From Myxococcota bacterium (lineage in GTDB: Bacteria; Myxococcota_A; UBA9042; DTJE01), in assembly GCA_017994695.1 (NCBI GenBank), contig JAGOKF010000008.1, positions 1 through 64,000 on the forward strand: a DNA stretch of 64,000 nucleotides, in the 5' to 3' direction. This document shows positions 1-64,000 of the stretch, one piece after another. The number at the start of each line of letters is the position of its first letter. Position 1 is the first letter of the stretch. Below the pieces are notes generated by a model, which ran no database searches, was not told the origin of the DNA, and worked only from the letters and a program-made list of their open reading frames with translations. A program made the position numbers and the translations under genes.

Positions 1-575
1 CGTGCGCGCGGCGCCAGGAAGAAGCGGAAGTCGCTTTCGGGCGACCGGGCGCCCGCGAAGGAGATCCGGAAGCCCGTGTCAGCGCGCACGAACACGTCCC
101 CGTCGACCAGGGGATGGGGCTCCTTCAGGCGCAGGAACAGGCCGTTGGTGCTTCCCAGGTCCTCGACCCGGAGGGAGTCCCCTTCGGGGGTCATCCGCAC
201 GTGGCGCGGTGACACCGTGTCGTCCTCGGGGAACGACAGGTCCGCGCCGAATCTCCCGACGACCAGCCCCTGGAGCGGGATGTCCCTGGGGATTGGCGCG
301 CCTCCGCCCCGGGGCAGGCGGACGATCCGGAACCCGCCCACCGCCGGCGGCACCGGAGCGCCGGGCCGGGTCCGGACGCTCGAGATCGGCTGCGGGGCGG
401 GGCGGGCTTCCGACGCTTCCAGGGTCGTCGGACCCGGATCCCCGGCCCGAGGCTCTGGCGCCGGAGCCTGCTCCGGTCCGGGCGCGGCCTGGAGGGTCGA
501 TCCGCACTCGGGACAGAACAGGTACTGGGGGTCGAGGACCTTCCTGCAGGATGCACAGTATTTCTGGACGCTCAC
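1..575 (-). CDS. Zinc-ribbon/FHA domain protein (3' end outside window)
   Basis: The product probably binds phosphothreonine-containing partners in the cytoplasm. Translated from GTG 575, it opens with a zinc ribbon made of two Cys pairs (CASCRK near residue 5 and CPECGS near residue 20), then a Pro/Ala/Glu-rich linker, then an FHA core near residues 110-165. That core shows GRFGADLSF, SPRHV and the signature DLGSTNG. The reading frame runs off the left edge, so the C-terminus is missing. An upstream in-frame TTG and GTG are possible starts; 575 is chosen because the zinc ribbon begins immediately after it. The gene lies 52 bp behind the pdxB-like gene on the same strand and may share its transcript. 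FHA proteins usually read Ser/Thr-kinase output, and a kinase lies at 41.8 kb, but a link between them is only a guess. Confidence 0.75.
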   Translation of the reverse strand, partial: MSVQKYCASCRKVLDPQYLFCPECGSTLQAAPGPEQAPAPEPRAGDPGPTTLEASEARPAPQPISSVRTRPGAPVPPAVGGFRIVRLPRGGGAPIPRDIPLQGLVVGRFGADLSFPEDDTVSPRHVRMTPEGDSLRVEDLGSTNGLFLRLKEPHPLVDGDVFVRADTGFRISFAGARSPESDFRFFLAPRA

Positions 576-627
576 GGCACTACCCGACAAGGCCACCGAC
601 CCATTGTCGAGCCGGACCGGGCGATTG

Positions 628-1761
628 TCAATGCGGCCCGGCCTCGGAAAGCCATCGGATCTCCCGGCGAAGACAGGATGCCCGGCGCCCCCGGAAGACG
701 GCCGGCCGATCCCCCGGCGGGGCCTCCCCGAATGCCCGCTGAAATTCGCGGGACCACCGGTCCAGGGGACAAACCTCCCGGAGGACGCGGTGGGCTTCGG
801 CGGGGGAGGCCCCGGGTCCGATGGCCGGCGCAGGTTCCGAGGCGAATCCTCCTGGGGGTTCGGGGGTCCCGGGAGACGCGGGCAACCCCAGGCGGCGCAA
901 CAGGGGTCGCCGGACCTGGAGAATGGCCCGCCATCGCCCCTCCAGGACCGAACCGGCCACATGCGGCGTCGCCCACCGGGCACCCAGGACCCAGAAGATC
1001 GGGGGGGACGGCTCGCCGATGAAGACGTCCAGTGCCAGGGCCGGGGCGCTTCCAAGGTCCAGGTGTTCCTCGACGGCCGGCGGATCCAGCACCTCGCCGC
1101 GGCTCGTGTTCACCAGCAGGCCGACTCCGCAGCCCCGCAGGCCCCGGAAGACGCGGGCGTCCACCATGCCCCGGGTCGGCCAGGGGCAGGGAGGCCGGGT
1201 GGCCGGGACATGGAGGGAGACGACCTGGCACCGGAACAGGTCCTCCATCGTCGTGGAACGGAAGCGATGATGGCTCCGCGCCTCCCGAGGGGGATCGAAG
1301 GCGACCCAGGGGATGCCCAGTCGGTCGAGCCTCGCGGCCAGGGCCTGCCCGCACCGGCCGAAACCCCAGATTCCCACCCGGGGCGGGTTCCCGTTCCAGG
1401 GGGGCGGGAAGGCCTCCAGGATGGCCGCCACCGCGTAGTCGCCCACGCCGCCCGCGGTGGATCCGGGGGCGAACAGCACCGGGACCGGGTGTCCCAGCCG
1501 CGCCTCCAGCCGGGCCACGGCCTCCCGGCGGACATGATCGCGCCCGACCACGGGGGATGCGATCACCTTCAGGCGCCGGGCCTTCCGGAGGAGGGTGTCG
1601 TCCACTGGACACGACGAGGGCACGACGATGGCATCGGCGTCCTCCAAGAGGTCCGGATGGGCCACGAGGTCCTGGGAGGGGTGCAGGCGCAGCGACAGTT
1701 CCGGGAAGGCTTCCCGGACCCAGGGGATCGAGGGGTCCGCGATCACGACGGGGCTTCTCAT
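628..1761 (-). CDS. pdxB: PdxB-like D-2-hydroxyacid dehydrogenase (erythronate-4-phosphate dehydrogenase)
   Basis: This is predicted to be an NAD-dependent dehydrogenase that oxidises 4-phosphoerythronate in the DXP-dependent pathway to pyridoxal phosphate. The 377-residue protein is about the length of E. coli PdxB (378). It has the split substrate-binding domain at both ends and a Rossmann fold between, with GIWGFGRCG near residue 129, the catalytic Arg in NTSRGEV and a His in the PdxB-like stretch TPHVAGSVLEG. The C-terminal extension of about 100 residues is typical of PdxB rather than of general hydroxyacid dehydrogenases. ATG 1761 has a good GGGAGG ribosome site. The gene follows a small Cys-rich gene by 28 bp and precedes the FHA gene, so the three may form an operon. 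The family is well supported; the exact substrate is inferred from the PdxB-like ending. Confidence 0.75.
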   Translation of the reverse strand: MRSPVVIADPSIPWVREAFPELSLRLHPSQDLVAHPDLLEDADAIVVPSSCPVDDTLLRKARRLKVIASPVVGRDHVRREAVARLEARLGHPVPVLFAPGSTAGGVGDYAVAAILEAFPPPWNGNPPRVGIWGFGRCGQALAARLDRLGIPWVAFDPPREARSHHRFRSTTMEDLFRCQVVSLHVPATRPPCPWPTRGMVDARVFRGLRGCGVGLLVNTSRGEVLDPPAVEEHLDLGSAPALALDVFIGEPSPPIFWVLGARWATPHVAGSVLEGRWRAILQVRRPLLRRLGLPASPGTPEPPGGFASEPAPAIGPGASPAEAHRVLREVCPLDRWSREFQRAFGEAPPGDRPAVFRGRRASCLRREIRWLSEAGPH

Positions 1762-1789
1762 CGGGGACCTCCCGGCCCCTCGGGCTCCC

Positions 1790-2173
1790 TCACGATCGCC
1801 GCTTCTTCGGGTCGCCGAAGAGGGCCTCCAGCCGGCTCTTCGCCTCGTCCGCGGTCTTCGGCGAGGCCTTCGCGGGACCTCCCCCGAACATCGCCTCCAG
1901 GCTCTTCTTCGCCCGGGATGCCTCGTCGTCCCCCGAGTCGTCCACCGCCTTGAAGGTGAAGTACAGGCAGAAGTTTCCCTCGGCCCGGTCCCGGATGAAC
2001 TCCCCCTGGTTCTCGGTGCACTGGTTGTGCACGTCCGGGTTCCAGTACTTGCAGTTGTAGCAGCAGTGCAGGTAGGCGTAGCAGCCGGGGCACATGTCGC
2101 GCCGGCCGATCTTGACCTCGAAGACCAGTTCCTCCCCGCACTTGTAGCACCGGTAACGGGGTTCCTGCTCCAT
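1790..2173 (-). CDS. Small Cys-rich zinc-ribbon-like protein, unknown function
   Basis: I do not know a function for this 127-residue protein. It is dense in Cys near the N-terminus (CYKCG, then CPGC, then CCYNC within about 45 residues), followed by a conserved-looking stretch, NQCTENQGEF and GNFCLYF. Together these suggest a structural metal site or an Fe/Zn-binding fold. The C-terminal third is charged and Ala/Lys-rich (KKSLEAMF, AKSRLEALFG) and looks like a short repeated helix. Start ATG 2173 is chosen because GGAGAGGGG stands upstream and the Cys motif begins seven residues later; an upstream extension of the frame has no such support. It heads the run with pdxB and the FHA gene. Confidence 0.65.
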   Translation of the reverse strand: MEQEPRYRCYKCGEELVFEVKIGRRDMCPGCYAYLHCCYNCKYWNPDVHNQCTENQGEFIRDRAEGNFCLYFTFKAVDDSGDDEASRAKKSLEAMFGGGPAKASPKTADEAKSRLEALFGDPKKRRS

Positions 2174-2310
2174 GAAGAGCCCCTCTCCGCGACAGGCGCC
2201 TATTGATACCAGAAAAGGCGGGCGTTTGTCCCGCGGGGGTTCCGTCGGCCGGCCGGCGGGCCGGGAGGGTTCGGGGAAACACCTTGCGAAACCAAAGGAT
2301 CGACGTCTCT

Positions 2311-2340
2311 TTGCCCCTCCGATTGGCCGGGCTCTATGCT
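2311..2340 (+). promoter_or_regulatory. Sigma-70-type promoter for the PilZ-like gene
   Basis: TTGCCC at 2311-2316 and TATGCT at 2335-2340 are separated by 18 bp, about 30 bp before the ATG at 2372. The boxes match the TTGnCn/TAnnnT pattern seen before many genes here. Confidence 0.45.
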
Positions 2341-2371
2341 GTCCCTGGTCCTTCGGGAAGGGAGACCTTCG

Positions 2372-2695
2372 ATGACGACGCTGCCGTTGACCCAGGACAT
2401 GGTGGAGTTGCGCCTTCCGATTCGGGAGTTCGTCGCCGACGGGGCACCCCGGACGGCGGTGGCCACCCGCATCGGGCCCAACGGCATCGAGATCGAGTGC
2501 CCGGAAGCGCCTCCGGGACGATACGCCTGGGTGGGGGTCCTGCTGCCCGACGGGTCCCCGATCAAGGCCCTGGTGGAGGTGATGGGGGTCCTGGGCGGCG
2601 GGACGGGCTTGCGCATCCTCGCCCGCTTCAAGCACCTGTTCCCCGCGGACCGCCGGGCTCTCGACCGGGCCCTGGCCGCCCGCATCGCCGCATGA
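2372..2695 (+). CDS. PilZ-like domain protein
   Basis: This 107-residue protein resembles a single, degenerate PilZ domain, a fold that often binds cyclic di-GMP. The evidence is the beta-strand pattern: ATRIGPNGIEIE, then ARYAWVGV-like and VLLPDGSPIKALVEV strands, ending with ILARFKHL and a helix RRALDRAL. The usual RxxxR and D/NxSxxG ligand motifs are not clearly intact, so nucleotide binding is uncertain. ATG 2372 has an AAGGGAG ribosome site, preferred over a longer in-frame start at 2336 that has none. The stop lies 3 bp from the convergent stop of the aminotransferase gene. Confidence 0.6.
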   Translation: MTTLPLTQDMVELRLPIREFVADGAPRTAVATRIGPNGIEIECPEAPPGRYAWVGVLLPDGSPIKALVEVMGVLGGGTGLRILARFKHLFPADRRALDRALAARIAA

Positions 2696-2698
2696 CCG

Positions 2699-3892
2699 TC
2701 ACGCCCGGGAGGCGACGGCCTCCTGGAACGCCTTCCGGAACCCCTCGAAGGAACGCTCGATCACCGGGTCCGGAACCGCGAAGGAGATCCGGAAGTACCC
2801 CGGGAAGGCGAAGCCGGTTCCCGGGGTCACCAGCACCCGGTGCCTGGCCAGGATCTGCAGGAATTCCAGGTCGTCGGGAACCGGGCTCCGGGGGAACATG
2901 AAGAAGGTCCCCTCGGGGGAGCGGACCTGGTACCCGATGTCGGAGAGGGCCTCGAACAGGCGATCGCGCTTGGCCTGGTACACCGGGACGTTGGGGCGGT
3001 AGTCCCGGATCCGCAGCAGCACTCTCTGCATCAGGGCCGGGGCGTTCACGTAGCCCAGGACCCGATTGCAGAAGGTCGCCGCGGCGAAGATGTCCTCCTG
3101 GCCCGGGCAGGCGGGCCCGATGGCCAGGTAGCCGATCCGCTCGCCTGCCAGGGAGAGGCTCTTGGAATGGCTGAATGCCATCAGCGTCGCGTCGTAGTGC
3201 CGGAAGGGGCTCGGGTATTCCCGGCCGTCGAACAACAGGCGACGGTAGGGTTCGTCGCTCAGCAGATAGATGGTGCGGCCGTTGGCCTCGGATCGCCGCC
3301 GGAGGAGGTCCCCGATCCCCTGGAGCACTTCCGGAGGGAACAGCCGGCCGCTGGGGTTGCAGGGGCTGTTCAGGATCACGGCCCGGGTTCTTTCCGAAAG
3401 GCGCCGGTCCAGGTCTTCCAGGTCCGGCAGGAAGTCCTCCCGGGTCGGGGAGACCACCGGCACCCCGGAATGGTTCCGGATGTAGAAGGCATACTCGGGG
3501 AAGAAGGGGGCGAAGACGACCACCTCGTCTCCCGGGTCCAGCAGGGACTTCAGCAGCACGTTCAGGGCCCCCGCCGCACCCACCGTCATCACGACATGCC
3601 GGGCCTCGAAGGGGACACCCAGTTCCCCTCGCAGGTCCTCGGCCACCCGCTCCCGGACCTCGGGGAAGCCGCTGTTGGGCATGTAGGCATGGATCCCCGG
3701 TCGGACCTCCCGGGCCGTCTCCTCGAGGGCCTCCTGGAACTCCGGGGGCGGGTCCACGTAGGGGTTGCCCAGCGTGAAGTCCTGGACGTTCTCCTGGCCG
3801 TACCGCGCCTTCAGGCGGTTGCCTTCCTCGAACATCCGGCGGATCCAGGACCCACGGGTCATGTCCTCTGCGATGCCGCGACTGATGTGCAT
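2699..3892 (-). CDS. PLP-dependent class I/II aminotransferase
   Basis: This cytosolic fold-type I aminotransferase transfers an amino group between an amino acid and a 2-oxo acid, using PLP. The 397 residues are the usual family length. Visible landmarks are LGNPYVDPP at the N-terminus, the tyrosine-containing cofactor loop FAPFFPEY, the NSPCNPSGR motif, the LSDEPYRR aspartate and the Schiff-base lysine in SHSKSLSLAGERIGY, followed by the Arg of YFRISFAVP that binds the substrate carboxylate. ATG 3892 is preceded by GGGAGGAGG. It is the last gene of a minus-strand run behind the flavodiiron protein (58 bp gap). Substrate specificity cannot be read from sequence; aspartate, alanine or aromatic amino acids are all possible. 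Confidence 0.85.
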   Translation of the reverse strand: MHISRGIAEDMTRGSWIRRMFEEGNRLKARYGQENVQDFTLGNPYVDPPPEFQEALEETAREVRPGIHAYMPNSGFPEVRERVAEDLRGELGVPFEARHVVMTVGAAGALNVLLKSLLDPGDEVVVFAPFFPEYAFYIRNHSGVPVVSPTREDFLPDLEDLDRRLSERTRAVILNSPCNPSGRLFPPEVLQGIGDLLRRRSEANGRTIYLLSDEPYRRLLFDGREYPSPFRHYDATLMAFSHSKSLSLAGERIGYLAIGPACPGQEDIFAAATFCNRVLGYVNAPALMQRVLLRIRDYRPNVPVYQAKRDRLFEALSDIGYQVRSPEGTFFMFPRSPVPDDLEFLQILARHRVLVTPGTGFAFPGYFRISFAVPDPVIERSFEGFRKAFQEAVASRA

Positions 3893-3950
3893 GGGGAATC
3901 CTCCTCCCGGTCAGGGCGTTCGTATCGCAGGACACCCTCTGGATGCAACG

Positions 3951-5120
3951 TCAATCCGCCGACCGGTGCCGGGAGGCGATGGCGTCCGCCAGGGCATCCA
4001 CGGCCGCCAGGGCATCCTCCCTGGGGAGGCCCTTGCAGGCCACCCCTGGCAGGAACTCCACCTTCCATCCCGACAGGATCCCCTGGAGTTGTTCCTCCAG
4101 GCGCCCGCCCCAGGAGAAGGAGGACATCATGGCGACGTGGCGCGCCTTCGGCTTCAGCAGGGACGCGGTGTAGGCCGCCTGCTGGACCAGGGGATGCAGG
4201 CCGTTCAGCACCACCGGGGATGCAAAGACGACGGTCATCGGGTCCACCAGGGCCATCGCCAGGGCCCCGAGGTCGGTCACCAGGAGGTTCGCCGGGGTCG
4301 CGGGAATCTTCCGGGAAGCCAGGGAGGCCACCAGGCGATCCACCAGCCGACCGGTGCTGCCGTGCATCGAGACGTAGGGAATCAGGACGGCGTTCCGGGG
4401 CGGGGCCGAGACCCAGCGGCTCCAGATGTCCACGATGAAGGCCGGATCGGGGTGCATGGGCCCGTGGGAGGGACAGATGAGCGACAGGCCCAGGCCGGAG
4501 ACCCGCTGGAGGTGTTTCGCGATCTGGCCCCGGAACGGCATCATGATTTCGGCATAGTAGCGCCTGGCCGGTTCCAGCAGGCGGTCGGCGTCCACCACCA
4601 GTTCGGGCGTCGCCAGGTGGGACCCGAAGAAGTCGCAGGAGAACAGGATCCCCTCCTCGGGCAGGTGGGTGACCATCGTTTCGGGCCAGTGGACCCAGGG
4701 CATGTGAAGGAAGCGCAGGGTCCGGTCCCCCAGGGACACCTCCTCCCCATCGGCGACCGGCCGGAGGCGGTCGCCCGGGACCGGGAGAAGGTCCTGCAGG
4801 AAGGTGGCGCAACGGGGGGTGCACAGCACCCGGGCCTCGGGGAAGCGTTGCAGCACCGCCGGCAGGGCGCCCGAGTGGTCCTGCTCGGCATGGTGGGCGA
4901 CGACGTAATCCACCCGGTCCACCTCCGCGAGCTGGCCGAGGAGTCGGTCCGCGAAGGCCCCGTCCACGGTGTCCAGCAGCGCCGTGGCCCGGGAACCCCG
5001 GACCAGCCAGGCGTTGTAGGAGGTGCCCTCGGGGGTCGGCACCAGGGCGTCGAACCAACGGCGGTCCCAGTCCATCGCGCCCATCCACCAGATGCGATCC
5101 CGGATTTCACGCGGTTCCAT
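3951..5120 (-). CDS. A-type flavodiiron protein (FprA family)
   Basis: Flavodiiron proteins reduce O2 to water and/or NO to N2O in the cytoplasm, using a di-iron site and FMN. The 389-residue protein has the expected two parts. The first is a beta-lactamase-like domain (about 1-250) with iron ligands HAEQDH at residues 77-82, H144 in PWVHWPET, D163 in SCDFFGSH and H219 in CPSHGP. The second is a flavodoxin domain (about 255-389) with the FMN loop SMHGSTGRL. Length and layout match class A, with no added rubredoxin or flavin reductase domain, so electrons must come from a separate redox partner not seen here. ATG 5120 has an AGGAGG site. It follows ktrA by 29 bp, so oxygen defence may be co-transcribed with potassium uptake. 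Confidence 0.9.
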   Translation of the reverse strand: MEPREIRDRIWWMGAMDWDRRWFDALVPTPEGTSYNAWLVRGSRATALLDTVDGAFADRLLGQLAEVDRVDYVVAHHAEQDHSGALPAVLQRFPEARVLCTPRCATFLQDLLPVPGDRLRPVADGEEVSLGDRTLRFLHMPWVHWPETMVTHLPEEGILFSCDFFGSHLATPELVVDADRLLEPARRYYAEIMMPFRGQIAKHLQRVSGLGLSLICPSHGPMHPDPAFIVDIWSRWVSAPPRNAVLIPYVSMHGSTGRLVDRLVASLASRKIPATPANLLVTDLGALAMALVDPMTVVFASPVVLNGLHPLVQQAAYTASLLKPKARHVAMMSSFSWGGRLEEQLQGILSGWKVEFLPGVACKGLPREDALAAVDALADAIASRHRSAD

Positions 5121-5149
5121 CGTCGCCTCCTCCTTGCGGAAGACCGTCT

Positions 5150-5842
5150 CTACAGGTCCAGGAAGGCCTGGACGCTCTGGGAGTCCCCGATCAGGACCAG
5201 CACGTCCCCCTTTCCCAGGTGGTCGTCTGGACGGGGCAGCCGGATCACGTCGAATGCCTCTTCCGGGGAACGGGCCTCCGGCGCCTCGGGCTTCGGCCTC
5301 TTGATGGCGATGACGTTCAGCCGGTAGCGCTGGCGGAGGGCCAGTTCCTGGATGCTCTTTCCGACCATCGCGGGAGGGGCGGTGACCTCGATGATCTCCT
5401 GTCCCGTGGACAGGCGAATCCGGGCGTGGACGTCCGGGGCCAGGATCTCGTCGGCCAGGCGGAATCCCATCTCCTCCTCGGGGTCGATGGTCCGTTCGGC
5501 CCCCACGGTCGCCAGCACCTGGGCATGCAGCGGCGAGTGGGATCGGGCGATGATGTGGGGGACGCCGGCCTGCTTCAGCAGCGCGGTGACGAGGATCGAA
5601 GATCCCATGTCCTCCCCCACCGAGACCACCACCACGTCGCAGGCCAGCAACCCCGAGGCTCGGAGGGTCTCCACGTCCATCACGTTGGCCCGCAGGGCCC
5701 TGGTGACGTGGTCCCGGACCATCAGGACCGGTTCCTCCTCCCGGTCCACCGCCACGACGTCCACCCCCGACCGGGCCAGGGCCATCGCCACCGATCGCCC
5801 GAACAGCCCCAGGCCGACGACACCCACGGTTCGAAGGGCCAT
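5150..5842 (-). CDS. ktrA: KtrA/TrkA-type potassium channel regulatory subunit
   Basis: This cytosolic ring-forming subunit gates the K+ translocating pore and senses NAD(H) or adenine nucleotides. The 230 residues make one RCK unit, the KtrA size rather than the doubled TrkA of E. coli. The Rossmann glycine motif GVVGLGLFGRS is at residues 6-16, with the ribose-binding acid in VVAVDREEE, and a TrkA_C domain fills about 140-230 (IQELALRQR, KGDVLVLIGD). ATG 5842 has a GGGAGG site. It begins 19 bp after the stop of the pore gene ktrB, a standard pairing. Confidence 0.9.
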   Translation of the reverse strand: MALRTVGVVGLGLFGRSVAMALARSGVDVVAVDREEEPVLMVRDHVTRALRANVMDVETLRASGLLACDVVVVSVGEDMGSSILVTALLKQAGVPHIIARSHSPLHAQVLATVGAERTIDPEEEMGFRLADEILAPDVHARIRLSTGQEIIEVTAPPAMVGKSIQELALRQRYRLNVIAIKRPKPEAPEARSPEEAFDVIRLPRPDDHLGKGDVLVLIGDSQSVQAFLDL

Positions 5843-5861
5843 CCTCTGCCTCCCTGAACGG

Positions 5862-7658
5862 CTATCCCACCAGCACCCGGCCTTCCGGGAAATGCACGGA
5901 GGCCCTGGGCTTCTGGCCCAGGGCCGTCACCAGGGTCAAGGGCCCGACCCGCCCCAGGAACATCAGGCCGACCAGCAGCAGTTTCCCCCACGGATCCAGC
6001 AGCGGGGTGGCCCCGAGGCTCAGGCCGACGGTGCCGAAGGCGCTGACCGCCTCAAAGACCAGGTGCGATCCCGGGATGTCCGCCTGGGTCCAGACCAGGC
6101 CCCCTGCGGCCAGCGTCGTCACCGCGAAGGACAGCAGGGTCACCACCCCGGCCTTCTGGAAGGTCCGGAAGGGGAGGGATCTCCCCATCACCTCGATGGC
6201 CTCCTGTCCCCGGAGCATGCTCCGCAGCGAGAGGAGCAGCACCGCCACGGAGGTCGTCTTGATCCCTCCGCCCGTCCCGCCTGGGCTGGCGCCGATGAAC
6301 ATCCACAGGAGGTAGACCAGCAGGGCGGCCCGGGAGGTCCGGGCCATGTCCACCACGTTGAAGCCCGCAGTCCTGGCCGTCACCGACTGGAAGAACGAGG
6401 CCCACAGGCGTTGGTCCAGCGACAGCCCCGCCTGGGCGCCGTCCCAGTCGGTCAGCATCAGGATCACCGTTCCCAGCACCAGCAGGAGGACGGTCATGCG
6501 GCCCGCCAGCCGGGCATGGAGAGGCAGCCGCAGGCGCAGGCGATGCCGCTGCCAGGTCCAGTGGCGCCGGGAGAACAGCGCCAGGAACACCGGGAAGCCG
6601 AGTCCGCCCAGGATGATCAGCCCGGCAACCGGCAGGATCACGGCCGGGGCGTCCAGGAAGCCCGTCAGGCTGGACGGGAAGGTCGAGAAACCGGCGTTGC
6701 AGAAGGCCGAGACCGCGTGGAACAGCCCGTGCCAGAGCGCTTCGCCCCACTCCAGATCCAGGTTCCGCCGGAAGGCCGCCGCCAGGCACAGGGTCCCGAT
6801 TCCCTCGAAGGCCAAGGTCATGCCCAGGATCGATGCGAGGTTGGTGCCGGTGGTGACGGCGCCTTCCTCGTCTACCAGGTTCTGGGCCAGGGACCTCCCC
6901 CGAACGCCCAGGGAGCCGCCCGCGATGGCCTGGAAGGCCGCCAGGGAGAGGGTCATGATGCCCAGACCCCCGGCCTGGATCAGGAGCAGGAGCACCACCT
7001 GCCCGAAGTGGCTGAGGGTCGGGAGGGCGGGATTCGCCCCGGGGGCTGCCGAGACGTTGATGGCGGACAGACCCGTCACGCAGAGGGCCGAGGTCGCGGT
7101 GAACAGGGCGTCGATCCAGGGGAGTCCCCGGAGGTCGATGGTCGCCCGGGGCAGCGCCAGCATCACGGTGCCGACCACGATGCCCCCGGCGAAGGACACG
7201 AGGGTGCCCATCGCCGGATTCCGGAACAGGAGGTCCAGGGTCCGCTGTCCCAGGCCCGTGGAACGGAACAGGGACCCGACCAGAAGGAGGGTCCGAAGGG
7301 TTCCGAGAATCGCGAATGCCGAGGGCACCGGGATCGACCAGGCCATCAGCACCAGCAGAACCCCGTCGGGGATGCACCGGCGGAGGTACCGCATCCGGTG
7401 CACCGCCTGGTACAGCCGCAGGGCGTGGTGCAGCAGCGAGAGGGCCACGGAGGTCGCGGCCGAGGCGTAGAGGGCTCCGACAGCCAGCGGATGGCGCCAG
7501 AGCAGAAGCCCCTCCACCGTCAGCACCACGCCCAGGAAGATCAGGGCGACGGATCCCGTCCAGAGGGCGGATCGGCGCAGCTGGTCCGGCAGATCACCTG
7601 GATAGGGGATCCATCTCATGGCGACGGCGTCCGCGGGGGATGGGGGAACCGGCGACAC
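5862..7658 (-). CDS. ktrB: KtrB/TrkH-type potassium transporter with N-terminal membrane extension
   Basis: This inner-membrane K+ uptake pore works with the following ktrA product. All four pseudo-repeat selectivity loops are visible: VTGLSAI, NAGFSTF, TAGFNVV and TVGLSLG, each with the pore-lining Gly. The intramembrane-loop signature GASPGGTGGGIKTTS is also present. At 598 residues it is longer than KtrB (about 450) or TrkH (about 480). The excess is about 140 N-terminal residues predicted to form three or four extra helices before the first pore repeat. The GTG at 7658 is the longest start; an in-frame ATG at 7619 is equally plausible, and neither has a clear ribosome site. Confidence 0.88.
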   Translation of the reverse strand: MSPVPPSPADAVAMRWIPYPGDLPDQLRRSALWTGSVALIFLGVVLTVEGLLLWRHPLAVGALYASAATSVALSLLHHALRLYQAVHRMRYLRRCIPDGVLLVLMAWSIPVPSAFAILGTLRTLLLVGSLFRSTGLGQRTLDLLFRNPAMGTLVSFAGGIVVGTVMLALPRATIDLRGLPWIDALFTATSALCVTGLSAINVSAAPGANPALPTLSHFGQVVLLLLIQAGGLGIMTLSLAAFQAIAGGSLGVRGRSLAQNLVDEEGAVTTGTNLASILGMTLAFEGIGTLCLAAAFRRNLDLEWGEALWHGLFHAVSAFCNAGFSTFPSSLTGFLDAPAVILPVAGLIILGGLGFPVFLALFSRRHWTWQRHRLRLRLPLHARLAGRMTVLLLVLGTVILMLTDWDGAQAGLSLDQRLWASFFQSVTARTAGFNVVDMARTSRAALLVYLLWMFIGASPGGTGGGIKTTSVAVLLLSLRSMLRGQEAIEVMGRSLPFRTFQKAGVVTLLSFAVTTLAAGGLVWTQADIPGSHLVFEAVSAFGTVGLSLGATPLLDPWGKLLLVGLMFLGRVGPLTLVTALGQKPRASVHFPEGRVLVG

Positions 7659-7757
7659 CTCTGGGAAAGGATCCCGCGGTCCCTTGGACTTCGCCTGGAA
7701 ACTCCGTGGAGAACGGTCACCAGGGCATCTCCGCCGCGGGATCCTTCCGGGAGGCGA

Positions 7758-7786
7758 ATGCTACCACCTCCAGGCCCGGTCGTCGA
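7758..7786 (-). promoter_or_regulatory. Promoter of the ktrB-ktrA-flavodiiron-aminotransferase run
   Basis: On the minus strand TCGACG (7786-7781) is followed by exactly 17 bp and TAGCAT (7763-7758). The predicted transcript start near 7750 leaves a leader of roughly 90-130 bases before ktrB. Confidence 0.5.
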
Positions 7787-7806
7787 TCCCCGATCCGGCC
7801 TCCGTC

Positions 7807-7835
7807 TGGAATCCAGGGCGGTGGACTGCCATAAT
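7807..7835 (+). promoter_or_regulatory. Weak candidate promoter of the hybrid kinase
   Basis: CATAAT at 7830-7835 is a good -10 box, with TGGAAT (7807-7812) 17 bp upstream as a poor -35 box. It lies 34 bp before the GTG start at 7870. Confidence 0.35.
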
Positions 7836-7869
7836 CATTCGGGGGTTGGACCGGCGGGAGAACAGGGCA

Positions 7870-10800
7870 GTGGGCGATTTCCGGGCAGACTGGATGGAGA
7901 TCACGAATCGCCTGCTGGAACGGCTGGGCCAGGGGAAGATCGGGGGAGTTCGGGCCGAGGACCTCGAGGTCATCGAGGACGTCCTGGCGTCGGGATTGCG
8001 GGCCGTTCCCGCCCTGTTGGAGTCCAGGGAGAGGATTGCCAAGACGGCCGGTCGCAGCGGGGACCCGGCCCTGGCCGCGTGGCTGCGAGGAATCTCCGGC
8101 ACGGCAATGAGGACCGTGGGCCCCGGCCCCCTGGTCCGGGCCATCCGGGCGATGGAACGGGCCGTCTTCCAGGAATCGGTCCCCAATTCGAGCGTCCAGA
8201 GGTGGCGGGAGCAGATCCAGGAAGGGTTCCTCCGGCTCCTGGTTTCCCTGGCCGAGGCGATGCAGGGGGGCGGAGGAAACCAGGGGTCCTCCGAGGTTCG
8301 GGAGGGATTCGGCGGCCTCGCTCCCGAGGGAATGGACCCGGAACGGCTCCTGGGAGTGCTGGATTCCCTGGGGAATCCCGTCTTCCTGCTGGGACCGGAC
8401 CTCCGGGTGAACTGGTGCAACCAGGCGGCCTGCTGGATGTTCCGGGGAGGGACCATGCCCTGGAACGGCGGGGTCGGTCCGGCGCCGGCCATCGTGGACA
8501 TGGTTCCCGAGATCCCGGTGGTCCTGGCCGCGATGGAGCAGGGGGGGCAGGCCGAGGCCAGCCTGGAACGGCGGATCGAGACCCGCCATGGCCCCCGGCA
8601 TTTCCACCTCCGGATCCGGCGCCTGGCGAGCCCCGAGGGCCGGGAGAGCGGCCGGATCGTGGTGATGACGGACCTCTCCCGGCATCTCGAGATGGAGAAG
8701 GTCCTGCGCCAGGCCCGGACCCGGCTCGAAGAGAAGGTCCAGGAACGGACCGAGGAACTGGAGCGGCTGAACCAGGCGTTGCTGGACGAGGTCCGGGAAC
8801 GGAACGAGACCGAGGCGATCCTGCGGGAGAGCGAGACCCGGTGGCGATCCCTGGTGGACCTTTCCCCAGACGGGGTGATGGTGATCCAGAAGGACCAGGT
8901 GGTCTTCCACAACCAGGCGGCCGCCCGGATCCTCGGGATTCCCAGGGAGGCGGGCTCCCGACCGTCCGTGATCGATTTTGTCCATCCCGACGACCGGGAG
9001 GAGATGGCCCGGCAGATCGCCGGGGAAATGCAGGGAGAGGTCCTCCGGGAACGCCGGGAGGTCCGCTTCGTGGATCGGGCCGGCCGGGTGATCGAGGTCG
9101 AGACGGCCTCCTCCAGCGTCGTCTGGAGGAAAGAACCGGCGATCCAGATGGTGATCCGGGACGTCCGGGACCAGAGACGGATGCTCCGGGAGGCACAGCA
9201 GCGGGCGAGGGCCTACGACGCCATCCTGGAGGCCAGGGATCGCCTGGCCCAGGGGGACTTCCGCACCGCGGGCGGGGAGGTGGCGCGCTGCCTCGGGAGG
9301 GCCCTCGGGTCCTTCCGGGTCTTCTACTGGGTTCCCGGCGCGGGGCCAGACGGCTACACGCTGGGGGGGACCTACGAGTCCTCCGACTCGGGGGAGGAGG
9401 TGGCCGGCGATCTGCGCGGGATGCCGCCCGAGGCCCTGCCGTGGATCCGCCGGGCGGTGTCGGCCGGGCAGGCCCTGGGGATCCAGAACTGCTCCGAGCG
9501 TGCCGGGTGGCCGCGGGAGTGGGTCGCGCACGCCCGGAGCGCCCTGATCTGTCCGGTCCGGCACCAGGATCGGGTGTTCGGGGTGGCCCTCTGCCTGTTC
9601 CAGGAGGAGGCGGACTGCACGGAGGGGCACCTCCGCCTGGTTCGAACCATCGGGGGATACCTGGGAGCCGTGCTGGAGAACCTCTGGATGTCCCGGCGCT
9701 TCCGGGAGGCCGAAGCCCGGTTCCGATCGATCTTCGAGAACGCCCTGGAGGGGATGTACGCCTGCACCCCGGATCACTGCCTGATCGCCGTGAACCCGGT
9801 TCTGTCCCGGATCCTGGGCTACCCGGACCCGATGGCGATGATGATCGCCCCGGAGGACTTCCGGCGGAGGATCCATGTCGACCCGGCCCGGAGAGAGGCG
9901 TTCCTCCAGGAACTCCAGGAGAAGGGCCAGGTGATGGGATTCGAGTACCCGGCCCGGCGGGCCGACGGGAAGAAGGTCTGGGTGTCGGAAACGGCCTGGA
10001 CCATCCGGGACGACCAGGGGAATCCGGTCCGGTACGAGGGCGTGATCGAGGACGTCAGCCGGCGCCGGGAACTGGAGGACCAGCTGCTCCAGTCCCAGAA
10101 GCAGGAGGCCCTGGGGAGGCTGGCGGGGGGGATCGCCCACGACTTCAACAACCTGCTGACCATCATCCTCGGGTATCTGGGCCAGGTCCTCGAGGACGGG
10201 ACGATGCCCCGGCCGGTGGCTTCCTCGCTCCGGGAGGTCGAGCAGGCCGCCCTCCGGGCCGCACAGCTGACCCGGCAACTGCTCATTTTCGGTCGGAGCC
10301 AGCCCTCGGAGCCCCGGGCGGTCGAACTGACCGGGGCGGTCCGGGGCCTGGAGGGGCTGTTGAGACGGCTCCTCGGGGAGCACATCCTGCTGGAGATGCG
10401 GGTCGCCGAGACGCAGCTGTGGGCCCGGCTCGACGGGGGTCAACTGGACCAGGTGCTGATCAACCTGGCGATCAACTCCCGGGACGCGATGCCGAAGGGG
10501 GGACGCCTGGCCATCGAGGCCGGGCCCCGGGTGCTGCTGGGCCCGCAGGAATTCCACGACACCGTGATCGGGCCGGGGACCTACGGCGAGATCCGGGTCA
10601 CGGACACGGGAACGGGAATGGAGCCGGAAGTCCTGGCCCGGATCTTCGAACCCTTCTTTTCCACCAAGAAGCCGGGCCAGGGTTCGGGCCTGGGCCTGGC
10701 CGTCGTGTACGGGATCGTGCGGAAGAGCGGCGGGGTCATCCGCTGCGAGAGCGAGCCGGGGAAGGGCACCACGATGCGGATCCTGCTGCCCCTGGTGCCG

Positions 10801-11247
10801 CCGGGCGAGGAGTCGGCCACGGGAGCCGCGGCGGCCCCGGAGGCACGTCACCAGGGATCGGCGAAGGTGCTGCTGGTGGAGGACGAGGGCGCCGTCCGGG
10901 AGTTCATCCGGATGACGCTGGAGCAGGCCGGGTACTACGTCATCGTGGCCTCCGACGCCGGGGCGGCCAGACAGAGGCTGGAGGAGGAAGGGGTGGTCCC
11001 GGACCTCCTGGTCAGCGACCTCGTGATGCCCGGGGAAGGCGGCCAGGACCTCGCCCGTTCCCTGCGGCGGGTCTGGCCCCGGCTGCCCGTGCTGTTCATC
11101 AGCGGCTACTCCCCCCTGGACGTGGTGGATCCCGGAGAGGAGGAGGCCTCCTGGGCGTTCCTCCAGAAGCCGTTCCAGAGGAGACAACTGCTGGCCAGGG
11201 TCGATTCCCTGCTGGCCACGCGGGGGGAGGACTCCGGCGGTCCCTGA
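7870..11247 (+). CDS. Multi-PAS hybrid sensor histidine kinase with receiver domain
   Basis: This is a sensory kinase that autophosphorylates on His and passes phosphate to its own C-terminal receiver. No transmembrane helix is seen, so it should sense cytoplasmic or diffusible signals. Order over 1,125 residues: a helical N-terminal region (1-150), PAS (about 160-280), coiled coil (280-315), PAS (320-440), GAF (445-605), PAS/PAC (615-735), HisKA with phospho-acceptor H757 in GGIAHDFNNLL, an ATPase domain (about 857-977) with the DTGTGM and GSGLGL boxes, and a receiver with phospho-acceptor D1050 in LLVSDLVMPG. The HDFNN box places it in the PAS/hybrid kinase class. GTG 7870 has GGGAGAA upstream; ATG 7894 is the alternative. 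No response regulator gene is adjacent. Confidence 0.9.
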   Translation: MGDFRADWMEITNRLLERLGQGKIGGVRAEDLEVIEDVLASGLRAVPALLESRERIAKTAGRSGDPALAAWLRGISGTAMRTVGPGPLVRAIRAMERAVFQESVPNSSVQRWREQIQEGFLRLLVSLAEAMQGGGGNQGSSEVREGFGGLAPEGMDPERLLGVLDSLGNPVFLLGPDLRVNWCNQAACWMFRGGTMPWNGGVGPAPAIVDMVPEIPVVLAAMEQGGQAEASLERRIETRHGPRHFHLRIRRLASPEGRESGRIVVMTDLSRHLEMEKVLRQARTRLEEKVQERTEELERLNQALLDEVRERNETEAILRESETRWRSLVDLSPDGVMVIQKDQVVFHNQAAARILGIPREAGSRPSVIDFVHPDDREEMARQIAGEMQGEVLRERREVRFVDRAGRVIEVETASSSVVWRKEPAIQMVIRDVRDQRRMLREAQQRARAYDAILEARDRLAQGDFRTAGGEVARCLGRALGSFRVFYWVPGAGPDGYTLGGTYESSDSGEEVAGDLRGMPPEALPWIRRAVSAGQALGIQNCSERAGWPREWVAHARSALICPVRHQDRVFGVALCLFQEEADCTEGHLRLVRTIGGYLGAVLENLWMSRRFREAEARFRSIFENALEGMYACTPDHCLIAVNPVLSRILGYPDPMAMMIAPEDFRRRIHVDPARREAFLQELQEKGQVMGFEYPARRADGKKVWVSETAWTIRDDQGNPVRYEGVIEDVSRRRELEDQLLQSQKQEALGRLAGGIAHDFNNLLTIILGYLGQVLEDGTMPRPVASSLREVEQAALRAAQLTRQLLIFGRSQPSEPRAVELTGAVRGLEGLLRRLLGEHILLEMRVAETQLWARLDGGQLDQVLINLAINSRDAMPKGGRLAIEAGPRVLLGPQEFHDTVIGPGTYGEIRVTDTGTGMEPEVLARIFEPFFSTKKPGQGSGLGLAVVYGIVRKSGGVIRCESEPGKGTTMRILLPLVPPGEESATGAAAAPEARHQGSAKVLLVEDEGAVREFIRMTLEQAGYYVIVASDAGAARQRLEEEGVVPDLLVSDLVMPGEGGQDLARSLRRVWPRLPVLFISGYSPLDVVDPGEEEASWAFLQKPFQRRQLLARVDSLLATRGEDSGGP

Positions 11248-11266
11248 TCCCCGGGCGGACACGGCA

Positions 11267-12397
11267 TCAGGCGAGCAGGCGTGCCATCCCGTCCGCCAGG
11301 AACATGCCCCGATCCGTGGGGATCAGGCGGTCCCCCCGGCGGCGGACCAGGCCCCGGGCGACCAGCCGGTCCATCCGGGACCGGGCGACTGCGGAATCGC
11401 CAAGAACCGACGCCGGGACGCCCTCCAGGGAACGGAGTCCGAGCATCAGCACCTCCAGGCGGCTCCGTTCGGGAGTCAGGGGGTCCTCCATCACGGTGGG
11501 AAGGAGGCCCTGGTCCAGTCGCCCCGCCCAGTCCTCCAGGGATCTCGCGTTCTGCCATCGCCGAAGACCGTCGAAGGAGTGGGAGCCGGGACCCAGCCCC
11601 AGCACCGGCACCCTGCGCCAGTAGCGGCGGTTGTGGCGGGACCGGTACTCCTCGCCGAGGGCGTAGTTGGAGACCTCGTAGTGCAGGTAGCCCGCCATGC
11701 GAAGCCGGTCCGACGCCGCGTGGTACAGGCGCGCCAGCAGGGCGTCGGATGGCAGGCGAACCGTGCCCGCGGACACGGATCGGGCCAGGGGGGTGCGTGC
11801 CTCGGGGGTCAGGGCATAGACGGACAGGTGCTCGGGCCGGAACGCGATCACCTCGTCCAGGGTCTCGATCCAGTCGGCGACGCCCTGGCCGGGGATCCCG
11901 AACAGCAGGTCGATTCCAAGGTTGTCGAAGCCCTGGTCCCTGGCCAGGCGCATCGCGAGGCGCGCCCTTGCGGCATCGTGGCGGCGGCCCAGCAGGGCCA
12001 GGAAGTCGTCCCGCAGGGCCTGGACCCCCAGGCTCAGGCGATGGAACCCGAGGTTCCGCCACCCCTCCAGGCGTTCCTCGGTGACGTCCTGGGGGTTCGC
12101 CTCGATCGTCCATTCCCCGGCGGCATCGAACGGCAACGCGTCCCGGAGTCCCCGGACCAGTCGGGAGAGGAGAGGAAGGGGCAGGAGGCTCGGAGTGCCG
12201 CCGCCCAGGTAGAAGGTCCCGAGGGGATCCCACCCGCGCGATCGCATGCGGGCCTCCCGCAGCAGGCCCTCGACGTAGCGGGGCATCCGGTCCAGGCGGG
12301 TCCCCGAGGGGAAGGCGCAGTAGCGGCAGCGGGACTCGCAGAAGGGGACGTGGACGTAGAGCCCGGGAGCCTCCCGGGGCCGATCGTCACTCGTCAT
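11267..12397 (-). CDS. hemW: HemW-like radical SAM heme chaperone
   Basis: HemW binds heme and a [4Fe-4S] cluster with SAM and is thought to deliver heme to respiratory enzymes; it is not itself a coproporphyrinogen oxidase. The 376-residue protein has the cluster motif CESRCRYC at about residues 20-27 followed by AF, the FYLGGGTPS motif that contacts SAM, TIEANPQ, and the HemW-type C-terminal signature SRHNRRYWR. It lacks the long N-terminal segment of true HemN. The ATG at 12397 overlaps the end of lepA by 11 bp, so translational coupling is likely; a lepA-hemW order is common in bacteria. Confidence 0.88.
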   Translation of the reverse strand: MTSDDRPREAPGLYVHVPFCESRCRYCAFPSGTRLDRMPRYVEGLLREARMRSRGWDPLGTFYLGGGTPSLLPLPLLSRLVRGLRDALPFDAAGEWTIEANPQDVTEERLEGWRNLGFHRLSLGVQALRDDFLALLGRRHDAARARLAMRLARDQGFDNLGIDLLFGIPGQGVADWIETLDEVIAFRPEHLSVYALTPEARTPLARSVSAGTVRLPSDALLARLYHAASDRLRMAGYLHYEVSNYALGEEYRSRHNRRYWRRVPVLGLGPGSHSFDGLRRWQNARSLEDWAGRLDQGLLPTVMEDPLTPERSRLEVLMLGLRSLEGVPASVLGDSAVARSRMDRLVARGLVRRRGDRLIPTDRGMFLADGMARLLA

Positions 12398-14186
12398 CCC
12401 GGGACTTCAGCACGGCGATGAACGCCGATTGCGGGATTTCCACGTCGCCCACCACCTTCATGCGGCGCTTTCCGGCCTTCTGCTTTTCCAGCAGCTTGCG
12501 CTTCCGGGTGATGTCCCCGCCGTAGCACTTCGCGGTGACGTCCTTCCGGAAGGGGGCGATGGTCTCCCGGGCGATGATGTGGCCACCGATGGCCCCCTGG
12601 ATGGGGATCTTGAACTGCTGCCGGGGGATTTCGTCCTTCAGGCGCTCGCAGGCCTGCACCGCCCGCTCCCGGGCCCGATCGCGGTGGACGATCATCGACA
12701 GGGCATCCACGCGTTCCCCGTTCACCAGGATGTCCAGTTTCACCAGGTCCGAGGGGCGATAGTCCAGCAGTTCATAGTCGAAGGACCCGTAGCCCTGAGT
12801 CAGGCTCTTCAGGCGGTCGTAGAAGTCGAAGATCGCCTCGGCCAGGGGCATGTCGAACCGCAGTTCCACCCGTCCCGGCGAGGGGTAGTGGATCTCCTGG
12901 TTGACGCCCCGGCGCTCCATGCAGAGGCGCATCAGGGACCCCAGGTAGCGTTCCGGGGTCAGGATCGTGGCCCGGATGAAGGGCTCCTCGGCGCGTTCGA
13001 TCCGCGCCGGGTCGGGGTAGTGGGCGGGATTGTCCACCTCGATCGTCCGCCCGTCGGTCAGCGTGAAGCGGTAGATCACCGACGGGGCCGTCAGGATCAG
13101 GGACTGACCGTATTCCCGTTCCAGCCGTTCCTGGACGATCTCCAGGTGCAGGAGCCCCAGGAATCCGCACCGGAATCCCTGGCCCAGGGCCGCCGAGGAG
13201 TCCTTCTGGTAGACCAGGGCCGCGTCGTTCAACTGGTACTTCTCCAGGGCCTCGGCCAGGGCCTCGTAGTCCTCCGACGACACGGGATAGAGGCTGCTGA
13301 AGACCACGGGCTTGAACTCCCGGAACCCCTTCAGGGGGGCCTCGGCCGGGCGGCCCGCCAGGGTGATGGTGTCCCCGACGTGGGTGTCGGCGATGGACTT
13401 GACCCCGGCGATCAGGTAGCCCACCTCTCCGGCCCGCAGAACGGGCCGGGGTTCCCGGCGGATGCGGAAGACCCCGACCTCCTCCACCCGGAAGGTCTTG
13501 CCTCCGGCCATCATCCGGATGGTGTCCCCCGGGCGCACCTCGCCATCGAAGACGCGCACCGAGGCGACGGCTCCCCGGAAGGGGTCGTAGAAGGCGTCGA
13601 AGATCAGCGCCCGGAGCGGGTCTTCCAGGCGGCCCCGGGGCGGCGGGACGTGGCGCACGATGGCGTGCAGCAGGTCATCGATCCCGATTCCCTGCTTCGC
13701 CGACACCAGCAGGGCTCCGTCCGACGGGAGCCCCAGTTCCTGCTCGATCTCGGCCCGGGTCCGGTCCACGTCGGCCGAGGGGAGGTCGATCTTGTTGATG
13801 ACGGGGAGGATTTCCAGGTCGTGCTCCAGGGCGAGGTAGAGGTTCGCCACGGTCTGAGCCTGGACCCCCTGGGAGGCGTCCACCACCAGCAGCACCCCCT
13901 CGCAGGATGCCAGGGCCCGGCTCACCTCGTAGGTGAAGTCCACGTGCCCCGGGGTGTCGATCAGATTCAGTTCGAAGAGCCGTCCCTCGGCGTCCGTGAA
14001 GGGGAGGTTGCAGGTCTGGGTCTTGATCGTGATCCCCCGCTCCCGCTCCAGGTCCAGGCTGTCCAGGATCTGGTCCCGGAAGTTCCGGTCCTCCACCACC
14101 CCGCAGTGCTGGATCAACCGGTCGGCCAGCGTGGACTTGCCGTGGTCGATGTGGGCGATGATGCTGAAGTTCCGGACGTTGTCCAC
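12387..14186 (-). CDS. lepA: Elongation factor 4 (LepA)
   Basis: EF4 is a ribosomal GTPase that remodels or back-translocates stalled ribosomes under stress. From GTG 14186 the product is 599 residues, the same length as E. coli LepA. GTPase motifs are clear: AHIDHGKST (G1), DTPGHVDF (G3) and NKIDLP (G4). They are followed by the EF-G-like domains and the LepA-only C-terminal domain (GGDITRKRKLL, KAGKRRMK). A longer reading to 14219 is possible but has no ribosome site, while GTG 14186 has GGGGAG upstream and begins with the conserved NVRNFSIIAHIDHG. It is followed by overlapping hemW and preceded by a lipoprotein gene 57 bp upstream. Confidence 0.97.
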   Translation of the reverse strand: MDNVRNFSIIAHIDHGKSTLADRLIQHCGVVEDRNFRDQILDSLDLERERGITIKTQTCNLPFTDAEGRLFELNLIDTPGHVDFTYEVSRALASCEGVLLVVDASQGVQAQTVANLYLALEHDLEILPVINKIDLPSADVDRTRAEIEQELGLPSDGALLVSAKQGIGIDDLLHAIVRHVPPPRGRLEDPLRALIFDAFYDPFRGAVASVRVFDGEVRPGDTIRMMAGGKTFRVEEVGVFRIRREPRPVLRAGEVGYLIAGVKSIADTHVGDTITLAGRPAEAPLKGFREFKPVVFSSLYPVSSEDYEALAEALEKYQLNDAALVYQKDSSAALGQGFRCGFLGLLHLEIVQERLEREYGQSLILTAPSVIYRFTLTDGRTIEVDNPAHYPDPARIERAEEPFIRATILTPERYLGSLMRLCMERRGVNQEIHYPSPGRVELRFDMPLAEAIFDFYDRLKSLTQGYGSFDYELLDYRPSDLVKLDILVNGERVDALSMIVHRDRARERAVQACERLKDEIPRQQFKIPIQGAIGGHIIARETIAPFRKDVTAKCYGGDITRKRKLLEKQKAGKRRMKVVGDVEIPQSAFIAVLKSRDDE

Positions 14187-14243
14187 GGGCGCTCCCCGCC
14201 ACCGGTTCGGGCGCCGCAAGGATGGACGGGGGCAGGATTCCTG

Positions 14244-15494
14244 TCAAGGAGCGGTGCAGGCCGTCCAGGGGGTCTCGGGGGCGCAGGCCCAGGTGCCCGA
14301 GCCGCACGAGGCGTAGGCGATCAGGGACCGGTCGCAGGACGAGTACCATCCCTCGGACCTGGTCCCGATCTGCTGGCAGAGGGCGGTGCAGCCCTTGCAG
14401 GTCTGCTGCACGATGGGCTTGCCGGTGCAGGGGTTGACCCACGCCTGTTCGAGAGTCGGGCCGACCACGCATTCCGGCACGCAGGCCGCCTCGGGGACGT
14501 CGCAGGCGCAGAAGGGGACCTCCCGGCCTCCGTTGCAGACGAAGAAGCCCGGCTTGTCCTCGATGGAGCACCGGGTGCCGACGCAGGTGTCGGCGCCGAG
14601 GGGGACGCAGTTGCGTCGCGGTCCGCACCGGGCGAAGGCGATCAGGCCGAAGTCGTCCCGCCAGCCCTCGCTTCGCGTGCCGATGGCGGTGCACAGGGGA
14701 GGGAGGTTCGGGATGCACGGGGGGTCCTTCCGCAGGGACTCCTGGGTGCAGGGATTCCACCAGATGCCCGTCCCGGAGCCGTCCTCGAGTTCCTGACACA
14801 AGGGCTGGCAGGAGAGATCCTGCTCGCAGACGCACCAGTCCATCCGGCTCCCGTCAGGGCAGGGAAGGGCGTCCGTGTTCCCGGGCTTGCAGAGCGTGGG
14901 ACACCGCCATTCCGGGTGCTCGACGCAGGCGATTCCCTCGGGGGTGCAGGAACAGAGGGGCACCATCGACCCGTCGGGACAGGCATACCGGGTCGGTTCG
15001 TAGCCGGAGCAGTCGCAGCGGCAGGCCCCCTCGGCGGAGCAGAAGGTCTTGGAACATCCCGGCACCTTGCCTTCGCAGTCGCCGTCCTGGCCGCAGTCCC
15101 GGCACGCGCAGACCAGGCATCCACGGGAATCCCGGGCGAACCCGAATTCGCACCAGAGCGTGCAGGAAACGGGTTCGCAGCCGTCCTCGACGGCCCCGTC
15201 CGAGGGGGTGTCGGATCCTTCCTCTCCGTCCTCCCGGGCCGGGTCGGCCGGAGTGTCCGGTAGGTGCGGCACGTCCTCCGGGACGTCGGGCGTCGCCGCT
15301 TCCCCCGAAGAATCCCCTGGGGATGCGTCGGCGGCTCCGTCGGGGAACCAGGGATCCGAGGCGGAGTCCGACCCCTGGGAATCGAGTTCCGTGCCGGTCC
15401 CGGTGTCCCCCGACAGGGGGAGTTCGGGGAAGGGCTGGACCTTCGTGCTGCACGAGGCCAGCACCAGGGCCCACGCCAGGATTCGTGCCTTCAT
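14244..15494 (-). CDS. Cys-rich surface lipoprotein with antistasin-like domain
   Basis: This is a predicted lipoprotein of 416 residues: a signal peptide ending in the lipobox LASC (Cys near residue 15), then an acidic D/E/P/S-rich stalk (about 20-105), then a Cys-rich body with roughly 40 cysteines. The segment starting CEPVSCTLWC and ending GCLVCAC resembles an antistasin-type inhibitor domain. The second half has two copies of a motif, IGTRSEGW followed by LIAxAxCG, near residues 270 and 380, so it arose partly by duplication. Most Cys residues are probably paired in disulfides outside the cytoplasm. I cannot assign a function; protease inhibition or metal or glycan binding are possibilities only. 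Start ATG 15494 has a GGAAGGGAA-like site. Confidence 0.7.
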   Translation of the reverse strand: MKARILAWALVLASCSTKVQPFPELPLSGDTGTGTELDSQGSDSASDPWFPDGAADASPGDSSGEAATPDVPEDVPHLPDTPADPAREDGEEGSDTPSDGAVEDGCEPVSCTLWCEFGFARDSRGCLVCACRDCGQDGDCEGKVPGCSKTFCSAEGACRCDCSGYEPTRYACPDGSMVPLCSCTPEGIACVEHPEWRCPTLCKPGNTDALPCPDGSRMDWCVCEQDLSCQPLCQELEDGSGTGIWWNPCTQESLRKDPPCIPNLPPLCTAIGTRSEGWRDDFGLIAFARCGPRRNCVPLGADTCVGTRCSIEDKPGFFVCNGGREVPFCACDVPEAACVPECVVGPTLEQAWVNPCTGKPIVQQTCKGCTALCQQIGTRSEGWYSSCDRSLIAYASCGSGTWACAPETPWTACTAP

Positions 15495-15632
15495 TCCCTT
15501 CCTCCCGGAGATCGCCGTGGAATATTCTAGCGCCTTGCAGACGATTCCTCATTCCGGCGGCCGCCGGGACTGCCGGGACGGGCCGGTGCGCACGGATCTC
15601 GCCGTCCCGGCGAGGCCCGGGACCCCGGGGGC

Positions 15633-15661
15633 TTGCCCGGGCGTGACGGCTGCGATAGCGT
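15633..15661 (+). promoter_or_regulatory. Sigma-70-type promoter of the flavin-reductase-like gene
   Basis: TTGCCC (15633-15638), a 17-bp spacer, then TAGCGT (15656-15661). The start codon is 26 bp downstream. Confidence 0.55.
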
Positions 15662-15687
15662 CAAGGCCTCCACCCGGGAGGAATGCC

Positions 15688-16236
15688 ATGAAGAACCTCA
15701 CCTGGGACGAGGCGATCGGGCTCGCCTCTCCCCATCCCTATGCCCTGCTGTGCACCGTCGGGGCCTCCGGGAGGGCCAACCTGATGGGAATCGGCTGGTG
15801 GACCATCGTGTCGTGGAATCCGCCCCAGGTGGCCGTCTCGGTCGGCCGGGGACAGTTCAGCCGGGAGTGCCTGGACGAGGTGCCCGAGTTCACGCTGAAC
15901 CTGCCTTCCGAGGACCAGGCCCGGGGGGCCTGGATCTGCGGGACGGTCAGCGGCCGGGAAGGGGACAAGTTCGCCCGGTCGGGCCTGAGGGCCCTGCCCT
16001 CCGTCGAGGTCCGGCCCCCGCGGGTCGAGGGGGCGACGGTGGTCTTCGAGTGCCGGGTGGTCCGGCAGATCGAGACCGGGGACCACGTCCTCTACCTGGC
16101 GGACGTGGTGGCGATCTCGGGCAGCCCGGATCATCCCCGGCACCTGTACAGCATCCACTACCACCGGCTGGTGAGCCTGGACGGGAACCTCCAGGGCAAC
16201 TGGGACCTGCCGGTGGCGGAGGGAGGAGGTTCCTGA
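15688..16236 (+). CDS. Flavin reductase-like domain protein
   Basis: The 182-residue protein belongs to the FMN-binding split-barrel flavin reductase family, cytosolic proteins that bind FMN and reduce flavins or act on small substrates. Visible features are the early strand YALLCTVGASGRANLMGIGWWTI in which flavin-binding residues lie, the NLPSED loop, a KFARSGL helix, and a late strand HVLYLADVVAI ending in YHRLVSL, all in family order. ATG 15688 has GGGAGGAAT upstream. The next gene starts 62 bp later on the same strand. The physiological substrate is unknown. Confidence 0.85.
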   Translation: MKNLTWDEAIGLASPHPYALLCTVGASGRANLMGIGWWTIVSWNPPQVAVSVGRGQFSRECLDEVPEFTLNLPSEDQARGAWICGTVSGREGDKFARSGLRALPSVEVRPPRVEGATVVFECRVVRQIETGDHVLYLADVVAISGSPDHPRHLYSIHYHRLVSLDGNLQGNWDLPVAEGGGS

Positions 16237-16298
16237 GGCCAGGGGTGTTCCCAGGGACGGGAACGGGCGGTTTCGGGCGGATGGAGGAGGGAAGGAAC

Positions 16299-16805
16299 AT
16301 GAACGGCATTCCTTGGAACTGGCTGGCGCCGGGCCGCGAGCGGGGGGCATGGATGGCCGGAGCCGGGATGATTGCCCTCTGTGCCGGAAGCAAGGCGGTG
16401 GCCCTGGGGCTTTTCGGCCGGGGGGTGATGGAGATCGAGAAGGCCTGGCGGGAGGCCCATCCGGACTTCTCGGGCGGCCTGGCGGAACGCTGGCGGGAGG
16501 CGGTGACCTTCTACGAGGCGACCCACCGGAATCCCACCAACCGGGCGCTCCACATGGCGGGGATTCCGCTGATCCTGGGCGGGGTCGCGGGGCTGCTGGC
16601 GTGGCCGCGCTACACGGCGCCCTGGTGGGTTTCCAGCGGGGCGTTCGTGGCCGGGTGGGCGATGAACCTGGTGGGCCACGCGGTCTTCGAAAAGAACCGG
16701 CCGGCCTTCGCCGACGATCCCCTGTCCTTCCTGGCGGGGCCCGCCTGGGACCTCCGGCAGTGGGCGGCGTTGGCGGGGAGCCGGAAGGCGCCGCAAGCCG
16801 CCTGA
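16299..16805 (+). CDS. DUF962/Mpo1-like membrane protein
   Basis: This 168-residue membrane protein matches the DUF962 family, whose yeast member Mpo1 is an Fe-dependent 2-hydroxy fatty acid dioxygenase. Family motifs are the early EATHRNPTNRALHMAG (His-bearing) and the later GHAVFEKNRPAF, followed by PLSFLAGPAWD. The conserved His residues could bind iron. Hydrophobic stretches flank these motifs (GMIALCAGSKAVALG, LILGGVAGLLAW, GAFVAGWAMNLVG). ATG 16299 is chosen over ATG 16281 because AGGAGG lies 8 bp before it. Whether the bacterial member does alpha-oxidation of hydroxy fatty acids is not known here. Confidence 0.8.
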   Translation: MNGIPWNWLAPGRERGAWMAGAGMIALCAGSKAVALGLFGRGVMEIEKAWREAHPDFSGGLAERWREAVTFYEATHRNPTNRALHMAGIPLILGGVAGLLAWPRYTAPWWVSSGAFVAGWAMNLVGHAVFEKNRPAFADDPLSFLAGPAWDLRQWAALAGSRKAPQAA

Positions 16806-16813
16806 CAGCCCCC

Positions 16814-16833
16814 ATTTCCCCGGTCGGGGAAAT
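16814..16833. terminator. Bidirectional hairpin between convergent genes
   Basis: A perfect 8-bp stem, ATTTCCCC / GGGGAAAT, closes a GGTC tetraloop and is flanked by C5 and G5 runs that can lengthen it. It sits between two convergent stops (16805 and 16843), as expected for a shared terminator. There is no long T-run. Confidence 0.6.
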
Positions 16834-16842
16834 GTTCGGGGG

Positions 16843-18321
16843 TCACAGGGAATCGCGGACCAGCCACAGGCGCCACCAGGCCTCCCCGGTCGTTCCCGGC
16901 AGGAGGCCTTCGGCACGCTCCCGTTCCAGCACCAGGGCCCCGAAGAAGCGCGCCTGGGAATCCAGGTCCACCGACACGCCCTGGGCCACGTCGAACCGGG
17001 ACGGGGGGAACCGGGCGAGGGATCGGGGGAGGATTTCCCGGACGGACCATCCGGCATCCTTCCGGATCGCCAGGCGGGGCCCTCCCGCCGAGGCGGCGTT
17101 GATGCCGGCCGAGGGGAGGCGCGCGAGATCCAGCCACGACATCCACCATCGCCCGGCCGACGTGGCGAAGACCCTGGGGGCGGCGCCGGTCCAGCGGTCC
17201 GTGTCCCCGCGCCAGGTGCCGTTGCGGTCCGCCACCGTCTCCCGCTGCCAGGTCGATCCGGAGGGACGAAAGGCGAGGTCCGCCCGGAGGTACTGCCAGA
17301 GTCCGCCCTCCAGCGCCTCGACGTGCCGGTGGGCCAGCAGGGGGATGTCGTAGGAACCGAGGGCCAGGTGCACCGCGTCCAGGATCACCCCCTCGCCCGT
17401 CCGGGCCATGGCCGTTTCCGTCCGCCAGGCCCGGTCCCGCAGGGTCGCCCAGGCCAGCCCGTCGTCCCCGGCGACGGCCACGTGCAGCGATCCGTCGGCC
17501 CCGAAGGCGAAGGAGACCCGGTCGAGGTCGTCGAGGAACGGAGCCGGCGGCACCCGGGTCACGGTCCATGCTCCCTGGAGCAGGCGGAGGTGGACCAGCG
17601 GTGTTCCCAGGGCACCCAGGTCCGCCCGGACCAGCAGGTCGAGGCCCCCCTGCCGGTCCTCTCCGGTGGCGACGGGGTCCATGCGGGTCGGGTCGGCCCC
17701 GAGAGGGGTTCCAAGGTCCCAGAGCACCGGTGCGGGAGCCATCGTCCCGTCGGGCCGCGGGACCCACTGGATCAGGCGCGGTTCGTCGTCGGCCAGGCGC
17801 CAGACCCGGGGTTCGCAGGACCCTTCGGAGAAGGTGATCCAGGCGCCGATGGGGGGAGGATCGGACCGGCCGATGGTTCCGGCCAGGTACCATCGCGGCC
17901 CCGGGGTCGCGTCCCAGGGCGTGGCCTGCTGCAGGACCAGGCTGTAGTCCCAGGTCCCGTCGGGTCGCGGCTTCAGGTTCCGGAAGACCCAGGCCAGGGT
18001 GCCGCACGGCGAGACCCGGAGGGGCCGCAGGAAGCCCCCCCGGGGATCCAGTGGCATCCTCGGGTCCCCTTCAAAGGAGCCCCGATCGTCGGGGATCAGG
18101 GCCTCCATCAGCAGCAGGGGTTCCCGGGACTGGGGCGGGATGTCGGGTTCCGCGGCGTCCGTCCGGTTCCCGTCCGGGCCGGGGTCCTCCCCTCCGGGAA
18201 CTTCGGTGATCTCGGTCGGTCCCGGGTCCCAGGGGCCTGGATCGGGGGCCGGGGAACCGTTCGTCCCGCAGCGGGAGAACCACCCGATCGCGACCAGCAG
18301 GAGCAGGAGTCGCCGCGTCAT
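16843..18321 (-). CDS. Secreted lipoprotein-like protein, unknown function
   Basis: I do not recognise a family for this 492-residue protein. It has a hydrophobic leader (LLLLLVAIGWF) with Cys at residue 18, but the residue before that Cys is Arg, so the lipobox is atypical. An acidic Pro/Asp/Gly stalk follows (about 22-65). The body is rich in Trp and in short beta-strand-like repeats such as AWVFRNLKP, LAWATLRDRAW and WWMSWLDL, suggesting a beta-propeller or similar sugar-binding fold. It is the last gene of the thioesterase-GH2 operon, 17 bp after the GH2 stop, so a role in handling the GH2 substrate on the cell surface is reasonable. ATG 18321 follows a short GGAGGTGCC site. Confidence 0.6.
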   Translation of the reverse strand: MTRRLLLLLVAIGWFSRCGTNGSPAPDPGPWDPGPTEITEVPGGEDPGPDGNRTDAAEPDIPPQSREPLLLMEALIPDDRGSFEGDPRMPLDPRGGFLRPLRVSPCGTLAWVFRNLKPRPDGTWDYSLVLQQATPWDATPGPRWYLAGTIGRSDPPPIGAWITFSEGSCEPRVWRLADDEPRLIQWVPRPDGTMAPAPVLWDLGTPLGADPTRMDPVATGEDRQGGLDLLVRADLGALGTPLVHLRLLQGAWTVTRVPPAPFLDDLDRVSFAFGADGSLHVAVAGDDGLAWATLRDRAWRTETAMARTGEGVILDAVHLALGSYDIPLLAHRHVEALEGGLWQYLRADLAFRPSGSTWQRETVADRNGTWRGDTDRWTGAAPRVFATSAGRWWMSWLDLARLPSAGINAASAGGPRLAIRKDAGWSVREILPRSLARFPPSRFDVAQGVSVDLDSQARFFGALVLERERAEGLLPGTTGEAWWRLWLVRDSL

Positions 18322-18338
18322 GGGCACCTCCGCCGGCC

Positions 18339-21110
18339 TCAGGGAGGCGTCATCGCCACTTCCGGGGGGACGAGGTGGCGGCCTCCCTTCGAGAAGAAGA
18401 CCGCCAGCCCGTTCCCGAAACTCTTCAGCACCAGGTCCTGGCCCTCCTGGAGGGTCCCGGGACCGAGGTCCAGGACCAGGATCTCCCCGTAGGCCCCTTT
18501 CAGGGTCGTCGGGGCGTGGATCCAGGACAGGACTCCCCGGTGGTCCTGGCGCGACGGGGGGAGGTCCCCGGTGGCGACAAGCCGTCCGTCCCACCAGGCC
18601 TCCATCCGGGACCCTGTCTCAAGGTCCGATCCGGTCTGGGGCATCCGCGGGTCGTAGGCCGAGAACTCGCCGACCAGTTGGTACCGGCCCCTGCGTTCCC
18701 GGATTCCCCCCAGGTCCCAGAGGTAGAAATGGACCGCGCAGGTCCCCTCGCACCAGCAGGCGCTGGCCGTGCATCCTCCGGTGCCCTCCACCCAGGTGTT
18801 CCAGGGGTTCAGGAACAGGCGGCCGGTCCCCGGGAGGGGATCCCCGCCGTCGGACACCAGGTAGAGGGCATTGCGGGCCACGGGGATCCCGGCGGCCCAG
18901 GCCTCCGCCTCCAGCAGGTAGACCCCCCGATCCTCCGGGAAGGCTCCGTCGGCTGGCGGGAGCGGGGTCACGCCCGGTCCGCAACGGTTCCCCTCGACCT
19001 CCCACGCCCGGACCTCCCGCGGATCGTCCCGTGCCCGGATCCGGAACGCGACCCGGTCGATGACCGTCTCCCGGAGGGTCGAGAAGGCCACGGGGATCGA
19101 GAAGGCGCTTCCGGGAGCCCCCGCAAGGCCGGGGTCCTGGCCCAGCGCCAGGTAGGACTCCCCGAAGAGATCCTGCAGGGACAGGCCCATCTCGTCCAGC
19201 CCGAAGTCCTTGGCCCTCCGGTCGAAGGTCCGCAGGCCGTTGCGTTCCCACTCGACGTCGTACGCCTGGGTGAAGACGTACCCCGCCAGGGAGGGACTGG
19301 ACCGGAGGACGTTCAGGATGCCGTGGAAGAGCCAGCCGTGGTCCCCCCGGGTGTCGTCGGCCCCCAGTCCGCCGAACTCCGTGTTCAGGAAGGGCTGTCC
19401 GGTCCAGGTGCCGCCGCCCCTGCGGAGGCCCTCGCCCACGAAGGTCATCGAGTCCTCCAGCAGGTCCAGCACGTCCTTCCAGAAGGGAATCGACGGGGAG
19501 TAGAAGTGCCAGGATGCCAGGTCCGAGTCCACGTGGCCGTCGGTCAGGGTGGCGGAGTTGTCCTCCTGGGGCCGGGTGGGATCCTGCCGCCTCGCCCGGG
19601 CCGCCCGATCCCGGACGAAGTCGAGGCCCGCGTCGCTGGTCCAGAAGGGGGGCGACGCCAGTCCCCATGCTTCGTTGAAGAGGGTCCACCACAGGATCGA
19701 GGGGTGGTTGCGGTCCCGATCGACCATCGCCTGGAACAGGCGGTCCCAGGCCGGCACCCAGGGGGCATCGGGGACCGCCCCGGCATCGGGTGCTGGCGAG
19801 GGCATGTCGGAGATCACCGCAAGGCCCGCCTGGTCCGCCAGGGCCAGCACCCGGGGTTCCTCGGGCTTCAGGTGCAGGCGCACCGCGTTGAACCCGGCCT
19901 CCTTCAGGAAGCGGAAGTCCGACCTCCGCCGGTCCAGGTCGGAGGCGGCGAGGATCCCGTCGGGATCCCATCCCTGGTCCAGGGCCGCCCGCACGTAGAG
20001 GGGCCGGTCGTTGATCCACAGCACGTCCGCCGCCGGAGGGAGGGTCCGATCCCCCGACGAGGGCACCGATCCCCGGAAGAGGCGCCGGGTGCCCAGGTAC
20101 CCCTCCAGGCGGTCGGTTCCCGATGCCGACGACACCTCGATTCGCCAGGTCGCAAGGCACGGGGAGTCGGGGTGCCACTCGTCCTCCGGGGGCAGCGCCA
20201 GGGGAAGCCGGGCCTCTCCCGATCCGTTCCCCCCGGTGCCCGGATCCACCGTCACCGCCGCTTCCATCCGTCCCTCGCAGGGGACCGGGCAGACATCCAG
20301 GCACCGCCAGGCCATCCGGAACGTCGTCGGCCCCGGTTCGCCGGACAAGAGGGCCCGGAACTCCATCGTCCCGGGACTCGTTCCCGGATCCTGGACGATG
20401 CGGGACAGCCAGGTGCCGGGCCGCCAGAGGAACGCGACGTCCTGCCAGATGCCCCCGGCGCAGGAATACCAGTTCCCTCCCTGCTTCCCGGTCAGGGAGG
20501 CCTTGTCCTCGTCGCACCGGTCCTCCACCTCCAGGGCCAGGTGGAAGGATCCTCCGGGGCGGACCCACCTCGTGACGTCGATCTCGAAGGGGTCGAATCC
20601 GCCTTCGTGGACACCCGCCAGGACCCCGTCCACGAAGACCCGGCAGCGCCAGTCCACCGCCCCGAATCGCACCAGCGACGTCCCGTTCCCGGGCCAGTCG
20701 GCCGGAACGTCCACCCGGCGGGCGTACCAGGCCTTTCCCCGGTAGTTCCGTCGGACCGCCTCGGTGCCGCCGCGGAGGCTTCCCTCGTCGGGAGGGCGGG
20801 CGCCCTGGCCCGAGAGGGCCGATCCCCAGGGATAGGGCACGACGATGGTCCGCTGCAGCCGGTCCGCGTTCTCCGGCAGGTGCCAGCCGTTCACCTGGCC
20901 CTTCCCGTCGGGGTCCCGGTCGAAGGACCACGTCCCGTTCAGCGAAATTTCCGGGATCCGGTGGAACGACGGATCCCAGTACTGGAAGTCCAGCGTTGCA
21001 GGTGCCTGGATGCCGATCGATTCCTCATGCGGGGTGTTCCCGGGGCAGCCGGCCAGCCAGAGGAAACCGAGGGGGACCCACCGAAAGAGTGCGGGGGCTC
21101 GATGCTGCAT
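18339..21110 (-). CDS. Glycoside hydrolase family 2 lipoprotein (beta-galactosidase/glucuronidase type)
   Basis: This is a retaining glycosidase anchored to a membrane outside the cytoplasm. The 923-residue protein has a lipobox WLAGC near residue 22 and then GH2 order: a jelly-roll sugar-binding domain (about 35-215, with NGTWSFDRDPDG), an immunoglobulin-like domain (215-370), a TIM barrel (about 370-650) and C-terminal beta domains. The catalytic acid/base is E480 in LFNEAWG and the nucleophile E578 in NTEFGG. The early RRNYRGKAWYARR and GGIWQDV stretches are typical of the family. It could cleave beta-galactosides, glucuronides or mannosides; substrate cannot be told. It starts 3 bp after the thioesterase stop. 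Confidence 0.88.
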   Translation of the reverse strand: MQHRAPALFRWVPLGFLWLAGCPGNTPHEESIGIQAPATLDFQYWDPSFHRIPEISLNGTWSFDRDPDGKGQVNGWHLPENADRLQRTIVVPYPWGSALSGQGARPPDEGSLRGGTEAVRRNYRGKAWYARRVDVPADWPGNGTSLVRFGAVDWRCRVFVDGVLAGVHEGGFDPFEIDVTRWVRPGGSFHLALEVEDRCDEDKASLTGKQGGNWYSCAGGIWQDVAFLWRPGTWLSRIVQDPGTSPGTMEFRALLSGEPGPTTFRMAWRCLDVCPVPCEGRMEAAVTVDPGTGGNGSGEARLPLALPPEDEWHPDSPCLATWRIEVSSASGTDRLEGYLGTRRLFRGSVPSSGDRTLPPAADVLWINDRPLYVRAALDQGWDPDGILAASDLDRRRSDFRFLKEAGFNAVRLHLKPEEPRVLALADQAGLAVISDMPSPAPDAGAVPDAPWVPAWDRLFQAMVDRDRNHPSILWWTLFNEAWGLASPPFWTSDAGLDFVRDRAARARRQDPTRPQEDNSATLTDGHVDSDLASWHFYSPSIPFWKDVLDLLEDSMTFVGEGLRRGGGTWTGQPFLNTEFGGLGADDTRGDHGWLFHGILNVLRSSPSLAGYVFTQAYDVEWERNGLRTFDRRAKDFGLDEMGLSLQDLFGESYLALGQDPGLAGAPGSAFSIPVAFSTLRETVIDRVAFRIRARDDPREVRAWEVEGNRCGPGVTPLPPADGAFPEDRGVYLLEAEAWAAGIPVARNALYLVSDGGDPLPGTGRLFLNPWNTWVEGTGGCTASACWCEGTCAVHFYLWDLGGIRERRGRYQLVGEFSAYDPRMPQTGSDLETGSRMEAWWDGRLVATGDLPPSRQDHRGVLSWIHAPTTLKGAYGEILVLDLGPGTLQEGQDLVLKSFGNGLAVFFSKGGRHLVPPEVAMTPP

Positions 21111-21113
21111 GGA

Positions 21114-21590
21114 TCACCAGCGCCCGTAGGCCGCGTGGCCCGGACCGACCGCGACGAAGGTGCCCCGGCCGGTGGCCGTCTTCTGCCCTTGGGCCCACAG
21201 TTCGCACTCGACGATCGCCCGGTCCGCCTGGGCCTCGACCGTCCGGGCCACCAGGGTCACGGGTCCCTGCCTGGCCGGGGTCGGGCGTCGCAGGCGCACC
21301 TGGAACTCCAGCGTCACCGTGGTGGGCGGCCGTGCCAGTCCATCCCGCTGCATCAGGCGCCACGCGGCGGTCCAGTTCATGTGGCAGTCCATCAGGGTGC
21401 CGATGATGCCGCCGTTCAGGAAGCCCTCGAAGGCCTCGTGGCAGGGTTCCGGGGTGAACTGGCAGACGACCTCCTCGCCCCGGGGGACGCTGCGGATGTG
21501 CAGTCCCTTGGGATTGGCGGGTCCGCACCCGAAGCAGACCCCGTCGGGAGCGAAGCGTTCCTGGAGGCTCGGATCCTCGGGTTGTTCCAT
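21114..21590 (-). CDS. Hotdog-fold thioesterase (PaaI-like)
   Basis: The 158-residue protein is a hotdog-fold acyl-CoA thioesterase candidate. It shows CFGCGPANPKGLH near residue 20, HEAFEGFLNGGIIGTLMDCHMNW in which the central helix begins, and a final strand RAIVECELWAQGQKTATGRGTFVAV. A conserved acid sits in the helix (TLMD). The CFGCG start is common in proteins of this family. It heads the operon with the GH2 lipoprotein, which is an odd pairing of a cytosolic thioesterase with a surface glycosidase. A second possible promoter region toward cydA lies upstream. Confidence 0.8.
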   Translation of the reverse strand: MEQPEDPSLQERFAPDGVCFGCGPANPKGLHIRSVPRGEEVVCQFTPEPCHEAFEGFLNGGIIGTLMDCHMNWTAAWRLMQRDGLARPPTTVTLEFQVRLRRPTPARQGPVTLVARTVEAQADRAIVECELWAQGQKTATGRGTFVAVGPGHAAYGRW

Positions 21591-21707
21591 GTCGCGGTCC
21601 CTGGTTCTCCGGACATGCTACATTCGCCCGGAGCAGGCCGCAGGTCAAGATCGCCCCCTGCCGGGGAATGCCTCCCCCCGTTTGCGGGAGGAGGGCGGGA
21701 TCGGCGC

Positions 21708-21734
21708 TTGACCTCCCCGGGGAAGTCGGATAAT
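21708..21734 (+). promoter_or_regulatory. Candidate cydAB promoter
   Basis: TTGACC (21708-21713) and GATAAT (21729-21734) are good boxes with a short 15-bp spacer. An alternative -10 TAATCG gives 17 bp but a poorer match. The cydA ATG is 38 bp downstream of GATAAT. Confidence 0.4.
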
Positions 21735-21771
21735 CGAGGACAAGTTTGATGCGACTTTGTCGGAGAGGCCC

Positions 21772-23096
21772 ATGGACGCAGAGTTGCTGGCCCGCTTGCA
21801 GTTCGCGCTGACGGTCGGGATCCATTTCCTGTTCCCTCCGTTGTCCATCGGCCTGGCCTGGCTGCTGGTCGTGGTGGAGGGCCTCGCCTGGAGGCGCCGG
21901 GACCCCGCCTGGGAGTCCGCCGGGCGCTTCTTCGGGAAGGTCCTGGCCCTGACCTTCGGGGTCGGGGTGGCGACGGGCATCGTGATGGAGTTCCAGTTCG
22001 GCACGAACTGGAGCCGCTACTCGACCTTCGTCGGGGACATCTTCGGAGCGCCCCTGGCCGCCGAGGGGGTCTTCGCGTTCTTCCTGGAGTCGGTCTTCCT
22101 GGGGCTCTACCTGTTCGGGCGGGGGCGGGTCTCCCGGGGGCTGCACTGGTTTTCGATCCTGATGGTCGCCGTGGGCGCCACGCTGTCGGCCTTCTGGATC
22201 CTGGTGGCCAACTCGTGGCAGCAGACCCCGGCCGGTTTCGAGGTCCGCGAGGGGAAGGCGGTGCTGACGTCCTTCTCGGAGGCGGTGCTGACCCCCTCGA
22301 TGTGGGTGCGGTTCTTCCACACGATGGACGCGGCGCTGATCGCCGGGGCCTTCGGGATGGCCGGCATCGCGGCCCTGTGGAAACTCCGCGGGCAGGGCGG
22401 GGCGGTGGCGGCCCGCGCCCAGGGCCTCGGCATCGCGGCGGGCCTGCTGTTCGCGGTCCTGGCCGTCTTCCCGACGGGCCACGAGCACGCCCGCCAGGTC
22501 GCCCGGACGCAGCCCGAGAAGTTCGCCGCCATCGAGGGCCTCTACACGACCCAGTCCGGGGCGCCGCTGGTGCTCTTCGCCCTCCCGCACCGGGAGCCGC
22601 CCACGCTGAAGGCGAAGATCGAGATCCCGAGCCTGACCTCCTGGCTGGCCTTCGGGGACCCGGGGGCGGAGATCCAGGGGATCGACCGGTTCCCGGCGGA
22701 CGAGGTCCCGCCGCTCTGGATGACCTTCGTCAGTTTCCACAACATGGTGATCCTCGGGATGTGGTTCATCGCGGTGATGGCCCTCGGGGCCTTCCTCTGG
22801 TGGCGCCGGCGACTGGACGGGACGAGGTGGTACCAGTGGGTGCTGGTCGCGTCCGCACCCCTGCCGCTGGTGGCCTGCCAGTTCGGCTGGGTGGCCGCCG
22901 AGGTGGGACGGCAACCCTGGGCCGTGTACCGGCTGCTCCGGACCGCCGATGCCTACAGCGTCACGGTGGGAGTGCCCGAACTGCTCTTTTCCATCGTGCT
23001 GCTGGGGGGCATCGGCCTGCTCCTCGTCGGCTTGTACCTGTTCCTGCTGATGCGGCAGGTCTCCAAGGGACCCGACGCGGTCCGGGAGGTGGCGTG

Positions 23097-23097
<1 letters not shown>
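21772..23097 (+). CDS. cydA: Cytochrome bd-type ubiquinol oxidase subunit I
   Basis: Subunit I of the bd oxidase carries the quinol site and three hemes and reduces O2 to water in the inner membrane. The 441-residue protein has an N-terminal His ligand in GIHFLFPP, multiple membrane helices, KAKIEIPSL at the start of the Q-loop, and the conserved GRQPW motif near the end. It is shorter than E. coli CydA (522); the quinol-binding loop is the short type seen in many CIO-like oxidases. ATG 21772 (GGAGAGG upstream) is preferred over an upstream TTG. The stop overlaps the cydB start in a TGATG junction. Confidence 0.95.
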
Positions 23098-24140
<1,043 letters not shown>

Positions 24141-24217
24141 GCGGCCGTCCGCAGGGCCTTCGGAAGCCTCCGCGAGTCGTTCCCGGACACCCCGAGGCAC
24201 GGCATGAACGGCCATCC

Positions 24218-24421
24218 TGTCCGGCCGCAGAATCCCATCCCTCCTGGAGGGGTCGGAAATGGGGGTGCGAGGCGGTCTGCCCCTCCTGGCTCCGGTGCGC
24301 CGATCCCGGGGATCTCCAGGTCTGCGTGCTGAAGACCTGCCGGGAGGACTCGGAGTGCGCTCCCCTGGCCTGTCGTCCCATCTCCGACGGCGGGACGTCC
24401 TGCTGCCTGGAGCCGAAGTAG
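24218..24421 (+). pseudogene. Remnant of a Cys-rich secreted-protein gene
   Basis: Between cydB and the convergent hydrolase gene a frame ending at TAG 24421 encodes about 67 residues with ten Cys, including GCEAVCPSW, CVLKTCRED and CAPLACRP, ending SCCLEPK. Cys spacing of this kind is typical of the C-terminal module of secreted Cys-rich proteins such as others in this window. I find no in-frame ATG or GTG and no ribosome site in front of it, so it looks like the surviving tail of a degraded gene. An unusual start codon is the alternative. Confidence 0.35.
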
Positions 24422-24439
24422 CAGCGGCGCGCCGGGCAC

Positions 24440-25099
24440 CTACCGGATCGATCCGCCGTTCGGACCCGGTCCCAGGGACCGGAGGAAGGCCAGGGAGGCC
24501 TCCACGGCTTCCGTCATGCACTCCTGGACCGTTCGTCCCGAGTCCCGGGCCGGCTGGAAGGAGTGGTCCCCCCGGGCGATCCAGTACCAGCGCAGGGCGG
24601 GCGACAGGCGCAGCCCCGCCACCTCCTCCCGGGACCCGTAGGGGTCCCGTTCGCCCTGGACGATCAGAGCCGCGGTGCGCAACACCTGGAGGTGTTCGAT
24701 GCGGAGCCGGTCCGGCCGTCCCGGGGCATGGAAGGGATAGCCCAGGCAGATCAGTCCCCCGACCCCCGCCTCGTCGGCCACGAGGCTGGCGATCCGTCCC
24801 CCCATCGACTTGCCGCCGATCACCAGGCGTCCCGGCGGACCCAGGCGGAGAACCACGGCGAGCCAGGTCTCCCGGAGGACCGGCAGGGAGTCCGGGGGCC
24901 TCCGGATGCCCTCCCGTCGCTGGCGGACCATGTAAGGGAACTCGAAGCGGACCACCGGGAAGCCCCCTTCGGCGATCCCGGACGCAATGGCTTCCAGGAA
25001 CGGGGAGTCGGCGGGGTTCCCCGCGCCGTGGGCCAGCACCACGACCCGGGGGCCCTCCCGGGGACCGTCGAACCAGAGTTCTCCGACCGGGTCGTTCAT
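24440..25099 (-). CDS. TEX30/KANL3-like alpha/beta hydrolase
   Basis: This 219-residue cytosolic protein has the alpha/beta-hydrolase order of the TEX30/KANL3 family. It opens with a VVLAHGAG oxyanion strand, then carries a long first stretch VVRFEFPYM, the nucleophile elbow GGKSMGGR (Ser near residue 119), the strand ALIVQGERDPYG with the acid, and the final His in ARGDHSFQ. All three catalytic residues are visible. Members are often called predicted hydrolases; substrates are unknown. It is the last gene of the eut run, 49 bp behind eutL::eutT, but a role in ethanolamine use is only inferred from position. Confidence 0.85.
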   Translation of the reverse strand: MNDPVGELWFDGPREGPRVVVLAHGAGNPADSPFLEAIASGIAEGGFPVVRFEFPYMVRQRREGIRRPPDSLPVLRETWLAVVLRLGPPGRLVIGGKSMGGRIASLVADEAGVGGLICLGYPFHAPGRPDRLRIEHLQVLRTAALIVQGERDPYGSREEVAGLRLSPALRWYWIARGDHSFQPARDSGRTVQECMTEAVEASLAFLRSLGPGPNGGSIR

Positions 25100-25148
25100 C
25101 GCCTCTCCGGTTCCCGGAAGCGGGTCCTGGAAGTCGGTGGGGGGCCTT

Positions 25149-26462
25149 TCATGACGTCGGTTTCCGGCGCCGGGCCTCGGCCAGCACGACGGCCCGGCAG
25201 ACCAGCACGTAGATGGCGTTCGACAGGCGGTTGAATCCGTGCAGCAGGTCCTGTCGGGCTTCCTTCGAAAGGTGGGAATCCCCGCCGGCGAAGGCGTCGT
25301 GGGCGACGATTTCCACCTGTCGGCAGAAGGCCCGGAGGAGGTTCAGTTTCACCACCGTCCGGCCCATCGAGGCCCGGGGCACGACCCACCCGACGTCCAG
25401 GAAGCGGGAGGTCTGGTGGGAGATCCGGTGCAGTTCCTCGGGATCGAACCCCGCGACGACGGGGCGGGGCATGGGCTTTCCGGTAACCTCGGCCGCCATC
25501 ACCTTCCGCAGGTATTCCAGCACGTCGTCCAGGTCCCCGACCAGGCCGTCCAGGCCCTCGTCCATCGCGGCGATCTGGGCGTCCAGCACGTGGGCCTGGA
25601 GCAGGTCCAGGGCCCCCCGGAACCGGATCACCGGGTGCCCCTTCGGGACCAGCGACCGGTTGTCGAAGAGGTGGGTGTACCCGTCGGGCTTGGACGGGAG
25701 CCCCAGGTCGTTCTCCAGCAGGCGGTAGGGCGCGTCGTCCCGGTCCCCTCGGGGCTGTTCCCGGCGGCCGGCCAGGCGGCTGAGGACCTCCTCCAGGCCC
25801 TGGGAGGGCTCCAGGCGCCTGGGCTGCCGGGCCAGGTCCATCACGGTGTCCCGGAAGGCCCGGGCGGCGGCCTCCACCGCCTCGACGGTGCCCGTCAGCA
25901 GGCCGCCGGCGTAGTTCGTCTCGCTGGGGGGGGCGTAGAAGGTCCGCATGGTCACCTCGGCGGCCTTCAGGGCCGCGTCGAGGCCCATGGTCGCCTCCAG
26001 CGGCGGGGCGATCAGGTAGGCCATCGGCGTCCCGGGTTCCACGCCGGCCACCTTGGCCAGGTAGCGCCCCACGGCCGGGATCACATGGGGGAAGAAGGCC
26101 AGTCGCCCCTCCTCGTCCGCCGCGAAGAACCAGGCCTTCCGGTCCAGGTACCGGAGGCAGGCCGCCAGGCCGCTGGCCACCGTCTCGGCGTCCCGGGCCG
26201 CCAGGACCCCGATCACCTCCCCCGAGAGGGGGCCCGAGGCATGGGCGGCACCGGCATAGAACGACCGGGCATAGACGACGTCCACCTCGGCCTCCTTGGT
26301 GGCCTCGTCCAGGCTCGCGTAGAGGGCGTCGTCGCTGGTGCACGTCAACAGCCCGAGGCTCTGGTGCTCCGGGGCCAGGCGAAGGTCCCGGTGAAGGTCC
26401 GGGGCCACGTGGGGGATCGTCCGGATCGCCAGCACCCGGGGCTTGATGGGCATCCCGACCAT
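25149..26462 (-). CDS. EutL shell protein fused to EutT cobalamin adenosyltransferase
   Basis: One uninterrupted 437-residue frame joins two ethanolamine proteins. Residues 1-216 align along their whole length with EutL, the trimeric tandem-BMC shell protein with a gated pore; landmarks are YARSFYAGAAH (64-74), PMAYLIAPPLEAT (146-158) and YAPPSETNY (176-184). After a linker (217-255), residues 258-430 align with EutT, which adenosylates cob(I)alamin: KPDGYTHL, EELHRISHQ (342-350), VVPRASMGR (360-368) and NRLSNAIYV (411-419). The HX11CCX2C metal motif of Salmonella EutT is absent, since the fused part begins after it. ATG 26462 has GGGGAA upstream. It follows eutC by 22 bp, so the fusion would bring cofactor supply to the shell and lyase. 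Confidence 0.9.
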   Translation of the reverse strand: MVGMPIKPRVLAIRTIPHVAPDLHRDLRLAPEHQSLGLLTCTSDDALYASLDEATKEAEVDVVYARSFYAGAAHASGPLSGEVIGVLAARDAETVASGLAACLRYLDRKAWFFAADEEGRLAFFPHVIPAVGRYLAKVAGVEPGTPMAYLIAPPLEATMGLDAALKAAEVTMRTFYAPPSETNYAGGLLTGTVEAVEAAARAFRDTVMDLARQPRRLEPSQGLEEVLSRLAGRREQPRGDRDDAPYRLLENDLGLPSKPDGYTHLFDNRSLVPKGHPVIRFRGALDLLQAHVLDAQIAAMDEGLDGLVGDLDDVLEYLRKVMAAEVTGKPMPRPVVAGFDPEELHRISHQTSRFLDVGWVVPRASMGRTVVKLNLLRAFCRQVEIVAHDAFAGGDSHLSKEARQDLLHGFNRLSNAIYVLVCRAVVLAEARRRKPTS

Positions 26463-26484
26463 GTTCCCCGCACCGCCCTGGTTT

Positions 26485-27381
26485 CTACTGCACCTCGACC
26501 CCGGTCTTCTTCTCCCGGAGCGCCCGGATCACCGCCTCGCCGACCTGGACCGCCGCCTCCGCCGGGGGAAGCCCGCCGGCGTGGATGTTGCTGATCACGT
26601 TGCGCATCGCCTCGTTGAACTGGCGGACCTTCATGTAGGTCACGTAGGCCCCCATCGACTCGGCCGTCTTCAGGCCGGGGCGTTCCCCGACCAGCAGGCA
26701 CAGCACCTCGGCCCCGGTCAGGCGGGCCACCTCGTCCGCCACGACCACCCGGCCCAGGGACACCACGAAGGGGGTTCCCAGGCGCACGCCGGCGCGGGTC
26801 AGCATCGCCGACAGGGGCGGCAGCAGCAGGGGCAGGTTCGCGTTCAGGGCCTGGGCCGACAGGCCGTCCACCGCGACGATCTGCACCTGGGGACCCCGGA
26901 TGCCCTGCTTCTGCACGATCTCCCGGGAGGAATCCGAAAGCCGTCGTCCCAGGTCCGGCCTCCGAAGGAAGGTCGCCCGATCCTTCGCCGCCGACTGCAG
27001 CGCCACGAACCCCAGGGAGGAGACCACCTGGGGATCGACCGACGACACCACCGCATCCCGGGCCGCCGCGTGATCCTCCTGGAACCGGAGGATGGTGGAG
27101 GTGCGGTACCGGACCCCGGCGGACCCCACCCCCAGGCGGGCCGGCGTCTTTCCCAGGTAGAAGTTCCGGTCCCCCCTGGGGCGCCATCGGCCCAGGATCG
27201 GAGGCTGCGGCAGGGCGGCGCCCATCCACAGAGCGGTTCGCTTCGCCAGCGCGACGTCCTCGGGGTCCGCCGCCGGCAGCGGCGCGGGCGGGGACGGTTC
27301 GTCCGTCCCGGGGACCTCCCGGCCCCCCAGCGTCCGGACCACCACGGCCCGGATCACCTCCCGCAGTTCCCGATCGTCCAT
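26485..27381 (-). CDS. eutC: Ethanolamine ammonia-lyase small subunit
   Basis: EutC pairs with EutB to form the adenosylcobalamin-dependent enzyme that turns ethanolamine into acetaldehyde and ammonia. The 298 residues are close to E. coli EutC (295). Visible family stretches are RTALWMGAALPQ-like near 48, SSLGFVALQSAAKDR, VQIVAVDGLSAQALNANL, VVSLGRVVVADEVA and LLVGERPGLKTAESMGAY in the cobalamin-contact region. ATG 27381 has GGGGAG upstream and lies 10 bp after the eutB stop. Confidence 0.96.
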   Translation of the reverse strand: MDDRELREVIRAVVVRTLGGREVPGTDEPSPPAPLPAADPEDVALAKRTALWMGAALPQPPILGRWRPRGDRNFYLGKTPARLGVGSAGVRYRTSTILRFQEDHAAARDAVVSSVDPQVVSSLGFVALQSAAKDRATFLRRPDLGRRLSDSSREIVQKQGIRGPQVQIVAVDGLSAQALNANLPLLLPPLSAMLTRAGVRLGTPFVVSLGRVVVADEVARLTGAEVLCLLVGERPGLKTAESMGAYVTYMKVRQFNEAMRNVISNIHAGGLPPAEAAVQVGEAVIRALREKKTGVEVQ

Positions 27382-27391
27382 GGCACTCCCC

Positions 27392-28753
27392 TCACAGGAA
27401 GACTCGGATGTCCCCCGCCAGGGAGGTCAGCCGCCCGTCCCGCATCAGCCCCATCCGCTCCATCCACGCCTCGAATTCCGGGGTGGGCCGGAGCCCCAGC
27501 AACTGCCGGATCGCCGCGTTGTCGTGGAAGGACGTGGACTGGTAGTTCAGCATCACGTCGTCCCCCATCGGCAGACCCATGAAGAAGTTGGCCCCGGCCG
27601 TCGCCATCAGGATCGCGAGGTTCTCCAGGTCGTTCTGGTCCGCCTCCATGTGGTTCGTGTAGCAGACGTCGATGCCCATCGGGAGGCCGTGGAACTTCCC
27701 CATGAAGTGGTCTTCCAGGCCCGCCCGGGCCACCTGCTTGCCGTCGTACAGGTACTCGGGGCCGATGAACCCCACGACCGTGTTCACCATGTAGGGGCGG
27801 TAGTGGCGGGCCAGGCCGTAGCACCGGGCCTCCATCACCACCTGGTCGGCGCCGTGGTGCCCCCCGCTGGAGAGCTCCGACCCCTGTCCCGTCTCGAAGT
27901 ACATCCGGTGGGGGCCGGCCGAGGTCCCCTTCTCGGCGATCATCGCGGCCGCCTCGTCCAGGAGGGCCCGGTTGATCCCGAAGGCCCGGCAGGACACCTC
28001 GGACCCCGCGAGGCTCTGGAACATCACGTCCATCGGGCAGCCTCGGCGCAGGGCCTCCATCTGCGTGGTCACGTGGGCCAGGCAGCAGTGCTGCGTGGGG
28101 ATGCCCCGGGACCGGGTGAACTCGTGGAGGGTTTCCAGGATGGCCCGGGTCGCCTCCACCGTGTCGGTGACGGGATTCACCCCGATCAGGGCGTCGCCCG
28201 AACCCCAGGCCAGGCCCTCCATCGTCGAGGCCAGGATGCCGTCGGGGTCGTCGGTGGTGTGGTTCGGCTGGAGCCGCACCGAGTGCCTCCCGGGCAGTCC
28301 CAGGGTGGCGTTGGCATGGGTCACCACCCGGATCTTGGCCGCGGCGGTGACCAGGTCCAGGTTCGTCATCAGTTTCGCCACCGCCGCGATGATCTCGCTG
28401 GTGAGGCCCCGGCCCAGGGCCAGCAGGTCCGCCCCGCTGGTGGTCGCGGACAGGACGTGCTCCCGCAACTGGGCCACCGTCCAGTCCCGGACCGACGCGA
28501 AGACCCCCTCGTCCAGGTCCTCCTCGATCACCCGGGTCACCTCGTCCTGCTCGAAGGGAACGGCCGGGTGCTCCCGGATGTCGTTCAGCCGCAGGTCGGC
28601 CAGCACCTTGCGGGCGGCCACCCGCTCGGTGTCGTTGGCCGCGGCGATCCCCGCCAGTTCGTCCCCGGACTTCCGCTCGTTGGCCTTCGCCAGGACCTCC
28701 CGGACCTCCCGGAAGGTGAAGTGGCGACCCCGGACTTGCACGGTCCAGCTCAT
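27392..28753 (-). CDS. eutB: Ethanolamine ammonia-lyase large subunit
   Basis: This is the catalytic TIM-barrel subunit that binds ethanolamine and adenosylcobalamin. From ATG 28753 it has 453 residues, the same length as E. coli EutB. Conserved blocks include SGADLLALGRGLTSEI, LQPNHTTDDP, GDALIGVNPVTDT, FQSLAGSE and the active-site region YFETGQGSELS. The frame could extend to TTG 28789, but the added residues are unlike EutB and lie inside the promoter. The ATG has no Shine-Dalgarno sequence. A perfect promoter ends 7 bp upstream of it, so the messenger is probably leaderless. It is the first gene of the eut run. Confidence 0.97.
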   Translation of the reverse strand: MSWTVQVRGRHFTFREVREVLAKANERKSGDELAGIAAANDTERVAARKVLADLRLNDIREHPAVPFEQDEVTRVIEEDLDEGVFASVRDWTVAQLREHVLSATTSGADLLALGRGLTSEIIAAVAKLMTNLDLVTAAAKIRVVTHANATLGLPGRHSVRLQPNHTTDDPDGILASTMEGLAWGSGDALIGVNPVTDTVEATRAILETLHEFTRSRGIPTQHCCLAHVTTQMEALRRGCPMDVMFQSLAGSEVSCRAFGINRALLDEAAAMIAEKGTSAGPHRMYFETGQGSELSSGGHHGADQVVMEARCYGLARHYRPYMVNTVVGFIGPEYLYDGKQVARAGLEDHFMGKFHGLPMGIDVCYTNHMEADQNDLENLAILMATAGANFFMGLPMGDDVMLNYQSTSFHDNAAIRQLLGLRPTPEFEAWMERMGLMRDGRLTSLAGDIRVFL

Positions 28754-28760
28754 GGCGCCG

Positions 28761-28789
28761 AATCTAGCCTTCCGTCCTCCCGGCGTCAA
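28761..28789 (-). promoter_or_regulatory. eutB promoter predicted to give a leaderless mRNA
   Basis: On the minus strand TTGACG (28789-28784), exactly 17 bp, TAGATT (28766-28761), then 7 bp to the A of the eutB ATG (28753). Transcription normally begins about 7 bp after the -10 box, so it should begin at the start codon. Confidence 0.7.
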
Positions 28790-28803
28790 CGACCCGCGGG
28801 GAC

Positions 28804-28832
28804 TTGGCGACCGGTTCCGTCCGGACTACACT
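28804..28832 (+). promoter_or_regulatory. Promoter of the diguanylate cyclase-thiD run
   Basis: TTGGCG (28804-28809), 17 bp, then TACACT (28827-28832). It faces away from the eutB promoter with 14 bp between the two -35 boxes, so one bound regulator could control both. Confidence 0.6.
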
Positions 28833-28882
28833 CCCGCTTCGAAAGAGTCGATACGGGGAATGCAGGCGAAAGGAAGGGCTGC

Positions 28883-30445
28883 ATGTTTTCGATGCCTCGC
28901 AGCGGGGTCATCGCGGAAGGGTCGGCGGGGCGGTCCCTGGAATTCCTGGCCGACGCGGCGCTGGTCCTGGGGAACCACGCGGTGACCCGGCAGGAGATCG
29001 GCGCGTCGGTGGCCCAGATGATCCGGGACCACCTGGGGGGAGGCTTCGTCGTCTTCTCGTCGTTCCGCCAGGACCGCAAGGCCCTCCAGGTGGAGTGCGT
29101 CGCCGGGGCGGGGGAGGGCCTATCCGAGGCCATTCGCCTGTTCCAGGCGTGGTGTCCCGGCGGCGTGCTGCCGATCCCCGAGGGATTTCCCTGGAGGACG
29201 ATGTCCATTCCCGTGCTGATGCCGATGCCTGGGGGGCTGAGCGAACTGACGTTCGGTGCCCTGGACCCCGAACAGGCCCGGCTGCTGGAGACCCGCCTGG
29301 GCATCTCCCACTGCTGGCTGCTGGGCCTGGGACGGGGTTCCCGGTTCCTGGGAACCCTGGCGCTGCTGCTGGAGTCTGGACAGCCTGCCCCGGACCACCG
29401 GCTGGTGGAGACCTTCGGCACGCTGGTGACCCTGACGATGCTGGCCCGCAAGGCGACGGGACCGGGTGCGGTTCCCCGGCCGGGACCGGAGGCCCCCGCG
29501 GCAACGGAGGAATCGGCCCGGGGGACGCTGGCCCAGAGGGTCCTCGACGACCAGGTGGAGGCCATCTGCCGCTACGACACGGCCGGGCGGCTGGTGTTCG
29601 TCAACGAGCCCTTCTGCCGCCTGTTCCATCGCAGGCCCGAGGACCTGCTGGGCCAGCCCGCGATGGGGCTGGTCCATCCCCGGGACCGGCGGCGCCGCCG
29701 GCGCCACCTCGGCGGATTGTCGCCGGCGGCCCCGACCGGGGAGATCGAGCACCGGGTGGTCCGGGGGGACGGGACCCTGGCCTGGATCCAGTGGGTGGAC
29801 CGGGCGATCTTCGACCGGGAAGGCCGGGTCGTGGAATACCAGTCGGTCGGCCGGGACGTGACCCTCCGTCGCCAGGCCGAGGAACGGATGGCCTGGCTCG
29901 CGACCCACGACTCGCTGACGGGGCTGCCCAACCGGGTGCTGCTGAAGGACCGGCTGTCCCTGATGATCCACCGGAGCGGCCGGAGCGGCAGGCCCTTCGC
30001 CGTGGTGCTGATGGACCTGGACGGCTTCAAGGACGTGAACGACCGCCACGGCCACGCGGCCGGGGACGAGGTGCTGCGCAGCCTCGGCGGCATCCTGTCG
30101 AAGGCATTCCGGAAGTCGGACACGGTCGCGCGCCTGGGGGGGGACGAGTTCGTCGTGCTGGTCGGGGACTGCGGCAACGGGGAGGCCGATCCGGCCTGGC
30201 TCCGGAAACTGCGGCAGTGCCTGGCGAGCCCCATTCGACTGGAGCGGCACGCGGTGACCGTCACGGTGGGTGCCAGCATCGGGGTCGTGGTGGCCTGCGG
30301 CCCCGAAGCGAGTCCCGACGCGCTGCTGAACCAGGCCGACCGGGCCATGTACGCCGCCAAGAAGGCCGGGAAGGGATGCGCCGTGTTCTTCGGGGACGGG
30401 ATCCCGTCCGGGGACGACGGCGAGGAGGACCCGGGGAACCCATGA
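28883..30445 (+). CDS. Diguanylate cyclase with sensory N-terminus and PAS domain
   Basis: This cytosolic enzyme makes cyclic di-GMP from two GTP. The 520-residue protein has a GAF-like N-terminal region (about 20-195), a PAS domain (about 220-345) followed by its PAC tail, and a GGDEF domain (about 350-510). The catalytic GGDEF is intact at 419-423, and a product-inhibition site, RKSD at 410-413, stands the standard five residues before it, so feedback control is expected. It has no EAL domain or membrane helix. ATG 28883 has AAGGAAGG upstream. Its stop overlaps the thiD start (ATGA). Confidence 0.92.
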   Translation: MFSMPRSGVIAEGSAGRSLEFLADAALVLGNHAVTRQEIGASVAQMIRDHLGGGFVVFSSFRQDRKALQVECVAGAGEGLSEAIRLFQAWCPGGVLPIPEGFPWRTMSIPVLMPMPGGLSELTFGALDPEQARLLETRLGISHCWLLGLGRGSRFLGTLALLLESGQPAPDHRLVETFGTLVTLTMLARKATGPGAVPRPGPEAPAATEESARGTLAQRVLDDQVEAICRYDTAGRLVFVNEPFCRLFHRRPEDLLGQPAMGLVHPRDRRRRRRHLGGLSPAAPTGEIEHRVVRGDGTLAWIQWVDRAIFDREGRVVEYQSVGRDVTLRRQAEERMAWLATHDSLTGLPNRVLLKDRLSLMIHRSGRSGRPFAVVLMDLDGFKDVNDRHGHAAGDEVLRSLGGILSKAFRKSDTVARLGGDEFVVLVGDCGNGEADPAWLRKLRQCLASPIRLERHAVTVTVGASIGVVVACGPEASPDALLNQADRAMYAAKKAGKGCAVFFGDGIPSGDDGEEDPGNP

Positions 30446-31281
30446 ATCCCATCGCCAGGGCACTGACCATCGCCGGGTCCGACTGCAGCGGCGGCGCGGG
30501 CATCCAGGCCGACCTGAAGACCTTCCACCGGTTCGGGGTGTTCGGCCAGTCGGCGGTGACGGCCGTGGTGGCGGAGAACACGCGGGGGGTCCAGGGATGG
30601 CACCGGGTGGACCCGGCGATGGTCCGCAGGCAGATCGACAGTTGCCTCCAGGACATCGGCGCCGATGCCGTGAAGACCGGGATGCTGGTGGACCGGGAGG
30701 TGGTCGAGTCGGTCGCCGGGGGACTGCGGCACCACGGGGTGCGGCGACTGGTTGTGGATCCCGTGATGCGGGCGAAAGGAGGGGACGCGCTGATCGACCC
30801 GGAGGCGGTGGACGCCCTGGTGCGGGAGGTGCTGCCCCTGGCGCTGGTGGTGACCCCGAACGTTCCCGAAGCCGAGGTGCTCGCCGGGCGGATGCTCGAT
30901 GGCCCCGACGCGGTGCGGCGGGCGGCCGAGGCGATCCGGGCGATGGGACCGCGGTACGTGGTGCTGAAAGGCGGCCATGCCCGGTTCGGGGACCCGTCCC
31001 TCTCGGTGGACCTCCTCTGGGACGGGACGGACCTGCTGGAACTCCCCGGCCCGAGGATGAGCGACCGCAACACCCACGGCACGGGCTGCACCTACAGCGC
31101 CGCCATCGCGGCCTGGCTGGCCCGGGGCCTGGGCGTGGTCGATGCGGTCCGCCGATCTCGGGCCTTCCTGATCGAGGCCATCCGGTCCGCGCCGGGCCTG
31201 GGTGGCGGACACGGTCCCGTGAACCACTGGGCGGCCCTGCCGGAAGACGACCAGCCCGCGGACCCTTCCCCGTCCCGATGA
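30442..31281 (+). CDS. thiD: Hydroxymethylpyrimidine (phosphate) kinase
   Basis: ThiD phosphorylates HMP and HMP-P in thiamine biosynthesis. The 279-residue protein has the ribokinase-like signatures of the family: an N-terminal TIAGSDCSGGAGIQADLK, VLKGGHA in the nucleotide-binding region and THGTGCTYSAAIAA, which holds the catalytic Asp-equivalent loop and anion hole. VVDPVMRAKGG is the typical mid-domain stretch. Its ATG overlaps the diguanylate cyclase stop, so the two are translationally coupled, an unusual pairing. Confidence 0.94.
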   Translation: MNPIARALTIAGSDCSGGAGIQADLKTFHRFGVFGQSAVTAVVAENTRGVQGWHRVDPAMVRRQIDSCLQDIGADAVKTGMLVDREVVESVAGGLRHHGVRRLVVDPVMRAKGGDALIDPEAVDALVREVLPLALVVTPNVPEAEVLAGRMLDGPDAVRRAAEAIRAMGPRYVVLKGGHARFGDPSLSVDLLWDGTDLLELPGPRMSDRNTHGTGCTYSAAIAAWLARGLGVVDAVRRSRAFLIEAIRSAPGLGGGHGPVNHWAALPEDDQPADPSPSR

Positions 31282-31417
31282 CCCTCGGGCCTCCATCCGG
31301 CACCAACCCGGCATTCCGCAGGGACGGCCGGGGTGCCCGCCGGCCGGGGTGCAGCCGGGCCCGGCGCGACCGGGAAGGCGGATCCCGGAGTCCCTCGGGG
31401 CATGTTGGGAAGGGACT

Positions 31418-31439
31418 TTCCCCGTCGCGAGTCGGGGAA
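31418..31439. terminator. Hairpin after thiD
   Basis: A perfect 7-bp stem TTCCCCG / CGGGGAA encloses an 8-base loop, 137 bp after thiD. No T-run follows. It immediately precedes a TACCCT -10-like box for the next gene, so it could also be an operator. Confidence 0.35.
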
Positions 31440-31486
31440 TCCTGCTACCCTTTCCCCGGGAACCAACACGGCCGGAGGCCGGGATC

Positions 31487-33352
31487 GTGGGAACGTCGTG
31501 GATCCTGGTGGCAACGGTCCACCTGCCGGTGCTGCTGGCCCTCCTGCCGGGGCTGCTGGCCGTCGGGACCGTGTATTCGCTGGCCCGCTCCACAGACCCC
31601 TCCGGGTCCCTGCGGAGGCGACTGGCCGGGGCGGTCGGCCTGGGCGCCGTGCTGGTGATCGCCCCGCGGATGGAGGCGCCGGACCTGGTCCAGGGGGCCA
31701 CGGCCCTGGCGCTGATGGCGGCGCTGGGGTGGTTCCCGTTCCTGGCCCTGCTGGCCGGAACGGACGAGCATTCGTCCCGGCGGCTGGTCCGGGGCCTCTG
31801 GCTGGCCCTGGCGGCCATCGGCCTCCTCGTGGTGGCCGAGTCGTTCCAGCGGACCTTCCACGTCTCCCGGACCCTCGTGCTGCAGGCGGTGGACCAGGTG
31901 GGCGAGATCCGGCTCGCCGACGTCCGGGCCGGTTTCCAGGAACCGCTGCTCTCCCGGTCGCTGCTGCAGCAACTGCTGCTCGTCTTCCCGTTCTTCCTGA
32001 TCCTGCTTCCGGTGCTGGTTCCGGGGGGGCCCCTCCTGTGGCCCGTCGGCCTGATCCCCATCCTCCAGTACCTCTGGACGGCCCCGGCGGTCCTGCTCGC
32101 GACCTGCCGGGCGGCCTGGCGACCGGACAAGGCCGCCCCGCTGGCGGTGCTGGGGCTGGTGATCGCGGTGCACCCGTTGCTGCTGGACAAGTCCTCCTGG
32201 GACTTCATCCCTCCCGGCCTGCTGCTGTTCCTGGTCGCCTGGCACCTGGAACGGACGGGGGCCCGGTGGGCTTTCGCCCTGGTCCTGGGGCTGGCCTCGT
32301 GGAGCCACCCTTCCCAGGCGGTGATGGGGGCCCTGTGGGCGGCGGATCACGCCCGCCGGAACTGGGCATCCGAACCCCCTGGGCAGCGGCGGAGCCTGCT
32401 GTGGGTCCCGGCGATCGCCTGGGGCATGGCCGCGCTTCCTCTGCTGGCGATGCTGATCCCCGCCCTGGTTCGTCCAGACACGGCCCTGATGCATCACCTG
32501 GCCCCCTATGCCCGCCGGAGGACGGCTGCCTACCTCCTGGGCGGGCACTTCGAGGTGCTGGGGTGGATGGTGATCTCGAACGTGCTCAAGATCCTGCTGC
32601 TGCTGGCCTCCTTGGGCTTGGTGCCGGTGCTTCGCCGGAACCGGTTCCTGGCCTACGGGGCCTTCGAGGTCCTCTATTCCCTGGTCACGGACAACGGCTT
32701 CACCCACGGTTCCCTGCCCGGATGCCTGGGCCTGCTGGGATGCGCGACCCTGGAAAACTCCCTCCACCTTTCCCCGTCCCGGCTGCGCCGGTCGGCGTGG
32801 ATCGCCGCCGCGCTGCTGCTTCCCTTGACCGTCTGGTGGAATCCCCAGCATCTGGCGGTGCAACTGCTCCGCAACCGGACCGGAGACCGCCTGGAAGACC
32901 TGGAGGCCCTGATCGTGCCAGAGGACCGGGACCGGACCTGCGTGGGGCAGGCGGCCACCTACCCCGTGCTGGCGGGCCGTTGTCGGGGCGAGGGGGTCCT
33001 GCGTCTTCCCGAAGGCCGTCCCGGTGCCAACGCCCGGGACGGGGACGTCTACCTGCTGGACTTCTCGCCGCCGCCCTGGCCGCCGGAGTCCGGGGGGATC
33101 CGGGACCTCCTCGAGAAACCCTGGTTCGGTCGACCCGAGGACGGGCCGGAGGAGACGGCCCCGCTGAATTTCCAGGGGGAGCCCATCCCCGAGGACCTCG
33201 CCTGGCTGAAGGAGCGGATCGTGGCGGGCGAACTGGTGGTGACCCGGAACGAGGGCGGACGGATCCGCCTGGACCGGGTCCGGCCCCTGGCAACCTCTCC
33301 AACATCTTCTGCCGATCCGTCGGGATCGCCGGGAGTCGCCGCCGGGCCTTGA
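31487..33352 (+). CDS. Large multi-pass membrane protein, unknown function
   Basis: This 621-residue inner-membrane protein has about ten to twelve hydrophobic helices over residues 1-430, then a soluble C-terminal region rich in Pro and charged residues. The pattern of helices, loop RPDTALMHHLAPYARR and the late LLYSLVTDNGFTHG stretch recalls DUF2079-type or glycosyltransferase-like membrane proteins, but I see no decisive motif and do not assign activity. GTG 31487 is chosen for the GGAGG eight bases upstream; the frame is open for 138 bp more but has no ribosome site. The gene stands alone between thiD and a lipoprotein esterase. Confidence 0.6.
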   Translation: MGTSWILVATVHLPVLLALLPGLLAVGTVYSLARSTDPSGSLRRRLAGAVGLGAVLVIAPRMEAPDLVQGATALALMAALGWFPFLALLAGTDEHSSRRLVRGLWLALAAIGLLVVAESFQRTFHVSRTLVLQAVDQVGEIRLADVRAGFQEPLLSRSLLQQLLLVFPFFLILLPVLVPGGPLLWPVGLIPILQYLWTAPAVLLATCRAAWRPDKAAPLAVLGLVIAVHPLLLDKSSWDFIPPGLLLFLVAWHLERTGARWAFALVLGLASWSHPSQAVMGALWAADHARRNWASEPPGQRRSLLWVPAIAWGMAALPLLAMLIPALVRPDTALMHHLAPYARRRTAAYLLGGHFEVLGWMVISNVLKILLLLASLGLVPVLRRNRFLAYGAFEVLYSLVTDNGFTHGSLPGCLGLLGCATLENSLHLSPSRLRRSAWIAAALLLPLTVWWNPQHLAVQLLRNRTGDRLEDLEALIVPEDRDRTCVGQAATYPVLAGRCRGEGVLRLPEGRPGANARDGDVYLLDFSPPPWPPESGGIRDLLEKPWFGRPEDGPEETAPLNFQGEPIPEDLAWLKERIVAGELVVTRNEGGRIRLDRVRPLATSPTSSADPSGSPGVAAGP

Positions 33353-33496
33353 ACCTCCCGGCTTCCCCGGGAGCAGGTCGAGGTGTTGGAACCGGCCGCC
33401 CCGGGGATCCCGAAAGGTCGTTCCCCGCCGACGGCCGGTTTCCTCCGGTCCCTTCCACGAATGGCGATCGTCGAGGTGCGGGGTTGGCAGTTTCCC

Positions 33497-33526
33497 TTGT
33501 CTTTTCCCGGATCCACTCCCTACAAT
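33497..33526 (+). promoter_or_regulatory. Promoter of the lipoprotein esterase gene
   Basis: TTGTCT (33497-33502), an 18-bp spacer and TACAAT (33521-33526), about 107 bp before the GTG at 33633. The rest of the 280-bp gap (33353-33632) shows nothing else I can identify. Confidence 0.5.
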
Positions 33527-33632
33527 GCCCCCGGCTTCCCGGCGGATGTGCTCCGAGTCGGGGAACGCCGGATTGGCGTGCGGCACGAAGAGGTGGGCAG
33601 GCGCGACCGTCGCGCCGCGAGGGGAGGTCCCG

Positions 33633-35960
33633 GTGAGAACTCGATGGCTGGCGCTGGCGTGCGGATGGTGGATGGCCTGCGGAGGCGGGGGCGGTGGGCA
33701 GGACCTGCTGCCCGACGGGGCTTCCGACCCGGGAATCCAGGACGACGGGATGCCCGGCGACGTGATGGAGGAGGTCCGGGACGTTCCTCCCGGGGATGCC
33801 GATCCGGGAGTTCCGCCCGAGGACGTGGTTTCCCCCGATCTCCCCGCGGATCCGGCGCAGGATCCGGGGATCCCTGATGCCGACGCGGCGGAGGATGTCC
33901 CCCTGGTACAGAAGCACTTCACCTACAGGACGGTGGCCGGGATGTCGATGGGGGCGATGGCCCTGACGGTCGCGGCCCACCATCCCGAGTGGTTCGACTC
34001 GGCGGGGGGGCTGGGCGGATACGTGGACTTCCACTACCTGTTCCACGTGATGCGGGACATGATGGGCGGCGGCTTCTGCCCGATGGAGCAACTGCTCCAG
34101 CCGGAGGTGCTGGCGGACATCAACAACCCGGACAACCCCTCGGTCTTCTGCGGCAACCAGATCCCCCTCCAGCCCTGGGAGTTCTACTGGGATTTCAATC
34201 ATTTCCACTATGACAACCAGGGTGGGAACTGGGACCGGGACTTCTACCACGACGTGCTCGAAAGCATTTCCTTCGCCTATGGCAACCCCATCGCCTGGAA
34301 TCCGGATCACCCCCTGCTGCCTCCAGGCGTTCCCCCGGAGGAACTGCAGCGCACCGACCGGGATCGCTGCCAGAACCCGGTCCGGGTGGGCAAGCCGCAC
34401 AACTACAACGCCGAGTACAACCCCGACGGGGAGTACGAACTGGTCGGGTTCTGCGACGGAGAGACGCCGGTGGGCTGCTACCAGGGCGACCCGAACCTCT
34501 GCGGCAAGTCCAATCCCGAATACTGGGACCTCGTCGGCCGCTACGATCCGACCCATGCCTACAACCGGCCCGTGAACCTGGTCCTGGCCGTGGACTACAA
34601 CCGGAACGGGCGCAAGGACTACGGCGAGCCCCTCGTGATGAACATGGCCGAGCGCTGGCAGGACTGGGGCGTGGACGGGTGCCCCAATCCCCGGGAGGAC
34701 GGCGACGGGGGATGCACGGTGGGGGTGAGCCCCTCCTGGCGGGAAGGGGAGGACCCGAACGGCGACGACTTCGACCTGCTGCAGAATCCCCAGGGAACCG
34801 AGGGCAACCGGGAATATGACGAAGGGGAGAACTACGACGACTACGGCCTGGACGGGGTCCCCGAGGCCCGGGCCGGGTTCGCGGACTACGGGGAGGGGAA
34901 CGGCCGCTTCGACTTCAACCCGAACCTGGCCGCCATGCTGGAAGCCGACAGCCGGACCTTCTTCCGGACGGCGCCTTACGAGGTGCTCAGGGACCGCCAG
35001 TACTACTTCGACGGCGGCATCCGGGACGCCCTCCATGCCCTGACCCACATGGTGCACCTGGGGAACGCCCTGGCGGCCCGGGGATTCCAGGTGCGCCGCT
35101 ACATGGACTTCGGAGGGAATCCCGAGGCCCTGATGCCCCAGTACTCCTGCTTCGAGGTGCTGGACCACCTGGACGAGATCGACTGGGGCCGGAAGGGGAT
35201 CGGGGATGCCGTGGTGATGGGATACGGAAACCCCGCCGGCAAGGTCGGGGATGCCAGCGGGGGCCACGTCGGAGATGGGTGCGAGGTGCTGCTCCGGGCG
35301 GGAATCCTGTACACGATGGCGATGGCCCGCATGCCCGACCCGATCTGGGTGGACGACTACGACTTCGACGGGCGGATCGAGTTCCGGTCCTACTACAGCG
35401 AGATCCTGGGCCAGCGCAGGTGGTACGCGGTGAATCTCCCGCCGGGCTACTACGCGCCGGAGTTCCGGGACACCCGCTATCCCCTGGGCCTGATCCTGCC
35501 GGGGGTCGGGATGCCCCTGAAGGAAACCATCGGCATCACCGCGGTGATGAACCTGACCTGGGGCTACGGCAGGACCCCGCGCTTCGTGCTGCTGGCTCCC
35601 GACGGCCAGTGCTGCTACCGCAAGAACGACACCGGCGAACGCTACTGCAACTGCTACAGGGACGACGGGGGCATGTTCACCTGCGTGGACCCCCAGTGCC
35701 GGGGTGAACACGAGGAATGCCAGGTCTTCCAGATCCGGAACCAGGGGTTCACGCAGGAGTGCAACAGCGGCCACTTCTTCGTGAACCAGCGGACCAACCG
35801 CTGGGGAGAGGACCTGTCGGTGGACAGCACCAACTCCTTCGAGGACGCCCTGTTCGAGGTGATCCGGGAGGCGGAACGGGCCTACCGGCTGCGGCCCGAG
35901 GAGGACGTGATGGTGCCCGCGGACTTCCCCGACCGCCTGCCCCCGCGCCGGTACCGCTAG
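33633..35960 (+). CDS. Lipoprotein esterase of the PF00756 type with permuted domain order
   Basis: The protein is probably an alpha/beta-hydrolase esterase anchored outside the cytoplasm. The signal peptide ends in the lipobox MAC (Cys near residue 18), followed by a Gly run and an acidic stalk (about 25-90). The nucleophile elbow GMSMG (Ser105) and its AAHHPEWFD helix come first. Ca2+-type acidic loops (DYNRNGRKDYGE, DYDFDGRIEF) lie in between. At about residues 587-755 comes what normally starts such esterases: SEILGQRRWYAVNLPPGYY, the RYPLGLILPG strand, LLAPDG and FEDALFEVIREAERAYR. Relative to usual esterase order the halves are swapped, as in a circular permutation. GTG 33633 has GGGGAGG upstream. 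Confidence 0.75.
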   Translation: MRTRWLALACGWWMACGGGGGGQDLLPDGASDPGIQDDGMPGDVMEEVRDVPPGDADPGVPPEDVVSPDLPADPAQDPGIPDADAAEDVPLVQKHFTYRTVAGMSMGAMALTVAAHHPEWFDSAGGLGGYVDFHYLFHVMRDMMGGGFCPMEQLLQPEVLADINNPDNPSVFCGNQIPLQPWEFYWDFNHFHYDNQGGNWDRDFYHDVLESISFAYGNPIAWNPDHPLLPPGVPPEELQRTDRDRCQNPVRVGKPHNYNAEYNPDGEYELVGFCDGETPVGCYQGDPNLCGKSNPEYWDLVGRYDPTHAYNRPVNLVLAVDYNRNGRKDYGEPLVMNMAERWQDWGVDGCPNPREDGDGGCTVGVSPSWREGEDPNGDDFDLLQNPQGTEGNREYDEGENYDDYGLDGVPEARAGFADYGEGNGRFDFNPNLAAMLEADSRTFFRTAPYEVLRDRQYYFDGGIRDALHALTHMVHLGNALAARGFQVRRYMDFGGNPEALMPQYSCFEVLDHLDEIDWGRKGIGDAVVMGYGNPAGKVGDASGGHVGDGCEVLLRAGILYTMAMARMPDPIWVDDYDFDGRIEFRSYYSEILGQRRWYAVNLPPGYYAPEFRDTRYPLGLILPGVGMPLKETIGITAVMNLTWGYGRTPRFVLLAPDGQCCYRKNDTGERYCNCYRDDGGMFTCVDPQCRGEHEECQVFQIRNQGFTQECNSGHFFVNQRTNRWGEDLSVDSTNSFEDALFEVIREAERAYRLRPEEDVMVPADFPDRLPPRRYR

Positions 35961-35979
35961 CCGCCCGGCAGGCAGCCCG

Positions 35980-36600
35980 CTATCCGAGGGGGCGCCTTCC
36001 GACCACTCCGTGGAAGTCGGGCGCCGTCGGGATGGCCCGGATCTCCTGGAAACCGGCTTCCTCCATTTCCCGGATGGCCGTTTCCCGGGGGACCCGGTGG
36101 TCCGCGGGGGGGCCCCGTTCCGGGATGGTGCCCTCGCGAGGCCGGTCCCAGTCCACCAGCACGAGCCGTCCCCCCGGTGCCAGGACCCGGAACACCTCCC
36201 GCAGGAAGCCCACCCGGTCGTCCAGTTCGTGGTGGACGTTGGCCATCCACGCCGCGTCGAGGCTGCCGTCGGCCAGCGGCAGACGCGATTCCTCCGACAG
36301 ACGGACGGTCACGAACTGCCGTCGCGGATGTCCTTCGAGCCGTTCCTCCAGCGCCTGGAGCATTTCCGGGGAGACGTCCATCGCCTCGAATCGGACCCCC
36401 TCGGGAGCCAGGTCCAGCAGGTGCATCAGCCAGAAGCCGTTGCCGCAACCGATGTCGCCGACGCGGATCCCGGGACGGAGTTCCATCGCCGCGATGATCG
36501 CCGCGGGGTCCACGTCGTCCAGCCGCCTGGGATCCAGCAGGCGGACGGCCTCCGAGACGTGGAATTTGTGGGGGAACCCGGGTCGGGACGGCTCGTGCAT
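35980..36600 (-). CDS. SAM-dependent class I methyltransferase
   Basis: This 206-residue cytosolic protein has the Rossmann-type methyltransferase core. The SAM glycine motif GDIGCGNGF falls near residue 49, an acidic ribose-binding residue follows in FEAMDVSP, then LDAAWMANVHHELDD and GGRLVLVDWDRP. The N-terminal PHKFHVSEAVRLLDP stretch is common in methyltransferases of the UbiE/arsenite type. No metal site or other substrate clue is seen. ATG 36600 has AGGAGG eight bases upstream, so it is chosen over longer in-frame starts. Its stop and the esterase stop converge 19 bp apart. Confidence 0.85.
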   Translation of the reverse strand: MHEPSRPGFPHKFHVSEAVRLLDPRRLDDVDPAAIIAAMELRPGIRVGDIGCGNGFWLMHLLDLAPEGVRFEAMDVSPEMLQALEERLEGHPRRQFVTVRLSEESRLPLADGSLDAAWMANVHHELDDRVGFLREVFRVLAPGGRLVLVDWDRPREGTIPERGPPADHRVPRETAIREMEEAGFQEIRAIPTAPDFHGVVGRRPLG

Positions 36601-36762
36601 GGGAGGTTCCTCCTGGACGGCCTGGCCGGGAAGATGGGAACCCCCGGTCCGGATGTCCATGGCGTTCGAAGGCGCCCGGGGGGCGTGCGATTCCGAACCC
36701 CCGGCAACAGGAACCGCACTCCGTCCGTCCCGTTCCTCCAGGCAGGTTCGGCGGTTGAAGGC

Positions 36763-36778
36763 TGGCACGGTCCTTGGA
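36763..36778 (+). promoter_or_regulatory. Sigma-54-like promoter candidate for the LolA-like gene
   Basis: TGGCACG (36763-36769), four bases, then TTGGA (36774-36778) resembles the sigma-54 pattern TGGCACG-N4-TTGCA with one change, C to G at the -12 position. It lies 33 bp before the ATG, and no sigma-70 -10 box is visible between. Confidence 0.35.
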
Positions 36779-36811
36779 AAGGCGGGCGCCCGGGATGGCC
36801 GGAGGAACGAC

Positions 36812-37567
36812 ATGACCATGAAGGTGCGGGGACTGGCCTGGCTGGGGATTGCCGCGGGCCTTTGCGCCCTGCCGGCGGCGGGGCGGGCCGAGACGCCCGG
36901 GGAGATCCTGGACCGGATGGACCGGGCCATCAGCGGGTACCAGGACCAGCGGATGGACGTGGCGATGACCGTGGTGGACCCGGGCGGAGGCCGGAAGACC
37001 TACGAGTTCACGATCTGGCAGAAGGGGACGAAGAAGCGCCTGGTGCGGTTCCACACCGGCGAGATGCGGGGGATGAGCACGCTGGTGGAGGACCGGGACC
37101 GGGTCTACGTCTACCTCCCGGCCTTCCGCAAGGTGCGCCGGGTGGCGCCCCACAGCATGAACCAGACCTTCGCCGGGTCGGACTTCACCAACGAGGACAT
37201 GGCCGGCATCACCTGGGCCGATGCCTGGGACGGCACCATCGAGCGGGAGGACGCCGACGCCTGGTGGATCCTCTGCACGCCCAAGCCGGGAGTGGCCAGC
37301 AGTCATCCGAAGGTCCGCCTGAAGGTCCAGAAGGGGACCTTCTACCAGTCGATGGTGGAGTACCTGGACGGCGAGGGGCGCCCGGTGCGCCGGATGGAAA
37401 GCACCGGGTTGAAGACCTTTCCCGGAGGGGCGGAACGGTATTCCCGGGTGGTGCTGGCCGACCTCAGGACCGGGCACCGGACCGAACTGGAGGTGCGGGA
37501 CTTCCAGGTCAACCAGGGACTGTCCGACAGCGCCTTCTCCCAGCGGGAACTCGAGTGGGGCCGGTGA
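36812..37567 (+). CDS. Periplasmic LolA-like outer-membrane lipoprotein-sorting protein
   Basis: The 251-residue protein has a cleavable signal peptide (LAWLGIAAGLCALPAAGRA, cut after about residue 26). It then shows the half-open beta-barrel pattern of LolA/LolB-like proteins: AISGYQDQRMDVAM, RVYVYLPAFRKVRRV, SFAGSDFTNEDM-like and ERYSRVVLADLRTG. This is the LolA-like family often found beside RND-type transporters, where it is thought to carry lipids or lipoproteins. No transporter is next to it here. ATG 36812 has GGAGG upstream; another ATG follows six bases later. Confidence 0.85.
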   Translation: MTMKVRGLAWLGIAAGLCALPAAGRAETPGEILDRMDRAISGYQDQRMDVAMTVVDPGGGRKTYEFTIWQKGTKKRLVRFHTGEMRGMSTLVEDRDRVYVYLPAFRKVRRVAPHSMNQTFAGSDFTNEDMAGITWADAWDGTIEREDADAWWILCTPKPGVASSHPKVRLKVQKGTFYQSMVEYLDGEGRPVRRMESTGLKTFPGGAERYSRVVLADLRTGHRTELEVRDFQVNQGLSDSAFSQRELEWGR

Positions 37568-37573
37568 CGGCTC

Positions 37574-39550
37574 CTAGAACTCGTAGCCCCAGGTCACGGT
37601 CAGGAGGTCGTCCTGGTAGCGGGCGCCGACGTGGCCCCAGATGCCGTCGGTGCGCTGGTAGGAGGCCTGGAGGAGGTGCCGGCCGCCGGGGCGGAAGGTG
37701 ACCTGGGGGGCGACCTGCAGCAGCAGGGCGTTGTCCCCCTCTCCCCAGGCGTGCCAGAGGTGCAGCGACAGGGAGTAGGCGAACCAGGCCTGCACCGCGT
37801 GGGTCCACCGGACCACCGGGCCGTGTAGGTGGTAGTGGTCCGGGGCGAAGTAGGTGATGCGCCCGTAGCGCCGCCCGGGGTAGCGGAACCCCTCCCCCTC
37901 GTACTCGTACAGAAGTTCCAGCCGCGGGGAATCCATCACCCGTACTCCCGTGGCGGCCGACACGCTCCAGCGCTGGTTCCAGTCGGACCAGATGCCGTAA
38001 CTGCCCCCGACGTGGAGGATCCACCGGTCCACCGGTTCGGAGTCCAGGCCGACGGACAGGGAGTTGGCGACGATGCGGGTCTCGATGTCCCCGATGGCGG
38101 TGATCACGTCGGCGCGGCGGATCTCCGCTGCCAGGCTCACCCGGTCGAAGTCCCGGGAGACCACCAGATAGCCGTTGCCCGAATCGAAGCCGGTGTCGTA
38201 GTGCTGCCAGGATGCCCCGAGGGAGATCTGGACGGCGGTCAGGTCGGCCTCCGCGAAGGCCCCGACCGCATGGCCCAGCACCGTTCGCTGCCCCCGGTCG
38301 GGGTCGCTGGAGGGCCCCCGGAGATGCCGGAACTGGTAGAAGGCGCCGATGCTCGCCTCGGGGAGGAACTGCCAGGCTCCCCGGGGACCGATGCCGTGGA
38401 ACCAGAGGCGGTTCCTTTCGTGGAACAGCGTGTATTCCAGCGCGACGTGGGAGGCGAGGCCCGTGTCGGCCAGCACGGACTGGCGCGCCAGGTCCCGGAA
38501 CCTGGGGTCGGAGGTCCGGAGCAGGGTCGCATACCTCCGGGCCCGGGAACCGAGTCCCAGGTCCGAGGACAGCGAGAGGGCCCGGGCCCGGATCTCCCCG
38601 TCGAAGGGCTGCTGGTCCAGCAGCCGATCGTAAAGCCGCAGGGCATCCCGGGGGCGTCCGTTCCACTCGTAGAGAAGGCCCAGGGTCCGGATCGCCAGCG
38701 GGTCGTCGGGCAGCGCCGCAAGGAGGCGCTCGTAGGCTTCGATGGCCTCCCGTTCCCGGCCGTCGTCCAGGTGCATCGCGGCCAGTTGCCGGAGGGCCTC
38801 CAGGTCGTCGGGACGCTGGCGCACCCGGGCCTCCAGGAGCCGCCGGGCATCCTCGGGGCGATCCTGCCAGCGGTACAACTGCATCAGCGTCCGGGCCACC
38901 TCCTCGTCGCCCGGCACGATCTCCAGGTATCGCGCCAGCAGGTCGATCGCCTCGGGCTGCCGGTCCTGGTCGGCCAGCAGCAGGCCGACGCGGCGCATCA
39001 GGGTCGGGTCGTCTCCCCGGCGGGAGAGCACCTCCCGGTACAGTTCCAGGGAACTGTCGGGGTGGTCCAGGGACAGCCAGAGGTCCGCCAGGCGAATTCG
39101 CGTGTCGTCGTCCAGGGGGTCGGCCTTCAGGACCTCTCCCCACTGGTCGGCGGCCTCCTCGAGGCGATCGAGGGCCAGCAGCGCCTCGGCGGCCGCCTTG
39201 CGGACGCCGGGATCCACGGGGTGCAGATCCAGGCAGGGGCCCAGCATCTCCAGGGCCTCGGCCGCGTTTCCCCGGGCCAGGGTCCCACGGGCCTCTGCGG
39301 TCCGTGCCCCGCAGTCCGGGGGAGGAGGCGGCGGTTCGGGAAGCACGGCCCCGCTTCCTGCTTGGACGGCCCCGGCCTTCCTCGGGGGGGCCTTCCGGGC
39401 ACCGGGGGACCGGGCGGATCCTTCCGCCGGGGGAGCCGATACGGCCTGGCCGTCCATCCGGACCGGAAAGGGATCCCCGGGACGCCCGAGGGAGACCCGG
39501 ACCGGCAGCGCGAGGGCCGTCGCGACGGCTACCGCCAGAAGATGCCGCAT
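37574..39550 (-). CDS. TPR outer-membrane beta-barrel protein
   Basis: The 658-residue protein is predicted to be exported to the outer membrane. After a signal peptide (LLAVAVATALALPVRVSLG) and a Pro/Ala-rich linker with CGARTAEA, it has seven to eight TPR units (about 80-345; for example ARLLEARVRQRP, EAIEAYERLLAALP, ALRLYDRLLDQQP). It then has a beta-strand region of 10-14 amphipathic strands (about 350-658) ending in aromatic WGYEF, the terminal Phe signature of outer-membrane barrels. Periplasmic TPRs followed by a barrel are typical of exopolysaccharide exporters such as PgaA, BcsC and PelB. The gene overlaps the end of the DUF2194 gene by 22 bp, supporting joint function. Confidence 0.8.
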   Translation of the reverse strand: MRHLLAVAVATALALPVRVSLGRPGDPFPVRMDGQAVSAPPAEGSARSPGARKAPPRKAGAVQAGSGAVLPEPPPPPPDCGARTAEARGTLARGNAAEALEMLGPCLDLHPVDPGVRKAAAEALLALDRLEEAADQWGEVLKADPLDDDTRIRLADLWLSLDHPDSSLELYREVLSRRGDDPTLMRRVGLLLADQDRQPEAIDLLARYLEIVPGDEEVARTLMQLYRWQDRPEDARRLLEARVRQRPDDLEALRQLAAMHLDDGREREAIEAYERLLAALPDDPLAIRTLGLLYEWNGRPRDALRLYDRLLDQQPFDGEIRARALSLSSDLGLGSRARRYATLLRTSDPRFRDLARQSVLADTGLASHVALEYTLFHERNRLWFHGIGPRGAWQFLPEASIGAFYQFRHLRGPSSDPDRGQRTVLGHAVGAFAEADLTAVQISLGASWQHYDTGFDSGNGYLVVSRDFDRVSLAAEIRRADVITAIGDIETRIVANSLSVGLDSEPVDRWILHVGGSYGIWSDWNQRWSVSAATGVRVMDSPRLELLYEYEGEGFRYPGRRYGRITYFAPDHYHLHGPVVRWTHAVQAWFAYSLSLHLWHAWGEGDNALLLQVAPQVTFRPGGRHLLQASYQRTDGIWGHVGARYQDDLLTVTWGYEF

Positions 39551-41607
39551 GCGCCTCCCCTGGAACGCAGGACGATTCGCGATTCCGCCCGGGAACGGAA
39601 GACTTCCTCGCAGGTCCCCTGGATCCGCACCTCCCGGTCCCGCGGCGGCCGGACCCAGAAGGTCAGCCCGCCATCGGGCGGGGACTCGACCTGGACCAGC
39701 AGCCCGTCGGCGTCCCGCAGGACCCGCAGGCCCGACTTCCACCACTGCCGGAGATGGGCCGAGGCCTCGGCCGCGGTCCTCCGGGTCATCCAGGGGTGGG
39801 CGCGGTCCACCTTCTCCAGCAGCAAGGACAGTTCCCGGACCATCCCGGGCCAGTCCCGGCCCCGGCTCCGTTCCGGGTCCAGCAGGTCGTCGGGATGGAT
39901 GAAGTGGCTGAACACCCCCGGCAGCACCAGGGCATCCAGGACTTCCTGGGCATTGTCGGCGTCGAGGAAGTGCTCCGAGGAGATCCGGGGGAGGTTCCAG
40001 AGACCCGGGACTTCCGGGTCCGGTCCGAACTCCTGTCCCAGGATGGGGCCCTCGTCCAGGTACTGGGTGGACAGGACCTCGATCTCCGGGAAGACCTGCC
40101 GCAGTGCCTCCTTGCCGACCCGCTGGACGAAGTTGCTGGGGGCGACGTAGGCCCTGGGGATCCGGTCCGCGCCGAAGACCCGCAGGTACTCCTCCCGCAG
40201 CATCGTCAGCGCCTTTCGCATGGCCCCGATCCCGCTCCAGCCGACGCTCCACTCGTTGCGCGCCAGGCTCAGGGACTGGTGGTTGAATCCGTGGAGGTCC
40301 ACCTCGTGACCCGCGCCGGAAATGGCCCGGGCCAGTTCCAGGGACGGGGAACCCTCCTGGTAGGTCCCCGGGACTCCCTCCTCGGGCATGCGGTCGTCGT
40401 AGGTCAGGATGAAGGCGAAGGTGGGCCGCAGGGAGTGGGCTTCGATCAGGGATCGGACGTCCGGCCACCAGCGGTTCCGGTAGAACTCCCCGTCGGGAAC
40501 CTCCGGGGATCCGGCCTCCACCCGGACCGGCCGGCCGCTGGTGGGCAGCGGGCAGTCGTCCAGGAAGAAGAGGTGGGCGTCCACCAGGGCCGAGACCAGC
40601 GGAGTCGCCTCCATCAGGGACAGCAGCATCAGCCCCCGGGCGGACTTGTCCGCCGGGACGGGGACGGTCCAGGCCACCACCGTGCCCGGGCCCCTCCGGA
40701 CCCGGAACGCCAGCGGGGCGTCGCCTCCCCGGACGCCGCAGAGCACCCTGGCCCCCTCCGGGACCCGGTACAGGGGCATCGGATCAGCATCCTCGTCCGG
40801 GATCCGGAAGAACAGACCGTCGGTCCCCGGAAGGAAGCCCGGCTGGCAGGTCCACTCCCGGAGGGGGGCCTCCCCGGTCGCGGCCTTCGCCCCCGCAAGA
40901 ACCCGGAGCACCTCGTCGTCGATGCCACCGAGCAGGACCACCGACCCGCCGGCCTGAAGGTAGCGTCCCAGGGTCGATCCCAGGGACTCGGCAATGGCGG
41001 GGGGCAGGTGGTCCGTCAGCATCGCCACCGCGTCGTATCGGAGGAGCCAGAGGTCCGGCAGACGGTCCAGGCGCCGGAGATCCAGGAAGTCCGCCTCCAG
41101 GCGGGAATAGGCCGCCATCCAGGAGGCCTCCCGGAGCAGCGCCGTCGACACCTCGCCGTCGTCCCAACCCGCCAGGAGCACCCGGGAGGGCCTGGGGAAC
41201 GCATCGCCCCGGAGGGTGTCCCGGATTTCCTGGAGGATGCGTCGGATCCCGGGGGCCGGATCCTCCGAGGGGATCGATCGGACGTCGGGGTTGGGATCCG
41301 GCGCCTCTCCGTTGGCCAGGCAGCGGACCCGGGCGAGGGGAGGGGAGGACGGATCCGTCGCCCGGGCTCGCCGCACCTCGATGCCCATTTCGTCCAGGTC
41401 CTGGCCGAAGGACACCCACTCGGGCCTGCGCACCACGCGGTCCGGGCAGTCGAGCAGGACCCGGGACGGCGGCGTCACCCAGCGGATCGGGGCCGTCGGG
41501 CGCGCGGGCCTCCGGTGGGCCGGAGCCGCTTCCGCCGCCGTCGCGACACCGGCGGCGCAGATCAGCGCCAGCATGGAACGACAGGCTCCCGGGACGAGTC
41601 CTGCCAC
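39529..41607 (-). CDS. DUF2194/polysaccharide deacetylase-like periplasmic protein
   Basis: From GTG 41607 the 692-residue protein opens with a signal peptide (LALICAAGVATAAEA, cleaved near residue 30). The C-terminal half has a (beta/alpha) deacetylase-like fold: AHLFFLDDCPLP near 350, TFAFILTYDDR, AGHEVDLHGFNHQ and FSHFIHPDD with paired His/Asp residues that could bind a metal. The N-terminal half has a class-I-glutamine-amidotransferase-like pattern (VVLLGGIDDEVLRVL). These features fit DUF2194, seen with exopolysaccharide genes. Promoter boxes at 41718-41690 rule out an earlier ATG at 41691-41693, which lies inside the -10 box. The downstream gene encodes a TPR-barrel exporter. Confidence 0.75.
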   Translation of the reverse strand: MAGLVPGACRSMLALICAAGVATAAEAAPAHRRPARPTAPIRWVTPPSRVLLDCPDRVVRRPEWVSFGQDLDEMGIEVRRARATDPSSPPLARVRCLANGEAPDPNPDVRSIPSEDPAPGIRRILQEIRDTLRGDAFPRPSRVLLAGWDDGEVSTALLREASWMAAYSRLEADFLDLRRLDRLPDLWLLRYDAVAMLTDHLPPAIAESLGSTLGRYLQAGGSVVLLGGIDDEVLRVLAGAKAATGEAPLREWTCQPGFLPGTDGLFFRIPDEDADPMPLYRVPEGARVLCGVRGGDAPLAFRVRRGPGTVVAWTVPVPADKSARGLMLLSLMEATPLVSALVDAHLFFLDDCPLPTSGRPVRVEAGSPEVPDGEFYRNRWWPDVRSLIEAHSLRPTFAFILTYDDRMPEEGVPGTYQEGSPSLELARAISGAGHEVDLHGFNHQSLSLARNEWSVGWSGIGAMRKALTMLREEYLRVFGADRIPRAYVAPSNFVQRVGKEALRQVFPEIEVLSTQYLDEGPILGQEFGPDPEVPGLWNLPRISSEHFLDADNAQEVLDALVLPGVFSHFIHPDDLLDPERSRGRDWPGMVRELSLLLEKVDRAHPWMTRRTAAEASAHLRQWWKSGLRVLRDADGLLVQVESPPDGGLTFWVRPPRDREVRIQGTCEEVFRSRAESRIVLRSRGGACGIFWR

Positions 41608-41689
41608 CGTGCCTCCCCGGCGCGCCTCCCTGCGAACTCGCCGGCGAATCCTCGGCGAACAGGCGCGGCCCTGGCGGAAATTCGGGCTC

Positions 41690-41718
41690 ATCGTAGCCGA
41701 GGCGGCAAGGCCGGTCAA
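41690..41718 (-). promoter_or_regulatory. Promoter of the DUF2194/TPR-barrel pair
   Basis: TTGACC (41718-41713), 17 bp, TACGAT (41695-41690) on the minus strand. The GTG start at 41607, with GGGGAGG before it, is about 80 bp downstream. Confidence 0.65.
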
Positions 41719-41817
41719 TGCAGAAACACGGGGAGCCGTGCTAGGCTAGTGCGCCGGGTCCGGGGGCCGGCAGGGGAACGATCCGGGTGGTGTCCGGCAT
41801 CTTTCCGGGGAGGCTCG

Positions 41818-43563
41818 ATGTCCGACGATCGCACGCTGGGCTGGGAGGAGCCCCAGGAAAGCCGGGAGGGGACCACGGAGCCGATCCCGGAACCCGGGGC
41901 GCCGACGCGGCCCGACGTCACCCGGGACGTCCCGTCCGATGCCCGGCCGACCTCGCTGGAGGCCGGGGACGTCCAGGCGCGGGTCGCGGCGCAGGTTGCG
42001 GCGGTGTCCCTGCCGGGGACGGCGGATCCGGCGGCCGACCCGATGATCGGGCGCCTGATCCACGGGCGCTTCCTGATCGAATCCCGGATCGGCGCCGGGG
42101 GGATGGGCATCGTGTACCGGGCCCGCCAGACCGGCATCGATCGGCCGGTGGCGGTGAAGATGCTGCTCCGGGAACTGGCCGGGGACGAGAAGGTCATCAA
42201 GCGCTTCCAGATCGAGGCCCTGGCGGTCAGCCGCCTGAACCACCCGAACACCATCCGGATCTACGACTTCGGGCAGATCGAGGACGGCACGCTCTACTTC
42301 GCGATGGAGTTCCTCGAAGGGCGCAATCTCGAGCAGACCCTCCGGCGGGAGGGCGCCCTGTCGGTCCGGCGATCCCTCCACGTGATGCGCCAGATCGCGG
42401 CGTCGCTGACCGAGGCCCACGAGAAGGGCATCGTGCACCGGGACCTCAAGCCCGACAACGTCTTCCTGGTCCGGGTGGGGGAGGACCCCGACTTCGTGAA
42501 GGTGCTGGACTTCGGCGTCGCGAAACTGCGGGAGGCCGACCAGCGCCAGGGCACCGTCACCCAGGCAGGGACGATCTTCGGAACGCCCCGCTACATGGCC
42601 CCGGAGCAGTGCCGGTCGATGGCCGTGGACCACCGGGCCGACCTCTACGCCATCGGGGTCATCGGCTACGAACTGATGACCGGGCGGCCTCCCTTCGATG
42701 CGGAAAATCCCCTGGCGATCCTGATCCAGCACGTCCAGGACCCCCCCCCGGCCATGGCCGAGGCCCGGCCGGACCTGGAGGTGCCCGAGGAGGTGGAAGG
42801 CCTGGTGATGCGGTGCCTCCGGAAGGATCCGGGGGAGCGGTTCCAGTCGGCCGCGGACCTGGTCGCGGAAATCCGGCGCTGCGAGGCCGTCCTCGCCGGG
42901 CGCTTCCAGGACGTCGTGCGCGTCGAGGGCCGCCGCCCGCCGCCCCGGAAGACCGACCTGCGGGACGTGGAAACGGTGATGGGGCCGGTGGAGGCCTCGA
43001 CCCGGACTCCCCGGAAACGGGGGTGGGTCCGGGGTGCCATCGCCCTGGCGGTCCTGGCGGCCGCCGGTTCGATCGCCTACGGCCTCTTCGCCCCGGGAGC
43101 CCCGAAGGAGGATCCGCCGGTCCCGATCGAGGCCCCGGCCGCGCCGCCGCCGGCTCCCGCGGCGACCCCTCCCGCCGAACCGCCCGTCCCCGCCGCGGTC
43201 CGGCTGCGGGTGACGTCGTCACCCGAAGGCGCCGAGGTGGTCCTGGGGGACCGGGTGCTGGGGAAGACTCCCGGGGAGGTGGAGGTCCCCTTCGGCCGGG
43301 AGGCCGTGTCGCTGACCTTCCGGAAGACCGGCTTCCAGGACGCCCAGGTGACGACGATCCCCGATCGGGACGGGGCCGTCTCGGCGAACCTGGCTCCCCG
43401 ATCGGCGGCCCGGTCTGCCCCCGGACCGGCAGTCCGGGGACGGGATTCCCAGGGCGAGGCACCGAAGCCCCCGGCGGTGGACCGGACGCAGCCGCCGGGC
43501 GCGACTCCCCCGGCCCGGACGGGGACCGAGCCGGGCCGGGTCAAGGACCTCAAGACCTTCTGA
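41818..43563 (+). CDS. Membrane Ser/Thr protein kinase with PEGA domain
   Basis: This is a eukaryotic-type kinase. The 581-residue protein has an acidic N-terminal stretch (1-75) and a kinase domain (about 80-350) with GAGGMGIV, the ATP-binding Lys114 in VAVKM, catalytic Asp209 in HRDLKPDN and the activation-loop DFGVAK and APEQ motifs. It then has a juxtamembrane segment, one transmembrane helix (about 405-425) and a periplasmic PEGA domain (about 460-525, SSPEGAEVVLGD) ending in a Pro/Arg-rich tail. PEGA domains are typical of myxobacterial signalling proteins and probably bind an envelope component. ATG 41818 has GGGGAGG upstream. Together with the FHA protein at the left edge it suggests a phosphothreonine signalling network. 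Confidence 0.93.
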   Translation: MSDDRTLGWEEPQESREGTTEPIPEPGAPTRPDVTRDVPSDARPTSLEAGDVQARVAAQVAAVSLPGTADPAADPMIGRLIHGRFLIESRIGAGGMGIVYRARQTGIDRPVAVKMLLRELAGDEKVIKRFQIEALAVSRLNHPNTIRIYDFGQIEDGTLYFAMEFLEGRNLEQTLRREGALSVRRSLHVMRQIAASLTEAHEKGIVHRDLKPDNVFLVRVGEDPDFVKVLDFGVAKLREADQRQGTVTQAGTIFGTPRYMAPEQCRSMAVDHRADLYAIGVIGYELMTGRPPFDAENPLAILIQHVQDPPPAMAEARPDLEVPEEVEGLVMRCLRKDPGERFQSAADLVAEIRRCEAVLAGRFQDVVRVEGRRPPPRKTDLRDVETVMGPVEASTRTPRKRGWVRGAIALAVLAAAGSIAYGLFAPGAPKEDPPVPIEAPAAPPPAPAATPPAEPPVPAAVRLRVTSSPEGAEVVLGDRVLGKTPGEVEVPFGREAVSLTFRKTGFQDAQVTTIPDRDGAVSANLAPRSAARSAPGPAVRGRDSQGEAPKPPAVDRTQPPGATPPARTGTEPGRVKDLKTF

Positions 43564-43581
43564 CGGGGAGGAGGGTGTCCC

Positions 43582-44136
43582 GTGCGGTGCTTTCTGGCCG
43601 TGACGGTCCCCGAGGAGGTCCGCCGGGAGGTGGACGGGGTGATCCGGCGGCTGCGGCCGCGGATTCCCGGGGCCCGGTTCGTTCGGACCGCTTCCCTGCA
43701 CCTGACGCTGCACTTCTTCGAAGACCTGGGGCCGGACGACGTGCTGCAGGCGGGGGAGGCCGCCCGGCGGGGCGCCGGACCGGTGGAACCCTTCGAGGTG
43801 GCATTCCGGGGCCTCGGGGCGTTCCCGGACCCGGCCCGGCCCCGGGTGCTGTGGATGGGACTGGAACGGGGCGGCTGGCAGATGGCGAGCCTCCATCGTT
43901 CCATCGGAAACGCCCTGCGGGTCCTGGGACTCCCGGTGGAGGCCCGCCCCTATTCCCCCCACCTGACCCTGGCCCGCCTCTCTTCCCCGGCCCCCGAGGT
44001 CGCCCGGATCCTCGCCGGGGAGGACTGGGGGACCACGAGCCCCTTCCTCGTCCGGGAGGTGGTCCTGTTCGAGAGCCGCCTGCACCCGGGAGGGGCCGAG
44101 CACCTGGCCAGGATGTCGTTCCCCCTGGGTGCTTGA
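43582..44136 (+). CDS. thpR: RNA 2',3'-cyclic phosphodiesterase (2H family)
   Basis: ThpR opens 2',3'-cyclic phosphates and can reverse ligate tRNA halves. The 184-residue protein carries both 2H motifs: HLTLHFF with H40 and T42, and HLTLARL with H127 and T129. Both lie in family order and spacing, so the active site looks complete. GTG 43582 has GGGGAGGAGG a few bases upstream. The gene starts 18 bp after the kinase, so it is probably co-transcribed with it, though a functional link is not known. Confidence 0.9.
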   Translation: MRCFLAVTVPEEVRREVDGVIRRLRPRIPGARFVRTASLHLTLHFFEDLGPDDVLQAGEAARRGAGPVEPFEVAFRGLGAFPDPARPRVLWMGLERGGWQMASLHRSIGNALRVLGLPVEARPYSPHLTLARLSSPAPEVARILAGEDWGTTSPFLVREVVLFESRLHPGGAEHLARMSFPLGA

Positions 44137-44145
44137 GATTCGGGG

Positions 44146-44174
44146 TTGTCCCGTTTCGCTCCTCGTTCTAGCAT
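44146..44174 (+). promoter_or_regulatory. Promoter of ilvE-rsmI
   Basis: TTGTCC (44146-44151), 17 bp, then TAGCAT (44169-44174), with the ATG 51 bp further on. Confidence 0.65.
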
Positions 44175-44225
44175 CCGGTCTTGTCGGGAAGGAAACCTCT
44201 CGCCGGAGAGGAGAAAGGAGCCGGA

Positions 44226-45164
44226 ATGATTCAGAAAGAGCGCTGGATCTGGATGGACGGGACCTTCGTTCCCTGGGACGAGGCGAAGGTGCATGTCCTC
44301 TCCCACACGCTCCACTACGGATACGGGGCGTTCGAGGGCATCCGGGCCTACCGCCTGGAGGACGGGCGTTCCGCGGTGTTCCGGCTGCAGGAACACATCC
44401 AGAGGCTGCTCGACAGCGCCCGCCTGCTGGAACTCGCGGTTCCTTACGGAATCGGGGACCTCTGCGAGGCGTCCCGGGAGACGCTGGCCAAAAACGGCAT
44501 GGCCGAGGGGTACATCCGTCCCCTGGTGTACCTGGGCGACCGGGAGGTGGGGGTCTATCCGGGGAATTCCCCCGACGTGCAGGTGGCGATCATCACCTGG
44601 CGATGGGGTGCCTACCTGGGGCCCGAGGCCCTCCAGAAAGGGATCCGGGTCAAGGTGTCCACCTACGGGAAGCACCACGTCAACTCCCTGCTGGTGAAGG
44701 GGAAGATCTGCGGGCACTACGTGAACTCGGTGCTGGCCAAGATGGAGGCCAAGCGGGAAGGATTCGACGAGGGGATCCTGCTGGACCACGGGGGATACGT
44801 CGCCGAGGGGTCCGGCGAGAACCTCTTCCTGGTGCGGGATCGGGTGATCCTGACCCCGGGCAACGACGCGTCGATCCTGAACGGGATCACCCGGAGCAGC
44901 GTGATCACGCTGGCCAGGGACATGGGCCTGGAGGTCCGGGAGACCCGCCTGACCCGCAGCGACCTGTACCTGGCCGACGAGGTCTTCTTCACCGGCACCG
45001 CGGCCGAGATCACTCCAATCCGGGAGATCGACCGGCGGACGGTCGGGAGCGGGGAGGCCGGCCCGGTGACCCGGTCGCTGCAACAGGCCTTCTTCGACGT
45101 GGTGCGGGGCCGAGACGCCCGGTACCATCGCTGGCTGGACTTCTACCAGCCGGTCCAGTCGTGA
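44226..45164 (+). CDS. ilvE: Branched-chain amino acid aminotransferase
   Basis: This PLP enzyme of fold type IV performs the last step of isoleucine, leucine and valine synthesis. The 312-residue protein has the family opening MDGTFVPWDEA, HTLHYGYGAFEGIRAY, the PLP Lys160 in KICGHYVNS, EGSGENLFLV and TGTAAEITPI near the cofactor. Length matches IlvE of the group found in archaea and many bacteria. ATG 44226 has AAAGGAG upstream. rsmI follows 13 bp after the stop. Confidence 0.95.
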   Translation: MIQKERWIWMDGTFVPWDEAKVHVLSHTLHYGYGAFEGIRAYRLEDGRSAVFRLQEHIQRLLDSARLLELAVPYGIGDLCEASRETLAKNGMAEGYIRPLVYLGDREVGVYPGNSPDVQVAIITWRWGAYLGPEALQKGIRVKVSTYGKHHVNSLLVKGKICGHYVNSVLAKMEAKREGFDEGILLDHGGYVAEGSGENLFLVRDRVILTPGNDASILNGITRSSVITLARDMGLEVRETRLTRSDLYLADEVFFTGTAAEITPIREIDRRTVGSGEAGPVTRSLQQAFFDVVRGRDARYHRWLDFYQPVQS

Positions 45165-45177
45165 TGCCGAGGTTCCC

Positions 45178-45930
45178 ATGAGCCGCCGGCAGGGTCGGCC
45201 CGACGCCGACGCGGATTCGGGGGCCGGGACGACGGGCACCCTCCATGTCGTCGCGACGCCGCTGGGCAACCTGGAGGACCTTTCCCCGCGGGCCCTGCGG
45301 GTTCTCCGGGAAGTCCCGGTGATCGCCTGCGAGGACACCCGGACCGCGGGAATGCTGCTGCACCATCTGGGCATTTCCCGGGAGGGGCGACGCCTGGTGC
45401 CCTACCACGACGCCAACGAGGCGCGCCAGGTGGCCGTGCTGATGCGGACGCTGGCGGAGGGGACCGACGTCGCGCTGATCTCCGAGGCCGGGACGCCGCT
45501 GATCTCCGATCCGGGCTACCGGGTGGTCGCCGCGGCCCGGGCCGCCGGCATCCGGGTGGTCCCCGTCCCGGGCCCCTGCGCGGCCATCGCGGCTCTTTCC
45601 GTGTCCGGGCTCCCCACCGACCGCTTCTGCTTCCTGGGGTTCTTGCCGGCGAAGCCGGGGCGGCGCCGGGCGGTGATCGAGGCCCTTTCGCCGGAACAGG
45701 GCACCTGCATCTGCTACGTGCCCGCCCGGACCGTGGGCAAGGTCCTCCAGGATTTCCGCGACCTCCACCCGGACTGGACGCTGGTCATCGCCCGGGAAAT
45801 GACCAAGATGTTCGAGGAGTTTTTGGCCGGAGGCGCCGCGGATCTCCTGGAGCGGTGGGAGGATTCCAGGGCCCGGGGCGAGGTCACGCTGCTGGCCGCC
45901 CCTCCCTCCCGTCGAGTCGTCGGCGCCTGA
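45178..45930 (+). CDS. rsmI: 16S rRNA (cytidine-1402-2'-O)-methyltransferase
   Basis: RsmI methylates the ribose of C1402 in the ribosomal P-site region. The 250-residue protein has the tetrapyrrole-methylase-like fold with LHVVATPLGNLEDLSPRALRVL at the start, CEDTRTAGMLLHHLG, ISEAGTPLISDPGYRVV and VPGPCAAIAAL, all diagnostic of RsmI. It is a little short, since E. coli RsmI has 286 residues, but the core is complete. ATG 45178 lies 13 bp after ilvE. Its last 47 bp are overlapped by the convergent DUF4349 gene. Confidence 0.95.
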   Translation: MSRRQGRPDADADSGAGTTGTLHVVATPLGNLEDLSPRALRVLREVPVIACEDTRTAGMLLHHLGISREGRRLVPYHDANEARQVAVLMRTLAEGTDVALISEAGTPLISDPGYRVVAAARAAGIRVVPVPGPCAAIAALSVSGLPTDRFCFLGFLPAKPGRRRAVIEALSPEQGTCICYVPARTVGKVLQDFRDLHPDWTLVIAREMTKMFEEFLAGGAADLLERWEDSRARGEVTLLAAPPSRRVVGA

Positions 45931-46693
45931 ACCGCCGGACTCCCTGGCAGGCGATTCCGAAGGCCAGGATCCAGGGGATCGAGGCAAGCACCGCCACCGC
46001 ACCGTCGAAGAGGGATCCGGCCGGGTCCCGGACGATCCGGGTCCAGGCCGCCGGGACCCGTGCCAGGACCGACCTGCCGCCGGCCGGCTCCCCGGATGGG
46101 GGATCGGGCTCCACCAGGCGCACCGAGAAGGCCGCATACTGGGAACGGAACTCCAGGACCTTGACCCGGGCCGCCAGTTCGGACATCTCCCGGAGGACGC
46201 GGCCGTGTTCGGTCTCGGCGGCGACCCGTTCGGGACAGGTGGTGGCGGGGTCCGACAGGATCCCCCGGATCCGGGCTTCCGTTTCCCGCAGGGACGCCAG
46301 CCGGGCATTGGCCTCGATCATGGGGGCGGTGGCGTCGGCCACCTCCTGGCGCATGGCCAGCCGGGTGCCCGACTGGTCCAGCAGGGTCTCCACGAACCCG
46401 GCCTGGCGGAGGTCCACCTGGAACGAGATCACGGCGGCGACCCGGCCGTCGGTCCGTTCCTCGGGGAACTCCCTCTGGGTCTGGTATCCTCCCCGGGTCG
46501 CCAGGGCCTCTTCCAGGCGCCGCAGAGCCTCGGGGACCGAGGGCACCTGGACCGCCAGGGCCGCGCGGCGGCTGGAGGACTCGGCCGGGGGCAGGGGAGG
46601 GGCCTCCACCGAGGCCCTGGCGGGCGGTTCCGGTGGAAGGGGCGGAGCCACGCAGGCCGCCAGTCCCGCCAGCACCCATGCCACGCGACGCAT
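45884..46693 (-). CDS. DUF4349-like lipoprotein with C-terminal membrane helix
   Basis: The 269-residue protein has a signal with lipobox LAAC (Cys near 14), a Pro-rich stretch (15-45), and then the beta-alpha pattern of DUF4349 (about 40-200): YQTQREFPEERTDGRVAAVISFQV, RLASLRETEARIRGIL and the helix LREMSELAARVKVLEFR. A hydrophobic helix (FDGAVAVLASIPWILAFGIA) near residues 230-250 and a basic tail would put its C-terminus in the cytoplasm, as in other DUF4349 proteins. Function is unknown. ATG 46693 has GGAGGTG upstream. The coding sequence overlaps the 3' end of rsmI by 47 bp in antisense. Confidence 0.75.
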   Translation of the reverse strand: MRRVAWVLAGLAACVAPPLPPEPPARASVEAPPLPPAESSSRRAALAVQVPSVPEALRRLEEALATRGGYQTQREFPEERTDGRVAAVISFQVDLRQAGFVETLLDQSGTRLAMRQEVADATAPMIEANARLASLRETEARIRGILSDPATTCPERVAAETEHGRVLREMSELAARVKVLEFRSQYAAFSVRLVEPDPPSGEPAGGRSVLARVPAAWTRIVRDPAGSLFDGAVAVLASIPWILAFGIACQGVRRFRRRRLDGREGRPAA

Positions 46694-46758
46694 CCTTCAC
46701 CTCCTGCCCTCGAGGGGCGGCAGCCCGGGGGACCCTTCCCAAAGACGCAACCCCGTCC

Positions 46759-49725
46759 CTACCGGACGGGAACGACGACCACCCGGTTCTGCTGGAAGGT
46801 CTCGCCGCCGATGGCCGGCAGCGCCTGGTCGCTGGTCGCGAAGCCGTCGTGGTTCACCAGCCGGACCACGATGGCGATCCGGCGGCCTCCAGCGGGGATC
46901 CCGCCGCCCCCGAAGAAGGCCTCCAGGGGGATCCGGGCCTCCACCGCGCCGGTCCCGGTGGTCACCTGGCCGCAATCCCATCCCAGGTCCGCGGGAGTGG
47001 CCAGGTCCCGCCAGCCCGCCCCGTCCCCTCCGGCCTGGTTGCCCGGGTCGGTGCAGGTGAAGGAGGCCATGCCCTTCGTGCCCACGGCCTTGTCCGCCCC
47101 GAACCCCGGGACCGTGACCTTCAGGCCGCAGGACAGTGCGTTGTCCAGGGCCCCGGTGCCATCGGCCAGCAGGGTCAGGTCCGCCAGGCCGGTCCCCTGG
47201 CCGAAATCCCGGTCCAGGAAGGCCACGATGGCGTTGTTCGCCTCGCACGTCCCCTGGATCGCCAGGTAGAGGTGCTGGTCGTCCAGGGCCACCCAGAGGC
47301 CCTCCAGCCGGTTGCCCGGGCCCCAGGACGAGGACGAGTTCCCCTCGGCGACCTTCCACAGGGGGTCCCAGTCGCCCAGGTTCCCGTCCACCACCGGGGA
47401 TGCGGACGTCCTGGGGACGAAGGAGAAGGCCCCGGGCAGGAAGACGGTCTTGCCGGCCCCGTTGGTCAGGGTCAGGTCCGCGATCCCGGCCCGGTGAGCC
47501 GGCGCCGTGAAGGTGACCTGGGTCCCTTCCGGGTTGCTCGACGCGGGGACTTCGACGCTGCCGGGAGAATCCGACAGGGTCACCCGGGTCGTCCCGGCGA
47601 GGCGGCTGCCGGTCAGGACGACCGTCACCCCGCCGGCCGTGGCCGACCAGTCGGGCGTCACCGCGGTCACCTTGGGGGCCTCCGGATCCGGGGCGGTCAC
47701 CGTCAGCAGGCCCAGGGCGGCGGGCGAGAAGTCCGTCCCCGCGGCCGTCGCTCCGTCCCGGTCCACGTACGTCCAGTGGGCCCCGCCGTCGCGGCTGAAC
47801 CGGAAGGTGAATGCCCAGGAGCCGGCAGACGAGGTGTCCAGGGTCCCCTCGTAGAGGCCGTTGTTTCCCGAGTCTCCGCCACGGGAGACCCAGGTCGCCG
47901 GGTTCCAGGTCCAGGATCCCTGGCGGGGGTCGCTGCCGGGCGTGCCCCAACCGAACTCCGCCGTCATCAGGACCTGACCGCCGTCGGTGTCGGTGATGCC
48001 CGGTTCATAGACCTCCCCGTGGGCCACCGGGGGCGTGTCCCCCTGGTTCGCCTCGACCGTCCAGGGGGCATTCAGACGTCCCCAGTCGGGCAGGTTCGGG
48101 GGCTCGGGTTCCACGAAGGTGAAGCCGCCGGAATAGGTGGCCGTCCCGCCGTCGGGGTTGGTCAGGGAGACGTCCACGGTCCCCTTCCCGTGGGGAGGGG
48201 TCACCGCCTGGACCTCGGTCGCGGACCGGAAGGTGGTGGAGGTCGCCTGGACCCCCCCGAAGCGCACCACGCAACCGTCCCGGAAGTCCCGTCCCGTGAG
48301 GGTCACGGTGGTTCCGCCGGAGACCGGACCCCGGGAAGGGTCCAGGAGGTCCAGCCTGGGCTGGGACTGGGGGGGCGTTTCATCGGAGTAGGTGAAGGTG
48401 GCGGTGGCGGTCCCCTGGTCGGGGTTCGTCAGCCGCACCTCCACGGTCCCGGCGGCGTGGGGCGGGGTCACCGCGGTGACCGAGGTCGCCGAGATCCAGG
48501 TGACGGCCGTCGCCGCGGCCCCGCCGAAGGTGACCGTGCAGCCCTCCCGGAAGTCGGTCCCCGTCAGCGTCACGACCGTCCCGCCGGCCAGGGGTCCCTG
48601 GGAGGGGGTCACGGAGGTGATGGTGGGCCGGCTCTGGGCCGGTTCCTCCCCGATCCGGCATCCCTCGGGGTCGCAGGGCACGCCCAGGTGGCAGTCCTCT
48701 TCGGTGCGGCACCAGGGGCGCCCGCCGCCGACGATCACCGTGGTGTTGAATTCCCGGCCCCGGGCGGCCCGCTCCCAGACGATCGGGACCTCCTCGAAGG
48801 TCCCGTTCCGGCCGATGAAGGCATGGACCCCGTCCGCCAGCACGACAGTGCCGTCCTTGTATTCCTGGCCGCTTTCCGGGTCGAGTCCCTGGAGGGCGAA
48901 GACGAAGACGAACTGGGCGTGCTGCCCGTCGTAGAGCAGCCCGTCGTGGGGGCCCAGGTTCCTGGAGTGGACGAAGGTGAAGACCCCGTCGCCCGCCACG
49001 TCGTCCCCCCGCTCGGGGTTCCCGTCGTCCACGAGCTGCTTGGGGGTCCAGGAGTTGGCGCTGCTCTTCAGGAAGATGTCGTAGCCGTCGGGGCTGATCC
49101 CTCCGAACTGGGCGGCCAGGCGGGCCGTGTCCAGCGTGACCTTCAGGTCGGCGTCCCCGAAGGCCTGGAAGACCAGCGGGGCGGCGGTGATCACCGCCTC
49201 GGAGCCCCGGGGCACCGTGAAGGTCCCGTTCGGACCCACCCAGATCCAGTGGTCCAGTTCGTCCAGGACCCCGTATTCGAAGGTGAGGTCCTCCTCGTCG
49301 GCCTTCACGAAGACCTCGACCTCGAACCGGTGGTCTCCTTTCACGGCGCCTTCCGGCTCGTGGCCGCCCTGGGAGATCGGGCCGTCGTCGTACAGCGGCG
49401 GGAAGGGACCGTCGGAAGGAAGCCACGAAGACGCGGGGACGATCGTGCGATCCTGGGCCGACCACCGGAAGGATCCCGTCCACTTCATCTGGCCGTCGAG
49501 GTAGGTTCGGTTGGCCGTGTCGTCCACCAGGAACCGGACCGCCGCATGCCCCGGAGGCCGCGTGGAAGGGACCTCCCCTCCCGGGACGTCCGGGAAGATC
49601 ACCTCCTGCAGGGGGATGTCCAGTCCGCCGTCCCCCTCGTCGGGGGTCACCACCGGCGACGAACCGCATCCCAGGATCAGCGTCGCGAGCCATCCGATGA
49701 CGAATCGCCGAGTCCGGTCCAGCAT
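46759..49725 (-). CDS. Large surface lipoprotein with IPT/TIG domains
   Basis: From ATG 49725 (AGGAGGAG upstream) the 988-residue protein is a lipoprotein with lipobox LGCG (Cys near 20), then an acidic stretch (25-55). The body has a beta-rich region (about 60-350), two clearly homologous IPT/TIG domains (about 360-530; TSVTPSQGPLAGGTVVTLTG and LDPSRGPVSGGTTVTLTG), a further beta domain, a third IPT/TIG (about 690-780; TAVTPDWSATAGG) and a C-terminal region (about 785-988) starting VDGNLGDWDP, resembling a carbohydrate-binding or DOMON-like module. IPT/TIG domains mediate binding and adhesion in many secreted proteins. The first two repeats are also similar at DNA level near 48.1-48.6 kb. 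No enzymatic motif is seen. Confidence 0.78.
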   Translation of the reverse strand: MLDRTRRFVIGWLATLILGCGSSPVVTPDEGDGGLDIPLQEVIFPDVPGGEVPSTRPPGHAAVRFLVDDTANRTYLDGQMKWTGSFRWSAQDRTIVPASSWLPSDGPFPPLYDDGPISQGGHEPEGAVKGDHRFEVEVFVKADEEDLTFEYGVLDELDHWIWVGPNGTFTVPRGSEAVITAAPLVFQAFGDADLKVTLDTARLAAQFGGISPDGYDIFLKSSANSWTPKQLVDDGNPERGDDVAGDGVFTFVHSRNLGPHDGLLYDGQHAQFVFVFALQGLDPESGQEYKDGTVVLADGVHAFIGRNGTFEEVPIVWERAARGREFNTTVIVGGGRPWCRTEEDCHLGVPCDPEGCRIGEEPAQSRPTITSVTPSQGPLAGGTVVTLTGTDFREGCTVTFGGAAATAVTWISATSVTAVTPPHAAGTVEVRLTNPDQGTATATFTYSDETPPQSQPRLDLLDPSRGPVSGGTTVTLTGRDFRDGCVVRFGGVQATSTTFRSATEVQAVTPPHGKGTVDVSLTNPDGGTATYSGGFTFVEPEPPNLPDWGRLNAPWTVEANQGDTPPVAHGEVYEPGITDTDGGQVLMTAEFGWGTPGSDPRQGSWTWNPATWVSRGGDSGNNGLYEGTLDTSSAGSWAFTFRFSRDGGAHWTYVDRDGATAAGTDFSPAALGLLTVTAPDPEAPKVTAVTPDWSATAGGVTVVLTGSRLAGTTRVTLSDSPGSVEVPASSNPEGTQVTFTAPAHRAGIADLTLTNGAGKTVFLPGAFSFVPRTSASPVVDGNLGDWDPLWKVAEGNSSSSWGPGNRLEGLWVALDDQHLYLAIQGTCEANNAIVAFLDRDFGQGTGLADLTLLADGTGALDNALSCGLKVTVPGFGADKAVGTKGMASFTCTDPGNQAGGDGAGWRDLATPADLGWDCGQVTTGTGAVEARIPLEAFFGGGGIPAGGRRIAIVVRLVNHDGFATSDQALPAIGGETFQQNRVVVVPVR

Positions 49726-49751
49726 CCGCTCCTCCTGGAAGCACCGTGGCA

Positions 49752-49781
49752 AGCCTAGCAAATTCGCGGCCCCGTTGGCAG
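49752..49781 (-). promoter_or_regulatory. Promoter of the IPT/TIG lipoprotein
   Basis: On the minus strand CTGCCA (49781-49776), 18 bp, TAGGCT (49757-49752), 26 bp before the ATG. Confidence 0.45.
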
Positions 49782-49800
49782 GGGACCGGGTCCATCGCCG

Positions 49801-49829
49801 TAGTCAAACGGTCCCCGATCATTTATCGT
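49801..49829 (+). promoter_or_regulatory. Promoter of the MopE-like lipoprotein
   Basis: TAGTCA (49801-49806) matches TTGACA in four of six positions and is 17 bp from TATCGT (49824-49829), with the ATG 32 bp further on. Confidence 0.5.
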
Positions 49830-49861
49830 ATCGCTGCCTCAGGGTGCTTCCAGGAGGGAAG

Positions 49862-52528
49862 ATGACGCCTCGCTCGCGATGGATCACGGTCCTGGTGCTG
49901 GCGGCAGGGATGGGCGGATGCGGCGGGGGAGGCACCCCGGCGGAGGACCTCTGCTCCGGAAGCGGCTGCCTGGACCTCCTGCCGCCGCTGGATCCGGGTT
50001 CGGATCCGGGGGCGCCGGACACCGGAAGGGACCTGGGGGCGTTCGACGTCCCCGTGGAGGATCCCGGGTCCGAACCGGGGGATCTTCTTCCGGATGGCGA
50101 GGATTGCGGCGGGGGCTTCGGATGCCCCTGCGACGTGAACCGGGACTGCCTCTCGGGACTCTGCATGCCGACGGTCGAGGGGAAGTTCTGCACCGTGACC
50201 TGCGTCGAGAACTGCCCGTCGAACTGGAAGTGCGAGTACGTGTCGCCCCCCGGACTCGACCCGATCTATGCCTGCGTGCCTCCCCGGACCTCCCTGTGCC
50301 GGCCGTGCTCGAAGGACTCCGACTGCGCGGTGGAGCAGGGGGAGGTGTCCCGCTGCCTGTCCTACGGATCCCAGGGGCGGTTCTGCGTGACCTCCTGCAT
50401 GGACACCGGGAAGTGCCCCGGGGGCTACACATGCCTGGATCTGCTGCTGGAAGGGGAGGGGTTTCGGGGCTGCGTCGCCGACGCCGGGGACTGCCCCTGC
50501 CTCCAGGGGTGGGCGGGGCTCTCGACCCCCTGCTACCAGGTGAACGAGATCGGGACCTGCACGGGGGTCCGGGAATGCTCCCGCCTGGAGGACGCCTATG
50601 CCTACGGGGCCTGCACCGCGCCGGTCCCGGCAATCGAGACCTGCAACGCCGTCGATGACGACTGCAACGGCCTGATCGACGACGGGCTCGGGGAATCCAC
50701 CTGCGGCAAGGGGGTCTGCGCCCGGGTGCTGCCGAACTGCAAGGACGGGCAGTCGGTTCCCTGCGACCCCTACCAGGGACAGACCATCGAGGTCTGCAAC
50801 AACCTGGACGACGACTGCGACGGGCTGACCGACGAACTGTGGCCCGACCGCGGGAGTCCGTGCGACGGGCCGGATCCCGACTCCTGTCCAAACGGCCGGT
50901 GGGGATGCGCCGAGGACGGCCAGAGCCTGGTCTGCGAAAGCGACAACGTGAACTACGTCGAGGTCTGCAACAACCTGGACGACGACTGTGACGGCCAGAC
51001 CGACGAGGTGGAGGACCTGGGCACCACGTCCTGCGGGATCGGGGCCTGCTACCACACCGTGGCGAACTGCATCGGCGGGCAGGTCCAGACCTGCAATCCC
51101 CTGGAGGGGGTGCAGCCGGTGGACTGGCCGGACCCGGACTACATCGACAGCAACTGCGACGGGATCGACGGGGACCGAAACCAGGCCGTCTTCGTGGACG
51201 TGACGTCGGGGCGGGACCTGAATCCCGGGACCCCCGAACTGCCCAAGAAGACCCTCCAGGCCGGGATCGACGCGGCGGCCAGCCAGGGCCTGCCGCTGGT
51301 GCTGGTGTCCCTCGGCGTCTATGGGGAGTCGGTGACGCTGCGGAACGGGATCGGCCTCTATGGCCAGTACGACCGGGCGAACGGCTGGCAGCGCAAGCCC
51401 GAGAACGTCACCCAGATCAAGGGGGGCAACATCGCGGTGACCGCGGACAACCTGACGGCCCCGACGGGCCTCCACGGATTCCTGATCACCTCCGAGTCCA
51501 ACACCGCCTTCGGGGGATCGTCTTACGCCGTCGTGGCCCGGAACAGCCCGGGCCTGTCCATCGTCGCCTGCACCCTCCAGGCCGGCGCCGGAGGGGCCGG
51601 TGCGCCGGGGGTCTCGGGGACGCCCGGCTTGAACGGTAGCAGCGGGAACAATGGCGACCAGGGGTGCGAGTACGACTGCGACTGCCTGATCTGCGCGGGC
51701 CAGTGCGGGTCGTGCAGCCGACCCCGGGGAGGCAGCGGCGGCAACAGCCCCTGCGGGTCGGGTGGCGGCAAGGGAGGCGACGGCGGATACAGCGACGGAG
51801 CTGGCGTGAACGGGGCCAACGGGTCCGGCCCCTCGGGGGGCTATGGCGGATTCGGCGGCAGCGGGTCCGGGCAGAACGGGTTCGCAGGAGGTCCCGGGTC
51901 CAACGGCAGCCGGGGACGCGACGGATCGGGAGGCGGTGCCGTCGGAACGGTGGCGGCCCTCTACGTCCCTGCGGACGGCACCGGAGGCCAGGCCGGCACG
52001 AACGGTTCCGGGGGCGGTGGCGGAGGGTCGGGAGGCGGGGACGTCACCGGGATCTTCTCCTGCTGCAACACCTACGGGAGTTCCGGCGGCGGCGGCGGCG
52101 GCGGCGGGTGCGGGGGCGCTCCGGGAACCGGCGGCGGCGGCGGCGGTGCGTCCATCGGTCTGCTGGTGACCGGCGCCCGGGTGGCCCTGGAGCGCACCAT
52201 CGTCAAGACGGGCAACGGCGGCCCCGGGGGAGCCGGCGGATACGGAGGCACCGGAGGCCAGGGGGGCAGCGCCGGATCGGGCGGGCCCAAGGGAGACGAC
52301 GACAGCCAGGGGATCGGCGCCGAAGGCGGTCGAGGCGGCAAGGGAGGCGACGGCGGAGTGGGCGGCGGCGGCGGCGGCGGCCCGTCGATCGGGGTCTTCT
52401 GCGCCTCCGGAGGCCGCCTGGGCGCGACGCAGGTCTCCTACGTGCTGGGCATCGGAGGGCCCGGGGGCTACTCGACCTCCCAGCCGGGGGAGGAGGGACT
52501 CCGGGTCGAGACCTACGGCTGCAACTGA
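49862..52528 (+). CDS. MopE-type Cys-rich lipoprotein with Gly-rich region
   Basis: This is an 888-residue surface lipoprotein, lipobox MGGC (Cys near 20), with an acidic stalk (25-80) and a Cys-rich head (about 80-260). Three MopE-like putative metal-binding repeats follow: CNAVDDDCNGLIDDG at 261, CNNLDDDCDGLTDEL at 312 and CNNLDDDCDGQTDEV at 369. A further partial NCDGIDGD lies near 430. A DUF1565-like beta-helix start (DVTSGRDLNPGTPELPKK, about 443) follows, and then an extraordinary region of about 280 residues (roughly 573-855) dominated by GGxGG. Similar proteins are common in Myxococcota and bind Ca2+ or copper-like metals in some family members. ATG 49862 has GGAGGGAAG upstream. Confidence 0.78.
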   Translation: MTPRSRWITVLVLAAGMGGCGGGGTPAEDLCSGSGCLDLLPPLDPGSDPGAPDTGRDLGAFDVPVEDPGSEPGDLLPDGEDCGGGFGCPCDVNRDCLSGLCMPTVEGKFCTVTCVENCPSNWKCEYVSPPGLDPIYACVPPRTSLCRPCSKDSDCAVEQGEVSRCLSYGSQGRFCVTSCMDTGKCPGGYTCLDLLLEGEGFRGCVADAGDCPCLQGWAGLSTPCYQVNEIGTCTGVRECSRLEDAYAYGACTAPVPAIETCNAVDDDCNGLIDDGLGESTCGKGVCARVLPNCKDGQSVPCDPYQGQTIEVCNNLDDDCDGLTDELWPDRGSPCDGPDPDSCPNGRWGCAEDGQSLVCESDNVNYVEVCNNLDDDCDGQTDEVEDLGTTSCGIGACYHTVANCIGGQVQTCNPLEGVQPVDWPDPDYIDSNCDGIDGDRNQAVFVDVTSGRDLNPGTPELPKKTLQAGIDAAASQGLPLVLVSLGVYGESVTLRNGIGLYGQYDRANGWQRKPENVTQIKGGNIAVTADNLTAPTGLHGFLITSESNTAFGGSSYAVVARNSPGLSIVACTLQAGAGGAGAPGVSGTPGLNGSSGNNGDQGCEYDCDCLICAGQCGSCSRPRGGSGGNSPCGSGGGKGGDGGYSDGAGVNGANGSGPSGGYGGFGGSGSGQNGFAGGPGSNGSRGRDGSGGGAVGTVAALYVPADGTGGQAGTNGSGGGGGGSGGGDVTGIFSCCNTYGSSGGGGGGGGCGGAPGTGGGGGGASIGLLVTGARVALERTIVKTGNGGPGGAGGYGGTGGQGGSAGSGGPKGDDDSQGIGAEGGRGGKGGDGGVGGGGGGGPSIGVFCASGGRLGATQVSYVLGIGGPGGYSTSQPGEEGLRVETYGCN
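51580..52420 (+). repeat. Gly-rich GGxGG coding repeat region
   Basis: This is imprecise coding repeat DNA rich in GGCGG and GGAGG within the MopE-like gene. It includes runs such as CGGCGGCGGCGGCGG near 52090 and 52370. Units vary in length and order, and a non-glycine segment (51990-52080 and 52150-52220) interrupts it. Confidence 0.8.
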
Positions 52529-52538
52529 CGCCCGGGTC

Positions 52539-53339
52539 CTACCGGCCCTTTCGCAGTTTCTCCCACAGATTCCGCAGGGACTGCTCCAGCGGGGAAGCGG
52601 GACGCCTCCGGGATCGCAGGGACAGCAGGCGCTGTTCCCGGAGCGCATCGACGTGCCGGGGGTTCTGCTCCAGGCACAGGTTCAGGCAGTTGCGCTGCTC
52701 CTTCTCCTCTCCCCGGAACTTGTGCCACATCGCCTGGAAGTACCAGGTGTCGCCCGTGGGGTCGGCCTCGGCCTTCTCCAGGGCCATCAGCATCCACCGT
52801 CGGGCCTCGTCCAGGCGGGGTTCCAGGGGGCGCTGATCGTTGTTCATGACCGCCCAGGCGAGATAGGCGGCGTACCGGCCGTTCTCCGGCGCCAGTTCCA
52901 CGGCCCTGCGCAGGGATGCCTCGGCCTCCTGGACCGCCCGCCGCTGCATCAGCAGGGTCCCCTTGTTGAACCACACCCGTGCCTCGGCCTGGGCATCCCG
53001 CTGGACCTTCTCCTGGGACGACATCGGCTTGGCCTGTCCCTGGGCCCGCCGGGCCATGTACTCGATCCGCCGGCGCCGGTCGGACAGCACCGCGTAGGCT
53101 TCCGCCAGTCCCTTGAAGACCTCCAGGGCCTTCCGCTGGACGTCCTCGGCCAGTTTCGCCTTCGCCAGGGCATCGGGATGGACGCGCCGGGCCAGTTGGA
53201 AGTAGGCGTCCCGGAGCGCCTGCCCGTCCGTTCCCTCGGGGACGCCCAGGAGCAGGAAGTAGTCCCCCTCTCCCAGTTGCCGTGCCTTGTCCTGGATCAA
53301 CTGGACGAGGTCGGAGTCGTTCTGCTGCCCGTCCGCCAT
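52539..53339 (-). CDS. J-domain protein with TPR-like C-terminus
   Basis: The 266-residue protein starts with a J domain (about 22-95) that holds the HPD tripeptide in RRVHPDALAK, so it can stimulate an Hsp70. The region after about 120 has TPR-like helices (WFNKGTLLMQRRAVQEAEASLRRAVELAP, GDTWYFQAMWHKFRGEEKEQ). No zinc finger or glycine-phenylalanine-rich region is present, so it is not a DnaJ proper. ATG 53339 lies between good promoter boxes and the start. Its stop converges 11 bp from that of the MopE-like gene. Confidence 0.85.
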   Translation of the reverse strand: MADGQQNDSDLVQLIQDKARQLGEGDYFLLLGVPEGTDGQALRDAYFQLARRVHPDALAKAKLAEDVQRKALEVFKGLAEAYAVLSDRRRRIEYMARRAQGQAKPMSSQEKVQRDAQAEARVWFNKGTLLMQRRAVQEAEASLRRAVELAPENGRYAAYLAWAVMNNDQRPLEPRLDEARRWMLMALEKAEADPTGDTWYFQAMWHKFRGEEKEQRNCLNLCLEQNPRHVDALREQRLLSLRSRRRPASPLEQSLRNLWEKLRKGR

Positions 53340-53359
53340 GGCCGGCCCTCCACGGCGGA

Positions 53360-53388
53360 ATGGTAGCGCCGGCCCCTCGGGGCCGCAA
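53360..53388 (-). promoter_or_regulatory. Promoter of the J-domain gene
   Basis: TTGCGG (53388-53383), 17 bp, TACCAT (53365-53360) on the minus strand, 20 bp before the ATG. Confidence 0.6.
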
Positions 53389-53406
53389 CCACTTCCCTTC
53401 CGCCAT

Positions 53407-53436
53407 TTGGTCCTTTGCCGCCGGTCGTTCTACCAT
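53407..53436 (+). promoter_or_regulatory. Promoter of the LysM lipoprotein gene
   Basis: TTGGTC (53407-53412), 18 bp, then TACCAT (53431-53436), 22 bp before the ATG. Confidence 0.5.
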
Positions 53437-53458
53437 TGCGTCGCCAGGGAGGGACGCC

Positions 53459-54076
53459 ATGGATCGCGGACGGCCGGCTTGGTGGATCCTTGCGGGGATC
53501 GTGGTCGTGGCGGGCGGTTGCCGCCAGTTTCCCCGGGGAATGGACAGCGTGGACCACTCGCTGATTCCCGGGGACGACGAAGGGGCGTGGAAGAGCGAGA
53601 TCGCCCTGGGAAGCACGGGACGCACGATCCGGGCCGAACTGGTGATGGCCGAGGCGGCCCGGGGGGCTCCGGAACGTCTCCAGTTCATCGCCAGCGAGGC
53701 GGACTCCCTCGCGCTGCTGGCCTCCTGGGCCAGAATGGAACCCGAGGCGGTGCTGCGACAGAACCCCCACCTGGGCAGTGGCCGTGACCTTTCGGGCAAG
53801 CCGGTCACCCTGGAACTGGACCCGGCGACGGCCGCCCGCTTCCGGGCCCTCCGGGGGGTGCACCTGGCCCGCTGGCAGCAGCGGGACGAGCAGGGAATCC
53901 AGGTCGTGGGCGTCGTCGAACACGTCGTGCAGAAGGGCGAGACCCTCGGGGACCTCCTCCGGAGGTATCCCACCACGGAGGATCTCCTGGCTCGGGAGAA
54001 CGGGTACCTCAGACTGACCGCCATCCGGGAGGGCCACAAGATCCGGGTTCCCCTGGTGAAGGAACCGTCGCCCTGA
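53459..54076 (+). CDS. LysM-domain lipoprotein
   Basis: The 205-residue protein has a lipobox VAGGC (Cys near 21) and a C-terminal LysM-like domain (about 155-200; EHVVQKGETLGDLLRRYP, and IREGHKIRVPL). LysM domains bind peptidoglycan, so this may link the outer membrane or a protein complex to the wall. A second, weaker LysM-like stretch lies around residues 80-120 (IASEADSLALLASWARMEPEAVLRQNP). ATG 53459 has AGGGAGGG upstream. Confidence 0.8.
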   Translation: MDRGRPAWWILAGIVVVAGGCRQFPRGMDSVDHSLIPGDDEGAWKSEIALGSTGRTIRAELVMAEAARGAPERLQFIASEADSLALLASWARMEPEAVLRQNPHLGSGRDLSGKPVTLELDPATAARFRALRGVHLARWQQRDEQGIQVVGVVEHVVQKGETLGDLLRRYPTTEDLLARENGYLRLTAIREGHKIRVPLVKEPSP

Positions 54077-54095
54077 TCCCCATGGAGAGAACCAC

Positions 54096-55640
54096 GTGGA
54101 GGCCCCCGACGGGATCCCCGGTGCCCGGCGTCCGTGGACGGGGACCCGGGTCCCGGCGGCCGGGTTCCTGGCGGTCGCGGCCCTCTGCCTGCTGGTCGGC
54201 GGGATCTTCCTTCCGGTGATCGACGCCGACTTCGTCAACTGGGACGACGACTTCCATGTCCTCGAGAACCCGAAGGTGCAGAACCCCGGATCGGTGGGGC
54301 TCCGGGAGTGGCTGCTGACCCCGGAACTGGGCTATCCGGTCCCGGTCACGGTGGCCTCCTATGCCCTGGAACGGTGGATTCACGGGCCCGGACCCGCGGG
54401 CTTCCACGGGGGGAACCTGCTGCTGCACCTGGCCAACCTGGCCTTCCTGTGGGGCATCGCACGCCGCATGGGCCTGGGAGGCGGGTGGGCGCTGGCCGCC
54501 GCAGCGATCCTGGGGATGCACCCGGTGGTGGTGGAGCCGGTGGCCTGGGTGTCGGGCCGGAAGGACCTCCTGGCCGCCGCCTTCCTGCTGGGGGCGGTCT
54601 GGTGGCTGGCGGGGCTCCGGCACCGGGAGGACCCGCGCATGGCTCCCCGCTGGGGCATCGCCGGGATGCTGGTGCTGGCGACGCTGTCGAAACCCGTGGC
54701 GGCTCTTGCCCCGATGGTCGCGTGGCTGCTCGATGTCCGGGGACGCCGGGGGCCCTGGCCGGCGGCCATGGTGGCGACCCTGTGCCTCGCGGGGCTGGCC
54801 TTCCTGCTCGAGTCCCGGGTCGGGGCCCTGGAGGGAGGCGCCGCGTCCGGGGGAGCCCTGGTGCGGGTGCTGGCGGGACTGGCCTGGCACGGCAGGAACC
54901 TGCTGTTCCCCGCGGACCTCCTGCCCAAGTACCTGGATCCCCCCGGCGGGCCGACCCCGGCGGTGCTTGCCGGGGGGGCGGTCCTGATCGTGGCGATCGT
55001 CGCCCTGGCGGCCTGGGCCTGGCGGCGATGTCCCGAGGCCCTTCCGGGGATCGGGCTCGCGGCGGCCACCTACGGGCCGGTCTGCGGGGTGGTTCCCCTG
55101 TCCCGCCAGTATGCCGACTCGTATCTCTACCTGCCCCTGGCGGGCCTGGCCCTGGCCCTGGCCGCCTTGGGCAGTCGCCTGTCCCGCCGCATCGACTCGC
55201 GGATCGTCCGGCGGGGGATCCCGGCGGCCGTGCTGGGCCTGGCCCTGGTGGGGGGCATCGCCTCCGCCCGGCAGGTGGGAATCTGGCGCGACGGAGTGAC
55301 CCTGTGGGCGTCGGTCTGGCAGCGCTATCCAGACAGTCCCCAGGTCTGCCGGAACCTGGGCAACGCCCACCTGTTCGGCCGCCGCTTCGAGCCGCGGAAG
55401 GCCGTGGCCGTCTACCGGCACTGCATCGACCGCCTGGGGCAGCGGGAGTTCTTCCTGAAGAACCTGGCCGTCGCCAGCGCCTGGTCCGGGGATTTGGACC
55501 AGGCCGGACCCCTGCTCCGGGAGGCCTTGAAGGATCGCCCCCACGACCCCGTCCTCCGGAAGTGGGCCGAACGCCTGGGAGTTTCGGGGGCCGCCGACCC
55601 CCGACACGAGGACCCCGAGGCCGTACCGGCGTCCCCCTGA
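54096..55640 (+). CDS. TMTC-like membrane protein (glycosyltransferase C-type fold plus TPR)
   Basis: The 514-residue inner-membrane protein has about ten helices (20-385), then a short soluble C-terminal TPR-like region (about 390-490). Early acidic residues in VNWDDDFHVLEN and HPVVVEPVAWVSGRKDLLA strongly recall TMTC proteins, which in animals transfer O-mannose and have a DD/DE acid motif plus TPRs. So a lipid-linked glycosyltransferase is plausible, acting outside the cytoplasm. GTG 54096 has GGAGAG upstream; an ATG at 54082 is in another frame. It follows the LysM gene by 20 bp. Confidence 0.72.
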   Translation: MEAPDGIPGARRPWTGTRVPAAGFLAVAALCLLVGGIFLPVIDADFVNWDDDFHVLENPKVQNPGSVGLREWLLTPELGYPVPVTVASYALERWIHGPGPAGFHGGNLLLHLANLAFLWGIARRMGLGGGWALAAAAILGMHPVVVEPVAWVSGRKDLLAAAFLLGAVWWLAGLRHREDPRMAPRWGIAGMLVLATLSKPVAALAPMVAWLLDVRGRRGPWPAAMVATLCLAGLAFLLESRVGALEGGAASGGALVRVLAGLAWHGRNLLFPADLLPKYLDPPGGPTPAVLAGGAVLIVAIVALAAWAWRRCPEALPGIGLAAATYGPVCGVVPLSRQYADSYLYLPLAGLALALAALGSRLSRRIDSRIVRRGIPAAVLGLALVGGIASARQVGIWRDGVTLWASVWQRYPDSPQVCRNLGNAHLFGRRFEPRKAVAVYRHCIDRLGQREFFLKNLAVASAWSGDLDQAGPLLREALKDRPHDPVLRKWAERLGVSGAADPRHEDPEAVPASP

Positions 55641-55680
55641 TACGGTTGGTTCCCAGTTCCGGGAAAGCCCTCCCTGCGGT

Positions 55681-56460
55681 TCAGCGGATCCAGGACGAAG
55701 GGCGCAGGGGCTCCTCGCCCAGGCACTCCTCCGACTCCCGGAGCAGGTCATCCACCTCCCGTTGGAGGGCGGCCAGGCGCGCTTCCAGTCGGGAGCGTTG
55801 CGGGTCGGGGACCCGCGGGGTTCCCGGATCCCGCGACCGGTCGGCTTCGGCGGCGATCTCCCGTTCCAGCGCATCGAGTTCCGGGATCCGGGATGCGGCC
55901 CGTTCCACCAGCCGCTGCACGTCGCCCAGGGGTACCTCGGTGATCCCCAGGGCATCCCCGGCGATCCGTTCCCAGGGCTCGGGTTCCGGGCGCACGGCGA
56001 TGGCCAGGTCCAGGCGGTCCTGGAGGACCTGGAGAGCGGTCTTCAGCGACACGACGCGGTCCTGGAGGACCCGGAGGTCGATGCCCTCGCGGACGAAACG
56101 CCGGCGCTGGACCAGGTGGACGACCGTCGTCCGCACGGCGAGGGCCATGGCGGGCAGCAGGTTCAGCCCCAGCACGAAGGGCCAGAGGGCGGCATCGCCG
56201 GTCAGCAGCAGGATCCCCGCGTGCATGGCCGGGAACAGCAGAGCGCAGGCCATCAGGGCGATCACGGTCCAGGTGTCCAGCAGTCCGGGGAGGTGGCGGG
56301 GCAGCCTGCGCCCTCGGTGGACCAGCACCATCGCCGCCAGGAGGAAGGACACCAGTCCCCCAAACCACGCGGCGATGAACGGGATGACCCACTGGACCAG
56401 GACGAAGAGGATCAGCAGCAGCGCGCCCAGCAGCAGCGCAAAGCCCGCCAGGTCCCTCAT
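55681..56460 (-). CDS. Membrane protein with long cytosolic coiled coil, unknown
   Basis: I do not recognise this 259-residue protein. It has three to four membrane helices in the first 120 residues (LAGFALLLGALLLILFVLVQWVIPFIAAW, LLDTWTVIALMACALLF and PFVLGLNLLPAMALAV). After these it becomes a largely charged, heptad-like helical stretch (about 120-250) rich in Arg, Glu and Leu, such as RLEARLAALQREVDDLL, which should lie in the cytoplasm and self-associate. ATG 56460 is chosen because the hydrophobic helix begins directly after it. A 304-bp region separates it from rocD. Confidence 0.6.
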   Translation of the reverse strand: MRDLAGFALLLGALLLILFVLVQWVIPFIAAWFGGLVSFLLAAMVLVHRGRRLPRHLPGLLDTWTVIALMACALLFPAMHAGILLLTGDAALWPFVLGLNLLPAMALAVRTTVVHLVQRRRFVREGIDLRVLQDRVVSLKTALQVLQDRLDLAIAVRPEPEPWERIAGDALGITEVPLGDVQRLVERAASRIPELDALEREIAAEADRSRDPGTPRVPDPQRSRLEARLAALQREVDDLLRESEECLGEEPLRPSSWIR

Positions 56461-56764
56461 GGTTCCCGGGCCTCCCGTGAACGTCGCGGGCCCAGCCTAG
56501 CCTCGGATCGGATCCGGGGTCAAGGCGGCTGGTTTCCATCCCGGTCGCCCCTGCTTCCCGGGAGGCGCTCGGCGGGGCTGGGGCCGCGTCGAGCGGCAGA
56601 CCGGCAGGTTCCTCGAGCCGTTCCCGGTGCGCCGCAAGTCGGGGAAATCAGTCGGTTCCTGTCGCCGGTGTCCTTTCCGGTGATCGGGATTCTTTCGGGG
56701 TTGCCCATCGGCTGGGGGTTTGCTAGAAGGCTCGGGGATTTCTTGCAAGGAGGCGATCCGCATC
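56461..56764. other. Intergenic region between two divergent genes
   Basis: The longest gene-free stretch in the window. It holds the rocD promoter at its right end (56701-56729). I see no small reading frame with a ribosome site, no convincing hairpin and no tRNA in the remainder. Confidence 0.6.
56701..56729 (+). promoter_or_regulatory. Promoter of the ornithine aminotransferase gene
   Basis: TTGCCC (56701-56706), 17 bp, then TAGAAG (56724-56729), a -10 box with a final G instead of T; the ATG is 36 bp downstream. Confidence 0.5.
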
Positions 56765-57967
56765 ATGGCCATGGACTCGACGACGCTGATGGAACTGGCG
56801 GACACCTGGGGTGCACACAACTACAAGCCCCTCCCGGTGGTGCTGTCCCACGGGGAGGGCGCCTTCGTCTGGGACGTCGAGGGGCGTCGCTACCTGGACT
56901 TCCTGTCCTGCTACTCGGCCTTGAACCACGGCCACCGCCACCCGCGGCTGGTCCAGGCCGCCCGGGAGCAGATGGACCGGATCACCCTGACCTCCCGGGC
57001 CTTCCACAACGCGGAGATGGGGCCCTTCCTGCAGGAACTGTGCGCCTACGCGGGACAGGAGATGGCCCTGCTGATGAACAGCGGGGCCGAGGCGGTGGAG
57101 ACCGCCCTGAAGGCCGCCCGCAAGTGGGCCTACCGGGTGAAGGGGGTGGCCCCCGGAGAGGCGGAGATCATCGCGTGCGCCGGGAACTTCCACGGCCGCA
57201 CCATCTCCATCGTGAGTTTCAGCACCGAACCCCTGTACCGGGACGATTTCGGCCCCTTCACCCCGGGGTTCCGGGTGATCCCCTACGGGGACCTGAAGGC
57301 CCTCCGGGAGGCCATCACGCCCCGGACCGCCGCCTTCCTGGTGGAGCCCATCCAGGGGGAGGCCGGGGTGGTGATCCCGCCGTCGGGCTTCCTGGCCGAG
57401 GCCCGGAAGATCTGCTCGGAGGCCGACGTGCTGTTCATCGCCGACGAGATCCAGACCGGGTTCGGGCGGACCGGCAGGGCATTCGCCTGCGAGCACGAGG
57501 GGGTCGTGCCGGACCTGGCGACGCTGGGAAAGGCCCTGGGCGGCGGCATCTATCCGGTGTCGGCGGTCGTGGGACGCCGGGACGTCCTGGGCCTGTTCCA
57601 GCCCGGGGAGCACGGCAGCACCTTCGGGGGGAATCCCCTGGCCTGCGCCATCGGCCGCGAGGCCATCCGCGTGATCCGGGAGGAGCGTCTCGCCGAGCGA
57701 TCCGCCGAACTGGGCAAGTGGCTGCTGGACGCCCTTCGCGGCATTCCGTCGCCCCATGTCCGGGAGGTCCGGGGGCGCGGACTCTTCATCGGGGTCGAAT
57801 TGCATCCGGAGGCAGGCGGCGCCCGGCGGTTCTGCGAGGCCCTGATGGCCGAGGGGCTGCTCTGCAAGGAGACCCACGACCACGTCATCCGGTTCGCTCC
57901 TCCCCTGGTGATCGGCCAGGAAGCGCTGTCCTGGGCGGTCCAGCGGGTGGCCGAGGTGCTGCGGTAG
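56765..57967 (+). CDS. rocD: Ornithine aminotransferase (class III)
   Basis: RocD moves the delta-amino group of ornithine to 2-oxoglutarate, giving glutamate semialdehyde, in arginine and proline metabolism. The 400-residue protein has the family-specific start NYKPLPVVLSHGEG, VWDVEGRRYLDFLSCYSALNHGH, NSGAEAVE, ADEIQTGFGRTG and the PLP Lys in TLGKALGGG. Length matches the family. The start has AAGGAGG about 11 bp upstream. No other arginine-catabolic gene is nearby, and the gene stands alone. Confidence 0.92.
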   Translation: MAMDSTTLMELADTWGAHNYKPLPVVLSHGEGAFVWDVEGRRYLDFLSCYSALNHGHRHPRLVQAAREQMDRITLTSRAFHNAEMGPFLQELCAYAGQEMALLMNSGAEAVETALKAARKWAYRVKGVAPGEAEIIACAGNFHGRTISIVSFSTEPLYRDDFGPFTPGFRVIPYGDLKALREAITPRTAAFLVEPIQGEAGVVIPPSGFLAEARKICSEADVLFIADEIQTGFGRTGRAFACEHEGVVPDLATLGKALGGGIYPVSAVVGRRDVLGLFQPGEHGSTFGGNPLACAIGREAIRVIREERLAERSAELGKWLLDALRGIPSPHVREVRGRGLFIGVELHPEAGGARRFCEALMAEGLLCKETHDHVIRFAPPLVIGQEALSWAVQRVAEVLR

Positions 57968-58131
57968 GCGGCCTTCCCTCGGGCGTCCATCCGACCTCCA
58001 TTCGATTCACCGGAAGCCGGGGAATTCTTCCGGGCCGTTCGTGAAACCGCGAACCCGCGGAAGATCCAGTCCCGCGTCTCTTCCGCCGGGTCGTGATCTG
58101 GGGGGACGGTTTGCTGCGGGCTGGGATCGGG

Positions 58132-59226
58132 TCAGTAGGTGGCAAAGACGTCGAAGTAGACGTTCGTGTAGTTGTTCCCCTCGCTGCTGAAATCGAAGAA
58201 GGGGAAGCGGAACCGCTTGTTGTCGGCGGTCTTCGCCGGCTGCTGGGAGGTCAGGCCCAGGGAGAACCCGAAGTGCTCCCAGGGCTGGTAGGTGAGATCC
58301 AGGGTCCCGTAGGTCCGGTCCCGCTGGCCCCGCCCGGCCTTCGCGTACTGGGAGGACTGGGCGTCCTTCGGCACGCTCAGGTAGGTCCAGGAGTTCTGGA
58401 TGGCCAGTTGCAGCGTGATGGACCACTGGTCGTTGATGATGAACGACCCCGTCAGGGCGTTGAACACCGAAAACGAGATGTTGTTGTCGTCCCCGTTGAT
58501 CACCTCGCCTCCGCCCACGTCCTCGGCTCCCCTGAAGCGGGCCAGGGCCACCGTGCCCGAAATGGTGGGCTGGGCGGTGCGGTTCCAGTTCTTGTTGAAG
58601 CGGAACTGGTAGTCCAGGAAGACGTGATCCCCGAACATCCGGTTCAGATTGAAGCCCGCGGCGGTCGAGAGGTAGAGGTTGCGGTACCGGCTCTCGTAGG
58701 AGGTGGGGGCGCCCAGGCGGATGAAGGGCGAGAAGTTCACCTTGATCCCCGGGATCGTCGCCACGTTGTTGTACTTCAGGGTCAGCAGCAGGTCGCTGGG
58801 CATCACCTGGCGCTTGTAGGTCGTCGAGGTCTGGTAGGAGGTCGTCAGTTCCCCCTGGAGCGTGAAGCGCAGTTCCGCGAACAGTTTGGGGGTGAAGTAG
58901 TACCGGGGCCGCAGGTCCAGGGACCAGCCGTAGTAGGGGTTCCGGGCGTACTTGTCCGCGACGAAGGTCCCGATGCCCAGGGACTGCTCGAAGGTGGCGT
59001 TGATCCCGAAGGGGCTCTTCCGCTTGCCGGAGGTGGCGGATCCTGTCAGGATCGCCACCGAGTCCGGCACCGCCGCCTCGCCCTTCGCCTCGCCCTGGGC
59101 CGGGGTCGGCGCCTGTTCCTGGCTCGCCACCGCCGGGGCCTCCTCCGCAACCGCCTGCGGGGCCGCCAGGCCCGCCACCGCTATCGCCAGCACGCAAGCA
59201 ACCACAAGACGGAACAATGTCTTCAT
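58132..59226 (-). CDS. Outer-membrane beta-barrel protein, unknown function
   Basis: The 364-residue protein has a cleavable signal (LVVACVLAIAVAGLAAPQAVA, cut near residue 27), a Glu/Ala/Pro-rich stretch up to about 60, and then many amphipathic beta strands with aromatic ends (DLRPRYYFTPKLFAELRF, VFLDYQFRFNKNW, WSITLQLAIQNSW), ending in FDVFATY. The strand count suggests a 12-strand or larger barrel. No family is recognised and no substrate can be named. ATG 59226 has a GGAGAGGGAGGAG site very close before it. The strong promoter suggests high expression. The 164-bp gap to the convergent rocD stop shows nothing else I can identify. Confidence 0.8.
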   Translation of the reverse strand: MKTLFRLVVACVLAIAVAGLAAPQAVAEEAPAVASQEQAPTPAQGEAKGEAAVPDSVAILTGSATSGKRKSPFGINATFEQSLGIGTFVADKYARNPYYGWSLDLRPRYYFTPKLFAELRFTLQGELTTSYQTSTTYKRQVMPSDLLLTLKYNNVATIPGIKVNFSPFIRLGAPTSYESRYRNLYLSTAAGFNLNRMFGDHVFLDYQFRFNKNWNRTAQPTISGTVALARFRGAEDVGGGEVINGDDNNISFSVFNALTGSFIINDQWSITLQLAIQNSWTYLSVPKDAQSSQYAKAGRGQRDRTYGTLDLTYQPWEHFGFSLGLTSQQPAKTADNKRFRFPFFDFSSEGNNYTNVYFDVFATY

Positions 59227-59265
59227 CTCCTCCCTCTCCGCTGGGAAGGGACCCGCAATCGGCGC

Positions 59266-59294
59266 ATCATAGTCCCGGCGCCGGACGGGTGCAA
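59266..59294 (-). promoter_or_regulatory. Strong promoter of the outer-membrane protein gene
   Basis: TTGCAC (59294-59289), exactly 17 bp, TATGAT (59271-59266) on the minus strand. This is the closest match to consensus in the window, consistent with an abundant porin-like protein. Confidence 0.72.
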
Positions 59295-59314
59295 CCGGAA
59301 AAAAGTCGCCGGAC

Positions 59315-60823
59315 TCAGTAGGCGATCCCGAAGATCGCCTCGACGTCGGTGGGGCGTCCGCTGTAGATGCAGGGGGCCGTCCCGCCGGGCTGGTCGAAGG
59401 GGATCGTCCGCACCGTGGCCTTCGTCTCGGCCTTGATGGCCGCCTCGGCCTCGGGGTCCGGGAGGAAGCGGCACCGGGCGAAGCCCTTGCCGGAACGGAA
59501 GAACTCCTTCAGTTCTTCGTAGGAGGAGACGGGCTGGATGTTGGCATCCCGGAAGGACCGGGCCCGGTCGAACAGCCCCCTCTGGAACCCCTCCAGGCGG
59601 GTGTCGAGCCACGACCGGGACAGTCCCGAGAGCGGCACGACCTCCTTGCTCATGTCCAGGCGGGACTTCACGACGACCTGGCCGGCCTCGCAGTCCCGAG
59701 GCCCCACCTCGATCCGGAAGGGGACGCCCCGCTGCTCCCAGAAGTAGTGCTTCTCCCCCGGGCGCATCGTGTCCCGCCGGTCCACCGCCAGCACCTGGTT
59801 CGTCGCGGGGTGGTAGAACACCTGCGGCACCTGTCCGGCTCCGAACCGCCGCCGGGAGGCCTGCACCTCGTCCTCCCCCACCAGGCCGGCCAGGGCCCGG
59901 TCGATGAACGCCAGCACCCGATCCCGCTCCTCGTCGGTCCGTGAGATGGGGATGAACACCGCCAGCGTGGGCGCCACCCGGGGGGGGATCACCAGGCCCT
60001 CGTCGTCGCTGTGGGCCATGATCATGCCGCCGATCAGCCGGGTGCTGACGCCCCAGGAGGTGGTCCAGACGTGCTGGAGCGACTGGTCCCGCCCCTCGAA
60101 GCGGATGTCGAAGGCCCTGCTGAAGTTCTGGCCGAGGTTGTGGCTGGTTCCCATCTGGAGGGCCTTGCCGTCCTGCATCATGCCCTCGATGCAGTAGGTC
60201 CGGACCGCCCCGGCGAACTTCTCGCTGTCGGTCTTCTGTCCCACCAGCACCGGGACCGCCAGGACCTCCTCGGCGAACTCCCGGTACACCTCCAGCATCC
60301 GCAGGGTCTCCTCCTGGGCCTCCTCGGCGGTCTCGTGGGCGGTGTGCCCCTCCTGCCACAGGAACTCCATGGTCCGCAGGAACAGCCGCGTGCGCCGCTC
60401 CCAACGCACCACGTTGGCCCACTGGTTGATCAGCACCGGCAAATCCCGCCAGGAATGGATCCACTGGGAGTACATGTGGCCGATGATGGTCTCGGAGGTG
60501 GGGCGGATCACCAGGGGCTCCTCCAGCCGTTCCCCGCCGCCGTGGGTCACCACCGCGCATTCGGGCGCGAAGCCCTCCACGTGCTCGGCCTCCTTCCGCA
60601 GGAAGGACTCGGGGATGAAGAGGGGGAAATAGGCGTTCACGTGCCCCAGGGCCTTGAACCGGCGGTCGAGTTCCCGCTGGAAGGCCTCCCAGAGGGCGTA
60701 CCCCAGGGGCCGGATCACCATGCAGCCCCGGACCGGCGCGTAGTCGGCCAGTTCCGCGGCGGCGATGACGTCCAGGTACCACTGCGAGTAGTCCTGGGAA
60801 CGGGCAACGATGTTCTTCGCCAT
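59315..60823 (-). CDS. proS: Prolyl-tRNA synthetase, archaeal/eukaryotic type
   Basis: ProS charges tRNA-Pro in the cytoplasm. The 502-residue protein is the shorter class of ProRS without the bacterial editing insertion. It has the class II motif 1 region near 40-70, motif 2 (TRLFLRTMEFLWQEGHTAH), the EGRDQSLQHVWTTSWGVSTR region, the anticodon-binding domain (about 285-400), and a C-terminal extension ending in GIAY, all typical of the archaeal-eukaryotic type. ATG 60823 has GGAGGAAG upstream. It lies 38 bp behind ahcY and probably shares its promoter. Confidence 0.93.
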   Translation of the reverse strand: MAKNIVARSQDYSQWYLDVIAAAELADYAPVRGCMVIRPLGYALWEAFQRELDRRFKALGHVNAYFPLFIPESFLRKEAEHVEGFAPECAVVTHGGGERLEEPLVIRPTSETIIGHMYSQWIHSWRDLPVLINQWANVVRWERRTRLFLRTMEFLWQEGHTAHETAEEAQEETLRMLEVYREFAEEVLAVPVLVGQKTDSEKFAGAVRTYCIEGMMQDGKALQMGTSHNLGQNFSRAFDIRFEGRDQSLQHVWTTSWGVSTRLIGGMIMAHSDDEGLVIPPRVAPTLAVFIPISRTDEERDRVLAFIDRALAGLVGEDEVQASRRRFGAGQVPQVFYHPATNQVLAVDRRDTMRPGEKHYFWEQRGVPFRIEVGPRDCEAGQVVVKSRLDMSKEVVPLSGLSRSWLDTRLEGFQRGLFDRARSFRDANIQPVSSYEELKEFFRSGKGFARCRFLPDPEAEAAIKAETKATVRTIPFDQPGGTAPCIYSGRPTDVEAIFGIAY

Positions 60824-60861
60824 GGCTTCCTCCAAGATGAGGGGCGACGGGGCCTTCCGGG

Positions 60862-62130
60862 TCAGGTGCCCTCGCCGTAACTGTCCCGGTAGCGGATCTG
60901 ATCCTCGGTCAGGACGTCGATGGAAATGCCCAGCGTCTGGAGTTTCAGCGCCGCGATCTCCTGGTCCTGGGCGGGGGGGATGTCGTGGACGCGGAGTTCC
61001 AGGTTGCGGCCCTCCCGGGCCAGGCGCAGCATCGACAGGAACTGGTTCGCGAAGGACATGTCCATCACCTCCGAGGGGTGTCCCTCGGCGCCGGCCAGGT
61101 TCACCAGCCGCCCCTGGGCCAGCACGTAGAGGCGCCGGCCGTCGGGGGTGACATACTCGTCGTTGTTGGGGCGCACCTCGCGCCTCGACACCTTGTAGGC
61201 CTCGAGATGGGCGAGGTTCACCTCGCAGTCGTAGTGGCCCGTGTTGCAGACGATCGCCCCGTCCTTCATCGACCGGAAATGGCGGTCCACGATCACGTCC
61301 TTCATCCCCGTGGCGGTGATGAAGATGTCGCCCACCTTCGCCGCGTCGTCCATCCGGGCCACCTCGAACCCGTCCAGGTTCGCCTTCAGGGCGGCGATGG
61401 GGTCCACCTCGGTGACCAGCACCCGGGCCCCCATGCCCCGGGCCCGCATCGCGCAACCCTTCCCGCAGTGGCCGTACCCGGCGACCACGAACACCTTGCC
61501 CGCCAGCAGCACGTTGGTGGATCGCAGGATGCCGTCGATGGACGACTGGCCGGTGCCGTACACGTTGTCGAAGTCCCACTTGGTCTCGGCGTCGTTGACC
61601 GCGATGACCGGGTACCGGAGGGCGCCGGCCGCCGCCATGGACCGCAGGCGGTGCACCCCCGTGGTGGTCTCCTCGGTGCCGCCCAGGATCGAGGGGCAGC
61701 GGTCCGGGAACTCGCTGTGGAAGGTGTGGATCAGGTCCGCCCCGTCGTCGAGCGTCAGGTCGGGGTTCATCGCGATGGTCTGGCGGATCGCCCAGTAGAA
61801 CTCCTCCTTGCTGAGGCCCCGCCAGGCGAAGATCGGGACCCCTTCGTCGGCCAGCGCGGCGGCGATGTCGTCCTGGGTCGAGAGGGGATTGCAGCCCGAC
61901 CAGGCCACCTCGGCGCCGGCGGCGATCAGCGTCCGGATCAGCACCGCCGTCTCCTTGGTGACGTGCAGGCACCCGGCGATGCGGTGGCCTTTCAGGGGCT
62001 TCTCGACGGAGTAGCGCTTCCTCAGCGCCATCAGGACCGGCATCCGGGTCTCGGCCCATTCGATCTTCAGGCGCCCCTCCGGCGCCAGGGAGATATCGCG
62101 CACCTTGTGCTGCTTGCTTTCGGACTGCAC
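60862..62130 (-). CDS. ahcY: S-adenosyl-L-homocysteine hydrolase
   Basis: AhcY cleaves SAH to adenosine and homocysteine, recycling the methyl cycle. From GTG 62130 the 422-residue protein has the NAD-binding GYGHCGKG motif (near residue 208), the early NPLSTQDDIAAAL, TEETTTGVHRL, NDAETKWDFDN and the late PSEVMDMSFANQFL helices. It is shorter than E. coli-type or human AhcY (about 430-470), lacking a small insertion, as in archaea and Thermotoga. The GTG has AGGAGG six bases upstream; the longer in-frame start lacks this. It starts the ahcY-proS pair. Confidence 0.95.
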   Translation of the reverse strand: MQSESKQHKVRDISLAPEGRLKIEWAETRMPVLMALRKRYSVEKPLKGHRIAGCLHVTKETAVLIRTLIAAGAEVAWSGCNPLSTQDDIAAALADEGVPIFAWRGLSKEEFYWAIRQTIAMNPDLTLDDGADLIHTFHSEFPDRCPSILGGTEETTTGVHRLRSMAAAGALRYPVIAVNDAETKWDFDNVYGTGQSSIDGILRSTNVLLAGKVFVVAGYGHCGKGCAMRARGMGARVLVTEVDPIAALKANLDGFEVARMDDAAKVGDIFITATGMKDVIVDRHFRSMKDGAIVCNTGHYDCEVNLAHLEAYKVSRREVRPNNDEYVTPDGRRLYVLAQGRLVNLAGAEGHPSEVMDMSFANQFLSMLRLAREGRNLELRVHDIPPAQDQEIAALKLQTLGISIDVLTEDQIRYRDSYGEGT

Positions 62131-62188
62131 GGGAATCCTCCTCGGTTCCTGGGGTCCGGGACGTGCGTGCCCGGCGGAAACGGGCCGA

Positions 62189-62217
62189 ATGCTAGAGGAC
62201 GTCCGCTTCCAAGTCAA
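62189..62217 (-). promoter_or_regulatory. Promoter of ahcY-proS
   Basis: TTGACT (62217-62212), exactly 17 bp, TAGCAT (62194-62189) on the minus strand, 58 bp before the GTG. Confidence 0.7.
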
Positions 62218-62257
62218 ACCGGGGGCCGGCTTGTCCTGCCGCGGGGACGCGGGGTTC

Positions 62258-62286
62258 TTGTCACGGGGACTCCCGGAGGCTATCGT
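62258..62286 (+). promoter_or_regulatory. Promoter of the nuclease-fold lipoprotein gene
   Basis: TTGTCA (62258-62263), 17 bp, then TATCGT (62281-62286), 44 bp before the ATG. It is divergent from the ahcY promoter. Confidence 0.65.
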
Positions 62287-62330
62287 ACGCCCTTTCCGGG
62301 CCGGCGCCCGGGCGAACGGAAAGGGACGGC

Positions 62331-63632
62331 ATGAGACACCAGGCTTCCTGGACGCGGGGCTTGCTGCTGGCGGTGTTCGTGGCCTGCGGGGACGGCCCCA
62401 CCATCTGGAATCCCGGGAACCGGGAACTGCCCGGAGGCCCGGATGCGGCCCTGGATTTCCCCGGCGATTCGCAGGAACCCGATTCCGTGCGGGACGCCTC
62501 CGGGGAGGCGGTGGTGCAGGACGCTCCGGGTCCGGAGACCGTTCCGGGGGAGGCCGGGGGCGGCGAAGGCGATTCGCAGGCGCCGGACGGCGACGCGGAA
62601 GGTCCCGGGGACGATCCCGCGAAAGACGCGGCCGACGGTTTCGCGGAAGGGGATGATCCGGATGGAAGCCCGGAAACCGGTGGCCCCGATCCGGGCGCGT
62701 CGGACTCCGGGGGGGGAGAGGATATCCAGGGACCATCCGATCCGGGTCTCCCGGATCCGGGAGTGGCGGACCCGGCCGGCCGGGACGATGGACCGACCCC
62801 GGCGGGACTTCGCATCCGCCTGGTCGCGGCGAACCTGACCAGCGGCAGCGACCAGTCCTGGAACCCGGGTCACGGGATCCGGATCCTCCAGGGTCTCCGG
62901 GGGGACGTCGTGATGGTCCAGGAGTTCAACTACGGCTCGAACACGACCCAGGACTACCGGCGGTTCACGGACCAGGCCTGCGGTACCGGGTGCTCCTGGT
63001 CCGTGGGTCGGGGGCAGATCCCCAACGGGATCGTCAGCCGCTGGCCCGTGGTCGAGTCCGGGGCCTGGGACGACCCGAACATCGACAACCGGGACCTGGA
63101 CTGGGCACGGATCGACCTGCCGGGGCCGAAGGACCTGGTGGTCGTCAGCGTCCACCTGCACACGAGCCCTTCCAGCGACCAGGTGAAGGCCGCCCAGGTG
63201 GTCGCCCAGAAGGTCGTCGAGTACCGGCGCGCCCATCCCGGCTGCTGCTGGTACGTGGTGGGCGGGGACTTCAACGGGACCGCGGCGGTGTCTTCGTCGG
63301 GCTTCGGCGCCTGGCAGGGGGAGGAGATCTTCCACGTCCGGCCGCCCCACCCGGTGGGCGAGGACGGGTCGATCCAAACCAACCGCAACCGGAGCAGCCA
63401 GTACGATTTCGTGCTGCTGGACACGGACCTGGTCCGGTACCAGGTCCCGGCCTGCTTCGAACCGGTGCAGGGTGACGGACCGGATCGCTGCTACCCGCCG
63501 GGCCTCGTCTTCGATACCCGGGACTTCTCCCAGGCGACCCTGGAGGCCTATTTCCCGCCGACGTTGACCTCCGACTCCAATGCCTCGAACATGCAGCACA
63601 TGGCGGTGGTGAAGGACGTGGTGATCCAGTGA
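62331..63632 (+). CDS. Endonuclease/exonuclease/phosphatase-fold lipoprotein
   Basis: The 433-residue protein has a lipobox FVACG (Cys near 19), a D/E/G/P-rich stalk of about 135 residues, and then an EEP (DNase I-like) domain (about 155-430). Catalytic features are the Asn in RLVAANLTS, the Glu in VMVQEFNYG, the first His in VSVHLHTS, the Asp-Asn pair in VGGDFNGT, the Asp in QYDFVLLD and the final His in NMQHMAVV. So it looks like a surface phosphodiesterase or nuclease. ATG 62331 has GGAAAGGGA upstream. The stop overlaps a possible GTG start of folK. Confidence 0.85.
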   Translation: MRHQASWTRGLLLAVFVACGDGPTIWNPGNRELPGGPDAALDFPGDSQEPDSVRDASGEAVVQDAPGPETVPGEAGGGEGDSQAPDGDAEGPGDDPAKDAADGFAEGDDPDGSPETGGPDPGASDSGGGEDIQGPSDPGLPDPGVADPAGRDDGPTPAGLRIRLVAANLTSGSDQSWNPGHGIRILQGLRGDVVMVQEFNYGSNTTQDYRRFTDQACGTGCSWSVGRGQIPNGIVSRWPVVESGAWDDPNIDNRDLDWARIDLPGPKDLVVVSVHLHTSPSSDQVKAAQVVAQKVVEYRRAHPGCCWYVVGGDFNGTAAVSSSGFGAWQGEEIFHVRPPHPVGEDGSIQTNRNRSSQYDFVLLDTDLVRYQVPACFEPVQGDGPDRCYPPGLVFDTRDFSQATLEAYFPPTLTSDSNASNMQHMAVVKDVVIQ

Positions 63633-63664
63633 CCGCAACGGCCGGGCAGTCGGAGACGGCAGAC

Positions 63665-64000
63665 ATGCCGGACGGGAGGTTCGGCTGCGATGACCGTCCG
63701 GTGCTGCTGGCCCTGGGGTCGAACCTGGGACCCCGCCTGGGGAACCTGCGGCGCGGACTGGCGGCCCTGCTGGCCGACGGCCGGGTCGTCCTGGAGAAGG
63801 CCTCGTCCCTCTATGCCAGCGACCCGGTGGAGGCCGAGGGCGGGGAGTTCCTGAACGCGGTGGTGCGCCTCCGGACGTCCCTGGCACCCCTGGAGGTCCT
63901 GTCCAGGACGCGCTTCATCGAGGCCCTGGCGGGACGCAGGGGAACCGGGCACGACGCCCGACCCCTGGACCTGGACATCCTCTACCACGGGGACGTCCGC
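63665..64000 (+). CDS. folK: Dihydropterin pyrophosphokinase (3' end outside window)
   Basis: FolK transfers pyrophosphate to 6-hydroxymethyl-dihydropterin in folate synthesis. The visible 112 residues hold the N-terminal VLLALGSNLGPRLGNL and the pterin/ATP-binding segment RRGTGHDARPLDLDIL, both diagnostic. The start is ATG 63665 with GGAGACGG upstream; an in-frame GTG at 63629 that overlaps the previous stop is the alternative. The frame runs off the right edge. Confidence 0.92.
   Translation, partial: MPDGRFGCDDRPVLLALGSNLGPRLGNLRRGLAALLADGRVVLEKASSLYASDPVEAEGGEFLNAVVRLRTSLAPLEVLSRTRFIEALAGRRGTGHDARPLDLDILYHGDVR

What the first reader, a model, noticed from the sequence alone, without database searches (positions are those of the whole stretch)
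25149..26462. EutL shell protein fused to the EutT adenosyltransferase
A single 437-residue frame contains a complete EutL (1-216) and the catalytic part of EutT (258-430) without an intervening stop. The junction follows the natural end of EutL and starts EutT after its known metal-binding motif HX11CCX2C, which is missing. I recall EutL and EutT as separate proteins in characterised eut loci. A fusion would tether cobalamin adenosylation to the shell trimer, perhaps near its gated pore, and deliver adenosylcobalamin straight to EutBC. I cannot tell whether the fusion is already described.
Basis: partly seen in the sequence, partly recalled or inferred. Interest (0 to 1): 0.85.

Follow-up and report, generated by a model that had tools for sequence, protein, structure and literature searches.

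The report
Microcompartment shell protein fused to B12-activating enzyme
In one branch of Myxococcota bacteria, the pore-forming shell protein (EutL) of a protein organelle that breaks down ethanolamine is permanently joined to the enzyme (EutT) that makes the vitamin B12 cofactor the organelle needs, so cofactor production is probably built into the organelle's wall; the fusion is real and conserved and I found no description of it.

Summary
The fusion is real. On the minus strand, 25149-26462 encodes a 437-aa protein: a complete EutL (5-215), a variable 43-aa linker and a complete PduO/EutT-type adenosyltransferase domain (about 257-426). It is the third gene of eutB-eutC-eutLT. It is no assembly error: 22 of 379 Myxococcota genomes carry it, from independent projects (one copy is split between two contig ends). 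In that sample no stand-alone EutT was found. Fused EutLs form one supported clade, so one origin and one later loss is simplest. The transferase half keeps the residues shared with E. coli, Pseudomonas and Listeria EutT, is under purifying selection, and its predicted fold matches PduO-type enzymes.

New: free EutT carries an N-terminal segment homologous to the shell-docking segment of EutQ. The fusion lacks that segment and has EutL in its place. Genomes with the fusion carry the EutB lineage of canonical EutT-containing operons; EutT-less Myxococcota carry another, and so does the one genome that lost the EutT half.

Most likely a covalent tether replaces non-covalent docking, keeping adenosylcobalamin regeneration beside encapsulated EutBC. 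Pore coupling, lumenal orientation and activity are untested. EutBC-EutL satellite modules are known; the fusion was not found in accessible literature.

The parts
25149..26462 (-). eutLT: fused EutL shell protein / EutT-type adenosyltransferase, 437 aa
   Evidence: conserved fusion
25815..26462 (-). EutL part (residues 1-216), two BMC domains, trimer-forming pore protein by homology
   Evidence: TIGR04502 305 bits; 4edi EutL E 1e-62; AF2 model vs EutL structures TM (target) about 0.9
25695..25814 (-). linker (about residues 217-256): poorly conserved, low pLDDT, one short predicted helix; 37-52 aa in all fused proteins
   Evidence: dN/dS about 0.5-1.0 in the more distant pairs
25173..25694 (-). 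EutT/PduO-type ATP:corrinoid adenosyltransferase domain (residues 257-430), without the N-terminal extension of free EutT
   Evidence: PF01923 profile 8-169 of 171; AF2 pLDDT 89.7, Foldseek best hits are PduO-type enzymes
25311..25334 (-). R377-x3-R381-x2-E384 motif, aligned with the RxxxRxxE motif of PduO-type enzymes
   Evidence: invariant in the aligned fused proteins and in E. coli/Pseudomonas/Listeria/C. difficile EutT; aligned with TA0546 (1nog)
26485..27381 (-). eutC, ethanolamine ammonia-lyase small subunit
   Evidence: PF05985 250 bits
27322..27381 (-). EutC residues 1-20 (MDDRELREVIRAVVVRTLGG), predicted encapsulation peptide like those of E. coli and Listeria EutC
   Evidence: sequence comparison; EutC 1-20 is the encapsulation-peptide segment studied in Salmonella (PMC12487888)
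27392..28789 (-). eutB, ethanolamine ammonia-lyase large subunit
   Evidence: PF06751 678 bits; 10 bases before eutC, which lies 22 bases before eutLT

Best explanation
EutLT is a shell tile of a Myxococcota metabolosome that carries its own cobalamin adenosyltransferase. The EutL half assembles as a trimer in the shell facet; each chain carries, on a flexible 37-52 residue linker, a complete PduO/EutT-type domain that makes adenosylcobalamin from ATP and reduced cobalamin for EutBC, whose EutC subunit has an encapsulation peptide. In ordinary eut systems free EutT has an N-terminal segment homologous to the segment with which EutQ docks on the shell; in EutLT that docking segment is gone and the covalent bond to EutL does its work. 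Shown here: the fusion, its conservation, the likely single origin, the intact conserved residues and purifying selection, the EutT/EutQ N-terminal homology, and the coupling to one EutB lineage. Inferred: shell incorporation, lumenal orientation, activity, and local recycling of the cofactor.
For: Conserved in-frame fusion in 22 genomes. A EutT profile finds EutT in exactly those 22 of 379 genomes and never stand-alone, apart from one pair split at contig ends; the other hits are weak (23-30 bits), as expected for PduO. EutL tree: 24 fused rows plus one unfused row form a 98/91 clade. EutT half: residues invariant across both classes of free EutT, including R377, R381, E384 and N411-R412-x-S414; dN/dS 0.12-0.44; AF2 pLDDT 89.7 and Foldseek top hits PduO-type or human adenosyltransferases. 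EutT 1-50 vs EutQ 1-50: hhalign probability 90, score 34.7, best of 200 column shuffles 15.7; EutQ helices H1/H2 (residues 9-41) bind the shell, proposed at the EutL/EutM interface (PMC12487888). EutB tree: a 100/98 branch puts all sampled EutBs of fusion genomes with E. coli and Firmicutes EutB, apart from all EutT-less Myxococcota EutBs sampled; the genome that lost the EutT half (G352) has the EutT-less lineage. Own genome encodes other shell proteins, an aldehyde dehydrogenase with an N-terminal encapsulation-like peptide, and an RnfC/PduS-like flavoprotein next to a PduT-like BMC-T, a plausible cobalamin reductase.
Against: No activity, assembly or localisation data exist for any EutLT. 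EutL C-terminus orientation was not measured here; for permuted shell proteins it is argued from PduB and PduU (PMC12108088, PMC6109187), and PMC6109187 itself notes ambiguity. Three extra domains per trimer could crowd the shell. The genome also has an ordinary PduO, so EutLT need not be the only supplier. No EutA was found in the class, so how spent cofactor leaves EutBC is unknown. The EutT/EutQ homology rests on 5 and 2 sequences.
Confidence: 0.62

Rival explanations
1. Pore-coupled cofactor gate: three EutT domains form a C3 trimer stacked on the EutL pore, so cobalamin that binds or crosses EutL is adenosylated as it enters and is delivered to EutBC.
For: EutL is trimeric and proposed to pass AdoCbl through its gated pore (PMC5821096); a shell-protein structure with bound cobalamin is reported (title cited in PMC5853799; that it is C. 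perfringens EutL is my own knowledge); the nearest folds are PduO-type enzymes, which are trimers (own knowledge). The linker would allow it.
Against: The linker is long, variable and nearly unconstrained, which argues against a precise geometry. No complex could be modelled here.
Confidence: 0.2
2. Cytosol-facing loading: the EutT domain hangs outside the shell, uses cytosolic ATP and reductase, and makes AdoCbl that then enters through EutL.
For: ATP and a cobalamin reductase are easy to reach in the cytosol; authors of PMC12487888 note that ATP and ADP may pass pores poorly.
Against: The related permuted tile PduB uses its terminus to bind the core (PMC12108088); permuted termini are argued to face the lumen (PMC6109187); EutC carries an encapsulation peptide.
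Confidence: 0.12
3. The EutT half is no longer an enzyme but a cobalamin-binding sensor or structural part of the tile.
For: No assay exists; the genome keeps a separate PduO enzyme.
Against: Motif residues invariant over deep divergence and purifying selection; the domain is lost together with a switch of EutB lineage.
Confidence: 0.05
4. Artefact: assembly or sequencing error that removed a stop between two genes.
For: The window comes from a fragmented draft genome (158 contigs).
Against: Same fusion in 22 genomes from independent projects, with the linker varying in sequence and length.
Confidence: 0.01

Closest known systems
EUT modules, satellite loci of HO, SPU3 and SPU6 microcompartments (Sutter et al. 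2021, PMC8217296)
   Same: EutB, EutC and a EutL-type shell protein encoded away from the main shell locus; the own genome also has separate BMC-H, BMC-P (including a run of three) and BMC-T loci.
   Different: The paper's main text mentions EutA/B/C and EutL but no EutT and no fusion; no true EutA was found here. Its supplementary figure 4 could not be read.
Stand-alone EutT, class with HX11CCX2C motif (E. coli, Salmonella, Pseudomonas)
   Same: Homologous adenosyltransferase domain, same invariant residues.
   Different: The fusion lacks the whole N-terminal extension including the metal motif and is joined to EutL.
Stand-alone EutT of Firmicutes (Listeria, C. difficile)
   Same: No metal motif; same domain.
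   Different: Free EutT keeps the EutQ-like N-terminal segment; in the fusion EutL stands in its place.
EutL (PDB 3gfh, 3i82, 4edi, 3u27)
   Same: Full-length EutL, about 50% identical to the C. perfringens protein, predicted same fold.
   Different: About 220 extra residues with an enzyme domain at the C-terminus.
EutQ
   Same: Its N-terminal 50 residues are homologous to those of free EutT and include the shell-docking helices.
   Different: Cupin acetate kinase, not fused to a shell protein, no adenosyltransferase.

Membership tests
EutL (BMC-T shell protein) | Two BMC domains of EutL type over full length | tested here: met
   TIGR04502 305 bits, profile positions 2-212 of 214, above cut-off; Foldseek EutL TM (target) about 0.9
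EutL (BMC-T shell protein) | Trimeric tile with gated central pore | not testable with these tools
   only a monomer could be modelled
PduO/EutT-type ATP:corrinoid adenosyltransferase domain | PF01923 domain, complete, with RxxxRxxE and NRLS motifs | tested here: met
   profile 8-169 of 171; motifs; fold
PduO/EutT-type ATP:corrinoid adenosyltransferase domain | Adenosyltransferase activity | not testable with these tools
   no assay
EutT (whole-protein model NF011595) | Full-length EutT including N-terminal extension | tested here: not met
   only profile positions 89-250 match, 101 bits, below cut-off 226; it is therefore called a EutT-type domain, not a EutT
Class I EutT | HX11CCX2C metal motif | tested here: not met
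   absent from the fused proteins aligned
EUT module satellite locus | EutB, EutC and EutL-type protein together, away from the main shell locus | tested here: met
EUT module satellite locus | EutA present | tested here: not met
   only matches of about 45-75 residues around the ATPase motif in the class, none EutA-like over its length
HO-type microcompartment | BMC-P triplet, HO-type aldehyde dehydrogenase and BMC-Tdp | tested here: inconclusive
   three tandem BMC-P domains at C136 and an aldehyde dehydrogenase in the shell locus at C42; BMC-Tdp type and dehydrogenase clade not tested

The most novel reading that the evidence does not exclude
EutLT is a pore-coupled enzyme tile: a shell trimer whose three adenosyltransferase domains sit on the EutL pore and convert cobalamin to adenosylcobalamin on entry, a natural enzyme-gated organelle pore.
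Probability: 0.2. Interest if true: 0.85.

Novelty: new variant of a known kind. Interest (0 to 1): 0.66.

Why it matters
How cobalamin reaches, is activated in, and is recycled within ethanolamine microcompartments is unsettled; EutL has been proposed as the cofactor gate on structural grounds. A natural covalent EutL-EutT protein links the proposed gate to cofactor activation and gives a single-gene system to test it. It suggests that free EutT is held at the shell by a EutQ-like docking segment, which can be tested directly in laboratory strains. It is also a natural template for attaching enzymes to shell tiles in synthetic biology.

Tried and rejected
Sequencing or assembly artefact: rejected by 22 genomes. 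Stand-alone EutT elsewhere in the genome or phylum sample: none (the second adenosyltransferase is PduO type). EutA near or far: none in the class. Cobalamin riboswitch in the window: no Rfam match at gathering threshold. The SARGxGE motif in linkers of the second fused subclade was tested as a shared tag; in those loci it occurs only in the EutL-type proteins, including the truncated EutL of G352, apart from one chance-like partial match. Fusions on plasmids: none. Tree of the EutT domain alone was unresolved because the PduO outgroup is too far. The key papers on EutL-cobalamin, Listeria EutT and EutT localisation were not held.

Full report
What is there. The gene lies on the minus strand, 26462 down to 25149, and encodes 437 residues without an internal stop. 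Residues 5-215 are a full EutL (TIGR04502 305 bits, cut-off 300) and residues 257-426 match the EutT model from position 89 on; Pfam's adenosyltransferase domain is covered at 8-169 of 171 positions. It is the last gene of a tight run eutB (28789-27392), eutC (27381-26485), eutLT, with gaps of 10 and 22 bases. The next gene, an alpha/beta hydrolase, is shared only with the same-genus genome among the neighbourhoods compared.

Is it real. In the class, 15 of 52 genomes carry the same in-frame fusion at 60-90% identity (the window's own included) and 21 carry EutL alone. In an even sample of 379 Myxococcota genomes, 95 have EutL; 21 are fused in one frame and one more (G216) is cut by contig ends, with EutL at the end of one contig and EutT at the end of another. 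A scan of 85,000 species gave 16 complete fusions and one cut by its contig end, in separately deposited records, and otherwise only a stand-alone class I EutT in Pseudomonas nitroreducens. The linker varies from 37 to 52 residues. An assembly error is excluded.

No stand-alone EutT in this phylum sample. A profile built from fused and free EutT found strong matches in exactly those 22 genomes; the remaining hits were 23-30 bits over part of the domain, as expected for PduO. Unfused Myxococcota of the sample therefore have EutBC and EutL but no detected EutT. The window's genome also has an ordinary PduO enzyme.

Origin. In a tree of EutL parts, all 24 fused rows (some genomes twice) and one unfused row form a clade with 98/91 support, separate from the other Myxococcota EutLs. 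The unfused row, G352, sits inside the clade and ends in the middle of the linker (SARGAGE...), so it is best read as a loss of the EutT half. One gain and one loss is the simplest account. The EutT domain alone gives too little signal to test this separately.

Is the enzyme half intact. Residues invariant across E. coli, Pseudomonas, Listeria and C. difficile EutT are kept, including R377, R381, E384 and the NRLS stretch. These positions align with the corresponding motifs of a PduO-type protein (1nog). Pairwise dN/dS is 0.12-0.44 for the EutT part and 0.12-0.26 for EutL, against about 0.5-1.0 for the linker in the more distant pairs. AlphaFold2 gives the domain pLDDT 89.7 and pTM 0.86; the top Foldseek hits are human and bacterial PduO-type adenosyltransferases, TM to target about 0.5-0.7. 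The full model has an ordered EutL (TM to EutL structures about 0.9) and a disordered linker. The metal motif HX11CCX2C is absent, as in Firmicutes EutT.

What was replaced. Free EutT has an N-terminal extension before the adenosyltransferase domain. Its first 50 residues align end to end with the first 50 of EutQ (probability 90, 31% identity over 48 columns, score 34.7; none of 200 column shuffles exceeded 15.7). In Salmonella, EutQ residues 9-41 dock on the shell and EutQ is proposed to bind at the EutL/EutM interface (PMC12487888). The fusion lacks this segment and has EutL there. My inference is that a non-covalent shell dock was replaced by a covalent one. This predicts that free EutT in other bacteria is shell-docked through residues 1-50.

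Who uses the product. EutC of the window starts with MDDRELREVIRAVVVRTLGG, like the encapsulation peptides of E. coli and Listeria EutC. In a EutB tree a 100/98 branch puts the EutBs of the fusion genomes sampled together with E. coli and Firmicutes EutB, whose operons contain EutT, and all sampled EutT-less Myxococcota EutBs on the other side. G352, which lost the EutT half, has EutB of the EutT-less lineage. The EutT domain thus travels with one EutB lineage, as expected if it supplies that enzyme. EutB was found in 20 of the 22 EutT genomes; in the other two the contig ends inside eutC.

Wider setting. The own genome encodes a main shell locus (BMC-H of EutM type, BMC-P, an aldehyde dehydrogenase with an encapsulation-like N-terminus, BMC-T) at C42, a run of three BMC-P at C136, two at C110, one at C65, and an RnfC/PduS-like flavoprotein beside a PduT-like BMC-T at C97. 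This resembles the HO-type system with a EUT satellite module described in PMC8217296, but that main text names no EutT and no fusion, and no EutA was found in this class.

Mechanism and limits. Most likely EutLT is a tile that holds adenosylcobalamin synthesis at the shell beside encapsulated EutBC. Lumenal orientation is argued from relatives: the N-terminal signal of PduB binds the core (PMC12108088) and permuted shell proteins are thought to have termini on the lumenal side (PMC6109187, which notes ambiguity). Pore coupling is attractive, because EutL is proposed to pass AdoCbl (PMC5821096) and a cobalamin-bound shell-protein structure is cited (PMC5853799), but the long unconstrained linker gives it no support. 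Activity, assembly and orientation need experiments.

Novelty. Each half and the EUT module are known. The covalent EutL-EutT protein, its restriction to one Myxococcota lineage in the data searched, the absence of free EutT there, and the EutT/EutQ shared docking segment were not found in ten literature searches of the open-access library. Subscription papers and supplements were not readable, so prior mention cannot be excluded.

Noticed in passing
L166 (E. coli eutT/eutQ), L115-L118: The first 50 residues of free EutT and of EutQ are homologous, suggesting a shared shell-docking segment in canonical eut operons; a Pfam scan of these proteins gave no match there.
   Followed up: partly
L152 (G352), 6170-7156 +: A EutL inside the fused clade that lost the EutT half, keeps part of the linker, and carries an N-terminal extension with a EutC-like encapsulation peptide (VDRQALAALVRTTLSGM); no eutBC nearby.
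   Followed up: partly
class relatives: No EutA reactivase in any genome of the class although EutBC is common; how these enzymes are reactivated is unknown.
   Followed up: partly
L168, L169 and genomes G340, G369, G371, G293: A second, divergent EutB-like protein (33-34% identical in L168 and L169) in long open frames, with no EutC found beside it in the two regions examined.
   Followed up: no
G000 C97 (L047 7691-9609 +): RnfC/PduS-like flavoprotein directly followed by a PduT-like BMC-T, just upstream of a ribosomal protein operon; a candidate cobalamin reductase of the same organelle.
   Followed up: partly
L117 11449-12207 +: Cetobacterium EutT is annotated as hypothetical protein; it aligns with EutT over its length.
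   Followed up: partly
G113, G267, G323, G332: In the second fused subclade eutLT lies apart from eutB, which is on another contig (eutC stays next to eutLT in three of the four), unlike the three-gene run of the window.
   Followed up: partly
window 24440-25099 -: Abhydrolase_11 gene 49 bases after eutLT, conserved only in the same genus at this place.
   Followed up: no

Follow-up and report, generated by a model that had tools for sequence, protein, structure and literature searches.

Does the open frame at 33633-35960 (+) of this 64,000-nucleotide stretch of DNA (the window) encode an esterase whose two halves have exchanged places along the chain, and do those halves still build a single enzyme? 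We argue here that its product, P0001, is very probably a serine esterase of the feruloyl-esterase-like PF00756/CE1 type, exported and probably anchored to lipid, that is encoded by a circularly permuted gene and whose two halves form one alpha/beta-hydrolase fold.

Results

Gene, putative export signal and neighbourhood

P0001 is a frame of 775 codons that opens with GTG at 33633 and whose stop ends at 35960. The GC content of its codon positions (0.68/0.43/0.90) is as expected for genuine coding DNA. At the N-terminus, a short hydrophobic stretch with Cys16 is followed by an acidic linker (Table 1). Judged by pattern, the lipobox (WWMAC) is atypical; most relatives have clean lipobox-like patterns (e.g., TMAAC, GFAAC or VSGC, by pattern match), for which reason the family is likely to consist of exported lipoproteins, an assignment that is less sure for P0001 than for its relatives.

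Directly upstream of the esterase lies a gene (31349-33352, +) for a 667-residue hydrophobic, multi-spanning membrane protein with no Pfam match, and further along the window 39529-41718 (-) encodes a 729-residue exported DUF2194 protein with a weak match to DUF2334. Across the 21 regions compared, no neighbours were conserved beyond the esterase gene itself except among close relatives and, since the neighbourhood is not common to these regions, no operon hints at a substrate.

Table 1. Features of the permuted esterase gene in window coordinates, with residue numbers of P0001.
Feature	Residues	Position	Strand	Basis
Ribosome-binding-like AGGGGAGGT		33620-33628	+	sequence, ahead of GTG start
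Permuted esterase, likely lipoprotein (775 aa)		33633..35960	+	open frame, codon-position GC, homologues
Putative signal peptide up to Cys16 (WWMAC, weak lipobox)		33633..33680	+	sequence; relatives' clean lipoboxes
Acidic Asp/Pro/Gly-rich linker	17-92	33681..33908	+	sequence
Native N-terminal segment (canonical second half, beta5 to alphaF, including cap insert)	96-566	33918..35330	+	model secondary structure; alignment to C-terminal halves of canonical esterases
Nucleophile elbow GMSMG	Ser105	33939..33953	+	invariant; model strand 15-20 / helix 21-32
Acidic Ca2+-type cap insert, beta6-beta7	128-455	34014..34997	+	model; invariant acidic positions
EF-hand-pattern loop DYNRNGRKDYGE	321-332	34593..34628	+	conserved ligand positions
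Proposed catalytic acid (GGIRD, after beta7)	Asp465	35025..35027	+	invariant
Proposed catalytic His (GGHVG, between beta8 and alphaF)	His545	35265..35267	+	invariant; model position
Native C-terminal segment (canonical first half, beta1 to alphaB)	581-756	35373..35900	+	profile 480-558/630-655 on 7xrt 27-105/118-144; model 491-672 on 1jt2 44-162
Oxyanion-loop motif LPGVG		35496..35510	+	G624 and G626 invariant
Cys-rich insert, beta4-alphaB	659-727	35607..35813	+	27-homologue alignment

Order of the motifs and permuted homology

Along P0001, the second half of the PF00756/CE1 core (GMSMG at 103-107, Asp465, His545) precedes the first half, represented by LPPGYY (602-607), LILPGVG (620-626), LLAPDG (653-658), FEDALFEVI (736-744) and YRLRPE (751-756). 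The oxyanion-loop motif (622-626), which reads LHGxG in distant members, lies C-terminal to all three of Ser105, Asp465 and His545. The first-pass annotation, which had placed GMSMG first and LPPGYY, LILPG, LLAPDG and FEDALFEVI later, was thus right about the positions of these motifs, all of which we located in P0001.

Pfam recognises in P0001 only a fragment of PF00756 Esterase (residues 93-134), at 20.8 bits against a cut-off of 22, the profile being split by the permutation. Three relatives exceed the cut-off (L026 with 24.4, L028 with 35.7 and L095 with 41.5 bits), and an NCBIfam scan of P0001 returned no match. Searched alone against the PDB with phmmer, P0001 matched the Bacteroides feruloyl esterase 7xrt in three pieces and in permuted order (P0001 583-629 to 30-73, 730-756 to 116-143 and 92-129 to 140-178). 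A profile built from an alignment of 27 family members found the same structure with an E-value of 5.1e-16, in four pieces that are again permuted (480-558 to 27-105, 630-655 to 118-144, 13-49 to 145-185 and, weakly, 328-372 to 202-249). The CE1 esterases 1jjf and 7b5v likewise matched with the C-segment first and the N-segment second. In the alignment with 7xrt, profile position 655, the native chain end, falls on residue 144 and position 13, the start, on the adjoining residue 145, in keeping with the earlier suggestion that the C-terminal helix leads naturally into the N-terminal nucleophile strand. The native termini are therefore adjacent in the unpermuted fold and the old termini are joined, as a circular permutation requires.

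We also rotated the profile against one made from 30 canonical PF00756 sequences that this group of genomes encodes. In native order, hhalign aligned only the LPPGY half (score 91.1, E 1.9e-11); with the native termini joined and the chain cut anywhere between about 145 and 581, the score rose to about 151 (E 1e-19), with one continuous alignment across canonical positions 15-215. Aligned separately, the two halves scored 62 and 92. As a control, canonical profiles compared with each other scored 460 in native order and down to 252 when rotated, every rotation lowering the score. Because the long cap insert breaks the sequence alignment, hhalign stops short of the His, and the proposed assignments of Asp465 and His545 consequently have their basis in topology and conservation, not in strong sequence scores; in the profile search, Asp465 fell, weakly, on the acid motif CGDDDFL in 7xrt. 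Judged by these alignments, each half of the family's protein is homologous to CE1 enzymes, the canonical order being absent. A plasmid search returned only matches to canonical esterases covering about 13-25% of the query.

Predicted structure

An AlphaFold2 model of residues 85-775 (model number plus 84 gives the protein residue) is one closed fold, with a pLDDT of 92.1 and a pTM of 0.91, and in it the two segments do not belong to separate folds. In model numbering, its elements run beta5 (15-20), helix C (21-32, with Ser21 at the turn), beta6 (39-43), a long loop-rich insert, beta7 (372-378) and then Asp381, beta8 (442-447), His461, helix F (465-481), beta1 (497-505), beta2 (510-518), beta3 (534-538), helix A (545-560), beta4 (568-572) and helix B (652-666). 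In the model, this is the alpha/beta-hydrolase order rotated to begin at beta5. Ser after beta5, Asp after beta7 and His between beta8 and alphaF occupy their topologically usual places, and from this topology and from conservation we infer that Ser105 lies near the His and the Asp.

Structural comparison, which the first-pass annotation had called for, gave a consistent picture: unpermuted esterases match half by half, and a permuted one matches over the whole core. With VIA-align 2, the N-halves of canonical 6rzn, 1jt2 and 6y8g align only to model 466/491..672, and the C-halves of 1gkl, 5vol and FrmB-type enzymes align to model 7..489. The top match, far above other solved structures, is the Penicillium funiculosum PHB depolymerase 2D80 (Z 16.1, rmsd 4.0 over 243 residues, model 12..668 to 30..338). 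A second model, of the distant member L028 (pLDDT 79), gave 2d81 at Z 16.2 and aligned 1jt2 162..284 to model 11..462; together with 1jt2 44..162, aligned to the P0001 model, the two halves join at residue 162. Three independent lines, namely the order of the profile alignments, the rotation test with its canonical control and the high-confidence single-domain model, matched over its whole core by a permuted protein and half by half by unpermuted ones, thus agree in supporting circular permutation.

Relation to known permuted and unpermuted enzymes

What defines type 2 PHB depolymerases is that their oxyanion hole follows the triad, towards the C-terminus (PMC2666664). In 2D80, the catalytic residues are Ser39, Asp121 and His155, with Ser40 and Cys250 forming the oxyanion hole (PMC5445757), which is the order along the chain seen in P0001. 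Like P0001, 2D80/2D81 is permuted, with the Ser near the N-terminus and the oxyanion loop C-terminal (PMC2666664, PMC5445757), and it shares the cut before beta5; given an 18-residue offset between the starts of the alignment, Ser21 of the model (Ser105) would fall on Ser39 of 2D80. On the other hand, 2D80 has 318 residues against the 775 of P0001, and no acidic EF-hand-type cap has been described for it.

This leads to the strongest alternative, that P0001 is itself a polyester-degrading type 2 PHB depolymerase, whose permutation would go back to a permuted ancestor shared with that group. Such a reading would account for 2D80 being the best whole-core match with the same cut point, for the sequence Ser, Asp, His, oxyanion loop, and for the hydrophobic residue before the Ser, a feature linked to PHA depolymerases (PMC2666664). 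We nevertheless consider it rather unlikely. Identity to 2D80 in the structural alignment is just 14-15%, and the 27-member profile search of the PDB did not find 2D80 at E-values up to 10 but listed canonical CE1 esterases, down to 5e-16. Moreover, descriptions of 2D80 mention no Ca2+-type cap, and a hydrophobic x in GxSMG is usual among CE1 esterases too. By sequence, the closest enzymes to the family are the CE1 feruloyl/acetyl-xylan esterases 7xrt (BT_4077; E 5e-16), 1jjf/1jt2 (XynZ) and 7b5v, which share with P0001 the GxSMGG elbow, LPPGY, LHG/LPG and ED..ELI..YR; P0001 differs from them in its reversed halves, the acidic cap insert of about 330 residues, the Cys-rich insert and the lipoprotein-type N-terminus. 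S-formylglutathione hydrolase/esterase D (FrmB) is of the same fold class and its C-half aligns to the N-terminal part of the model, but it is unpermuted, soluble, without such a cap insert and more distant in sequence.

As the alternative to circular permutation, the first-pass annotation had offered a swapped dimer; here, the N-terminal segment would find its C-terminal partner in a second chain. The halves are indeed separate segments, and the AlphaFold2 model is of a monomer, so that an oligomer is possible. However, this monomer closes by itself with a pTM of 0.91, making the swap unneeded; a single chain of the permuted 2D80 covers the whole core, and the native termini abut on 7xrt, all of which leaves the dimer very improbable.

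Spread and conservation of the family

The permuted family occurs in about 99 of the 377 genomes sampled from the phylum (strong matches, with a best E below 1e-80). Of the 54 distinct ORFs collected, 48 are complete. Contig ends truncate four of the others, and the remaining two, both copies of the window gene, stand outside the 48 on account of a chance motif upstream. The nucleophile motif precedes the PPGY motif in all 48 complete ORFs scored, plus the window copy, and none of the 54 has an N-half upstream of the nucleophile. Ser105, Asp465 and His545 are invariant wherever present. P0001 might instead be a pseudo-enzyme, inactive or structural in role, or an artefact of assembly or gene fusion, as its score under the PF00756 cut-off might hint. 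Such a reading is hardly credible given the same order in 48 complete distinct ORFs from many genomes, a family found in about 99 genomes and an invariant Ser, Asp and His.

The most divergent member is also permuted (L095:575-2353, -); its 593-residue frame has a reduced insert and scores 41.5 bits to PF00756. In distant members, the Cys-rich insert is short or absent. Long frames of 1000-1700 residues had been candidates for a retained duplicate N-half, but in L100 (1493 aa) and L101 (1304 aa) the profile detected a single permuted copy each. Distant members (L026-L032) carry upstream of GxSMG an extra N-terminal domain that looks beta-rich and has the motif 'P(L)GPAxxF'; Pfam names no such domain in the two members scanned, L026 and L028. 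The family also has paralogues, since one genome (G011) carries two permuted copies, on C118 and C133, that are 71% and 46% identical to P0001.

An acidic, calcium-type cap

The cap insert comprises about 330 residues and sits at the usual cap site between beta6 and beta7, where the caps and lids of the alpha/beta-hydrolase fold are generally found (PMC11878206). The acidic Ca2+-like loops that had been noted in the middle of the chain are present and conserved: D321, N325, D329 and E332 are invariant in 27/27 members and N323 is found in 26/27, and many further acidic positions of the insert are also invariant. D321-N323-N325-R327-D329-E332 fits the EF-hand loop pattern, with ligands at positions 1, 3, 5, 9 and 12, which suggests that the loop may bind Ca2+. 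It resembles the EF-hand-like Ca2+ loops found outside EF-hand domains in its D-x-N-x-N-G-x-x-D-x-x-E pattern, but in the model it comes after a strand and without a following helix. The calcium-type cap probably shapes substrate access.

A similar acidic motif (TNPDPHGDDFD..NPGGTEGNGRFDEGEPLADRG) occurs in LptD-type outer-membrane proteins from other genomes of the phylum (L096:745-3372, L097, L098 and L099), which suggests that a putative Ca2+-type loop module has moved between unrelated exported proteins or has arisen in them by convergence. We rejected these loci, in whose genomes the acidic motif was the sole match, as unpermuted relatives sharing the acidic insert, as they encode LptD-type proteins (L096 by Pfam).

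Discussion

In alpha/beta hydrolases, the elbow Ser attacks the ester carbonyl, with the His as base and the Asp orienting the His, and the oxyanion hole consists of backbone amides, some beside the Ser and others from the LPG/LHG loop. Applied to the permuted esterase, this chemistry would run as follows: Ser105 would attack the ester, aided by His545 and Asp465, and the backbone next to Ser105 would form the oxyanion hole together with the LPGVG loop of the C-terminal segment, with the acidic calcium-type insert covering or shaping the active site. On this reading, the chain begins just before the nucleophile strand beta5 and ends after alphaB, the helix that normally precedes beta5. Our guess for the substrate is a polymer that bears esters, either an acylated polysaccharide or a polyester.

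Natural permutations usually come about when a domain is duplicated and the outer halves are then lost. In this family, the esterase domain was probably duplicated in tandem, after which the first N-half and the last C-half were lost, and the permutation would have been fixed before the present phylum-wide spread. A Runella slithyformis plasmid protein (L125:1327-3267) contains two complete canonical CE1 domains in tandem, met by the family profile in the order 461-569, 14-43, 479-559, 11-41. It serves as a positive control, its unpermuted domains giving the opposite order with the same profile, and shows that this type of duplication intermediate exists in nature.

The esterase described here represents a new family, and its rearrangement is of a kind already known, with type 2 PHB depolymerases as the precedent; the two may share one permutation or may have acquired it separately. 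Our search of the open-access literature turned up no account of a permuted CE1/PF00756 esterase, where absence is not proof, and a 2024 review of the superfamily names circular permutation for peripheral strands only (PMC11878206). The permutation explains why Pfam sees one half only, just below its cut-off, and a match so fragmentary means that permuted proteins are easily missed or misannotated. In both halves, the family is still similar in sequence to unpermuted CE1 esterases, and it occurs in many genomes, which, together with the tandem-CE1 relatives, makes the duplication-and-loss route testable by phylogeny and re-permutation.
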